Made by a program: the position numbers and the translations under genes. A DNA stretch of 36,759 nt. Origin: a virus. The notes under the pieces are model-generated. The model saw only the letters and a list, made by a program, of their open reading frames with translations, was not told the DNA's origin and ran no database searches. This document shows, piece after piece, positions 1 through 36,759 of the stretch; the stretch's first letter is position 1, and each line of letters opens with the position of its first letter. Location: the IMG/VR virus record IMGVR_UViG_3300042540_000683, positions 1-36,759 of that record. One strand, 5' to 3'.

Positions 1-651
1 GCTAATGATGAATTCATTAGTGATGGATCCATCTTCTGGTACATCAAAGTATACACTCTCGAAATAACAAAGCTGTTCCTTAATCTTTTTATGGAATTGC
101 CATTTGTCACTGTACTTAACAGGAATTATGATTTTCACACCATTTCTTTCTGTTGTAGGTGCTTCGTGTAAAAGATCGATAGTGTTAGCATCTTCTCCTT
201 CATACATCATGTATTTACGTTCCATACCATTCTTTCTACATACAAAGTAGAAACTGCTAGAGTATGCAAGAGGTGCTTTAAAACCTAAGCCCATCATACC
301 TAATTCTGTAGCAGAATCACGTTTAGTAGACTTACCATACTTACTAATGATATTTTTTACATCATCAGCATCTAAACCAATACCAAAATCCTCTACACAG
401 AATTCATAGTTGTTAGCTGATGATGGTTTGAATGACACCACAATTGGTTCATCAACACCAGCTCTTCTATGACTGTCTAATGCATTAGATGCACATTCTC
501 TAATAGCAGAACCTATATCATCTGAATATAAGTTCTTACTTAACATTTGCATAAGAATCTGTGCACTATCTAAGTCTAGTGACATTCCAATAGATTCTTG
601 CGATTGTCCATCAATTAGGACATTTGCTTCTTTCTGTTTTTCTAAAATCAT
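1..651 (-). CDS. rIIA-like GHKL ATPase (3' end outside window)
   Basis: The frame is open from an ATG at 651 to the window edge (217 codons) and no stop is reached. The Bergerat ATP-binding fold is visible: an N-box ECASNALD at residues 52-59, a G1 box with DFGIG just after residue 90, and a G2-like GLGFKAP about 40 residues later. These mark the Hsp90/MutL/histidine-kinase/topoisomerase superfamily. Phage proteins of this type are usually annotated rIIA-like, after the T4 protein involved in membrane integrity and exclusion; that role is inferred from the family only. It is the most downstream minus-strand gene visible. A MutL or Hsp90-type chaperone is an alternative, since the C-terminus is not seen. 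Confidence 0.8.
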   Translation of the reverse strand, partial: MILEKQKEANVLIDGQSQESIGMSLDLDSAQILMQMLSKNLYSDDIGSAIRECASNALDSHRRAGVDEPIVVSFKPSSANNYEFCVEDFGIGLDADDVKNIISKYGKSTKRDSATELGMMGLGFKAPLAYSSSFYFVCRKNGMERKYMMYEGEDANTIDLLHEAPTTERNGVKIIIPVKYSDKWQFHKKIKEQLCYFESVYFDVPEDGSITNEFIIS

Positions 652-662
652 CTTTTCTGTTT

Positions 663-996
663 TTAAATTGTTTCTCTTTTAACTAACCAAATTTGTCTTC
701 CATTAAGATCTTGTGACACTCTCAAGTTGTGATCTTCAGGTGTAGGAATCCATTTTTTCTCGATTCTATTATGAACATTCCCTTGACTATCAGTGTATGA
801 ATATGTTATCACTTCTTCTTGTCTTGTAGTACATCTGAAGTTTGCATGCATTGGTTTTTTTTGAATTCCAATGTGTCTTAGTTTTACTTAATGTTGGTGG
901 TGTTAGCACTCTTAAATATTTGAAGTATGACTGACAAGATATCATTATCTCATCACCTACTTGTAAATCTTCTAATTCAATTAATCTATTTTCCAT
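663..996 (-). pseudogene. Small conserved-looking protein split by a +1 shift at an A8 run
   Basis: Two overlapping minus-strand frames (996 to 790 and 851 to 663) read as one protein broken at a run of eight A residues on the coding strand (852-859). The first frame gives MENRLIELEDLQVGDEI and continues to ...THWNSKK. The second picks up at PMHANFRC and ends ...GRQIWLVKRETI. With seven A residues instead of eight the two would join into one protein of about 110 residues. After the run the first frame becomes compositionally unlike a protein. It is either a real frameshift, a homopolymer sequencing error, or a slippage-expressed gene. The function is not recognised. It lies between UDG and the GHKL gene in the same operon. 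Confidence 0.6.
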
Positions 997-1006
997 TTTT
1001 CTAATT

Positions 1007-1750
1007 TTAAAAGGGAAGGTCCACGTCTAACCATTGAACACTAAACCCATTGTTTTCTTCTAATAATCTATTCACTTTGACAAACACACCTTCTGTGTCC
1101 CATTCTATTCCTTTATAAGAAGCACTAGCTGGGTGACTCACCTCAAACACATGTGTAAATATACCTGTGTATTTTTTGTATCTAGCTGCGTCCTTACCAA
1201 GAAAGACAATTGGTACACCTAAGTGGTTTATAATTTCCTCAAACAGATATTTTACAAGAGGTTCCCATATTTCCATATGACTTCCTGCTTTGTCTTTCTC
1301 TGTTGTTAATGCCGCATTGAACATTAGAACGCCTTGATGAGCTAAGAAGCTCACATCTGGATTCTCTATAATATTCAAGTTTAACCCATCGTAGAACTCT
1401 TTCTCCATAGCTCTATAGAATTGATCTAATGATGGTTGTACCTGTTCTGTTACAGAGCAACCCATTAATAATCCATCAGCTACAGGAGCATCATTCTTAA
1501 ATGTGTGATATGGACACATACCTACCAAGACCACTTTGAGATCATCTAATGATGTTTCTTTAAAGCATCTCCATACATGCATAGATATAGGAGCAATCTT
1601 TTTTCCTCTCTTTGCTTCTGCTTTCAGGAATGCATAAATTTTATCACATTCTTCACTTTCTATGAATGGACGCATCTTTGCATGCCAAGATGGATGGAAT
1701 TGATGTTTAAAATTTTCCCAATTTAATTTTCCTTTTCTTTGTATTTCCAT
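1007..1750 (-). CDS. ung: Uracil-DNA glycosylase, family 1-like, with altered catalytic motif
   Basis: The 247-residue length fits family 1 UDG, which excises uracil from DNA to start base excision repair. The water-activating loop, normally GQDPYH, reads GMCPYH at residues 77-82, so the usual catalytic Asp is Cys; the Tyr is kept. MFNAALT (143-149) matches the uracil-recognition strand with its Asn, and HPASAS (206-211) matches the HPSPLS minor-groove loop. The start at 1750 overlaps the stop of the GIY-YIG gene, and the first eight residues may have been supplied by that insertion. crAss-like phages typically carry a UDG in their replication block. Activity is uncertain because of the Asp-to-Cys change. 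Confidence 0.85.
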   Translation of the reverse strand: MEIQRKGKLNWENFKHQFHPSWHAKMRPFIESEECDKIYAFLKAEAKRGKKIAPISMHVWRCFKETSLDDLKVVLVGMCPYHTFKNDAPVADGLLMGCSVTEQVQPSLDQFYRAMEKEFYDGLNLNIIENPDVSFLAHQGVLMFNAALTTEKDKAGSHMEIWEPLVKYLFEEIINHLGVPIVFLGKDAARYKKYTGIFTHVFEVSHPASASYKGIEWDTEGVFVKVNRLLEENNGFSVQWLDVDLPF

Positions 1751-2289
1751 ATAAATTTTTTATGTGTTTTTCTTAAACCATTACATACACCAGTTATATT
1801 TGATTGATTATAACCTAATATATCTCTAACTTGACTTGCACCAAGCCATTCTCTAATAAAATTACCTTCCAAATCATATTGTAAAATAGGTTTATATTTA
1901 GAAAGAGTATTATTTTTTAAATGTTCTTCTGTCATTTTTTTACCTTTTTTTACTTTACTCATTTTTTCAATAGTTTCTTTAGAATGACTGTAATTTTCTC
2001 TTCCTGGTTTCATAAGATTGAATCCAAATTCATCATTTATAGAATTAAAAAAATTAATCCAATATTCTTCTTTTTCACATAAATTTTCAATTGCACATCT
2101 TTCAATTATAAAAAAATTGAAGTTTTTTTCTCCATGCTTATTCCAAGAACTTTGTAAATGTGGGTTTACATGTTTATTGTTTCTAAGAGCATATTTGTGA
2201 CTTGCAAATCTTGAACTTATAGATTTTCCTTTTCCAATATAAATTTTATTGGAAATAATGTTTTTAATACCATAAATGCCTGTTTTCAT
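1723..2289 (-). CDS. GIY-YIG homing endonuclease
   Basis: The 188-residue protein has the GIY-YIG nuclease signature at its N-terminus: GIYGI at residues 4-8 and KIYIGKG at 15-21, followed by an Arg (SSRFASH) and a downstream Glu in KEEYW that fit the active site. The C-terminal part (ILQYDLEGNFIREW, then SQVRDILGY) is a NUMOD1-type DNA-binding helix-turn-helix typical of homing endonucleases. Its 3' end overlaps the UDG start by 28 bases, and short copies of the UDG 5' sequence flank it. It is therefore a mobile gene inserted at the UDG 5' end. It has its own -7 promoter element. Confidence 0.93.
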   Translation of the reverse strand: MKTGIYGIKNIISNKIYIGKGKSISSRFASHKYALRNNKHVNPHLQSSWNKHGEKNFNFFIIERCAIENLCEKEEYWINFFNSINDEFGFNLMKPGRENYSHSKETIEKMSKVKKGKKMTEEHLKNNTLSKYKPILQYDLEGNFIREWLGASQVRDILGYNQSNITGVCNGLRKTHKKFIWKYKEKEN

Positions 2290-2306
2290 AATAAAGTTAT
2301 TTTTTA

Positions 2307-2314
2307 CAAATATA
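2307..2314 (-). promoter_or_regulatory. -7 promoter element of the GIY-YIG gene
   Basis: The coding strand reads TATATTTG, matching the Bacteroidota -7 consensus TAnnTTTG, about 18 bases upstream of the GIY-YIG start codon. No TTG lies at ideal -33 spacing (the nearest is 26 bases away), so strength is unknown. Expression separate from the operon would suit a selfish gene. Confidence 0.5.
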
Positions 2315-2344
2315 CAAAATTATTCTTTATTAAATTCTCCCAAT

Positions 2345-2521
2345 TCATGACGATAATGATATTTTTCTATGGAAGAACTTAGTCAATATAGATTCTAAGT
2401 TCTCAATGCTTATACACTCTACTTCATTACCACGAGTTGTTTGTAACCATTCAACTTCTTCTCTAATGTTTTCTTCAAGTATATCTAAATATTTCTCTTC
2501 TACGGTTAAAAAATCACTCAT
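2345..2521 (-). CDS. Small acidic protein, unknown function
   Basis: This 58-residue ORF starts at an ATG at 2521 that overlaps the primase stop as ATGA, the coupling used throughout this operon. It begins MSDFLTVEEKYLDILEEN and is predicted helical and acidic, with no recognised motif. Its stop codon (TGA) overlaps an ATG that opens the short reading MNWENL. That matches the UDG N-terminus and is probably the UDG start as it was before the GIY-YIG gene was inserted. Confidence 0.6.
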   Translation of the reverse strand: MSDFLTVEEKYLDILEENIREEVEWLQTTRGNEVECISIENLESILTKFFHRKISLSS

Positions 2522-3519
2522 ATTAGTTCTTTTTGTGTTAAATATTTTTCAATTGTTTTTAGTCCATGTATGCGTGCTAAATCAGCCCAATCTTTAATTC
2601 CTTCATCTAGATAGATTCTAGGTACATTACAATACTCAAATCCAAACTTATCAGTTATCAGTTGAGAATTCTTTACACCAGTCTCATCACTATCGAAACT
2701 TAAGATTTGTCTTTCTGAGTTCTCTTTGATGAATTCAACGTTCTCTTCAGAGAAACATCCCATTCCTTCATTTTGAACAGCACAGCAACAAGGAAATACT
2801 TTTTTCATCACCATGTAATCCTTTTTACTCTTATTGATGAATGCAACATCACAATCTGTAATATCATCTAATCCATCCATCATAGTAATAGGCACATTAT
2901 TAGGCATCCACTTATTCTTCTTGTCAGCAAATGGTCTGTAGATCTTCCAATGGCCTTCATATAGATAACCAAATCTCAACTCTGTGTCTTTTATAGGAAA
3001 CTTTTGTTTGTTGAGATATATTGCGTCTATTGAATACACATTGTTAGCTCTAAGATCATCTATGTCTTGATAATACCCATTCCAATAAGCTAATTCTTCG
3101 TTAGTAAACTTTCTTGTTTTCACTTGAATGAAATACTCACGTTTAGATGTAGCAGTTGGTTGTGCATAATCAGCAACAATCCTCTCGTAATTCTTTGTAG
3201 AAGATGCTGTGACAATCCCAAGATCAAAATCTCTATCAATCATTAATAAAGCATCATTAAGACTTACATTGAACAATGTCATTACAAAATTGAAACATCC
3301 ACCTTTCTTGCTGGAATCTCCAAAATCAACAAATCTCAATGCTCCTCCTCTATATCCTATAATGAATGATGGATTCTTTTCATTTCTAAAGGGAGAATAA
3401 GTGACAACATTAATTTTCCAGTTCTGATGTGGCATATACATCTTATAGATATCATATTCAGATATCTTTTCAAGTATGCTATCAGTTGTTAGTTGTATTC
3501 TTTTTCTTCCTGTTATCAT
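2518..3519 (-). CDS. DnaG-type primase
   Basis: The N-terminal half has the layout of a CHC2-type primase domain (YSPFRNEKNPSF, then ALRFVDFG and GGCFNFV), but the zinc ligands of classical DnaG are not apparent. Near the C-terminus LSFDSDETGVKN supplies the TOPRIM DxD-like core, preceded by NEGMGCFS as the TOPRIM Glu motif. It makes RNA primers for the replisome. The ATG at 3519 is chosen over an earlier in-frame ATG (3546) because the earlier one lies inside a terminator hairpin; this gives 333 residues. It sits downstream of the putative SSB and upstream of UDG in a replication operon. Confidence 0.85.
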   Translation of the reverse strand: MITGRKRIQLTTDSILEKISEYDIYKMYMPHQNWKINVVTYSPFRNEKNPSFIIGYRGGALRFVDFGDSSKKGGCFNFVMTLFNVSLNDALLMIDRDFDLGIVTASSTKNYERIVADYAQPTATSKREYFIQVKTRKFTNEELAYWNGYYQDIDDLRANNVYSIDAIYLNKQKFPIKDTELRFGYLYEGHWKIYRPFADKKNKWMPNNVPITMMDGLDDITDCDVAFINKSKKDYMVMKKVFPCCCAVQNEGMGCFSEENVEFIKENSERQILSFDSDETGVKNSQLITDKFGFEYCNVPRIYLDEGIKDWADLARIHGLKTIEKYLTQKELI

Positions 3520-3530
3520 AGCTCTAAAAT

Positions 3531-3558
3531 AAAAAAGCCTCACCATTTCTGATGAGGC
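3531..3558 (-). terminator. Intrinsic terminator after the SSB-like gene
   Basis: The coding strand forms GCCTCA / TGAGGC arms (3537-3542 and 3553-3558) followed at once by six T residues (3531-3536). It sits between the SSB-like gene and the primase start and probably reduces read-through between them. Confidence 0.75.
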
Positions 3559-3580
3559 CTCTTATCAACAATTAATTTAA

Positions 3581-4453
3581 TTAATAATCATCACCATCTT
3601 CAGAAATAAATGCATCTGAGGCAACTAAGTTATCATCTGGATTATAATCCTGGATGTCTTTTAATATGTAATAGTCTTTACAACCATATTCTCCAATAAC
3701 GTTCATAACAAATTTCTCATGTGCTTTTAAATCACGAGGTTTCTTGTTCTTAAGATCTGCTTGCACTTTAGCATTTGAATAATCAACAAGTCTAAAGTTT
3801 TTCAATGCATATCCTCCTAAGAATGCTTTGTTGTAAATTCCTTGGTATTCTTTAGATTCTCCATCTTTCTCTTTAACAATCACTGTTGCTAAAGCTACGA
3901 TAGATTTACACCACTCACCGTTGATTTGATCTTTTAAATCTTTTATATTACCTCTCATCAACTTCTTCCATTCTAATTGTAGAACAGTGTCTGCATCACG
4001 ATAATCAAGATCAGCTAACCATGTTCTCATGAAGTTGTAGAAATCTTCTTCTCCTACATAAGCTACACGATAATCTCTTCCTTTGGTAAACCATTCAGCT
4101 AGATCATTTTCATCACTAGCCCAAGAACACATACCAATAGAATTGATGTATTGATTTTTGGTACCATCTTTATTTTCTCTTTCTTTATCTTCTAAGAAGA
4201 ATGACACTTTGAATTTATCTTCAGTGTTAACCTTCTGTAACCACACATCTACACGTAGATAGTTATTACCATCTCTAGTCTCACCTAAATACTCAGTAGC
4301 TTTACTGTCTTCTTTAAGTTCCATACCTAGAATGTCTTTAAACTCTTCTGCTGTTGGGTTAATTGCAATTACGTTTGCTTCAAACAAACCTACACGTTTA
4401 GAAAAATCTCCACCACCTGTGTTTTCTCTTTTCTTTCCTCCGATACTACTCAT
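3581..4453 (-). CDS. Putative single-stranded DNA-binding protein
   Basis: This 290-residue protein opens with a Gly/Lys-rich basic stretch (MSSIGGKKRENTGGG), followed by a beta-rich region (YLRVDVWLQK, FKVSFFLEDKE). It ends in a strongly acidic tail with an aromatic terminus (SEDGDDY), as in phage and bacterial SSBs, where the tail contacts replication partners. The position between the Sak4-like protein and primase supports a ssDNA-binding role. No diagnostic OB-fold motif can be proven by eye, so the call rests on tail, composition and context. Its own terminator follows. Confidence 0.55.
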   Translation of the reverse strand: MSSIGGKKRENTGGGDFSKRVGLFEANVIAINPTAEEFKDILGMELKEDSKATEYLGETRDGNNYLRVDVWLQKVNTEDKFKVSFFLEDKERENKDGTKNQYINSIGMCSWASDENDLAEWFTKGRDYRVAYVGEEDFYNFMRTWLADLDYRDADTVLQLEWKKLMRGNIKDLKDQINGEWCKSIVALATVIVKEKDGESKEYQGIYNKAFLGGYALKNFRLVDYSNAKVQADLKNKKPRDLKAHEKFVMNVIGEYGCKDYYILKDIQDYNPDDNLVASDAFISEDGDDY

Positions 4454-4465
4454 TTTAATTTAATT

Positions 4466-5062
4466 TTAGTTATAATATTCATTTAATGTTTCAACTACTA
4501 GTTGTAAGTTGTTTGGTATTTTTAGTTCACTGAACATACCATCTGGACTCTTTGCAGGCATTTTTCTGTAACGATTGGTTACAAATTGATATGTAGCTGT
4601 ACCATCTTTGTTCTCTTCTACGAGTGTGTAAAGACATACAGTTAACAATCCTTCAAGTAACACTTGGTTATCGATTAACTTACCTGCTGTTTTGATTTTG
4701 TATCCTATAATCTCTCCACCATCTTCAATAGTTTCTGGGTGAGTAAGATAGAATACAGTGATGTCATCTCTCAACTGTCTAGCTGTTCTAAATAGATCCA
4801 CCATGTCTTTAGCCATAAGACTAAACTTGGTAAATCCAACTTCTGTAGCTTTTGCCACCATATTGAATCCCATAATGTAATTAGAGTCTTCAATAATGAT
4901 GTTCTTAATGTGAGGAGCTTTCTCTGAAATAGTCTTTAACAAACGAGAGATCTCGTTAGCATCTTCTATTTCTTTGTAATTCTTGTTCTCTGTGTTGTAA
5001 AGCTTCTCACTTCCTTTAAAAGGAAGTTCTTTCTTTGCAACATTGATAATATTAATTTGCAT
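4466..5062 (-). CDS. Sak4/AAA_24-like recombination protein lacking a Walker A loop
   Basis: The middle and C-terminal parts match phage RecA-like Sak4 (AAA_24) proteins: NIIIEDSNYIMGF (about 54-66) as Walker B, RLRDD-type helix before ITVFYLTHPE (sensor), then KIKTAGKLID, YQFVTNRYRK and KSPDGMF. These proteins support single-strand annealing recombination with SSB. The P-loop expected near the N-terminus is absent: KKELPFKGSEKLYNTENKNY (10-29) goes straight from the first strand to the segment that normally follows the P-loop helix. The protein is about 30 residues short. A near-promoter sequence (TATCTTTA) lies directly at the start codon. The family is fairly sure; ATPase activity is doubtful. 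Confidence 0.75.
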   Translation of the reverse strand: MQINIINVAKKELPFKGSEKLYNTENKNYKEIEDANEISRLLKTISEKAPHIKNIIIEDSNYIMGFNMVAKATEVGFTKFSLMAKDMVDLFRTARQLRDDITVFYLTHPETIEDGGEIIGYKIKTAGKLIDNQVLLEGLLTVCLYTLVEENKDGTATYQFVTNRYRKMPAKSPDGMFSELKIPNNLQLVVETLNEYYN

Positions 5063-5085
5063 AAAGATACGAATAATTTTTTTAA

Positions 5086-6162
5086 TTATACATATTTTAT
5101 CTTGTTTTTATCAAAGAATTCTAACGCTTTTTGCAACCATTTCAACTCTGTAGGTTCAGTGGTGCTGACAATATAAATGTGTGCTTTCTTATCAGGAGTG
5201 TTATACTCCATAGCCATACATCGATTTATCTTCTGTGCTAGATTCTCTGCATTACTGTCGAAATAGTTTATGATCACCTTGTTAAGAGGCTTATATGTCA
5301 CACCTGTATTACCAATCTTCACAACAGCCAGGTGATTACCTTTACCTTCAGCAAAATCCTCAAAGAGTTGTTTCTCAGTTGATTTGCTATGATAGGAAGG
5401 AATTCCTAAGTTGTCAGCTATCTTAGTAATACCACAGAATACCAACACTCTTTCATCTTTATGTGCAGCCAAAAGTCGCTTTGTAGCATTAGTTTTGGCT
5501 AGGGATGATTGTATTAGTCTCATTCTAGCAAGACGCATAAACATTGTATCAGAACCACTATTCTGCAACTTATTAATTACCCAGGTGAGAGCATCAAATT
5601 GTTTCTTTTCAGTCTTCTTTTTACCTTTGTAGTCTTGTAATGTTACATTGTCAAGAGGCACTCTGATAACATGGATTTCATAATCTACAATAACTCCTTC
5701 TTCAATTGCTTTTTCAATTGGATAGGTAGCTATTACATGAAGATCTAATTCTTCTTCAAGGGTTCGTTCTGTCCAACTGGATAATGTACCAGTTAGACCA
5801 AGAATCTGTCCATTTACATCGAACAGGTCCTTACACACTTCTATTTGAGCATCGCTCAATAGATGTATCTCATCAATAATAACAACATCAAAGCTCTGAT
5901 CAGCATACTTCTTTAGAGATAGATGGGTTGTATATGTGACAATGCTGTCATCAAACCCTAGCTCCTCAAAATCAGCTTGCCAAGATTCTTTAATCTTGTT
6001 ATCTGGATAAGCAATCAATATGCTCTCAGGTTTAAGTTTAGCTAAAGCATGTATGCTAGTTCTAATCTTACCAAACCTAGGACATAGATTTAGAATTCCA
6101 AACTTACCATGCTTTAACCATGTGTTAGCAAATTCTTTCTGTCGTTTATCTCTTATTGTCAT
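5086..6162 (-). CDS. SF2 DNA helicase
   Basis: The 358-residue protein has the superfamily 2 motifs in order: a Walker A-like CPRFGKIRTS (27-36) preceded by a RQKEFAN-type Q motif, DEIH in VVIIDEIHLL near residue 95, LGLTGTLS (motif III), RVLVFCG at the start of the second RecA domain, and INRCMAM as a motif VI-like segment. It is probably an UvsW/SNF2-like helicase that remodels replication or recombination intermediates, as in other crAss-like replication blocks. The P-loop departs from GxGKT (RFGKI). The start overlaps the stop of the DnaB-like gene by one base. Confidence 0.88.
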   Translation of the reverse strand: MTIRDKRQKEFANTWLKHGKFGILNLCPRFGKIRTSIHALAKLKPESILIAYPDNKIKESWQADFEELGFDDSIVTYTTHLSLKKYADQSFDVVIIDEIHLLSDAQIEVCKDLFDVNGQILGLTGTLSSWTERTLEEELDLHVIATYPIEKAIEEGVIVDYEIHVIRVPLDNVTLQDYKGKKKTEKKQFDALTWVINKLQNSGSDTMFMRLARMRLIQSSLAKTNATKRLLAAHKDERVLVFCGITKIADNLGIPSYHSKSTEKQLFEDFAEGKGNHLAVVKIGNTGVTYKPLNKVIINYFDSNAENLAQKINRCMAMEYNTPDKKAHIYIVSTTEPTELKWLQKALEFFDKNKIKYV

Positions 6163-7226
6163 TATCTAAGAAAATATGATTTATTTGTAATAGCTTCATA
6201 ATCACTTTCTGTGATATCTTTCTTTCTAGGCAACTCCTTGAACATACCAATTTGGCCTAAGAAGCCCAAACCAATACGCACATCATCTTCTCCATAGCTA
6301 TTTTTGATTAGTCTCAAGCTTCTGAAGTATTTAGCTCCATATCCATCTTTCAACTTATCAAGGTCATAACCACTTGGATCAGCCACTTTATATCTCATAG
6401 GATCGAATAATGCCATAACAACATCAGCATCATTTTGTGTTGCTGAGCTGTCTGCAAAATCTTCTAGTTGAGGTTCTACATCTCCATTCTTTATTCTAGA
6501 AGGATTAGAGATGTCTCTGTTAAACTGACTTACCACTACTGGTGAATATCCATAAAAGTCTCTAGCAAATCTAAGTTCATCAGACATCTTATCAATAGCT
6601 TGTTTCTTTGTAGGCTGTGTAGCAGTTAGCTTTAGAAGACCAATGTGGTCAATAACCACCATGGTTATTTCATTTGGATCCTCAGGAACATAGATCTTGT
6701 TATATTCATCAAGTTGTTCTATCTTTCCTCTTTCTAAAGCATACTTCTTAAGATCTTTAGCTATACCTACAGGATTCTCTGGTCCATCAATAATAGTAAC
6801 AATGTCACTAAGATGATTGATATAGTCTTCATAATACAAAAACAAATCATGTTCATCTTTGGTCATTGTTTCAGTCCAACCCAATAGCTTACCTACAGGA
6901 ATAATGATTCCTTGGTCCAAAAAGATTTTACGAGATACCCACTTGGCCATCTTATAAGTTCTACTACGCTCCATAGATCTATACCACACCTTCACCTTGA
7001 TACCTGAAGCTATTCCTTCTTTAGACATAGCCCAATCAACAGGATTAAGAACAAAAGCATCATCAATGAATGATGTCTTACCAGAACCTGTAAGTCCACC
7101 TACTAGATAGTACATACCCTTACGGATACCTACATATCTATTCAGTCTATCAAATCCCATAGGGATTCCACCGTTCTTACCACTAAGGCCTTTATCAACC
7201 TCTGCTTTTAATAGTTCAAAACTCAT
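6162..7226 (-). CDS. DnaB-like replicative helicase (RecA-fold domain only)
   Basis: A RecA-fold ATPase domain occupies nearly all 354 residues: GLTGSGKTS Walker A at 44-52, MVVIDHIGLL as Walker B around 190, and VVSQFNRDI as the DnaB-type sensor motif. The N-terminal primase-binding domain of cellular DnaB is missing, as in many phage helicases. It would unwind DNA at the fork with the primase encoded downstream. A four-base overlap with the 72-residue gene upstream indicates translational coupling. Confidence 0.9.
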   Translation of the reverse strand: MSFELLKAEVDKGLSGKNGGIPMGFDRLNRYVGIRKGMYYLVGGLTGSGKTSFIDDAFVLNPVDWAMSKEGIASGIKVKVWYRSMERSRTYKMAKWVSRKIFLDQGIIIPVGKLLGWTETMTKDEHDLFLYYEDYINHLSDIVTIIDGPENPVGIAKDLKKYALERGKIEQLDEYNKIYVPEDPNEITMVVIDHIGLLKLTATQPTKKQAIDKMSDELRFARDFYGYSPVVVSQFNRDISNPSRIKNGDVEPQLEDFADSSATQNDADVVMALFDPMRYKVADPSGYDLDKLKDGYGAKYFRSLRLIKNSYGEDDVRIGLGFLGQIGMFKELPRKKDITESDYEAITNKSYFLR

Positions 7227-7441
7227 AATAGTTTTATTTCTTGTTTAACTTTTTGCCAAAAATCATATCTTTCTCTTCCGTATTTTGTAGTTCTATTTGA
7301 TAAAAAGTTATTTAAAATCTCATCAACTGCTATTAATGCACTTTCTTTGCTATTAACTTTATTGTCGTGAAAACAATTTACTATATGAATTCTATAAGAG
7401 AAACGGTCAACTAACGCTTTTGCTTTTTCTTTTGGTGTCAT
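7223..7441 (-). CDS. Small helical protein, unknown function
   Basis: This 72-residue, mostly helical protein begins MTPKEKAKALVDRFSY and contains SALIAVDEILNNF and YDFWQKVKQEI. I recall similar small proteins from many Bacteroidota phages, always without a known role. It overlaps the DnaB-like start by four bases (ATGA type) and overlaps the 3' end of the small zinc-ribbon gene in another frame. Lying inside the replication operon, it may be a helicase accessory, but nothing in the sequence proves it. Confidence 0.75.
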   Translation of the reverse strand: MTPKEKAKALVDRFSYRIHIVNCFHDNKVNSKESALIAVDEILNNFLSNRTTKYGRERYDFWQKVKQEIKLL

Positions 7442-7553
7442 ATTTTTCTTTTATTTCTTCCGTAAATTTTTTAACTAATGGTCTACAAGAATCACAAAGA
7501 TCATCTTCTTTAGTAGCGTTCCACCATTGGCAAGCTCTACATTTTTGTTTCAT
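7407..7553 (-). CDS. Small zinc-ribbon protein
   Basis: This 48-residue ORF starts at 7553, its ATG overlapping the upstream stop as TAATG. Two Cys pairs, CRAC at residues 5-8 and CDSC at 20-23, make a four-cysteine zinc ribbon, followed by a basic tail (KRKSKS). Its last 35 bases overlap the next gene. A nucleic-acid-binding or protein-contact role is likely; no family was recognised. Confidence 0.65.
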   Translation of the reverse strand: MKQKCRACQWWNATKEDDLCDSCRPLVKKFTEEIKEKYDTKRKSKSVS

Positions 7554-8182
7554 TAGATATCCGTACCTCCTGTTGGTTTCTGTGGAGCAATGTCCACTTT
7601 AGCTCCTTCATTGATTAGTTCAATGAATGGTTCAAATGATCTCTGGTTTAGATATACAGAAGATCCTTGCATGAATGTTAATCTATTACTATTTGTAGCA
7701 ACAGATGTTTCTTTCTTTTGTGTGATTTCATAATTCAAAGCAGCTATAAGCTGTTGAGCTGTATATTCTCCTTCAAGAATTATTTTATCAAACTTCAATC
7801 TGCAATCATCTTTGTACAGTCTAAGTGCTCTAGTACCTGTAAACTTCTTACCCTTATATTCAAATGAATCAGTACCTGGATAAGTTTTCCACCATTCTTC
7901 AAAATCTGTACTAGCTGGTTTTCTTCTTACTATTCTTCCACTACTCTTTGTATTCATGAAATCTAACAAGTCTCTACCTAATGTGGTGATTTTCTCATCA
8001 TCTGGTGTTATAAGTGCTTTTCTTATCAAAGAATGATAGACAGATGCAATTTTCATACTTCCATCACATAGTGGTGAAACATCAAATCTATCGTCTATCA
8101 ACTTCAATAAAAATATTACATCAAGATTATAACCTCGTTTGATGAGCTCTTCGAACTGTTCTGGTGTTACATTCAGCTTCAT
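7553..8182 (-). CDS. Putative replication accessory protein with helix-turn-helix-like N-terminus
   Basis: This 209-residue protein begins with a helical region resembling a winged-helix (LDVIFLLKLIDDRF through DEKITTLGRDLLDFM). A linker follows, then EEWWKTYPGTDSF. The WWKTYP type of motif recurs in phage replisome-organiser and DnaD/O-like proteins. Its place directly upstream of the DnaB-like helicase fits a helicase loader or organiser. That function is inferred from motif and context only. It overlaps the 73-residue gene upstream by 56 bases in another frame. Confidence 0.6.
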   Translation of the reverse strand: MKLNVTPEQFEELIKRGYNLDVIFLLKLIDDRFDVSPLCDGSMKIASVYHSLIRKALITPDDEKITTLGRDLLDFMNTKSSGRIVRRKPASTDFEEWWKTYPGTDSFEYKGKKFTGTRALRLYKDDCRLKFDKIILEGEYTAQQLIAALNYEITQKKETSVATNSNRLTFMQGSSVYLNQRSFEPFIELINEGAKVDIAPQKPTGGTDI

Positions 8183-8348
8183 CTGTTAATATTGGTTTTA
8201 CTACTTTTATAATTGCAGGTAAACGTTTTCTACGTTCCTGCTCTTCTTCCCATTGTTGCCACTCAACCTCCATTTGGATTTTAGATTCCATCAAATAGAT
8301 GTCATCTTTGAGAGCTTCATGTTCCCAATCTTGGCACAACCAATCCAT
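8127..8348 (-). CDS. Small charged helical protein
   Basis: This 73-residue protein starts MDWLCQDWEHEALKDDIYLM and has a Glu/Gln/Trp-rich helix (QMEVEWQQWEEEQERR) that could form a coiled coil. It abuts the membrane-anchored gene upstream with a one-base overlap and runs 56 bases into the next gene. The long overlap means the last third may be constrained by the other frame. Function is unknown. Confidence 0.6.
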   Translation of the reverse strand: MDWLCQDWEHEALKDDIYLMESKIQMEVEWQQWEEEQERRKRLPAIIKVVKPILTDEAECNTRTVRRAHQTRL

Positions 8349-8605
8349 TATTCAGATTTTTTAGGCGTTGCAACTGGTTTCTTTTTGTAATTCTTTCTGT
8401 AATTCTTCTTTTTAGGAGCTGTTGGCTGTTCTGCAACAACTTGTCCTTTAGAAAGATCAGTCACCTTTCTAGGTTTAAATTTAGGAAGTGTAGGTTCTTC
8501 TTTCTTTGGAGGATACTCCTTACTTGAATGTTTTAATAACATAAAACTTACTATTGACAATAATGCCAATGCAAATCCTATTACAATAATGTTAGATGTT
8601 GTCAT
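8348..8605 (-). CDS. Small membrane-anchored protein with basic tail
   Basis: The 85-residue protein has a single transmembrane helix at about residues 5-23 (IVIGFALALLSIVSFMLL). A proline- and lysine-rich tail with KKKNYRKNYKKKP follows and is very basic. By the positive-inside rule the tail should be cytoplasmic, where it could bind nucleic acid and tether replicating DNA to the membrane; that is inference. It is in the operon between the polymerase and helicase genes. Confidence 0.7.
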   Translation of the reverse strand: MTTSNIIVIGFALALLSIVSFMLLKHSSKEYPPKKEEPTLPKFKPRKVTDLSKGQVVAEQPTAPKKKNYRKNYKKKPVATPKKSE

Positions 8606-8610
8606 ACTTG

Positions 8611-8868
8611 TTACGATTTAATGCGAAGGCCGAAATTTAAATTAAACCAATCAAAGGTTTGTTCAGCTCTTGCTTTGTTAAACTTAAAAATTTTCTTTAA
8701 TAGAGGAATAGCATATCCTCTAAACTCTTTGTGTTGTTCTTGTGTCATTGTGATGTTGAAATACCACATGTCATCATCTAATGTGTCTAACATAGACTTA
8801 CCCACCATTTCGAGTTGATACTCAATAAGGTGTCTAGTTATGTTATCTCTGTTCACTTTAGCTTTCAT
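8611..8868 (-). CDS. Small protein, unknown function, coupled to DNA polymerase
   Basis: This 85-residue protein starts MKAKVNRDNITRHLIEYQLE and includes WYFNITMTQEQHKEF. Its start overlaps the polymerase stop by four bases, so it is probably translationally coupled. Composition is normal for a small soluble, mixed alpha/beta protein. No family was recognised. Confidence 0.7.
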   Translation of the reverse strand: MKAKVNRDNITRHLIEYQLEMVGKSMLDTLDDDMWYFNITMTQEQHKEFRGYAIPLLKKIFKFNKARAEQTFDWFNLNFGLRIKS

Positions 8869-10832
8869 TCAAATAAATTTAATTGATTTGGAATATACAC
8901 TGTTTTGATTCTTTTACCTTCAGTTGCTATTTTTGTCACTATCCTGTTTGCTTTCTCAATATAATAATCATAATTGACATTGTCAACAGCACTGTTCTTT
9001 GGTAAGAAGTTACACACTTCACATACCCATTCACCAGCTTCCACTTGACTAATTGCAGCAGCTCTAGTTTGACATTCAGCGTTCTTGATTTTAAATATCT
9101 TTTCTCCTTTATTAGAGACATAATATCTAATCAGCTTATTGTACACTGTAACTTCTCCTGTAGATCTATTAGTTCCTTCATAATGGAAGCTTCTAGTTGC
9201 TTTCTGTCTTATACAAAAGTCATAAAGATTTTTATGATTGCGTATCGTATGCTCAACAGGAATGTTATGTACAAAATACTGCTCAAGAGCAATAGGAACC
9301 ACTCTGGCTGATTTGTTCTTATGTAACTCAAAGTCAGTAAGGAAATCACCTTTTTTCTTAATCTCTCCATCTGTTTTAATTGCTAAATAATCATTCACTG
9401 TACTAAAGATAATCTTGGAATAATCAGTTCTCTCTAATTCATACTGAGTTAGGTTACACCACCATTCATTAAGCTTGTGCATCAAAGGAATCAACTCTTT
9501 CTTAATCTTGATGGTTACACCATCTGTATTTGCAGAGATCACCTGTATGCCATTCAATTCATATTGCTCAATAAGCATCATCAAACTAAGCTCACCAGTT
9601 ATTGTGGTGAACATAGTTAGTTGCCTATCAAATATCCATGATTGCATATCAGATGACTTACCATATACAGAGTTAACTGCAAGTTTAAGTGCTCCTACAA
9701 TTCCTTTAATCTTTTTGTCTTTCTTTGCAAGCGGTTTAAGCTCCAATCTCTTATCAAACATCTGTTTGTATCCCCTAAGGAATTCCTTTCCTAAATGAGC
9801 AGGAAACTGTCCATTATTGATGATGATAGCAGGATAGTAAGAACTAACATCCCAATCGATTATCTCATACTCTTCATCAGCCTCAAACACCTTTGGTGAA
9901 TTCTCTGTATGAAGACCTCCTTTCATAAAAGAATACACATTTCCATGAAAATGTAATTCTTCTTTGAAATCATCTTGAAGACCTAATGTAGTCTTCTTTA
10001 TTCTTTTTAAGAAATCACTAAGTTCTGGTGTCTCAAAGACAACGTATTTAGCAATACAGTTTTTAAGATTTATGTTCTTTCTGAAATATCCTTTTCTAGG
10101 AAGTTCTTTATATTGAATACCTTTCTCCTGGCAATAGAACTTCTTGATTATTTCATCACCTATTTTACTATCTGAATAGTTCATACAAGGAATACCAAAC
10201 TCAGCTTCAATATCTTTACGAAGTTCAATTTGATTGTTTCCTTTATACAAAGGATGTTCTGTTTCACCTAATGTAACTTTATAGAATTCATAAGTTGCAT
10301 CAACATCATTAAAACAATAGTCTATGGTGAGTTCTACCTCTTCCTTAGTCATGTTTGTTTTAGTATGATGAATAGGCATTTCCTCAATGTTCTCTAAGTC
10401 CATTTCAAACTCTAGTCTTTTAAGACTCACCATCCGATTTTTATTATCGTAGTGATTGATTTTAAATAAATCTATTTGTTTAAGTGTTAGTTCATGTTCT
10501 CTGTATTCAGGAAATACATCATAATTAGCATCATGAATAACATCAGCAGCTTTTTGTGCTATACGTGCAGTGATTTCTAAATTGCTTAGCTCATGCCAAT
10601 TGTCATAGTTTCTTAAGATCCATTCAACAACTTGACTGTCAAAGCGTAAATTATTATAACCAACCCAATAAGCATCAGGATGTGCTTCTGTATATCTAAC
10701 AAACTTATCTAATTCGTTTTTCCATTTAGATACTTGAAAGCTTTTACCCACTTTACCAGGAATCATACAAACTATTAAGAATAGTTCTTGCATGGTTTCT
10801 ATGTCGTAACATATAATATTATTTTCTTTCAT
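8865..10832 (-). CDS. Family B DNA polymerase
   Basis: The 655-residue polymerase has a 3'-5' exonuclease domain: CYDIETM (Exo I, residues 8-14), YNNLRFD (Exo II, 59-65) and YCFNDVD (Exo III, 172-178). The polymerase domain follows with DVSSYYP (motif A, 328-334), KLAVNSVYG (motif B, 383-391) and ANTDG (motif C, 434-438). Motif C has Asn where most PolB enzymes have the first Asp of DTD. The compact length and lack of a terminal-protein region fit the PolB carried by some crAss-like lineages in place of PolA. It replicates the genome with the primase, helicase and SSB-like proteins downstream. Confidence 0.95.
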   Translation of the reverse strand: MKENNIICYDIETMQELFLIVCMIPGKVGKSFQVSKWKNELDKFVRYTEAHPDAYWVGYNNLRFDSQVVEWILRNYDNWHELSNLEITARIAQKAADVIHDANYDVFPEYREHELTLKQIDLFKINHYDNKNRMVSLKRLEFEMDLENIEEMPIHHTKTNMTKEEVELTIDYCFNDVDATYEFYKVTLGETEHPLYKGNNQIELRKDIEAEFGIPCMNYSDSKIGDEIIKKFYCQEKGIQYKELPRKGYFRKNINLKNCIAKYVVFETPELSDFLKRIKKTTLGLQDDFKEELHFHGNVYSFMKGGLHTENSPKVFEADEEYEIIDWDVSSYYPAIIINNGQFPAHLGKEFLRGYKQMFDKRLELKPLAKKDKKIKGIVGALKLAVNSVYGKSSDMQSWIFDRQLTMFTTITGELSLMMLIEQYELNGIQVISANTDGVTIKIKKELIPLMHKLNEWWCNLTQYELERTDYSKIIFSTVNDYLAIKTDGEIKKKGDFLTDFELHKNKSARVVPIALEQYFVHNIPVEHTIRNHKNLYDFCIRQKATRSFHYEGTNRSTGEVTVYNKLIRYYVSNKGEKIFKIKNAECQTRAAAISQVEAGEWVCEVCNFLPKNSAVDNVNYDYYIEKANRIVTKIATEGKRIKTVYIPNQLNLFE

Positions 10833-11025
10833 TGTCTTGTTGTTTTTTATGGTCTTTCCAATCTAGCCAAAAGCCTATTGCTACAATAATGTTCATTCCA
10901 AATGAAGCTATTATTTCATATATGTCTTTGTAGATATTAGTAGTGAGATGGACATGTCCTACCATCCAAAAAGGAATGGCAAGATTATTTGATATCCATC
11001 TCACTAAATAATTTATAAACTTCAT
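10819..11025 (-). CDS. Small membrane protein upstream of DNA polymerase
   Basis: This 68-residue protein has two hydrophobic stretches (about 15-28, AIPFWMVGHV, and 39-53, ASFGMNIIVAIGF) and a charged tail (DWKDHKKQQDNERK). It overlaps the polymerase start by 14 bases. A perfect -7 promoter element ends only six bases before its ATG, so it may head the polymerase transcript. Function is unknown. Confidence 0.6.
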   Translation of the reverse strand: MKFINYLVRWISNNLAIPFWMVGHVHLTTNIYKDIYEIIASFGMNIIVAIGFWLDWKDHKKQQDNERK

Positions 11026-11031
11026 AGTTTA

Positions 11032-11039
11032 CAAAGATA
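11032..11039 (-). promoter_or_regulatory. -7 promoter element ahead of the polymerase unit
   Basis: The coding strand reads TATCTTTG, a perfect TAnnTTTG match, six bases before the ATG at 11025. A start site 5-7 bases downstream would give a nearly leaderless mRNA. No TTG is seen at the -33 position. Confidence 0.5.
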
Positions 11040-11068
11040 ATTAAAAATATTATATTGTTATAATAATT

Positions 11069-11569
11069 TTAGTTATCAAAGTAATATCTAACATGATCTT
11101 GATACACTACGATTCTACTTGGTGTACCAACAAATGACATAACACCTACAGGCACTTCAATACCTATTTCTGCAGGTTGTCTTTCAAGTGGTTTCTCTAC
11201 AATCTCTTCACAAATCTCTCTTACAGCTTGTGCTGCTTCAGTTGCTTCAATGTCTTCAATTATCTCTACAATTCTTTTGTCGAATTTATCCATTAAAGAA
11301 CCTGGCATTGGTTCAAGATTCATCACCACTTGTTCTATATCAGTTTGATTAGAAGCTTTAGGTTTTCTACCTCTTTTTTTGCTAATAGGACCTGCCCATG
11401 TATTATTAACTCTTCTTGTTTGTTTAGCAAGTAATACCACTTTAGTGTACATGCCAGACAATGGTCTGTCAAACTCTTCTGATAGTTCATCAGCAATGAT
11501 GGGTAATGGTTTACCTGTTCTAATCTCTTGTTTAATTCGATTAACTTCTTTGGGTGTGTAATGTTTCAT
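11069..11569 (-). CDS. Putative DNA-binding protein with AT-hook-like motif
   Basis: The first 60 residues of this 166-residue protein look like a helix-turn-helix (YTPKEVNRIKQEIRTGK, then LPIIADELSEEF and VVLLAKQTRR). A basic KKRGRKPKA stretch (about 64-72) resembles an AT-hook. The rest is acidic and helical, then beta-rich near the C-terminus. It could be an early regulator of the downstream replication genes; no family is assigned. Confidence 0.65.
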   Translation of the reverse strand: MKHYTPKEVNRIKQEIRTGKPLPIIADELSEEFDRPLSGMYTKVVLLAKQTRRVNNTWAGPISKKRGRKPKASNQTDIEQVVMNLEPMPGSLMDKFDKRIVEIIEDIEATEAAQAVREICEEIVEKPLERQPAEIGIEVPVGVMSFVGTPSRIVVYQDHVRYYFDN

Positions 11570-11592
11570 AATTTTAAAAATTTAGTTAATAT

Positions 11593-12051
11593 TTATTCTT
11601 CTTCTAATTCATCGTTTAATGTTTCATCCCAGTCATCCCATTCTTCTTCTGGTGCTAGTGATAAAATCACTTTACCATCAAATGTAATAGCACCTGGATA
11701 TTCAGTTTCATCACTCATTTCAATATCAATATACCCATCAAGTTCTCTGAATAGGTAATTAATATCGTCTAATGTAACTTCTCTGTATTCATCTACATCA
11801 TCTCCATCATCCCACCAACCTATGTCATCATGTGAAGCAAGTACATCTCCATCTTCATCAATGATAACTAATTGTACAGGAGCACCATGTTTGGCCATAA
11901 ATGCATCTGGGTCTTCTGGTATCTCTTCTAGCTCAAATAGCTCAATATATGGTTCTACAACACCAACAGATATTCTATTGATGAAAAGCATACCTTCCTC
12001 CAATTCTGAAGGAAGATAGCTTGACAATGATATTTCTGCTGGATACCACAT
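11593..12051 (-). CDS. Acidic hypothetical protein
   Basis: This 152-residue protein is very acidic, ending EEWDDWDETLNDELEEE, with several Asp/Glu runs (DDIGWWDDGDDVDEY). It begins MWYPAEISLSSYLPSE. The start overlaps the upstream stop by one base. A DNA-mimic role is possible for such composition but unproven. Confidence 0.65.
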   Translation of the reverse strand: MWYPAEISLSSYLPSELEEGMLFINRISVGVVEPYIELFELEEIPEDPDAFMAKHGAPVQLVIIDEDGDVLASHDDIGWWDDGDDVDEYREVTLDDINYLFRELDGYIDIEMSDETEYPGAITFDGKVILSLAPEEEWDDWDETLNDELEEE

Positions 12052-12407
12052 TAGAAATCTTTTTTAGGTGTTGGTTCAGCTATTTGATATACGCAATGAC
12101 TGCTAGATAGTCTCAACAATATATGAAGCTGTTCAGCTTCTAAATAATCAAGTTGTTTTTTAGCATTAATACCAATGATTTCTATACCATCACCGTTATC
12201 AACTAATTGCATTGCAACTTTTTTCTTCATACTGTCACTCCATTCATCATCATCACTGAAATACAATGTGTGTACAGTTACAATTGGTGTAGCCTCAAGT
12301 TTATGATAATCATATTCATGTCTACTGTTGATGTAGATTTCTTCTCTGTATAACACTTCACTAGCGTTATCAACTATTTTTTGAATTTCTTCTGTTAATT
12401 TTGGCAT
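12051..12407 (-). CDS. Hypothetical protein
   Basis: This 118-residue soluble protein begins MPKLTEEIQKIVDNASEVLY. The middle is acidic (LYFSDDDEWSDSMKKK) and the C-terminal half is helical (LDYLEAEQLHILLRL). The start is preceded nine bases upstream by the recurrent TCCTTAATAA motif. It is coupled by one base to the next gene. Function not recognised. Confidence 0.65.
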   Translation of the reverse strand: MPKLTEEIQKIVDNASEVLYREEIYINSRHEYDYHKLEATPIVTVHTLYFSDDDEWSDSMKKKVAMQLVDNGDGIEIIGINAKKQLDYLEAEQLHILLRLSSSHCVYQIAEPTPKKDF

Positions 12408-12426
12408 ATTCTTTTGTTATTAAGGA

Positions 12427-12723
12427 TTATATTTTTGATGTTAATTGTTTCATTTCAGAGAGAATATCATCAATAGACATATTCTCTCTTTCTTTTTTCT
12501 CAATTTGCTCTATAACTAATTCTTTTGGAAAGTGTTTTATAAACATTTTACCTATAGATGGATAAACTTTACATCTAACAAGGTGTTCGTACGAAGGATT
12601 TACAATTAACACTTTACATCTAAGTCCTATATACTTTTCAAAACTATCTTCCCAAGTAAGATATCTGACAGTTTCATATTTAAAGAATTCAAACTCTTTA
12701 TCTATTAGATCTTCATCTTTCAT
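12427..12723 (-). CDS. Hypothetical protein
   Basis: This 98-residue protein begins MKDEDLIDKEFEFFKYE and contains CKVLIVNPSYEHLVRCKVYP, a beta-rich core, with a Lys/Glu helix near the end. It lies two bases after the upstream stop, in a tight operon. No motif was recognised. Confidence 0.6.
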   Translation of the reverse strand: MKDEDLIDKEFEFFKYETVRYLTWEDSFEKYIGLRCKVLIVNPSYEHLVRCKVYPSIGKMFIKHFPKELVIEQIEKKERENMSIDDILSEMKQLTSKI

Positions 12724-12725
12724 AG

Positions 12726-12959
12726 TTAATAACCTGCAAGTTTAGATAGTGTACCAGTTTGTTCTAAAATGTTAGCAAGACCATTTTCTTCTTTACGTGT
12801 AAGATTGTTTAAAGAAGAAACAAGGTTGATTCTATCATAAGTGATAGCTTCTCCATACACTGCTTTCACTTTCTCACCTATTTCTACAAGCTTTGAGACA
12901 TTAAAATTGTTTATAGGGTTATTATCTTCATCAACCCATCTACCGTTAATTATTTTCAT
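12726..12959 (-). CDS. Hypothetical protein
   Basis: This 77-residue protein starts MKIINGRWVDEDNNPINNFN. A short beta segment is followed by helices (VSKLVEIGEKVKAVYGE). It is packed against its downstream neighbour. No family recognised. Confidence 0.6.
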   Translation of the reverse strand: MKIINGRWVDEDNNPINNFNVSKLVEIGEKVKAVYGEAITYDRINLVSSLNNLTRKEENGLANILEQTGTLSKLAGY

Positions 12960-12980
12960 TGTTTTATGATTTTAGTAACA

Positions 12981-13147
12981 TCACGCATAACAAAGTTCTG
13001 TTATGGTGGTTATTGATTTATAAACTCTCACTTCTTTTTTGAACTCTTTAATTGCTTCTTCCATGTTGTTAGCTTTTACAATGATTTCAAGATCTGTTGA
13101 TTCATCGTTTCTTTCTGTCCAGTAGTATATTAAATATCTTTTCATGT
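12981..13147 (-). pseudogene. Small protein gene with start out of frame at an A6 run
   Basis: A frame of 52 protein-like codons runs RYLIYYWTERNDESTDLEI and on, ending at TGA 12983-12981, but it has no in-frame ATG at its head. The ATG at 13147 is followed by six A residues and leads to a stop after five codons. With one more A the ATG would open the whole frame as MKKRYLIYYW and so on, 55 residues. The gene is therefore broken, misread in a homopolymer, or rescued by slippage. An internal ATG (codon 27 or 28) could give a much shorter product. Confidence 0.45.
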
Positions 13148-13153
13148 GTGTTA

Positions 13154-13531
13154 TTACTGATAAAATTCAATTGTGTTTCCTTTAGAGAATAATAGTCTTA
13201 ATACACCATCATCATCAAAAAGCTGTAATGAAATCTCATGTCCATCTTTTTTATCAAGAATTTCAATCAACTGATATTTATATCCACCTGTTGTAGTTCC
13301 TTCAGTTAAATCAGACACTTGTAAGTATTCAGCAGTTTCTCCTGATCCATAGTATAATTTAATACCTCTATTTCCATTGGGATTAAAAACAACAGTTAAA
13401 TCAGCAGCTTTCACTGCTTCTTCTACATCATTTCTTGTAACCATCATAGATGTATATTTTCTAACAAATGTTTCTTGTGCAAATGTCATTGTTCCAAACA
13501 ACAACATTGCTAATAATAATAATTTTTTCAT
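13154..13531 (-). CDS. Secreted or periplasmic protein of unknown function
   Basis: Residues 1-19 (MKKLLLLAMLLFGTMTFAQ) form a classical signal peptide with the cleavage context (TFA-Q) typical of Flavobacteriia. The mature part of about 106 residues is beta-rich. It includes VVFNPNGNRGIKLYYG and closes with a short FSKGNTIEFYQ. A phage protein exported to the periplasm may alter the envelope or block superinfection; that is inference. It also looks like a gene acquired from a host. Confidence 0.75.
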   Translation of the reverse strand: MKKLLLLAMLLFGTMTFAQETFVRKYTSMMVTRNDVEEAVKAADLTVVFNPNGNRGIKLYYGSGETAEYLQVSDLTEGTTTGGYKYQLIEILDKKDGHEISLQLFDDDGVLRLLFSKGNTIEFYQ

Positions 13532-13553
13532 GTTTTATTTCTTTTTAAATTGT

Positions 13554-13913
13554 TTAATATAAACTTGCAATATGTTTGTTAATACCATAGTCAAGTAAAA
13601 TATATTTCTTACTTTCTATTCCCCAATTTTCATAATTATAAAGATCACAGTTATCAAAATCAAACTCAGGCATTAATGCTTTGTTGCGTCTAACAACTTT
13701 TTTTGGTATTGATTCAATTGTATTATATCTTTTCTGACAAACAATACCCATAAACATCCATTTTAGTTCTGCTAAAGATGCTACATTATTATACTTATCC
13801 CAAATCTTTTTCTCATTGAGTCCTTGTAGATAACCTTTTCTGTTTATAGGTATTTTAATAACTATATTTTTTAATATGATTACTAATCTTGTTGAGTACT
13901 TAAATGAAATCAT
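13554..13913 (-). CDS. Hypothetical protein
   Basis: This 119-residue Lys/Asn-rich protein includes ASLAELKWMFMGIVCQKRYN and ends YILLDYGINKHIASLY. The closing segment resembles the ends of host-interaction phage proteins I recall, but no family could be assigned. It lies three bases after its upstream neighbour. Confidence 0.6.
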   Translation of the reverse strand: MISFKYSTRLVIILKNIVIKIPINRKGYLQGLNEKKIWDKYNNVASLAELKWMFMGIVCQKRYNTIESIPKKVVRRNKALMPEFDFDNCDLYNYENWGIESKKYILLDYGINKHIASLY

Positions 13914-13916
13914 TGC

Positions 13917-14465
13917 TTATTTCTTTTTAAATTGTTTAAACCAACCTCTAACATTTTCCACTTCTTGAATTTCTTGATTGAATTTTATTAGTAGTTGAAT
14001 TACTTCTTCATCACTATACTTATTATTGTCTTGTTCTTTTTGCCATTTAACACCTCTAACAAAAGCATCTACTTCATCTCCATAATAAGATAATTCAGCA
14101 TACTTTTTAGCTTCTTCAAGTGTTTCTTGTTTAGGTTTACAATCACAACGACCCATAGTACATCTACTTGTAAAATCAAAAGGACAATCTAAATCTTGTT
14201 TAGGTTCTTCTTTTGGAATGATTAAACCATAAACATTAACAGATAAAACACTTTCATCTTCATTGTGCCATTTATTGTTTACAGTTTCAACTTCAACCTC
14301 CTCACAACTTGGATTCTTAACAAACCATTCTAAAAACTCGTCAGGAATAGTTTGTACACCATCTTTGATTAGCGAGTCATCAGTAGATAATAATATTTCT
14401 TTATATCCTGTTTCAGATTGTAAATACCATTTATCTTTATGCTTAATTACTTTCATAATCTTCAA
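13917..14465 (-). CDS. C-terminal part of a gene apparently split by the HNH endonuclease
   Basis: This 182-residue protein contains IPDEFLEWFVKNPSCEEVEV, then KEEPKQ and a Cys cluster (CPFDFTSRCTMGRCDC, which may bind zinc), ending with a helical segment. From memory, the LIKDGVQ...FLEWFVKNPSCE block in Bacteroidota phage and prophage proteins normally follows an N-terminal module beginning MKNIHILPT and containing NIYITNDEEIKEG. Here that module is a separate short ORF at 15047-15205, and an HNH gene lies between. Translation probably starts at 14465 or 14456, inside the 3' end of the HNH gene. Confidence 0.7.
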   Translation of the reverse strand: MKIMKVIKHKDKWYLQSETGYKEILLSTDDSLIKDGVQTIPDEFLEWFVKNPSCEEVEVETVNNKWHNEDESVLSVNVYGLIIPKEEPKQDLDCPFDFTSRCTMGRCDCKPKQETLEEAKKYAELSYYGDEVDAFVRGVKWQKEQDNNKYSDEEVIQLLIKFNQEIQEVENVRGWFKQFKKK

Positions 14466-14994
14466 ATTTTATATTTTTATATTTCATTGTTCCTCTTGAC
14501 ATTGATTGTCTTATTGTTTTACCATATTTAACATCTCCAAATAAAACAATAGATGCTTCAGAAGCAGAGCCAAAAATAAGTTCTTGTCCATTTTCAAGTA
14601 TTGCTTTTATCTTTTTACCAGCAGATGAATTTACTCCTGTCTTACCTATGAAATGATGTGGCTTGTTTGATTTAGAATAAGGAATAGGTCTTAACATAAG
14701 CACTTCTCTTGAGTGTTTTACATTTTCAGACCTACTCATCCATTCTAAGTTTTCTAAACTATTGTTTAACTTATCTCCATCAATATGATTTACAGTTTCA
14801 AGATTTAAAGGATTAGTTATAAATGCTTCTGCTAATAACCTATGAGTTCTTCTTGATTTGTTTGCTATGTTTACTTGATAATAACCATGTGAACTAATAG
14901 ATTGAGAAAGTATTTTTCCTTTTAACTTTCTTCTAATTTGTCCTAAAACATTTATCTCATATTCACTAAAACTTGGTATTGTTTTCCATTCCAT
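14443..14994 (-). CDS. HNH homing endonuclease (NUMOD4-HNH)
   Basis: An N-terminal NUMOD4 segment (EWKTIPSFSEYEINVLGQIR) and a HNH_3 nuclease core (THRLLAEAFI, then NHIDGDKLNNSLENLEW) are followed by a NUMOD1-like segment (ASEASIVLF). The ATG at 14994 is chosen because it opens directly on the NUMOD4 domain and sits downstream of a good promoter; an ATG at 15033 would overlap that promoter. The 184-residue protein is a free-standing homing endonuclease. It separates two pieces that look like one ancestral gene, and its 3' end overlaps the downstream piece by 23 bases. Confidence 0.9.
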   Translation of the reverse strand: MEWKTIPSFSEYEINVLGQIRRKLKGKILSQSISSHGYYQVNIANKSRRTHRLLAEAFITNPLNLETVNHIDGDKLNNSLENLEWMSRSENVKHSREVLMLRPIPYSKSNKPHHFIGKTGVNSSAGKKIKAILENGQELIFGSASEASIVLFGDVKYGKTIRQSMSRGTMKYKNIKFEDYESN

Positions 14995-15019
14995 AATTTG
15001 ATTATTTAAAATTAATATG

Positions 15020-15050
15020 CAAATATAAAACAATTATATTTATAAATCAA
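15020..15050 (-). promoter_or_regulatory. Bacteroidota-type promoter of the HNH gene
   Basis: On the coding strand TTG (15050-15048) and TATATTTG (15027-15020) are separated by 20 bases, matching TTG-N17-23-TAnnTTTG. The HNH start is 25 bases further on. Confidence 0.6.
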
Positions 15051-15205
15051 GGTAATTCTTTAATTTCTTCATCATTAGTGATGTAGATGTTTTGGTACTC
15101 CATACTAGGAGTATGTAAATGGCTTTCAGTAGTTAAATATAAATTACCTTTATAAGAATATAATCTACTTGGTTTTGGCGTTGGTAATATGTGTATGTTT
15201 TTCAT
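15047..15205 (-). CDS. N-terminal fragment of a split Bacteroidota phage gene
   Basis: The 52-residue ORF begins MKNIHILPTPKPSRLY and ends NIYITNDEEIKELP. In homologues as I remember them the sequence continues EEIKEGDW and on into the block found in 13917-14465. Here it stops two codons after EEIKE, exactly where the HNH element begins. It is probably a truncated relic, or one half of a gene now made as two polypeptides. Confidence 0.6.
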   Translation of the reverse strand: MKNIHILPTPKPSRLYSYKGNLYLTTESHLHTPSMEYQNIYITNDEEIKELP

Positions 15206-15209
15206 AATA

Positions 15210-15287
15210 TTATTTGTTTTCATCCCAAATTTTTAATCCATACATTAAGGTATAGATTATTGCAAAAATAAGTAAAAAGTTTTCCAT
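15210..15287 (-). CDS. Tiny membrane peptide
   Basis: The 25-residue ORF, MENFLLIFAIIYTLMYGLKI and a charged end, is one transmembrane helix. It fits between two genes with two-base and five-base gaps. Support is the tight packing and the hydrophobic profile only. Confidence 0.4.
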   Translation of the reverse strand: MENFLLIFAIIYTLMYGLKIWDENK

Positions 15288-15288
15288 A

Positions 15289-15504
15289 TTATTTGATATT
15301 AGTTAATGGATAAGCATTTAAAATTGAATCTTTGTCTACTTCTGATGTTAATCCTCCAATAACATAAGATTCTGCATTTTCACTTGCTTCTTTTAAAGCT
15401 GCTTCTACATGAAGTTTAGCAAATTCAATCATATTATTATAAATAGATTCAATACTAAAAGGTTTCCCTCTTAAAAATTCTTCTGCTGTTGGTATATTAC
15501 TCAT
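15289..15504 (-). CDS. Small helical protein, common in Bacteroidota phages
   Basis: This 71-residue protein has an amphipathic helix, MIEFAKLHVEAALKEASENA, of a type I recall as frequent in Bacteroidota prophages without known function. It ends NAYPLTNIK. It sits three bases downstream of the lipoprotein gene. Confidence 0.7.
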   Translation of the reverse strand: MSNIPTAEEFLRGKPFSIESIYNNMIEFAKLHVEAALKEASENAESYVIGGLTSEVDKDSILNAYPLTNIK

Positions 15505-15507
15505 AAT

Positions 15508-15786
15508 CTATTCTTCTTTAATGATTTCATACTTCTCAATAATCAACAAGCAACTATCCCCTACTTTCCATCTATTTTCATATTCATAAGGAATTTCTAC
15601 TTCTTTGGTTGTAGTTGTTGTTTGTACCCAAATTTTAGGAAAATAATTACCAGCTCTACTACCAATAGAACCTTCTTTAATAGCAGAAACTTTACCATCA
15701 ATTATTTCTTGACCTATGGATTTGTATTTAGGTTGTGTGCAAGACAACAGCACTAAACTTGTTATTAATAAATAAATAGTTTTCAT
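15508..15786 (-). CDS. Lipoprotein
   Basis: Residues 1-16 form a lipoprotein signal, with lipobox LLSC at 13-16 and Cys16 as the lipidated residue, followed by the polar QPKYKS. The mature domain (about 76 residues) is beta-rich, with IWVQTTTTTKEVEIPYEY. Anchoring in the host envelope is likely. Blocking of receptors or superinfection exclusion is a reasonable but untested role. Confidence 0.75.
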   Translation of the reverse strand: MKTIYLLITSLVLLSCTQPKYKSIGQEIIDGKVSAIKEGSIGSRAGNYFPKIWVQTTTTTKEVEIPYEYENRWKVGDSCLLIIEKYEIIKEE

Positions 15787-15789
15787 AAT

Positions 15790-16050
15790 CTAACTTATTA
15801 TTTGTTCGTAGTTCTTTCTAATCACTGTATCCACTTTATGAAACATTTCAGTTAAATAGGTTCCACTTCTCACTTGCTCACTGTCAAATGATGCTTCTAT
15901 AAATGGTTCTAATGCTTCACTAAACTCTTTAGCCTTCTGGTGCATGTTTGCACCAATTTCAGCTGAAGGATTCATGTCATCTAATTCTATTATCAATAGA
16001 TTAGTTAATACAGCCAGTTTGTGATATCTTATTCTTTCTGCTTTATTCAT
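15790..16050 (-). CDS. Small helical protein
   Basis: The ATG at 16050 (MNKAERIRYHKLAVLTN) is preferred to one at 16083, which would run deep into the upstream zinc-ribbon gene. This gives 86 residues, nearly all helical (KEFSEALEPFIEASF). Proteins of this general look are common in Bacteroidota phages. Function unknown. Confidence 0.6.
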   Translation of the reverse strand: MNKAERIRYHKLAVLTNLLIIELDDMNPSAEIGANMHQKAKEFSEALEPFIEASFDSEQVRSGTYLTEMFHKVDTVIRKNYEQIIS

Positions 16051-16252
16051 CTTGTTTGTTTTTACGTTGTTTGTATTCTTCATCTAATGATTGATCAGGA
16101 CTATACACTTGAGAACATTTACCACAAATCATAGCTTCTCCATCTTCAGTGTATGTATTTACGTAATCACCTTCTTTTATGTATTTACTACATGTATTAC
16201 AATTACATGCATTTGCTGTGCCACAATATGGACAGTAAAAAGCTCCCATCAT
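16043..16252 (-). CDS. Zinc-ribbon protein
   Basis: The 69-residue protein has three Cys pairs: CPYC at residues 7-10, CNCNTC at 16-21 and CGKC at 43-46, enough for a double zinc ribbon. The C-terminus is basic and charged (YKQRKNKQDE). The start overlaps the end of a tiny upstream ORF as ATGA. It could bind nucleic acid or RNA polymerase; no family is assigned. Confidence 0.7.
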   Translation of the reverse strand: MMGAFYCPYCGTANACNCNTCSKYIKEGDYVNTYTEDGEAMICGKCSQVYSPDQSLDEEYKQRKNKQDE

Positions 16253-16338
16253 AGTTTTATTTGTTTAAATATTTTTATTACTAATTTTGAGATTGATTCT
16301 ATTATTAACCAAACTAAATCAAATATATCTACTAACAT
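16249..16338 (-). CDS. Tiny hydrophobic peptide
   Basis: The 29-residue ORF MLVDIFDLVWLIIESISKLV with a Lys-rich end forms one hydrophobic helix. Its TGA overlaps the next ATG (ATGA), the coupling typical of this operon. That is the main support. Confidence 0.4.
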   Translation of the reverse strand: MLVDIFDLVWLIIESISKLVIKIFKQIKL

Positions 16339-16350
16339 GTCTTATTTGTT

Positions 16351-16824
16351 TTAAATTGGTATTAGCTTACTAAATTCAACTGGTGTGTAATTTATCATCT
16401 CAGCACACACATTAATATATCTTTCATCATCAATACTATTCTCATGAACATGTCCATGAATGTTGTATGGATATCTAAACTCAAGTTGTGATGGATGTAC
16501 AGGACAATGTGTAAGTATAGCTATCTTTTTGTAATCAATTATACCTGATACACTATGTACATAGTTCAACATCTCTTTAACATGTCTTCTTTCATCATGA
16601 TTACCAAGAACAACGTGTATCGTTCCTTGTAATCTACCTAAGATTTCATATTGTTTTTTCTCCATTGTAATATCACCAAGTAAGAACACAGCATCTCTCT
16701 TTGATACAGTGTTGTTCCAGTTCTTTACAATGAGCTCATTCATCTCTTCTGTAGATGAAAACCCTCTACGTTTAGCCATATTCTCATGATGAAAATGTGG
16801 ATCACTGAACATATATGTACTCAT
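16351..16824 (-). CDS. Calcineurin-like metallophosphoesterase
   Basis: The 157-residue protein has the metallophosphoesterase motifs in order: DPHFHH (DxH, residues 8-13), LLGDIT (GD), VLGNHDER (GNHD), LTHCP (H) and IHGHVHE (GHxH). Two metal ions would be bound. It hydrolyses phosphate esters, possibly cyclic nucleotides or nucleic acid ends. In phages, relatives remove 2',3'-cyclic phosphates or dismantle signalling nucleotides, but the substrate here is not shown. Start and stop are well placed in the operon. Confidence 0.9.
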   Translation of the reverse strand: MSTYMFSDPHFHHENMAKRRGFSSTEEMNELIVKNWNNTVSKRDAVFLLGDITMEKKQYEILGRLQGTIHVVLGNHDERRHVKEMLNYVHSVSGIIDYKKIAILTHCPVHPSQLEFRYPYNIHGHVHENSIDDERYINVCAEMINYTPVEFSKLIPI

Positions 16825-16940
16825 GATTTTACAGGTTTAGGTGTACATGCATGTCCATCACTCCATTTGATTCCTGGAGGTGGTGTTGTTTCTGGTGAGC
16901 TGTACTTTGTACCACACTCATTACATTCAAATTTATTCAT
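16821..16940 (-). CDS. Small zinc-binding peptide
   Basis: The 39-residue ORF begins MNKFECNECGTKYSSPETTP, with one CNEC pair at 6-9 and a later Cys/His (HAC), and a proline-rich linker. Its TGA overlaps the phosphoesterase ATG. Probably a small zinc knuckle. Confidence 0.55.
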   Translation of the reverse strand: MNKFECNECGTKYSSPETTPPPGIKWSDGHACTPKPVKS

Positions 16941-17148
16941 TGTCTTGTTCTATGTTAAGTTGTTTATCATTAAATGGTGTATCTGCACATTGACCATCAT
17001 TTATAATATTATTACAACACTCACAAACTTCAAATTCAAGTTCTATAGTTGGATAATCATTTTGATAAGTACATCTACAATCATTATAAATAATACCTAC
17101 TGAATGACAATCTGCACATACTGTGTGTTTTTCTAATCTTATTGACAT
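16933..17148 (-). CDS. Zinc-ribbon protein
   Basis: The 71-residue protein has CADC (11-14), CRC (24-26), and CECC (42-45) with another Cys at 54. It is probably a small zinc-binding protein. Its end overlaps the start of the 39-residue zinc peptide by eight bases. It is the first of a run of four small Cys-rich ORFs in this operon. Function unknown. Confidence 0.65.
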   Translation of the reverse strand: MSIRLEKHTVCADCHSVGIIYNDCRCTYQNDYPTIELEFEVCECCNNIINDGQCADTPFNDKQLNIEQDNE

Positions 17149-17170
17149 AATCTTTCTATTTTATTGATTA

Positions 17171-17200
17171 AAAGAATAAGGGCTCCACTACAGAGCCCTT
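17171..17200 (-). terminator. Intrinsic terminator after the 48-residue membrane protein gene
   Basis: The coding strand has AAGGGCTC / GAGCCCTT arms (17178-17200) with a seven-base loop, followed by ATTCTTTT. It closes the short transcript from 17359. Confidence 0.75.
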
Positions 17201-17212
17201 TAATTCCCCTCC

Positions 17213-17359
17213 TTAATAACCCAACTGTTCAAGTTGGTCTATACTGGCCTCTACAATATACACACCTTGTGCTATTGTACATACAAATGCAAGTTTTATT
17301 GCAAATGCTAATTTTCTGAAGTGGTAGAACTCTGTTGGTTCCATTTCGATTTTTTTCAT
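17213..17359 (-). CDS. Small membrane protein
   Basis: The 48-residue ORF starts at 17359, nine bases after a TCCTTAATAA motif. A hydrophobic helix at about residues 17-36 (LAFAIKLAFVCTIAQGVYIV) is flanked by charged ends. It lies between two terminators, so it has its own short transcript or lives on read-through from the tmRNA promoter. Function unknown. Confidence 0.6.
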   Translation of the reverse strand: MKKIEMEPTEFYHFRKLAFAIKLAFVCTIAQGVYIVEASIDQLEQLGY

Positions 17360-17387
17360 GTTTTATAATTATTAAGGATTAATACAA

Positions 17388-17426
17388 ATTAAAAATCCCT
17401 ACACATACGGAACATGTGCAGGGATT
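17388..17426 (-). terminator. Terminator downstream of the tmRNA gene
   Basis: A 13-base stem (17394-17406 with 17414-17426, one mismatch) around a seven-base loop is followed on the minus strand by TTTTTAATTT. It lies about 40 bases after the tmRNA 3' end. Confidence 0.75.
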
Positions 17427-17480
17427 ACAGTTATACATGAAGCCAAACATACATAACGTTAGTGGAGCTAGAGGGAGTTG

Positions 17481-18183
17481 CATTTTGTTAATAACTTGTT
17501 GTCACTTTACTTGCATATGTCTAGGACATGTTGTAGATTTACACCATATCTAAAACATAATTACTATGACACTACAATACATTTCAGGCTTTTTTGATGC
17601 TGATGGTTCAATTACTATGAGTAAAAGTTCTAAAAATGATACTTATAAATGTATCAAAATAGATTTTACTAACTGTTATATAACAATTCTTGAAGAGATT
17701 CAAAAATATTTGTTAGATGAACATAGTATTAAAACTTATATGTCAAAAAAACCTTCTAGAAAAAAAAACCATAATATTGGTTATTCTTTATCTTGTAATA
17801 GTAATCAAGAATGTTTGAAACTTTGTAGACTTCTGGATTCTCATCATCCTAAAAAGTTACATCGTATAAATACAGTCTTAAAATACCATGATGCAGTTAC
17901 CATTCGTAATGGTAAATACACAGACAAACAAGTTACAAGAAAGTTAGCCTACGAGAGACTATTCTTTCTTCCTACATTTCTGTAGGGATCGGACTATATC
18001 ATCATCTGTTCTAGATGTTGCTTACTGTGGGCTCACCGTAGTGTCCCTAGTCTCTGAACCTTCTCACTTCTTCCAGTGAGCTTGGCTGCTGATTGGCATA
18101 TTACCCTCGCAGGTGTAACTTAGCGTTCCAGCAATTCAAGCAATTTTTAATTACATATTCCTATGTAATGGGTCCAATTTCCA
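17481..18183 (-). mobile_element. Group I self-splicing intron in the tmRNA T-loop
   Basis: The conserved core is readable in order on the minus strand. P is AATTGCTGGAACGCTAAG (18136-18119), Q is AATCAGCAGCCAAGC (18094-18080), R is GGTTCAGAGACTAGGG (18060-18045), and S is GATATAGTCC (18000-17991). A guide sequence GGACCC (18175-18170) pairs with exon GGGTT to form P1 with a U-G pair at the 5' splice site after 18184. The intron ends in G (17481), as required. The length is 703 bases. Most of the sequence after S is occupied by an antisense LAGLIDADG gene. Splice sites are fixed within a base by restoration of a perfect T-arm. Confidence 0.92.
17566..17985 (+). CDS. LAGLIDADG homing endonuclease, antisense in the intron
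   Basis: The 139-residue protein has one LAGLIDADG motif, YISGFFDADGSI at residues 5-16, so it should act as a homodimer. A basic region (MSKKPSRKKNHN) and SLSCNSNQECLKLCRLLDSH follow, typical of the family. It is on the plus strand, opposite to the tmRNA and intron, and its stop is five bases from the intron S/P7 element. It would cut intronless ssrA genes to spread the intron. Antisense placement keeps its mRNA out of the folded intron. The end KLAYERLFFLPTFL may be slightly truncated. Confidence 0.88.
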   Translation: MTLQYISGFFDADGSITMSKSSKNDTYKCIKIDFTNCYITILEEIQKYLLDEHSIKTYMSKKPSRKKNHNIGYSLSCNSNQECLKLCRLLDSHHPKKLHRINTVLKYHDAVTIRNGKYTDKQVTRKLAYERLFFLPTFL

Positions 18184-18611
18184 AACCCTCGTCCAAAATT
18201 ATTTTCAAAAATACAATTTATACAGCTTTTTTGATACGGTTTTAAAGTTGGAGTATCATACAACTAGGATCGACTGATAAACAATCGAGAAACCACCACT
18301 CTGTTTAATCTAACAGAGAAATCTTTATTTAGGCTGCTACAGCAACTTCTTCTCCTAATAAAGAGAATACTTTGTTCATGTTAGCTTCGATTTGTGCGTT
18401 TGCTCCTAGAGCCACTACACGAGAATTGTTTTTGCCATTTATTATATTCATCTTAGTTTACAGTTATCTCTCTGGCTGATTGTATTAATTACTGGTAACC
18501 TGTCAAAACCTGTTAGCCCCAAAAATACACTTTTTACAGAAGTGTGAAACTGTTTAGCTTCTAACAGATTATCAGTTCTGACGCTTTACACAGCTTAGCT
18601 ATTTATCCCTG

Positions 18612-18642
18612 CAAATATACATCACAGGGATTAATAAAACAA
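18612..18642 (-). promoter_or_regulatory. ssrA: tmRNA promoter
   Basis: TTG (18642-18640), a 20-base spacer, and TATATTTG (18619-18612) match the Bacteroidota consensus. The -7 element lies between the arms of an inverted repeat ATCCCTG / CAGGGAT (18604-18630). That repeat may be an operator or a hairpin ending the upstream VWA transcript. About 85 bases of leader before 18520 would have to be removed, presumably by host RNase P. Confidence 0.65.
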
Positions 18643-18643
18643 A

Positions 18644-20044
18644 TTATTGTTTCAATTGTTGTTTTCCTCCATCTTTAGAATAAGCAAACACTTCAAGATC
18701 ATATGTCACTTGAATTTGTTTACCTTCTGTAGCAAGACAAAGGTCTTTTAGTTCATCACTAAATTCTAACAATGAAACAGCATTCACCTTGTATGGGAAT
18801 GCATCTGAACCAACAGAGTCTTGACCATCATTTATAATTAAGATTTCTGGCTTCTCTTCAGAAAGATCTACATTTAAGTTATGTAATTGACGACTGTACA
18901 TCACCTCATCAGCAACATATTGAACTATGCCACCAATATCTGTACCACCACCATTAGGTTCATTAGAGAATCTCTGCCAAAACTTAATTACATCTTCTCT
19001 ATTCTTGATGTGTTGGAAATGTAATTGATCAGTGTCATAAACAAAATAACTAAAGAACACTTCAGCCTCTCCTTTCATTACATATCTGAATCTGTCGATT
19101 AATATAGCATTTACCCACACTTGTTTTTCTAGTTCATCCATACTTCCTGAATAATCTAGAAGAATAATGATCTTTTGAATCTGTTCTTTTCTATCAACAG
19201 GTACATTCACTGTCAAGTCTTTAGTTAAGAACTTACTTCTAAAGTTTGGATACACCTTCTGCATTAGATTCATCATATGAATTTGAGAATAATCTCTCAT
19301 AATCATTGTAGAATACTGATCAGAATTAGCAACTATCTTCTCACTGATTTCTTTCTCCACTTTGAACTCAGAACCAAATTGACCTACAAGAGATAGATGA
19401 TTCATAATCTCCATCTTTCTTTCTTTACTTAGTTCATTAAGTTCTAATTGTTCATTGATTGTAGGATCAGAATAGATAGTTCTATCAAAGTCAAGAGGTT
19501 TAGCAAGATCAACATCATCATCATCACCATCTTGCTTATCTTGTTTCTCTGTTTGAGATTTTAGTTTCAAATAGATAGACACAGCTTGTTCTAATGGTGA
19601 GAATCCAGGAATGTATTGCTCAAATATACTATCGTACAAAGCTTTCTTCTGTTGATAAGAATTCTTATCACCATCAGATAGAGAGTCATAATCTACATAC
19701 TTCTCAGCAATGTATTCTTTCTCATCAATCATTTTAAAATAGCATATACGTGCTAATTCTTTGATTGTGTCAATAGATGTTTGCTTTGGAGCATGAGTCT
19801 TCTTTCTAATCTCTGCAGCTGTTGGTGTTAGATAGTTGATTGGATCTTTAACAAACAGATCATCGTTGTTATCACTACTCCCATAGTCCCATGTATAAGA
19901 GAATGATGACCAACCTGATTTAGACCATCCACCTCCACCATATTTACTCTTCCAACCACCTTTACTCTTTTTAGGAGTGTAAGTTGGAGCATAATAACTA
20001 CCATAATAGTCATCATCATCATCCCATAAAGTTCTTTGTGCCAT
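18644..20044 (-). CDS. VWA-domain protein, partner of a MoxR AAA+ ATPase
   Basis: The N-terminal 65 residues are low-complexity, Gly/Tyr/Ser/Asp-rich (KYGGGGWSKSGWSSFSY). A helical middle follows. A von Willebrand A domain begins near residue 292 with a full metal-ion site: DYSGS at 297-301, GGGTDIGG with the Thr, and NDGQDS with the Asp. It overlaps the common architecture of VWA proteins paired with MoxR ATPases, which remodel or load metal on target proteins. The ATPase is encoded two bases upstream. In a phage the target is unknown: virion maturation, host takeover and defence are all possible. Confidence 0.85.
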   Translation of the reverse strand: MAQRTLWDDDDDYYGSYYAPTYTPKKSKGGWKSKYGGGGWSKSGWSSFSYTWDYGSSDNNDDLFVKDPINYLTPTAAEIRKKTHAPKQTSIDTIKELARICYFKMIDEKEYIAEKYVDYDSLSDGDKNSYQQKKALYDSIFEQYIPGFSPLEQAVSIYLKLKSQTEKQDKQDGDDDDVDLAKPLDFDRTIYSDPTINEQLELNELSKERKMEIMNHLSLVGQFGSEFKVEKEISEKIVANSDQYSTMIMRDYSQIHMMNLMQKVYPNFRSKFLTKDLTVNVPVDRKEQIQKIIILLDYSGSMDELEKQVWVNAILIDRFRYVMKGEAEVFFSYFVYDTDQLHFQHIKNREDVIKFWQRFSNEPNGGGTDIGGIVQYVADEVMYSRQLHNLNVDLSEEKPEILIINDGQDSVGSDAFPYKVNAVSLLEFSDELKDLCLATEGKQIQVTYDLEVFAYSKDGGKQQLKQ

Positions 20045-20046
20045 GA

Positions 20047-21372
20047 TTATACAAATGAAGCAATAGTTAAGTTTTTCTCAAATTTCTCAACAGCAGATGT
20101 AGCTGCTTTAACAAGTTGTGCATGTACATGTGCAACATCATCACCTACAGTTAAGCCTTTTATATCAGCTAATTGTTTCTTAAGTGAACTAATAGCATCT
20201 TTATGCATCTTTTCATCATCTCTACTTACCAATGGTAAACTAGTTAGAGTTTCGATGCTATATGTAATAGCTGCAGACAAGTCTCTAAACTTGATTGTAG
20301 ATTCAAACTTCTTGATTGCCTCAGCAATTAAAGAAGGCTTTTTAGCAAACTCTGCAATGAATGATAAAGACTCTGGTCCACATTCATCATACACTTGATA
20401 TGCTGTTACAGCAACACGAGGTGAAATAGTAATACCATTCTTAGCATACTCTTGTAATAAATAAGGAATCACTGGATCCACTTCTCCTTCACCAAACTTA
20501 CTCTCAAGCAACTTGTTGTAGCTGATTTCTGTGTAATTGTCCCATATAACATTAAGTTCTAATGGAAAACGCTCCATCAATGCTTTTAATGACATGTTCT
20601 TAGAGAATTCATCACGAGTTCTGTTAGTACAACAGATGATGAATTTAGTGTTGATAGGAAATATCTGTGTACCATTTCTGAATACACCACTAGATAGAAT
20701 GTCTTTCAATTGCTCTAAGATGAAATCAGGAGCATCAAACAACTCTTCGAAGATAACATATTCATGATTCATGAATGAATTGTGTACAAGATATTCAATC
20801 TTACCTGTTGTTTCGAATGTTGGAATATCAAGACCACCAAACAATCTGTCTGTAGTCATACCTGTACCCATAGTTTGGATGAAAGGATCAATACCTTTTG
20901 CTTTTAAGAAGTCAAGAGTTATCTCTGATTTACCATGTCCACCTGGACCATACAAGATAACATTCTTAGCTGTAGAAAATCCTACATTCAATATGCTAAC
21001 TGTTTTGTCCATGAATACGAATTTCTCTGCTACTGGATTCTTTTTTGCTGTTGTTTTTGCTGTTTTTGCCATTGTTTTCTTTGTTTTTAAGGAGTTTAAT
21101 TGTTTTACTTGTTCTAATGTTTCTTCGATGTTTACTTCTGGTTCTTCTATAACATCATCTGGTTCAAAATGCCAATTGTCAATTCTGAAACTTATGCGTT
21201 TTTCAATATATATGTTATATTTATCTGGAAGTTCTTTACCTAGATATTTATTCATTTCACCACTATCAGCCCAACCACTTGGATAACCACGAAGTGGACC
21301 TGCCCATGAATCATTATTCCAACAACCATCATCTTGAAACTCTTCTTTAGTTTTAAATCTATATTTCTTCAT
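20047..21372 (-). CDS. MoxR-family AAA+ ATPase with N-terminal extension
   Basis: Walker A GPGGHGKS (142-149), Walker B-like YVIFEEL (about 209-215), and sensor 1 FIICCTNRT identify a MoxR-type AAA+ chaperone. The first 100 residues are an extra module (RFKTKEEFQDDGCWNNDSW, then GEMNKYLGKELPD). That module resembles a separate small protein found in Bacteroidota phages, so the gene looks like a fusion. An Ala/Lys linker with TAKTTAKKNP follows. ATP hydrolysis would drive remodelling with the VWA protein. An internal ATG at residue 101 could start a form without the extension. Confidence 0.88.
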   Translation of the reverse strand: MKKYRFKTKEEFQDDGCWNNDSWAGPLRGYPSGWADSGEMNKYLGKELPDKYNIYIEKRISFRIDNWHFEPDDVIEEPEVNIEETLEQVKQLNSLKTKKTMAKTAKTTAKKNPVAEKFVFMDKTVSILNVGFSTAKNVILYGPGGHGKSEITLDFLKAKGIDPFIQTMGTGMTTDRLFGGLDIPTFETTGKIEYLVHNSFMNHEYVIFEELFDAPDFILEQLKDILSSGVFRNGTQIFPINTKFIICCTNRTRDEFSKNMSLKALMERFPLELNVIWDNYTEISYNKLLESKFGEGEVDPVIPYLLQEYAKNGITISPRVAVTAYQVYDECGPESLSFIAEFAKKPSLIAEAIKKFESTIKFRDLSAAITYSIETLTSLPLVSRDDEKMHKDAISSLKKQLADIKGLTVGDDVAHVHAQLVKAATSAVEKFEKNLTIASFV

Positions 21373-21386
21373 AAATTTGATATAAA

Positions 21387-21409
21387 AAGAGAGCCATTAC
21401 AGCTCTCTT
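21387..21409 (-). terminator. Intrinsic terminator before the MoxR gene
   Basis: The coding strand reads AAGAGAGCT / GGCTCTCTT arms with a short loop, followed by TTTATATC. It separates the upstream small-gene transcript from MoxR-VWA. Confidence 0.65.
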
Positions 21410-21414
21410 ATTAA

Positions 21415-21648
21415 CTATTCTTCTTCTTCTCCACACATGATGTCAAATTGATCACCAATTGTTCTTAATGTCTTTGCTAATTGCTTAGAAAGACTCTTAA
21501 CTGCTTCAGGAGATAAACTTTCTAACCATTCATCTTGTTTCTCTTCTGTACAATCTTCAAAACATGTGGGTTGTCTTCTTTCATCACCTGGCAATACATC
21601 AAATATGAACACACCAGATAGATTTCTACGTGTTGGATTAGTCTTCAT
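21415..21648 (-). CDS. Small acidic protein, common in Bacteroidota phages
   Basis: The start at 21648 (MKTNPTRRNLSGVFIFDVLP) is preferred because the longer frame reads through the upstream gene. This gives 77 residues. FIFDVLPGDERRQPTCFEDC is a segment I recall from small proteins of Bacteroidota phages. It ends in GEEEE. Overlap with the upstream gene is 11 bases. Function unknown. Confidence 0.65.
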   Translation of the reverse strand: MKTNPTRRNLSGVFIFDVLPGDERRQPTCFEDCTEEKQDEWLESLSPEAVKSLSKQLAKTLRTIGDQFDIMCGEEEE

Positions 21649-22129
21649 CATCATCTTCTGCATCTTCTGATTTACGAGCAAGATCATCAAGAAAATCTTT
21701 AATCTCTTGTGGAAGATCTTCACCTCTAACAGCAGTTGCTTTTTTGTCTCCTTGTCCATCTTTAGCAAGATTCATAAGAAACTCTCTAATATGTTCAGGA
21801 ACATCATCTGCATCTAATGAAATCTTTTTAACTGCACCTTCAAGTTTTTGATGCAGCGTTTGTGCAAAATCATTTAACTTGTTCTGTAAGAAGAATGATG
21901 CCATTATAACCAATTGGTTATAACTAAATTCATGAAGACATTTTTCTACTAGTCCACTTGGTGATAAATCATCTTTGATGTTTCTATCTTCATCAAATAG
22001 ATAATTTTTTAACACATCACCAATTTGTTCTTGTAAATCATCTAAATAAGAATCTTCTACACCGATTGCTTTGTGAAGTTTCTTTTGACCATGGTCAAAA
22101 CTAAAAATACTTGTTCTTGTTTCACTCAT
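21638..22129 (-). CDS. Helical acidic protein
   Basis: The ATG at 22129 (MSETRTSIFSFDHGQKKLHK) gives 163 residues and lies eight bases after a TCCTTAATAA motif. Two repeated segments, VPEHIREFLMNLAKDGQ and LPQEIKDFLDDLARKSE, suggest an internal duplication. The tail is acidic (EDAEDDDED). It may belong functionally with MoxR-VWA, since it shares the neighbourhood; unproven. Confidence 0.65.
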   Translation of the reverse strand: MSETRTSIFSFDHGQKKLHKAIGVEDSYLDDLQEQIGDVLKNYLFDEDRNIKDDLSPSGLVEKCLHEFSYNQLVIMASFFLQNKLNDFAQTLHQKLEGAVKKISLDADDVPEHIREFLMNLAKDGQGDKKATAVRGEDLPQEIKDFLDDLARKSEDAEDDDED

Positions 22130-22154
22130 TTTGTTTGTTATTAAGGAATTAAAA

Positions 22155-22310
22155 TTATTGTTCAAGTCTTTCTCGAACATCTATTATACGCTCTTTTACA
22201 ATTCCTTTTCTGAAATTGTATAAAACTTTTACGATTAATCGTCTGGATTTAATATGTCTAAAAGGATTAGTTGAACACACTAATGTACCTTTATTCACTC
22301 TAGGTCTCAT
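22155..22310 (-). CDS. Small basic protein
   Basis: The 51-residue ORF from 22310 begins MRPRVNKGTLVCSTNPFRHI and is rich in Arg and Lys, consistent with binding to nucleic acid or host proteins. It abuts the 80-residue gene upstream with no gap. Function unknown. Confidence 0.55.
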   Translation of the reverse strand: MRPRVNKGTLVCSTNPFRHIKSRRLIVKVLYNFRKGIVKERIIDVRERLEQ

Positions 22311-22553
22311 TTATTTAATAATTAAATACACAAGATTTACTAAAATGACAATTGAAGAAAATGCAAGAGACATAATACTTATTGCTGCTAATTTTTTGTT
22401 TTGCTTCTTGTAGATTTCCACTTCTTCTTCACATAGCTCAACTAATTTTGTTTTCAAATTAAGAAGTTGATCTGCTGTTTTTAACGCTTTGTCTTGATTG
22501 ATTGCTAATTCTTCTAGCATTTCAAGTTTGTGCAATAATGCTTTGTCTGTCAT
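22311..22553 (-). CDS. Small tail-anchored membrane protein with coiled coil
   Basis: The 80-residue protein starts with a heptad-rich helix (LLHKLEMLEELAINQ, LLNLKTKLVELCEEEVE) and ends in one transmembrane helix (about 59-79, IMSLAFSSIVILVNLVYLII). Such architecture occurs in phage spanin or holin-accessory proteins, but no lysis neighbours are seen. Function unknown. Confidence 0.65.
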   Translation of the reverse strand: MTDKALLHKLEMLEELAINQDKALKTADQLLNLKTKLVELCEEEVEIYKKQNKKLAAISIMSLAFSSIVILVNLVYLIIK

Positions 22554-22554
22554 G

Positions 22555-22755
22555 TTAATTAGGTTTTTGTTGTTTATCTGCTATTTCCATTCCAATTATC
22601 ACTGGAAATGATATTGGACTTAATGCCCATATAATCCACGCTTCTGTTGGTACATCATGAGTCTTTCTAAAAGACTCAATTAACATACCTAGCATAACTA
22701 GGTATGTTATCATTACATATAATATCATCATTGTATTATTTATTAAATGTGTCAT
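22555..22755 (-). CDS. Small two-helix membrane protein
   Basis: The 66-residue protein has two hydrophobic stretches (MMILYVMITYLVMLGMLI and WIIWALSPISFPVIIGM) linked by a polar loop. Translation may start at one of the internal Met residues (9 or 10). Holin-like in shape, but nothing else supports lysis. Confidence 0.55.
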   Translation of the reverse strand: MTHLINNTMMILYVMITYLVMLGMLIESFRKTHDVPTEAWIIWALSPISFPVIIGMEIADKQQKPN

Positions 22756-22948
22756 TGTAATATTCTTGAGCTCCTTTTGGAATATGTGAACTCATTGAAA
22801 AGCTTTTTCTCATAGTTTCAATTCCAGAACCATAAGCAGTCTTAATCTGCTGTTCTTCCATTTCTTTGGCTTGTTGAATAACATCGCTATTTGTCTGTAT
22901 AGGATGTTCTCTTAATAATTCTTTTGCTAACCATTCTACTGCTGTCAT
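22736..22948 (-). CDS. Hypothetical protein
   Basis: This 70-residue protein begins MTAVEWLAKELLREHPIQTN and has a helical middle, QQAKEMEEQQIKTAYGSG. From memory, similar MTAVEWLxxEL openings are very common in Bacteroidota prophages. It overlaps its neighbours by 4 and 20 bases. Function unknown. Confidence 0.7.
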   Translation of the reverse strand: MTAVEWLAKELLREHPIQTNSDVIQQAKEMEEQQIKTAYGSGIETMRKSFSMSSHIPKGAQEYYNDTFNK

Positions 22949-23136
22949 AATCCTATCATTTCATCAAAACAATTATCTAATAATTGTTGTAGGTTAAACT
23001 TCTCTTCTTGTAACTCTTCTATTCTCTTCTCAATGATGTGTATGTTTACATCATCATGTGAATTTTTAAGATTGTCTAATGAATGTATCTCCATATTGAC
23101 ATCTTGTAATCTCTGTTGGATTTCTTCTGTTCTCAA
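22945..23136 (-). CDS. Small coiled-coil protein
   Basis: This 63-residue, nearly all-helical protein has IIEKRIEELQEEKFNLQQLL forming a likely coiled coil. Its four-base overlaps on both sides (ATGA type) show translational coupling. Function unknown. Confidence 0.65.
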   Translation of the reverse strand: MRTEEIQQRLQDVNMEIHSLDNLKNSHDDVNIHIIEKRIEELQEEKFNLQQLLDNCFDEMIGL

Positions 23137-23519
23137 AATAATATGTATTTAGAATATTTCTCTGTTACTAATCGTACTTGTTCTCTAGCATAAGCATCTG
23201 CATCTTTATCTGTGTATGCATCAACTAATGCTTTAATTGCATTGACTTGTTCTGTAACATATGCTTCATCATGTGAATCATTGTTATAAATATGACCTGT
23301 ATCAAAGCCTATTATAAGGTATTCACTCTTTTCATCCCATCCAGTGTATGTTATCTCTTCAGGACAATCTTTAGGTTGTAAATAATTTCCCCAACCTTCT
23401 TCAAGTTCAACCAATATTGGATGATCTTTTGGAATGTGAACATATCCACATCCCCAACCAGTTTTACAAGATGTTTCAAAATCATCTTCATACTTCATTG
23501 TACTAATAAATGTTTCCAT
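23133..23519 (-). CDS. Hypothetical protein
   Basis: This 128-residue, aromatic- and Asp-rich protein contains GWGCGYVHIPKDHP and YLIIGFDTGHIYN, and a helical C-terminal half. The core has the look of a small enzyme or binding domain (an HxxH-like HIPKDH is present), but no family could be assigned. It is first in a chain of overlapping genes. Confidence 0.65.
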   Translation of the reverse strand: METFISTMKYEDDFETSCKTGWGCGYVHIPKDHPILVELEEGWGNYLQPKDCPEEITYTGWDEKSEYLIIGFDTGHIYNNDSHDEAYVTEQVNAIKALVDAYTDKDADAYAREQVRLVTEKYSKYILF

Positions 23520-23522
23520 AGT

Positions 23523-23639
23523 TTATCTTCTTTTATGAGTTGTGTCCCATTTACCACTGTGTGCCTTGCATGTTCTACAAGAGCTAATTAATGTAGATAG
23601 GCATATAGCCATCACTACTAACAAAACTGTTCTTTTCAT
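23523..23639 (-). CDS. Very small lipoprotein
   Basis: The 38-residue ORF has a signal MKRTVLLVVMAICLSTLISS followed by Cys21 as a lipobox Cys. Only 17 polar, basic residues follow (RTCKAHSGKW). It resembles entericidin-size lipopeptides. It could alter the host envelope. A TCCTTAATAA motif precedes it by 12 bases. Confidence 0.55.
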   Translation of the reverse strand: MKRTVLLVVMAICLSTLISSCRTCKAHSGKWDTTHKRR

Positions 23640-23665
23640 GTTATTTAATGTTTATTAAGGATTAG

Positions 23666-23750
23666 TTCCAGAGACATGATTCGAACATGTATGAGTTTCT
23701 TTCATCTCCACTCTTTATAGAGCTGCGTCTTCCAATTTCGCCACTCTGGA
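23666..23750 (-). tRNA. tRNA-Leu-like gene with shortened anticodon arm
   Basis: The acceptor stem TCCAGAG/CTCTGGA with A73, D-arm GGCGAAATTGGAAGACGC in the Leu pattern, a long variable region, and a perfect T-arm (ACATG TTCGAAT CATGT) show a type II tRNA. The segment between D-arm and variable arm, GCTCTATAAAGAG, is 13 bases where a normal arm has 17. No standard 5-bp stem with 7-base loop can be drawn; CTCT/AGAG leaves a 4-base loop. The anticodon is thus ambiguous (UAA, Leu, is most like the family). CCA is not encoded. It may be a decayed or specialised tRNA. Confidence 0.8.
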
Positions 23751-23755
23751 ATAAA

Positions 23756-23828
23756 AAAAGCATGTGACGCTTTCCCCAAATAAGTTAATTAACCTAGTTA
23801 TATTAATTTATTCTTATCACATGCTTTT
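23756..23828 (-). terminator. Long-stem, large-loop hairpin
   Basis: A perfect 12-base inverted repeat (23756-23767 and 23817-23828) encloses 49 AT-rich bases. On the minus strand the 3' arm runs into TTTTTTT (23759-23753), so it may terminate the transcript of the gene at 23835-24023. The large loop is unusual for an intrinsic terminator. Confidence 0.6.
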
Positions 23829-23834
23829 AATTTG

Positions 23835-24023
23835 TTATACTTGCTCATGTCTTTCTATCATATAGTTTATCCATAATATTGTAGACAACAATGTAGAAAC
23901 AGCAAGAATGAATTTATACATGTTTTGCGCTGGTTCCTCCATATATGTCATATTAAGAGCAACAGAACAAACCATTGCTATTAATATGAACATAATAGAG
24001 AAATAGAATTTCAAATTTTTCAT
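23835..24023 (-). CDS. Small two-helix membrane protein
   Basis: This 62-residue protein has two transmembrane helices, FYFSIMFILIAMVCSVAL and YKFILAVSTLLSTILWINYM, joined by a short acidic loop. It lies four bases after the upstream gene. Function unknown. Confidence 0.6.
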   Translation of the reverse strand: MKNLKFYFSIMFILIAMVCSVALNMTYMEEPAQNMYKFILAVSTLLSTILWINYMIERHEQV

Positions 24024-24027
24024 AATG

Positions 24028-24234
24028 TTATTTATTATCGTTATTGATTAGTTTTTTCAACTCACCATCAAGTTTGATGGTTCCTACATGTCTATCATAA
24101 TCTGTCACTGATACAGAATCATCTGTCACTACAAATTGATACTCTTCATCTTGTGAAGGAAAAGAGGTTCCTGCATAAAATCCAATACTATAACATACTA
24201 TTGATATTAGTAGTACAAATACAATTTTTTTCAT
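24028..24234 (-). CDS. Small membrane-anchored or secreted protein
   Basis: The ATG at 24234 (MKKIVFVLLISIVCYSIGFY) gives 68 residues with an N-terminal hydrophobic segment. It may be a signal anchor, since no clear cleavage site is seen. The polar remainder is rich in Asp/Val (FVVTDDSVSVTDYDR). An earlier ATG at 24312 would lie in a hairpin. Function unknown. Confidence 0.6.
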   Translation of the reverse strand: MKKIVFVLLISIVCYSIGFYAGTSFPSQDEEYQFVVTDDSVSVTDYDRHVGTIKLDGELKKLINNDNK

Positions 24235-24256
24235 AATGTTTGATTGTTTTAATAGA

Positions 24257-24324
24257 AATACACATACAAAAACATTGTTGTGTTGTTGTTTAATAGACAA
24301 TGAAAAGAACATTGTATGTGTATT
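24257..24324 (-). terminator. Long-stem, large-loop hairpin
   Basis: A perfect 13-base inverted repeat (24257-24269, 24312-24324) encloses 42 bases. It sits between the stop of the 121-residue gene and the start of the next. T-richness after the 3' arm is modest (TTTCTATT), so it may be a terminator or a small structured RNA. Confidence 0.55.
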
Positions 24325-24333
24325 CTATGTTGT

Positions 24334-24699
24334 TTAACTATTAAGGAGATTATTTAATTCTTTTAATGTAGACATTATGTCTTCCATATTGTTGAATTGT
24401 GGATTGTAGTCTTCACACAATGCTTCAAACTCTTTCATTGTGACAATGTTGAAATAATCGTTTTCTACATCTGTTATACTATCTACAAAGAAGCCTATGC
24501 GATCTTCATCACGATCTTCATTTATGTTATATTGTAAATATGTTGGAGCATCTTCATCATAGTATACATATTCAAATGCACGAGTGACATCTTTCCACAC
24601 AGGAAGTTCATATTTCTCACATATTTCTCTAGCTCTATCACAGTCTGATTGATCTTCAACCATTACAATAGCTTTAAATATTGGATGTTCTTGTTTCAT
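24334..24699 (-). CDS. Acidic hypothetical protein
   Basis: This 121-residue, strongly acidic protein includes YDEDAPTYLQYNINEDRDED and a helical C-terminus. An N-terminal beta-alpha start (FKAIVMVEDQSDCDRAREIC) resembles a small Rossmann-like or receiver-like fold, without a certain match. A TCCTTAATAA motif lies two bases before the ATG. Confidence 0.6.
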   Translation of the reverse strand: MKQEHPIFKAIVMVEDQSDCDRAREICEKYELPVWKDVTRAFEYVYYDEDAPTYLQYNINEDRDEDRIGFFVDSITDVENDYFNIVTMKEFEALCEDYNPQFNNMEDIMSTLKELNNLLNS

Positions 24700-24916
24700 A
24701 GTTATTAAGGAGTTTTATTAATTCATCTCTATTAGGTCTTTGATTTCTACATGCACTACATGTACACACTTCAGATCTAAATCTACCACAATAAGGAGCA
24801 AATATATATCCCTCGTCTAATTGTTGTTGATATTTACCATTATCTATCCATCTCTGTAGTGTGTTTGGATTAGATATTCTTAATGTACCACAATCTGGTG
24901 CTTCCCATTGTTCCAT
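24674..24916 (-). CDS. Small Cys-rich protein
   Basis: The 80-residue protein has CGTL, YCGRF, and CTCSAC in order, enough Cys residues for a zinc site. TLQRWIDNGKYQQQ could be a helix-turn-helix. The last 26 bases overlap the next gene. Function unknown. Confidence 0.6.
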   Translation of the reverse strand: MEQWEAPDCGTLRISNPNTLQRWIDNGKYQQQLDEGYIFAPYCGRFRSEVCTCSACRNQRPNRDELIKLLNNYETRTSNI

Positions 24917-24930
24917 GTTATTAAAGAATT

Positions 24931-24957
24931 AAAAAGAGGATATGTTTAATATCCTCT
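24931..24957 (-). terminator. Intrinsic terminator overlapping a stop codon
   Basis: Arms AGAGGATAT / ATATCCTCT (24949-24957 and 24935-24943) close on a five-base loop, followed by TTTTT on the minus strand. The TAA of the gene at 24946-25356 lies in the 5' arm and loop. Confidence 0.75.
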
Positions 24958-25356
24958 AAAATATTGTTTAACTATTTCATAAGAAACATCTTCTGGATAA
25001 CCTCTATAATAGAAATTAAAATGTTGTTTTATTTCATTGAACAATGTTCCAAGTATATGTTCATTGAACAATTCTTTAACTTTTAATTTAGAACCTTTGT
25101 GAATGAATATTTCGATTCTTAATTCAAATATAACATCTTCTCTACCAGGATAAAACTCAGGAAAAAGATATATTTCAAATTCTTTATCTTCACATATTTC
25201 TTTGACATTCTCTAGCAATACATTAAACTCTCCAGTAGTTTCTTGTTCTGTATTTAATTTTAACATTAAATCATACACATCTCTTGCAGTGGTGTATCTA
25301 TCTGTCAATACAATAGTTAATCTATCATATTCTTCATTAATTTTTGTTATTCTCAT
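24946..25356 (-). CDS. Hypothetical protein
   Basis: This 136-residue mixed alpha/beta protein begins MRITKINEEYDRLTIVLTDR. It has EFEIYLFPEFYPGRED and a tail of aromatic residues (FNFYYRGYPEDVSYE). A TCCTTAATAA motif is three bases upstream. The gene ends within its terminator. No family recognised. Confidence 0.65.
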   Translation of the reverse strand: MRITKINEEYDRLTIVLTDRYTTARDVYDLMLKLNTEQETTGEFNVLLENVKEICEDKEFEIYLFPEFYPGREDVIFELRIEIFIHKGSKLKVKELFNEHILGTLFNEIKQHFNFYYRGYPEDVSYEIVKQYFRGY

Positions 25357-25398
25357 TTGTTATTAAGGAATTTGGCTGTAAAAGAGCCTGTTAATATT

Positions 25399-25530
25399 CT
25401 ATATAAAGAACGATAAGAGATAGAGAATAACATTCCTATCATCTAATAGACATTGTATTCTATTATAAGAAGATTCTTTGATTATTTGTTCTTCTACGTT
25501 CCTTAGTTGTTGTTCTATATATTCTTTCAT
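25399..25530 (-). CDS. Small helical peptide
   Basis: The 43-residue ORF begins MKEYIEQQLRNVEEQIIKES and ends in a hydrophobic stretch (VILYLLSFFI). Codon use resembles its neighbours. Support is moderate, since no overlap or motif fixes it. Confidence 0.45.
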   Translation of the reverse strand: MKEYIEQQLRNVEEQIIKESSYNRIQCLLDDRNVILYLLSFFI

Positions 25531-25598
25531 TGTTCACGTATTATAATATAATCAGTCAACCCAGCATTACCTGTAATTGACTGACTAATGTGTTGTTA

Positions 25599-25913
25599 TT
25601 AAGTTAATAATTCTTTAGGAACAACAGGACATACATGATGTTCCCACCATTCACTTCCATCATATTCACCTCTATCTGCCCATGTACCATCTTTGAACCA
25701 AACAGTACCAAACAGTTCTTGTCCACCATATCCTGCATCATATTCAAAATCTAATGATTCAATGAATGCAGCATATTGTTCTTCTGTATATGTAACAGGA
25801 AGAATGTGTTTAGAACATATTTCATGGTCCCAACAATTTCGATAAGATATAGTTGCACATAGTACAACTTTATTCTTTACCATATTCAAAAATTCTTCTT
25901 TAGCATTTGCCAT
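25599..25913 (-). CDS. Hypothetical protein
   Basis: This 104-residue protein contains GQELFGTVWFKDGTWADRGE and SEWWEHHVCPVVP, a type of small protein I recall from several tailed phages. Aromatic-rich and acidic. A short inverted repeat CAGTCAA/TTGACTG (25553-25584) follows its stop. Function unknown. Confidence 0.7.
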   Translation of the reverse strand: MANAKEEFLNMVKNKVVLCATISYRNCWDHEICSKHILPVTYTEEQYAAFIESLDFEYDAGYGGQELFGTVWFKDGTWADRGEYDGSEWWEHHVCPVVPKELLT

Positions 25914-26176
25914 AATTTTGTTATTTAGTCAGTTAATAATTTGTTTGTGTTTTACACCTAAAACTTTGTTATCTCTGTATCACTATTAAAAAGTTGGATA
26001 CTTGACCATAATTTGTATATATGGAAAGAAACTGGTGTCCTCAACATCTTGGAAAGAGTTAAGTTTTTTAAAATGTGTGAGAAGCTTTATTTGATTTCTC
26101 TACTCTCTATCACTATATACACGAGCAAATGTATACACTCACACATTGTTATTTAATAAGGCTGTAAAAGAGCCTG
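25914..26176. other. Intergenic region with a long-stem hairpin
   Basis: No convincing gene is seen. A perfect 10-base inverted repeat (26072-26081 and 26138-26147) encloses 56 bases. A -7-like TACATTTG on the minus strand (26126-26133) lies inside the loop. A 15-base repeat GGCTGTAAAAGAGCC at 26159-26173 is also present at 25375-25389, each just after a gene stop on the minus strand. Confidence 0.5.
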
Positions 26177-26380
26177 TTATAATGTCAAATCAATTGGACA
26201 TAAGTATGTAGAAAGAATAGAATGTATATCATTAAGAATATCATCTTTAGAAGAAGAATAATCCATATAAGATATGATAGAATCATCAAACTGTTCTTCT
26301 AACACTTCTAGTTTATTATATAATAGTTCTATTGCAAAACTATTAGTAATATTAATCACTTGTTCAGCTATTGTTGTCAT
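26177..26380 (-). CDS. Small acidic helical protein
   Basis: This 67-residue protein, MTTIAEQVINITNSFAIELL and on, is helical and acidic (LEEQFDDSIISYMDY). It stands alone between two hairpin regions. Function unknown. Confidence 0.6.
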   Translation of the reverse strand: MTTIAEQVINITNSFAIELLYNKLEVLEEQFDDSIISYMDYSSSKDDILNDIHSILSTYLCPIDLTL

Positions 26381-26397
26381 AATGTTATAATGTATTT

Positions 26398-26418
26398 AAA
26401 AGGGCCCAAAGAGAGCCC
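26398..26418 (-). terminator. Weak intrinsic terminator
   Basis: The minus strand reads GGGC, a short spacer, GCCC, then TTTTAAA, just after the 62-residue gene. The stem is short, so the call is tentative. Confidence 0.4.
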
Positions 26419-26427
26419 ATTATTATT

Positions 26428-26616
26428 TTAAATAGTATTAACTACCTCTTGAGGTGTAAGATCTTTATAATACTTAGGAGATTCTAATTGAGATCTCATA
26501 GCAATAAGTTTATTATATAAGGATTTAAGAGGAGAACTTTCATCACCACTATCTCTCATATGACAAAGTAATGTATATTGTAATAGTTCTATCTCTGCAT
26601 AGGTTAATGTCTTCAT
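26428..26616 (-). CDS. Small helical protein
   Basis: This 62-residue protein begins MKTLTYAEIELLQYTLLCHM and includes SLYNKLIAMRSQLES; it is mostly helical. Similar small proteins are common in tailed phages without assigned function. Confidence 0.6.
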   Translation of the reverse strand: MKTLTYAEIELLQYTLLCHMRDSGDESSPLKSLYNKLIAMRSQLESPKYYKDLTPQEVVNTI

Positions 26617-26868
26617 AATGCTATATATATTTCGTTAGTTGATTGATTTTATGTATTGATGTTTCCACTGTTTTATTGTGTGATGGTGTACGCTACCACT
26701 CTTTAACACTCTCAACAAATAATAATTTATTGAAAGATTCTCAGTTTTTGGCCCTTTTCATTGAAAGAAAGTTAATACGCTCCTCGTAGAAAGTTTGAAA
26801 AACTGAGAATAATGTAATTGTGTGTATATATAGAATTGTTTTTGAATAATATGTGTCTATATATAAAA
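26617..26868. other. Intergenic region with a 13-bp perfect stem
   Basis: No gene is supported. A perfect 13-base inverted repeat, ATTCTCAGTTTTT (26737-26749) with AAAAACTGAGAAT (26798-26810), encloses 48 bases. It is the fourth such long-stem, large-loop element between 23.7 and 26.9 kb. Function is open: terminator, processing site or small RNA. Confidence 0.6.
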
Positions 26869-26894
26869 CAAAAAAGATGGCTAGTAAGCCATCT
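26869..26894 (-). terminator. Strong intrinsic terminator overlapping a stop codon
   Basis: Arms AGATGGCT / AGCCATCT (26887-26894 and 26875-26882) close on four bases and are followed by TTTTT on the minus strand. The TAG of the 142-residue gene lies inside the hairpin. Confidence 0.85.
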
Positions 26895-27309
26895 CTTTTG
26901 TCCAGTCAAACGTAGACTTACGTTTAGCTGGTTTAGCCTTCTCTTTCAGAGTGGCTTTAGTGACAGTTACCGCAGGGATGTCACCATTACCATCTTCTTG
27001 ATGGTAATCTAACAGAAGCATTGGTTCATCCATGTCTTCTGTTTCAAATTCGAAAATTGGGATACTTCCCAATTCAGAGAATTTCATTTCCTTGCTACGA
27101 AGTAGAGATGAAATCTCTTTCGTGCAAGTAACAAGTGCTGATGTACCATCAGCCTTGGTTGCTGTCAAAGTTACACCTTTGTCAGCGTTCAAGAAATTCT
27201 TTCTTGAACAAGGGCGATAGGTTCCACCTTCGCCAACAAGCTGATTCAAAGAATCAGCCTCTAAGGTACGCTTAGCAGTACCGCCTTCATAGATTTTAAA
27301 ATGTCCCAT
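26881..27309 (-). CDS. First leftward gene, hypothetical, GC-richer than neighbours
   Basis: This 142-residue protein begins MGHFKIYEGGTAKRTLEADS. It has a beta-rich N-terminal part (GVTLTATKADGTSALVTCTK), an acidic middle, and a basic C-terminal tail (KEKAKPAKRKSTFDW). Base composition is visibly less AT-rich than the genes around it, with more G/C in third positions. Sitting alone next to the divergent control region with its own strong terminator, it may be abundantly expressed. No family was recognised; a DNA-binding or capsid-associated role is possible. Confidence 0.75.
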   Translation of the reverse strand: MGHFKIYEGGTAKRTLEADSLNQLVGEGGTYRPCSRKNFLNADKGVTLTATKADGTSALVTCTKEISSLLRSKEMKFSELGSIPIFEFETEDMDEPMLLLDYHQEDGNGDIPAVTVTKATLKEKAKPAKRKSTFDWTKEMAY

Positions 27310-27570
27310 TTTGAAATTTAATTAAATTAATTTATTGATTTAATGGTAGGGGGATACCTCCACCTACCAAAATTACTGTGGGGTTTTTATAGGAAGTAGT
27401 CTCAAACGCCACATACACAATAGGTTTCCAAATTTTGAAAAAAATTTTTGAAAAAAAATTTGGAGAGTATAAGAATTATATTCTACCTTTGGCTGGGTGG
27501 GTGGGTATGTCTATAGAGCATGTTTCTTCCATAATATAGCATAGGAGAATAAATATTTCTTCTGTATATG
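27310..27570. promoter_or_regulatory. Divergent control region
   Basis: This separates the leftward and rightward gene blocks. It holds, in order, a hairpin GGTAGG/CCTACC (27345-27368) near a -7-like TAATTTTG on the minus strand (27375-27368); a palindrome with arms CCAAATTTT (27428-27436) and AAAATTTGG (27455-27463) around A/T runs; and a G-run cluster GGCTGGGTGGGTGGG (27491-27505). It may contain operators, the early leftward promoter, or a replication origin. No gene is seen. Confidence 0.55.
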
Positions 27571-27600
27571 TTGAATGTAAGTTTTTATTTTCTATCTTTG
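27571..27600 (+). promoter_or_regulatory. Promoter of the late operon
   Basis: TTG (27571-27573), a 19-base spacer, and TATCTTTG (27593-27600) match the Bacteroidota promoter consensus exactly. The first gene starts 25 bases later. It should drive the rightward packaging and capsid genes through the host sigma factor. Confidence 0.8.
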
Positions 27601-27624
27601 TCCATAGAATGACAAAACTAAATT

Positions 27625-28029
27625 ATGAATACAGCTAAAATTGTAGTACAAAGATTGAAGAAAGATGTTAATACAGACATGGAATTAGCCATGAAGTATT
27701 ATTCTATTCTATCTGTTATAAATTCTCTTAATCTAACAGAAAGAGAAATACAACTCATATCTTTTACAGCTATAAAAGGTAACATTACATATGCTAATGT
27801 AAGAGAAGAATTCTGTAAGACGTATAATAGTACATCTCCAACAATCAATAACATCATTTCTAAGTTGAAGAAGATAGGTATATTTGTGAAGGAGAATGGA
27901 AAGGTGAAGGTTAACCCCATCATCACAATTGATTTCAAGAAAGATTTAATGTTAGATATAAAACTTGTACATGGAGAAACCACAATCAATGTCAGTGAAG
28001 GAATGGATCATCAAGAAGATGGCCATTAA
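27625..28029 (+). CDS. Winged-helix DNA-binding protein
   Basis: This 134-residue protein has a helix-turn-helix: LNLTEREIQLISFTAIKG, then SPTINNIISKLKKIGIFVKE as recognition helix and wing. A basic C-terminal segment follows. As the first gene of the late operon, next to the divergent control region, it is well placed to regulate it. MarR-like in layout, but family not certain. Confidence 0.7.
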   Translation: MNTAKIVVQRLKKDVNTDMELAMKYYSILSVINSLNLTEREIQLISFTAIKGNITYANVREEFCKTYNSTSPTINNIISKLKKIGIFVKENGKVKVNPIITIDFKKDLMLDIKLVHGETTINVSEGMDHQEDGH

Positions 28030-28333
28030 TATGGTGATATCAGAGAAGGTGATTGATGCTGTTGTTGTACATCAGTTTGATTCAGCTAACGATGCTGTCA
28101 ATATACATAAGAGTGTAGAGATTTCTGGTTTTGGGAAGTTTTATTTCAATCAGAAGAAAGCTCTTGCACAATATAATAAGTTGTTGGCCATAAAACAAGC
28201 ATACGAGAAGATGCTGTTAGATGAGAACATTACAGCTACAAAAAGAAACGCTGTAGAGCTTAAGTTGCAAATCATTCAGTCCAGTATTAAAACACTAAAA
28301 CCAAAAATAGATGAGCCTGGGACAAATTTATGA
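27989..28333 (+). CDS. IHF/HU-like DNA-bending protein
   Basis: The ATG at 27989 gives 114 residues. The segment VEISGFGKFYF (43-53) is the hallmark of the HU/IHF family, in which the next region forms the DNA-wrapping arm. The rest is helical and basic. crAss-like phages carry IHF-type proteins next to the packaging genes, which fits. It probably bends DNA for packaging, replication or regulation. The gene starts 41 bases inside the preceding gene. Confidence 0.8.
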   Translation: MSVKEWIIKKMAINMVISEKVIDAVVVHQFDSANDAVNIHKSVEISGFGKFYFNQKKALAQYNKLLAIKQAYEKMLLDENITATKRNAVELKLQIIQSSIKTLKPKIDEPGTNL

Positions 28334-28592
28334 AGGATGGAAGAATCATCTTCTTCCTGAAGAAAGAAAGAAAGATTTCATAGACCATGTTAGCCAAGAA
28401 AGACTAGCTGTATGTGAAGCTTGCGAAGAACACTCTTCTAATAAGAAAGATTATAAGAGTCTTAGGATGGATGCACATTGCACAAATTGTGGATGTACAT
28501 TATCTGCTAAAACAAAATGTTTAACATGTGAATGTCCATTAAAGAAATGGCTTCCACAACCAATGCCAGAAGACAATGAGTCCACTACGTAA
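28311..28592 (+). CDS. Zinc-ribbon protein
   Basis: The 93-residue protein has Cys pairs CEAC (35-38), CTNCGC (57-62), and CLTCEC (69-74), forming one or two zinc ribbons. A helical N-terminus (GQIYEGWKNHLLPEERK) precedes them. This architecture is known next to terminase genes in crAss-like phages. It starts 23 bases inside the upstream gene. Confidence 0.75.
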   Translation: MSLGQIYEGWKNHLLPEERKKDFIDHVSQERLAVCEACEEHSSNKKDYKSLRMDAHCTNCGCTLSAKTKCLTCECPLKKWLPQPMPEDNESTT

Positions 28593-28812
28593 AATTCCTT
28601 TGGAAATGCTTATTCAAATTCTTCAAGAGCTCTACGATGGTGGAGCTGATTATGTTGATATATCAGGAGACAATGATGTAGATGGAAATCCAAGAGATAC
28701 AATTAAGCTTACGGTGAAACCTGAATACCTATCTGATTTTGATGACGACAATGAAGATCAGGAAATAAAACTATCAGGTCTTTCTGACGAAGATATAAAT
28801 GATTTAATATAA
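28576..28812 (+). CDS. Acidic hypothetical protein
   Basis: This 78-residue protein begins MSPLRKIPLEMLIQILQELY and is acidic in its second half (DFDDDNEDQEIKLSG). It overlaps its neighbours on both sides (17 bases and one base). Function unknown. Confidence 0.65.
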   Translation: MSPLRKIPLEMLIQILQELYDGGADYVDISGDNDVDGNPRDTIKLTVKPEYLSDFDDDNEDQEIKLSGLSDEDINDLI

Positions 28813-29090
28813 TGGCAAAACAACCAAACTATTACCGCCAGATAATAAAGACACTAGAGCGTCTGCAGAAGTCTCATCCCACATACAATATGGGAAGACA
28901 CATTTCTACAGCGTTACATGAATATGATGATTTGTGGGGTGTGAATGATAGAGAGCTTTTACATGCTTTAGAGAAGTATGAGGTGGAGCTCAATATAGAC
29001 TACCCACATGAAGATGAAGAGGAGCTCAAGAAGATTATAAAAGGTGGCATGAATTTGGAGAGAATGTTCCTTGATGAAGAGGAAGACTAA
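28812..29090 (+). CDS. Hypothetical protein
   Basis: This 92-residue protein begins MAKQPNYYRQIIKTLERLQK, is helical and ends in an acidic stretch (LDEEED). Its start overlaps the upstream stop by one base (TAATG). From memory, this type recurs before crAss-like terminase genes. Function unknown. Confidence 0.65.
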   Translation: MAKQPNYYRQIIKTLERLQKSHPTYNMGRHISTALHEYDDLWGVNDRELLHALEKYEVELNIDYPHEDEEELKKIIKGGMNLERMFLDEEED

Positions 29091-29113
29091 TAACACAATA
29101 TAATAACTACATA

Positions 29114-29446
29114 ATGGCAGTAAAGAAGAACACATACATCAATACAGAACTTGAATGGGCTGAAGCACAACTAGTGAGTTGGAAAGCGTATGTTGATGCT
29201 AATCCCTTACATACATTAGAGGATAGAATCAAGTGGAAAGAAACCAAAGCTGGTGGTGCTATGCCTATGGTGATAGCATCTATTGAAGCTCAAGGTAAGT
29301 TCATACAAGAGACAATGAAAAACTATCTAGCTCTGTTAGAACAAGTTGACAAACTACGTGAGAAAGAAGAAGCTAAAGCACCAGCTGTTAGAGGAGATGC
29401 TCAATTAGGAAGTATGGCTGAAGAATTTTTAAAAGGTAGAGGGTAA
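29114..29446 (+). CDS. Candidate small terminase subunit
   Basis: This 110-residue, mostly helical protein begins MAVKKNTYINTELEWAEAQL and has a helical core (FIQETMKNYLALLEQVDKLREKEE). It lies immediately upstream of TerL with no gap. Small size, helical oligomeric look and position suit a small terminase, but no DNA-binding motif is visible, so the call is inferred. Confidence 0.45.
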   Translation: MAVKKNTYINTELEWAEAQLVSWKAYVDANPLHTLEDRIKWKETKAGGAMPMVIASIEAQGKFIQETMKNYLALLEQVDKLREKEEAKAPAVRGDAQLGSMAEEFLKGRG

Positions 29447-31468
29447 ATGAATTTACGCAATGTAGAATATCAGGATTGGTTCTTGAACCAAAAACGTATT
29501 CCAGATGAAACATCTGCTGAGTACAAAGAGTTTTTTAATTTTCATAAAGAGCTTTGTATGAATGGCTGTATGATGGATGGGCAATACATTAATCCGTTTC
29601 TATATTGGCATTTAAACATATGGCATACAGAGGTTGATACAATAGATGAATATGGGCGTATTAACCAGAAGTATGCTAATCCATTGTTACGTGATAACGA
29701 ATGGTTGGTTACAAACGAAATAGATAGAGCTCATAGAGAGAAGAAAGGCTTAGTTATACTAGGTATTCGTCGTTTTGCTAAGTCTGTTATTGAAGCATCA
29801 TACATAGGACAAGGAGCCACGTTTGATGAGAATAGTCAGAACATTATTGCAGGACTGAATGCTCCCGATATAAAGCTTATTACAGATAAGATTGACAAGG
29901 GCTTAAACTTCCTACCTAAAGCCTGGAGATGGCAGAGGGTAGAGGACAACTGGAAAAACCAAGTTACTCTAGGAATTAAGACCAAAGCAGGAGAGAGAAT
30001 ACCCTTCTCTCAGATTCTTATTAGAAACTTAGATGGTGGTAACAATGAAGAGGCTATTGCAGGTACCAAACCTAGACGATTAATTATTGATGAGATAGGA
30101 AAAGGATCATTCCTTAGAGGACTTCAAGCTGCTATTCCTGGTTTTACAACACCATTTGGTTGGGGATGTAGCCCTATTCTTACAGGAACAGGTGGAGACA
30201 TGAAGATGTTCATGGATGCAAAGAGTTTAATGTTCGATGTTGAGAATTTCAACTTCCTAGAATACAACAATGCAAAGGATGACAAACGTGTACACGGATT
30301 GTTCATATCACATAAATATAGAATGGAGGCCAAAGAGGAAAGTTCTCTTGGTGCATTCTTAGAAAAACCAGCAAGTTCATCATTACATCAAGTGAAGATG
30401 ATGGTGTCTAATGAAGAGAAAGCTACAGAAATCACTAACGGTAATTTAGAAAAGCTTAAGAAAGCTGGTGATAGAATGGCCTATCTGAAAGAGAAGATGT
30501 ACTATCCACAAGAAGTGGATGACATATTCTTGAATGAGGATACAAATATATTTGACATTGAAGCAGCTAAACGTCAGAAAACCAGACTGTTAATGCAAGA
30601 AAGAACAGGAACACCTGTTTATTTATACGATGATGGATCTGGTGTGAAACATGAGTTTACAGATAAACTTCCTATATCAAACTTTCCATTAAAGAATACA
30701 GACATGAAAGATGCTCCTGTAGTGATATATGAGTTTCCAATTGAAAGTCCTCCTTATGGATTATATGTTGCAGGAATTGACCCTTATAGACAAGGTAAGT
30801 CTGCTTACAGTTCATCTCTAGGATCTGTGTACATATACAAACGTATGCACGCTATTTCTGGAGAGAAGTATCAAGATATGTTTGTGGCCAGCTATTGTGC
30901 TAGACCAGACAAGAAAGAAACATGGGAAGAACAAGCTCGCTACCTCATCAAGTATTACAATGCTAGAGCTTTATGTGAGAACGATGAAATCTCTTTTATA
31001 GATTACATGATAGCTAAAGGAGATGCACATTATTTAGAAAGACAGCCAGATTGGTTAAAAGAAATAGTTCCAAACACCACAGTTAGAAGGGATTACGGAA
31101 TACATAGATCTTCTGAGAAAATACGAGACTTCCTACATGGATGTCTTAAGAAGTATACAGAAGAAGCTATACATGTAGAGAAAGATGATGATGGTAATAT
31201 TGTATCAGAGATAAAAGGAATGTCAAAGATATTTGATCCTGTTCTTCTTGAAGAAATGATACAGTATAATGAACAAGGAAACTTTGACCGTATTATTGCA
31301 GCAGAACTTGCTGTAGCATTAGCTATGAAGCTAGACCCTATTATGGGTAAGATAGGAGGAGAACAAGATGTAAGAATACAATCAATGTTTAAAAAGAATA
31401 AAAAGAATACGCTCTTTACAGAGAGCAGAACAATGTTTAACACACCAAAAAATAAATTGTTTAGATAA
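29447..31468 (+). CDS. terL: Terminase large subunit
   Basis: The 673-residue protein couples ATP hydrolysis to DNA translocation and cuts genome ends. The ATPase domain has GIRRFAKS (residues 107-113) as Walker A, with Ala where RRFGKS is usual, and RRLIIDEIG (211-218) as Walker B. The nuclease domain has AGIDPYRQG (442-450) with Asp445, a later CENDE, and an Asp-containing RRDYGIH. The start follows the upstream stop directly. It docks on the portal encoded next. Confidence 0.95.
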   Translation: MNLRNVEYQDWFLNQKRIPDETSAEYKEFFNFHKELCMNGCMMDGQYINPFLYWHLNIWHTEVDTIDEYGRINQKYANPLLRDNEWLVTNEIDRAHREKKGLVILGIRRFAKSVIEASYIGQGATFDENSQNIIAGLNAPDIKLITDKIDKGLNFLPKAWRWQRVEDNWKNQVTLGIKTKAGERIPFSQILIRNLDGGNNEEAIAGTKPRRLIIDEIGKGSFLRGLQAAIPGFTTPFGWGCSPILTGTGGDMKMFMDAKSLMFDVENFNFLEYNNAKDDKRVHGLFISHKYRMEAKEESSLGAFLEKPASSSLHQVKMMVSNEEKATEITNGNLEKLKKAGDRMAYLKEKMYYPQEVDDIFLNEDTNIFDIEAAKRQKTRLLMQERTGTPVYLYDDGSGVKHEFTDKLPISNFPLKNTDMKDAPVVIYEFPIESPPYGLYVAGIDPYRQGKSAYSSSLGSVYIYKRMHAISGEKYQDMFVASYCARPDKKETWEEQARYLIKYYNARALCENDEISFIDYMIAKGDAHYLERQPDWLKEIVPNTTVRRDYGIHRSSEKIRDFLHGCLKKYTEEAIHVEKDDDGNIVSEIKGMSKIFDPVLLEEMIQYNEQGNFDRIIAAELAVALAMKLDPIMGKIGGEQDVRIQSMFKKNKKNTLFTESRTMFNTPKNKLFR

Positions 31469-31469
31469 C

Positions 31470-34055
31470 ATGGCAATAATTAGATATACCAAAGATGCTA
31501 CCATTAGGTATGCATACTTAAACATCTTCCCTGATCAGTTCAAGACAGAAAAAGAAAAGCAAGATGAGAGTTGGATTAAAAACACAATGGACTATTTTTC
31601 CAACAAAGCATATGCTGAGTATGTAAAGAATAGAGATACATTTGTTAAAAATTACGATCTTATGAAAGGAATCTTACGTATGGAAGATTTCTATCAAGAA
31701 CCAGAGGTTAGAAGCTTTACAGATGTGCTTACAGCAGATTTAGAACTTCCTGCTTATGTGAAAATGTATTCTATTATCACCACTCCTGTTAATGAGTTAG
31801 TGGGAGAGATTTCTAAACGTCCTGATACATTTAGAGTGAAAGCTTTTGATGACGATAGTCAATCAGAAGAACTTCAATTTAAAACAGATACATTACAAAA
31901 ATATGTAATAAATCAAGTTAAACAACAATTACTTGCAAAAGCAGCAATTGCAGGACAAGAAATTCCTGAAGAGGAATTAGAGCAAATGACAATGGAACAG
32001 GTTAAGGATCAGTTAGATAGCTATACATCTGTCGCTGAGAAATGGGCTAACCATGTTCTTACATGTCAAAAAGCTGAATTCAATTTAAAAGAAAAATCTG
32101 AAGATGCCTTCAGAGACATGCTTATTTCTGCTAGAGAATTTTATCACATATATGAAGACAACTCAAAACTTGGTTTCAACATCGAAGTGGCTAACCCGAA
32201 GAACACTTGGTTTCTTACCACTCCTGATAGAAAATGGATATCTGATCCCACAGGTAGAGCTCAGGGAGCCTATGCTGCTGGTACAGTACAAGTTATGGAG
32301 CTTTCAGAGATCATTGAAAGCATACCAGATCTTACGAAAGAGGAGATTGACCACTTACGTTCATCACTCCAAGACTATGGATTAATTAATGTACGTGAAT
32401 CAAACCTTGGTAATCCAGATGCTATTCCTGGACAAGATTCTGTAATGTATGATACATTTGATCCTCTTGTTCTTCAGACACGTATGATTATAGAATCAGA
32501 AATGAAAGAGAACAATGATGGATTAAAAGACTTCTTAGGTCTTACCAATAACGTAAGTTCATTTGGTTATAAATATGTTGTTGTTAGAAGTTATTGGATT
32601 TCTAAAAGAAAGATAGGTAAGCTTATCTATATTGATGAAATGGGTAATGAGCAATCAACTCTAGTTGACGAAAGCTATAAATCAGGAACTATTCCTACGC
32701 AACAATCATTAGAATGGGGATGGATTAACGAATGGTACCAAGGAACTAAGATTGGACCAGACATCTATCACATTAAACCATTCAAGTTATTAAACTATTG
32801 TCCTATTATAGGTACAACATATGAGGTGAAGAACACAGAGGCTAAATCTCTTGTAGATCTTATGAAACCTTTTCAAGTTCTTTACAATGTATGTATGAAC
32901 CAATTATACAAACTTCTTGAAAAAGAGGTAGGTAAGGTTCAACTTATGTCATTAAGACACGTTCCTATTCCTAAAGATGGAGATGCACAAGATGCTCTTG
33001 ATATATGGGAAATGGAAGCACGTAATAGAGGAGTGGTATTTATTGATGATTCTCCAGAGAACTTAAAGTCTCCTAGTTCATTCAATCAATTCACATCTCT
33101 AGATCTTACACGTACACAAGAGATACAAGCTAGATATCAATTAGCACAACAACTTAAATCTGAATGTTGGGAACTTGTAGGTATGTCTAGACAACGTATG
33201 GGAGACATTTCTGCTTCTGAAAGTGCAACAGGTACAAATGCTGCCATGCAACAAAGTTATTCGCAAACAGAGCCTTTATTTGTGGCACACGAGTATGTGA
33301 TGGGACAATTGTACCAAGCTATTATAGATGCAGCGTTATATGTAGAGAGCTCTAAGCCAGAAAGTACACTTTCATATATTACAAATGAAGGAGAAGCAGC
33401 ATTTGTGCAAGTGAATGGATCAGACCTTAAGTTCCGTGATCTTAAAGTGTTCTTGACTAATAGACCTGAAGATACACAAATGTTTAATGAGCTTCGTCAA
33501 TTGGCACAACCTTTGATGCAAAATGGTGGATCATTATACGATGTTATTGAATTGTATAGCACTAAGTCTATGAGAGAAATGAAGAAAACATTCAAAGAAC
33601 TTAGAGATCAACAAGTTGCTCAACAACAACAAACTCAACAGCTTGAACAACAAAAACTTGAACAACAGCAACAGCAAGCTCAAGCTGCGTTACAACAAGC
33701 TATTCAAATGAAACAAGCTGATCAAGCTCATGAAGATTATCAAAATGAACTTGATAGACTTAATAAAAAAGAAGTTGCTCTTATTAATGCTCTTGGTAGA
33801 AATGAGAATGCTGCTGCTGATGTTGATAATTCAGGAGTGGCTGATGCTCTTGAAGTGAGTAAACTTACACAAGAACAATCTAAAGCTACACAAGCTTATC
33901 AATTGAAAATGCAAGAGATACAAGCTAAATTAATGGATAGTAACAATAAAAAAGAAATAGAAAAAGAAAAATTACAAGTTGCTAGAGAGAACATGGCAAA
34001 CGATCTTGCTGTTGCTAAAGAGAACGCTAAGGGTAGAAATAACAAAAAAGGTTAA
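31470..34055 (+). CDS. Portal protein
   Basis: The 861-residue length and position between TerL and the capsid genes match crAss-like portals. Sequence includes YSIITTPVNELVGEISKRPD near the N-terminus and YNVCMNQLYKLLEKEVGKVQ in the middle. Long helices with SECWELVGMSRQRMG follow, typical of the portal stem-wing region. The last 150 residues are a Gln-rich coiled coil with polyQ runs (QQQQTQQLEQQKLEQQQQQ). It forms the dodecameric ring for DNA entry and exit. Confidence 0.93.
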   Translation: MAIIRYTKDATIRYAYLNIFPDQFKTEKEKQDESWIKNTMDYFSNKAYAEYVKNRDTFVKNYDLMKGILRMEDFYQEPEVRSFTDVLTADLELPAYVKMYSIITTPVNELVGEISKRPDTFRVKAFDDDSQSEELQFKTDTLQKYVINQVKQQLLAKAAIAGQEIPEEELEQMTMEQVKDQLDSYTSVAEKWANHVLTCQKAEFNLKEKSEDAFRDMLISAREFYHIYEDNSKLGFNIEVANPKNTWFLTTPDRKWISDPTGRAQGAYAAGTVQVMELSEIIESIPDLTKEEIDHLRSSLQDYGLINVRESNLGNPDAIPGQDSVMYDTFDPLVLQTRMIIESEMKENNDGLKDFLGLTNNVSSFGYKYVVVRSYWISKRKIGKLIYIDEMGNEQSTLVDESYKSGTIPTQQSLEWGWINEWYQGTKIGPDIYHIKPFKLLNYCPIIGTTYEVKNTEAKSLVDLMKPFQVLYNVCMNQLYKLLEKEVGKVQLMSLRHVPIPKDGDAQDALDIWEMEARNRGVVFIDDSPENLKSPSSFNQFTSLDLTRTQEIQARYQLAQQLKSECWELVGMSRQRMGDISASESATGTNAAMQQSYSQTEPLFVAHEYVMGQLYQAIIDAALYVESSKPESTLSYITNEGEAAFVQVNGSDLKFRDLKVFLTNRPEDTQMFNELRQLAQPLMQNGGSLYDVIELYSTKSMREMKKTFKELRDQQVAQQQQTQQLEQQKLEQQQQQAQAALQQAIQMKQADQAHEDYQNELDRLNKKEVALINALGRNENAAADVDNSGVADALEVSKLTQEQSKATQAYQLKMQEIQAKLMDSNNKKEIEKEKLQVARENMANDLAVAKENAKGRNNKKG

Positions 34056-34059
34056 AAAA

Positions 34060-34081
34060 TTACTCCTCTACGGAGGAGTAA
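34060..34081 (+). terminator. Stem-loop with UACG tetraloop after the portal gene
   Basis: Nine-base arms (34060-34068 and 34073-34081, TTACTCCTC / GAGGAGTAA) close on TACG, giving a C(UACG)G extra-stable tetraloop. No T-run follows, so it is more likely an attenuator, RNA-stability or processing element than a full terminator. Confidence 0.6.
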
Positions 34082-34196
34082 ATAATATTAATGCTATATT
34101 ATCTAGAAAATTGGATGAGAATGATCCATAATCCTTTGATATTAGAAACTCTTATTATACTTTTACATAATAAACCAAACATAAATACAACTACAT
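34082..34196. other. Spacer between portal and scaffold-like genes
   Basis: This holds AT-rich sequence without a gene. It is one of the few non-coding gaps in the late operon. An internal promoter is possible but no TAnnTTTG match is seen. Confidence 0.4.
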
Positions 34197-35474
34197 ATGG
34201 CTGATAATTTAGAAACTATGGGTAACTTTAGTATTCAAGATACTATGGAAATGGGTATGGGTAACCAAGAATTACTTCAAGGATTATTCGAACCTGAAAC
34301 AGCATCTTCTAATCCTGATGATGTTCAACCTATTATCAAGAACGTAGAAGAACCTGCTGCACCAGCTGCACCAGCAGTTCCAAAAGGTAAGGACATTATT
34401 CCTCCTAAAAGCGTTGATGGTAAAACAGATGAAGAGAAAGCAGAAGGACAATCGATGATTGCTGATTTCTTAAGTGATAATGATGATGACGATGATGATA
34501 ATGGCGGTGCTGCACCAGCTGCAACTCCTAAACCTAAACCTACAGATGACGCTGATGCTTCTGATGATGGTGATGGTGCTCCTGAAGGTACTCAATTCAC
34601 TGCTCTTGCAAATGATCTTTATAAATTAGGTGTGTTTACATCTGACGATGATGAAGATCCACAACCAATCTCTACAGCAGAAGAGTTCTTAGAACGATTT
34701 AATGAAGAGAAGAAAAAAGGTGCAATTGAAACAGTTAATAATTTCATAGGGCAATTTGGTGAAGATTACCAAGAAGCTTTTGAAGCCATATTTGTAAAAG
34801 GAGTTAATCCTAAGGAGTATTTTGGTACATACAATGAAATAGTTAGTTTTGCTGAGATGGATCTTTCTGATGAAGGTAATCAAGTGAGAATAATGAAACA
34901 AGCTTTATCTGATCAAGGATTTGATCCTGAAGATGTAGAAACAGAAGTTGAAAGACTTAAAAACTACGGAGATTTAGAAAGCGTAGCAACTAGACACCAC
35001 AAAGTGTTAGTTAAAAAAGAAGCAACCAAGTTGCAACAAATGGAAGCTAAATCTGAACAAGAGTTACAACAAAAAGCTCAAATCAGAAATCAGTATATTA
35101 ATAATGTACAAGCCATCTTACAAGATAAGGTGAAAGCAAAAGAGTTTGATGGTATTCCTATCAATCCAAAATTAGCAGGTGAACTACAAGACTTCTTATT
35201 AGTTGATAAGTGGAAAACTCCTTCAGGAGAAACTCTTACAGACTTTGATCGTGCTATTTTGGACATGAAGAGACCAGAAAATCATGCAATGAAAGTTAAG
35301 TTAGGACTTATTATGAAAATGTTAGAGAAAGATCCAACATTATCAACTATACAAAAAACAGGTGTGACTAAAAAGTCTAATCAACTGTTTGGAGAAGTTG
35401 CAAGACAAGTAGAGAAAGCTAAAACAGGTGGAACTACTAGTTCAGGAGCTAAACCTAATTCATGGTTCTTATAA
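34197..35474 (+). CDS. Putative scaffold-like or head-maturation protein
   Basis: This 425-residue protein has an acidic, Pro/Ala-rich N-terminal half with low-complexity stretches (EEPAAPAAPAVPKGKD, a run of DNDDDDDDN, ATPKPKPTDDADASDDGD). A helical C-terminal half (EVERLKNYGDLESVATRHH, KKEATKLQQMEAKSEQELQQ) follows. This layout and its place directly before the major capsid gene fit a scaffolding or capsid-assembly protein. The function is inferred. Confidence 0.65.
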   Translation: MADNLETMGNFSIQDTMEMGMGNQELLQGLFEPETASSNPDDVQPIIKNVEEPAAPAAPAVPKGKDIIPPKSVDGKTDEEKAEGQSMIADFLSDNDDDDDDNGGAAPAATPKPKPTDDADASDDGDGAPEGTQFTALANDLYKLGVFTSDDDEDPQPISTAEEFLERFNEEKKKGAIETVNNFIGQFGEDYQEAFEAIFVKGVNPKEYFGTYNEIVSFAEMDLSDEGNQVRIMKQALSDQGFDPEDVETEVERLKNYGDLESVATRHHKVLVKKEATKLQQMEAKSEQELQQKAQIRNQYINNVQAILQDKVKAKEFDGIPINPKLAGELQDFLLVDKWKTPSGETLTDFDRAILDMKRPENHAMKVKLGLIMKMLEKDPTLSTIQKTGVTKKSNQLFGEVARQVEKAKTGGTTSSGAKPNSWFL

Positions 35475-35508
35475 CAAAATAATTAATAATAACAAAAACG
35501 AATAAACA

Positions 35509-36759
35509 ATGGCAATTCAAACAATCCCTGGGTTAACAGGTTTTACTTATGCTCGTGTTGCGTCTATGGACAAACGTGCGGTAGGGAAACTTACAGACTC
35601 AAATCACTTAGAGAGTTTTCACTCTACTGAGCCTGCAGATTATGATAAAAAGATCATCTCTTTATATACTCAGAGCTCATTGTACAGCAACGACTTCTTA
35701 GACATGATCAACAAAAGCACACCTTATTACATTGATAATAATAGTGATGCTTGGAAATGGCAAGTAGCTGTTCCTTACAAATTCCCAAAAATTATTGACA
35801 TTCCTGCTTCTACGCAAGATTTAATTAATGCTGGTAAAACAGGTATTGATGGTCAAGAATTCCAATTAGTATTAGATACTAATGAGTTTTCTAAAAATGC
35901 TATCATCTCTGTAGGTACACGTCAGTATGGTCCTAGATTCTACGTAATCAAAGATCCTGTGCCTTGGAACATGGGTTACTTGTACACATTTACATTAGTA
36001 ACTGACAACCCAGTTGTTGATTATGTAAATCCTATCTTCTTACAGTATGGTGTTGAATTAGAATTAGTTGACGCTGCTATTGGTGAGTTTGATCAAGATT
36101 TATTAGGATTACCAAGATTAGGTGAGCAAATCACAATGTTCGAATCTTTAGGTTCTGCATATGGATATGAGCACAAAATCACTGAGTGGGCTGATGACAA
36201 AATGATGAGAGATGCTTCTGGTAAGCCATTAGACATCTTAGTATATGCTCCACAAAGACGTAATCAATTACCTTTAACTCGTAATGATGTTAAATGGGAA
36301 CCGTTCATCGAATTCTGGATGCGTAAATCTATGTTAGAATTAAAAGTTAAACGTATGATTTGGGCTAAGCCTGGTACAGTTAAGACTAATGGTTCTAAAC
36401 AAGAATTAAAACGTACATCTGCTGGTGTTTACCACAGAATGAGAAACAATGGTAACTTAGTACAATACAACAGAGGTGAGTTCTCTGCTAACTTAATCCG
36501 TTCTGTATTTGGAGATTTATTCTACAGACGTGTGGACGTAAAAGATAGAAGTGTTAAAATGTATACTAATGAGGCTGGATTCGACGTATTCCAACAAGCT
36601 TTAAAAAATGATGCATTAAACTCTGGATTAACTTTCATGGCTGATTCTGGAAACAGATATATGCAAGGAGAAGGACAACACATCACTTACAACTTTGCAT
36701 TCGATGCAATGGTAACTCGTGAGACTGGTCGTGTTGAATTGATTCACTTAAAAGAATTA
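35509..36759 (+). CDS. Major capsid protein (3' end outside window)
   Basis: The frame is open from the ATG at 35509 to the window edge (417 codons) with no stop. It begins MAIQTIPGLTGFTYARVASM. The body has the beta-rich, aromatic pattern of an HK97-fold capsid protein, with NQLPLTRNDVKWEPFIEFWM and RRVDVKDRSVKMYTNEAGFD. Position after portal and scaffold matches crAss-like late operons. Codon use is relatively regular with little A/T-rich noise, as for a highly expressed gene. The start follows a short AT-rich leader (AATAAACA). Confidence 0.88.
   Translation, partial: MAIQTIPGLTGFTYARVASMDKRAVGKLTDSNHLESFHSTEPADYDKKIISLYTQSSLYSNDFLDMINKSTPYYIDNNSDAWKWQVAVPYKFPKIIDIPASTQDLINAGKTGIDGQEFQLVLDTNEFSKNAIISVGTRQYGPRFYVIKDPVPWNMGYLYTFTLVTDNPVVDYVNPIFLQYGVELELVDAAIGEFDQDLLGLPRLGEQITMFESLGSAYGYEHKITEWADDKMMRDASGKPLDILVYAPQRRNQLPLTRNDVKWEPFIEFWMRKSMLELKVKRMIWAKPGTVKTNGSKQELKRTSAGVYHRMRNNGNLVQYNRGEFSANLIRSVFGDLFYRRVDVKDRSVKMYTNEAGFDVFQQALKNDALNSGLTFMADSGNRYMQGEGQHITYNFAFDAMVTRETGRVELIHLKEL

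What the first reader, a model, noticed from the sequence alone, without database searches (positions are those of the whole stretch)
1707..2350. GIY-YIG gene inserted at the UDG start with duplicated N-terminal codons
Just upstream of the element, an ATG overlapping the previous stop opens MNWENL; the current UDG reads KLNWENF. The DNA copies AATTGGGAGAATTTAA and AATTGGGAAAATTTTAA flank the endonuclease gene. The simplest reading is that the UDG originally began at about 2348 in an ATGA overlap, and the element inserted behind its first codons while bringing a near-copy that restored the frame. The UDG now uses a start inside the element.
Basis: partly seen in the sequence, partly recalled or inferred. 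Interest (0 to 1): 0.6.

Follow-up and report, generated by a model that had tools for sequence, protein, structure and literature searches.

The report
Homing gene replacing neighbour gene's start
A selfish DNA-cutting gene has jumped into the first codons of a phage DNA-repair gene and brought a replacement start with it, leaving the old start behind as a scrap; about nine similar insertions sit in related phages, so this looks like a regular way for such genes to spread without destroying the gene they hit.

Summary
All 63 IMG/VR UDG relatives start at the codon matching Leu9 of the window UDG; none has the MEIQRKGK extension. The closest, L001 (100% in orf58, 98% in UDG), is the exact empty site: orf58's TGA overlaps ATGAATTGGGAGAATTT^CAAACATC. 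The window keeps those 17 nt (2348-2332). A 622-nt cassette follows (2331-1710) with an intact I-TevI-like GIY-YIG gene and a near-copy of UDG nt 4-17. UDG now starts at an ATG inside the cassette (1750), overlapping the endonuclease gene by 28 nt.

It is not a one-off. Relatives show about nine more insertions with a displaced gene-end scrap on one side of a cassette and a complete gene on the other: five at 5' ends, four at 3' ends. In two, the end now in use is clearly foreign: L226 has a ~240-bp tract of ~70% identity between 99%-identical flanks, and the L034 primase is 100% L060-like before the join but 43% after it, where it is 83-94% like other lineages.

Best model: one-sided homing, homologous on the gene side and end-joined at the cut on the other. 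A fungal mitochondrial 3'-end version is known; I found no 5'-end or phage report.

The parts
2332..2348 (-). Displaced native UDG start (scrap), ATGAATTGGGAGAATTT; its 3' edge is the predicted cleavage/insertion point
   Evidence: 17/17 identical to the L001 UDG start at the same place behind orf58
1710..2331 (-). Inserted cassette, 622 nt relative to the L001 empty site
2307..2314 (-). TATATTTG, possible Bacteroidetes-type -7 promoter element of the endonuclease gene
   Evidence: TAnnTTTG lies within 70 nt upstream of 7/23 endonuclease ORFs against 16/289 other ORFs; suggestive only
1723..2289 (-). GIY-YIG homing endonuclease gene, 188 aa, intact I-TevI-like catalytic domain with weak NUMOD3/NUMOD1 matches behind it
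   Evidence: PF01541 E 7.6e-7; aligns to I-TevI structures 1mk0/1ln0 E 4e-11; PHROG 314 homing endonuclease E 2e-27
1710..1750 (-). Replacement UDG 5' end carried by the cassette: new ATG at 1750, MEIQRKGKLNWENF, with the near-copy AATTGGGAAAATTT at 1723-1710
   Evidence: Reading frame; no relative has the 8-residue extension
1007..1750 (-). Uracil-DNA glycosylase gene, 247 aa, target of the insertion
   Evidence: PF03167 E 6e-7; 63 relatives
2345..2521 (-). 58-aa ORF upstream whose TGA overlapped the native UDG ATG (ATGA)
   Evidence: 100% identical in L001, relatives in about 43 loci

Best explanation
A free-standing GIY-YIG homing endonuclease gene sits 17 nt inside the UDG gene, at the site that it (or its ancestor) cuts, and got there by one-sided homing. 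The endonuclease cut an element-free phage after ATGAATTGGGAGAATTT. The UDG side of the break was repaired by homologous copying from a donor whose endonuclease gene lies directly upstream of UDG; this brought in the endonuclease gene and the donor's UDG start. The other side had no homology, because upstream genes differ between these phages, so the copied strand was end-joined to the old cut end and the native UDG start stayed behind as a scrap. UDG is now translated from an ATG inside the cassette, overlapping the 3' end of the endonuclease gene. Shown: empty site, exact join, scrap, new reading frame, intact endonuclease frame, and the same anatomy at about nine other places. Inferred: that this endonuclease made the cut, that the cut lay at the scrap's edge, the one-sided repair route, and use of the ATG at 1750.
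For: Exact empty site in L001 and start at the same codon in 63/63 relatives. Endonuclease with I-TevI catalytic residues kept. Same architecture at other genes: 5' ends in L044, L204, L220, L224/L226, L225; 3' ends in L028, L034/L264, L219/L227, L021. In the sibling cases with close relatives the scrap matches the element-free relative while the copy in use does not. L226 vs L253 shows a one-sided conversion tract: ~99% up to the join, ~70% for ~240 bp on the gene side, then 99-100%. The L034 primase is a hybrid: 100% L060 before the join, 43% after it, but 94/83/67% to L264/L265/L267 there. L028, L034 and L264 are inserted at one and the same primase point with different nuclease ORFs. Neighbouring gene content differs widely between relatives.
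Against: In the window itself the carried stretch is short and nearly native (13 of 14 nt), so a foreign origin is not shown there; UDG vs L001 has no sharp conversion tract (3% vs about 1.7% difference on the two sides). No donor with this endonuclease beside UDG was found. L021 has the same anatomy with cargo that is not a recognised nuclease. Many other GIY-YIG genes in these phages are inserted between genes without any scrap. No cleavage has been measured.
Confidence: 0.68

Rival explanations
1. Simple target duplication: a staggered or filled-in break duplicated about 14 bp of UDG when the endonuclease gene was inserted, and the two copies drifted apart afterwards.
For: In the window the two copies are of similar length and differ by one base in 14; L225 also has a short one.
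Against: Sibling cases have duplicated ends of about 25 to 95 bp, and over 400 bp of replaced end in L034, which no single staggered cut gives; there the copy in use is foreign, not drifted. GIY-YIG enzymes are known to leave short overhangs (general knowledge).
Confidence: 0.17
2. General illegitimate recombination at gene ends: the cassette arrived by chance exchange between diverged phages inside UDG, and the endonuclease gene is only a passenger.
For: L021 has the same anatomy at the UDG 3' end with a cargo ORF that is not a recognised nuclease. The UDG 5' end also exchanges without an endonuclease: L004 differs from the window at 16 of the first 39 nt but at 3 of the next 218.
Against: Nearly all scraps found flank nuclease genes: 6 loci in 96 kb around GIY-YIG genes, against one clear case without a nuclease in about 591 kb of UDG loci. 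One primase point was hit in L028, L034 and L264.
Confidence: 0.1
3. Assembly artefact: a chimeric contig joins two related phages.
For: The exact joins were found in no other contig searched, although records very near the window may be left out of those searches.
Against: 17/17 match at the syntenic point, intact endonuclease frame, preserved UDG frame, and similar anatomy in other contigs, some shared by two related phages (L224/L226, L219/L227).
Confidence: 0.03

Closest known systems
Fungal mitochondrial mobile ORFs forming gene hybrids (Glomus atp6, atp9, cox2, nad3; Allomyces atp6), PMC3630166
   Same: A homing endonuclease ORF (LAGLIDADG or GIY-YIG) inside a gene, a foreign gene end in use, the native end left as a displaced copy on the far side.
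   Different: All cases described there are C-terminal and mitochondrial. The window case is N-terminal, supplies a new start codon overlapping the endonuclease gene, and is in a phage.
Free-standing T4 endonucleases and intronless homing (Seg, MobE), PMC2988022
   Same: Phage-borne free-standing GIY-YIG or HNH endonuclease genes next to replication genes; overlap with neighbouring ORFs; co-conversion of flanks.
   Different: T4 enzymes cut hundreds to thousands of bp from their gene and home with homology on both flanks, so no scrap is described; here the insertion lies inside the gene and a scrap remains.
Endonuclease insertions that split phage genes (mobE in Aeh1 nrdA, mobA in T4 gene 60), PMC2988022
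   Same: An endonuclease gene lands inside a DNA-metabolism gene.
   Different: Those leave the gene in two translated pieces; here the gene stays whole because the cassette supplies the missing end.
I-TevI (phage T4 td intron)
   Same: Same catalytic domain by sequence.
   Different: I-TevI is intron-encoded; no group I intron was found around this gene.

Membership tests
GIY-YIG homing endonuclease (I-TevI type) | GIY-YIG catalytic domain with Arg27 and Glu75 positions kept | tested here: met
   PF01541 over cut-off; alignment to 1mk0/1ln0
GIY-YIG homing endonuclease (I-TevI type) | Separate C-terminal DNA-binding motifs (NUMOD/HTH) | tested here: inconclusive
   NUMOD3 and NUMOD1 below Pfam cut-offs, E 0.001 and 0.013
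GIY-YIG homing endonuclease (I-TevI type) | Cuts the element-free allele | not testable with these tools
   Needs enzyme assay; predicted site ATGAATTGGGAGAATTT^CAAACATC
Free-standing (intronless) element | Not in an intron or intein | tested here: met
   No Rfam intron here; UDG has its own continuous frame downstream
Gene-hybrid mobile ORF (fungal mitochondrial type) | Native gene end displaced to the far side of the endonuclease ORF | tested here: met
   17-nt native UDG start at 2348-2332
Gene-hybrid mobile ORF (fungal mitochondrial type) | The gene end in use is foreign | tested here: inconclusive
   Clear in siblings L034 and L226; too short to tell in the window
Gene-hybrid mobile ORF (fungal mitochondrial type) | The C-terminal (3') gene end is the one replaced | tested here: not met
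   The window replaces the 5' end; 3' cases occur in relatives L028, L034, L219/L227, L021. It works like that type but is not filed as a member.

The most novel reading that the evidence does not exclude
Phage homing endonucleases of several families regularly spread as cassettes that carry a replacement end (5' or 3') of the replication or repair gene they cut. Repair is homologous on one side and end-joined on the other, so chimeric essential genes are made and a scrap is left whose edge records the cleavage site.
Probability: 0.55. Interest if true: 0.72.

Novelty: new variant of a known kind. Interest (0 to 1): 0.62.

Why it matters
It suggests how selfish endonuclease genes can land inside needed phage genes without an intron, an intein or splitting the gene: they bring the gene's end with them. 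It explains odd gene starts and orphan start/stop fragments near endonucleases, gives a source of chimeric replication proteins, and turns each scrap into a readable, testable prediction of a cleavage site (for this enzyme ATGAATTGGGAGAATTT^CAAACATC).

Tried and rejected
Exact junction searches in viral contigs found no second copy of this insertion; a short UDG-start pattern was too common to be useful. A search for relatives of the endonuclease gave only distant ones, none beside UDG. An intron reading was rejected: no Rfam intron at this place. A conversion tract in the window's own UDG relative to L001 was looked for and is not clear. DNA similarity to the annotated phage collection gave nothing. 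Assembly chimera was considered and judged unlikely. One query was first given in the wrong frame and repeated.

Full report
OBSERVATION. On the minus strand the order is primase (3546-2518), a 58-aa ORF (2521-2345), a GIY-YIG gene (2289-1723) and UDG (1750-1007). The endonuclease gene and UDG overlap by 28 nt in different frames.

EMPTY SITE. Sixty-three IMG/VR loci encode UDG relatives. Every one starts with Met at the codon that is Leu9 in the window (61 read directly; L058 and L059, interrupted further downstream). None has MEIQRKGK. The closest, L001, has the 58-aa ORF at 100%, primase at 99.4% and UDG at 98%, and reads ...CATTATCGTC ATGAATTGGGAGAATTT CAAACATCAATTCC without interruption. 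Relative to L001 the window holds a 622-nt insert (2331-1710) after UDG nt 17 with nothing lost; the 155 bases before the old start are identical.

THE ENDONUCLEASE. It has a GIY-YIG domain (PF01541, E 7.6e-7) with weak NUMOD3 and NUMOD1 matches. It aligns to the I-TevI catalytic-domain structures with GIY, YIG and the Arg27 and Glu75 positions kept, and PHROG 314 calls it a homing endonuclease. TATATTTG lies 18-25 nt before its start; TAnnTTTG occurs upstream of 7/23 endonuclease ORFs against 16/289 others. That is suggestive of an own promoter, not proof.

RECURRENCE. A scan for duplicated gene ends, followed by DNA comparison with element-free relatives, found the same anatomy elsewhere. 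At 5' ends: L044 (C3 gene, scrap about 80 nt), L204 (93-aa gene, about 57 nt), L220 (76-aa gene, about 56 nt), L224/L226 (helicase, about 86 nt) and L225 (94-aa gene, about 25 nt, endonuclease antisense to the gene). At 3' ends: L028 (primase, LAGLIDADG), L034 and L264 (primase), L219/L227 (76-aa gene) and L021 (UDG, cargo not a recognised nuclease). In the 5' cases native sequence runs to a point in the gene, then cassette, then a complete gene whose start is divergent up to about that point or somewhat beyond it. Examples of the point: L220 TGGCATGA^, L044 AAACCA^, L226 TGTCCAAGGTT^. In the window it is GAATTT^. L028, L034 and L264 share one primase point although their nuclease ORFs differ: LAGLIDADG in L028; a NUMOD1 protein that looks GIY-YIG by eye in L034; an ORF that looks HNH by eye but has no significant Pfam match in L264.

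CONTROL. Scraps were called in six loci within 96 kb around 30 GIY-YIG genes. In 591 kb of UDG loci the scans found L021, L028, L034 and L044, of which only L021 has no nuclease. In 576 kb of five relatives without a GIY-YIG match the same scan found only long repeated N-terminal domains and split genes. Many other GIY-YIG genes sit between genes, or in an intron-like gap, without duplication, so this is one mode, not the only one. The counts are small and the loci are related, so they are indicative only.

DIRECTION AND MECHANISM. The scraps match the element-free relatives; the ends in use do not. L226 vs L253 is about 99% up to the join, then about 70% for about 240 bp on the gene side, then 99-100% again. 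That is a conversion tract on one side only. The L034 primase is 100% L060 for 203 residues, then 43% L060 but 94%, 83% and 67% L264, L265 and L267 for 138 residues; in L265 and L267 no scrap of the other primase end was found, so they may carry that end natively. I infer one-sided homing: a cut in the gene, homologous copying from the donor on the gene side, and end-joining at the old cut end where upstream genes differ. The variable gene content of this interval would explain why the second flank lacks homology. For the window this is inference by analogy, because its carried stretch is too short to show a foreign tract.

KNOWN WORK. Fungal mitochondrial mobile ORFs form the same kind of hybrid at C-terminal ends (PMC3630166). 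T4 free-standing endonucleases cut hundreds to thousands of bp from their gene and home through flanking homology (PMC2988022), and the phage insertions inside genes described there split the gene. A 2023 paper reports nuclease genes at exchange boundaries in phages; a term search of it found no gene-end replacement (PMC10448857). In the papers searched I found no 5'-end or phage version, but most subscription literature was not available.

VERDICT. Observation confirmed, interpretation supported. The wider pattern is the more interesting result: a new variant of a known kind.

Noticed in passing
L058 and L059, 3885-5462: UDG is interrupted after codon ~86 by ~860 bp holding an Endonuclease_7-domain ORF (PF02945 E 2e-18); no Rfam intron was called, so the type of element is open. 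A second kind of mobile insertion in the same gene.
   Followed up: partly
window 17566-18194: A group I intron (RF00028, 95 bits) on the minus strand at 17970-18194 lies next to a LAGLIDADG ORF on the plus strand at 17566-17985.
   Followed up: no
window 14443-15033 (-): HNH_3/NUMOD4 endonuclease ORF; a further candidate homing gene in the same window. Its flanks were not examined for scraps.
   Followed up: no
L003-L007, L017, L036 and L252: A 775-aa gene is split after codon 121 by an insert of nearly constant length (994-996 bp) in several relatives; probably an intron or intein.
   Followed up: no
L004, L006, L007 UDG 5' end: The first 39 nt of UDG differ from the window at 16 places, the next 218 nt at only 3: the UDG start is exchanged separately from the rest, without an endonuclease present.
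   Followed up: partly
L021 5650-6150: Replaced UDG 3' end with a ~100-aa cargo ORF that is not a recognised nuclease: either a lost endonuclease or a sign that other genes can travel the same way.
   Followed up: partly
primase-UDG interval of all UDG loci: Gene content between primase and UDG varies from none (L009, L010, L015, L063) to about eight small genes.
   Followed up: partly
L264 3414-4612: A third, different nuclease-like ORF (HNH by eye) with a homologue of the L034 147-aa ORF at the same primase point.
   Followed up: partly
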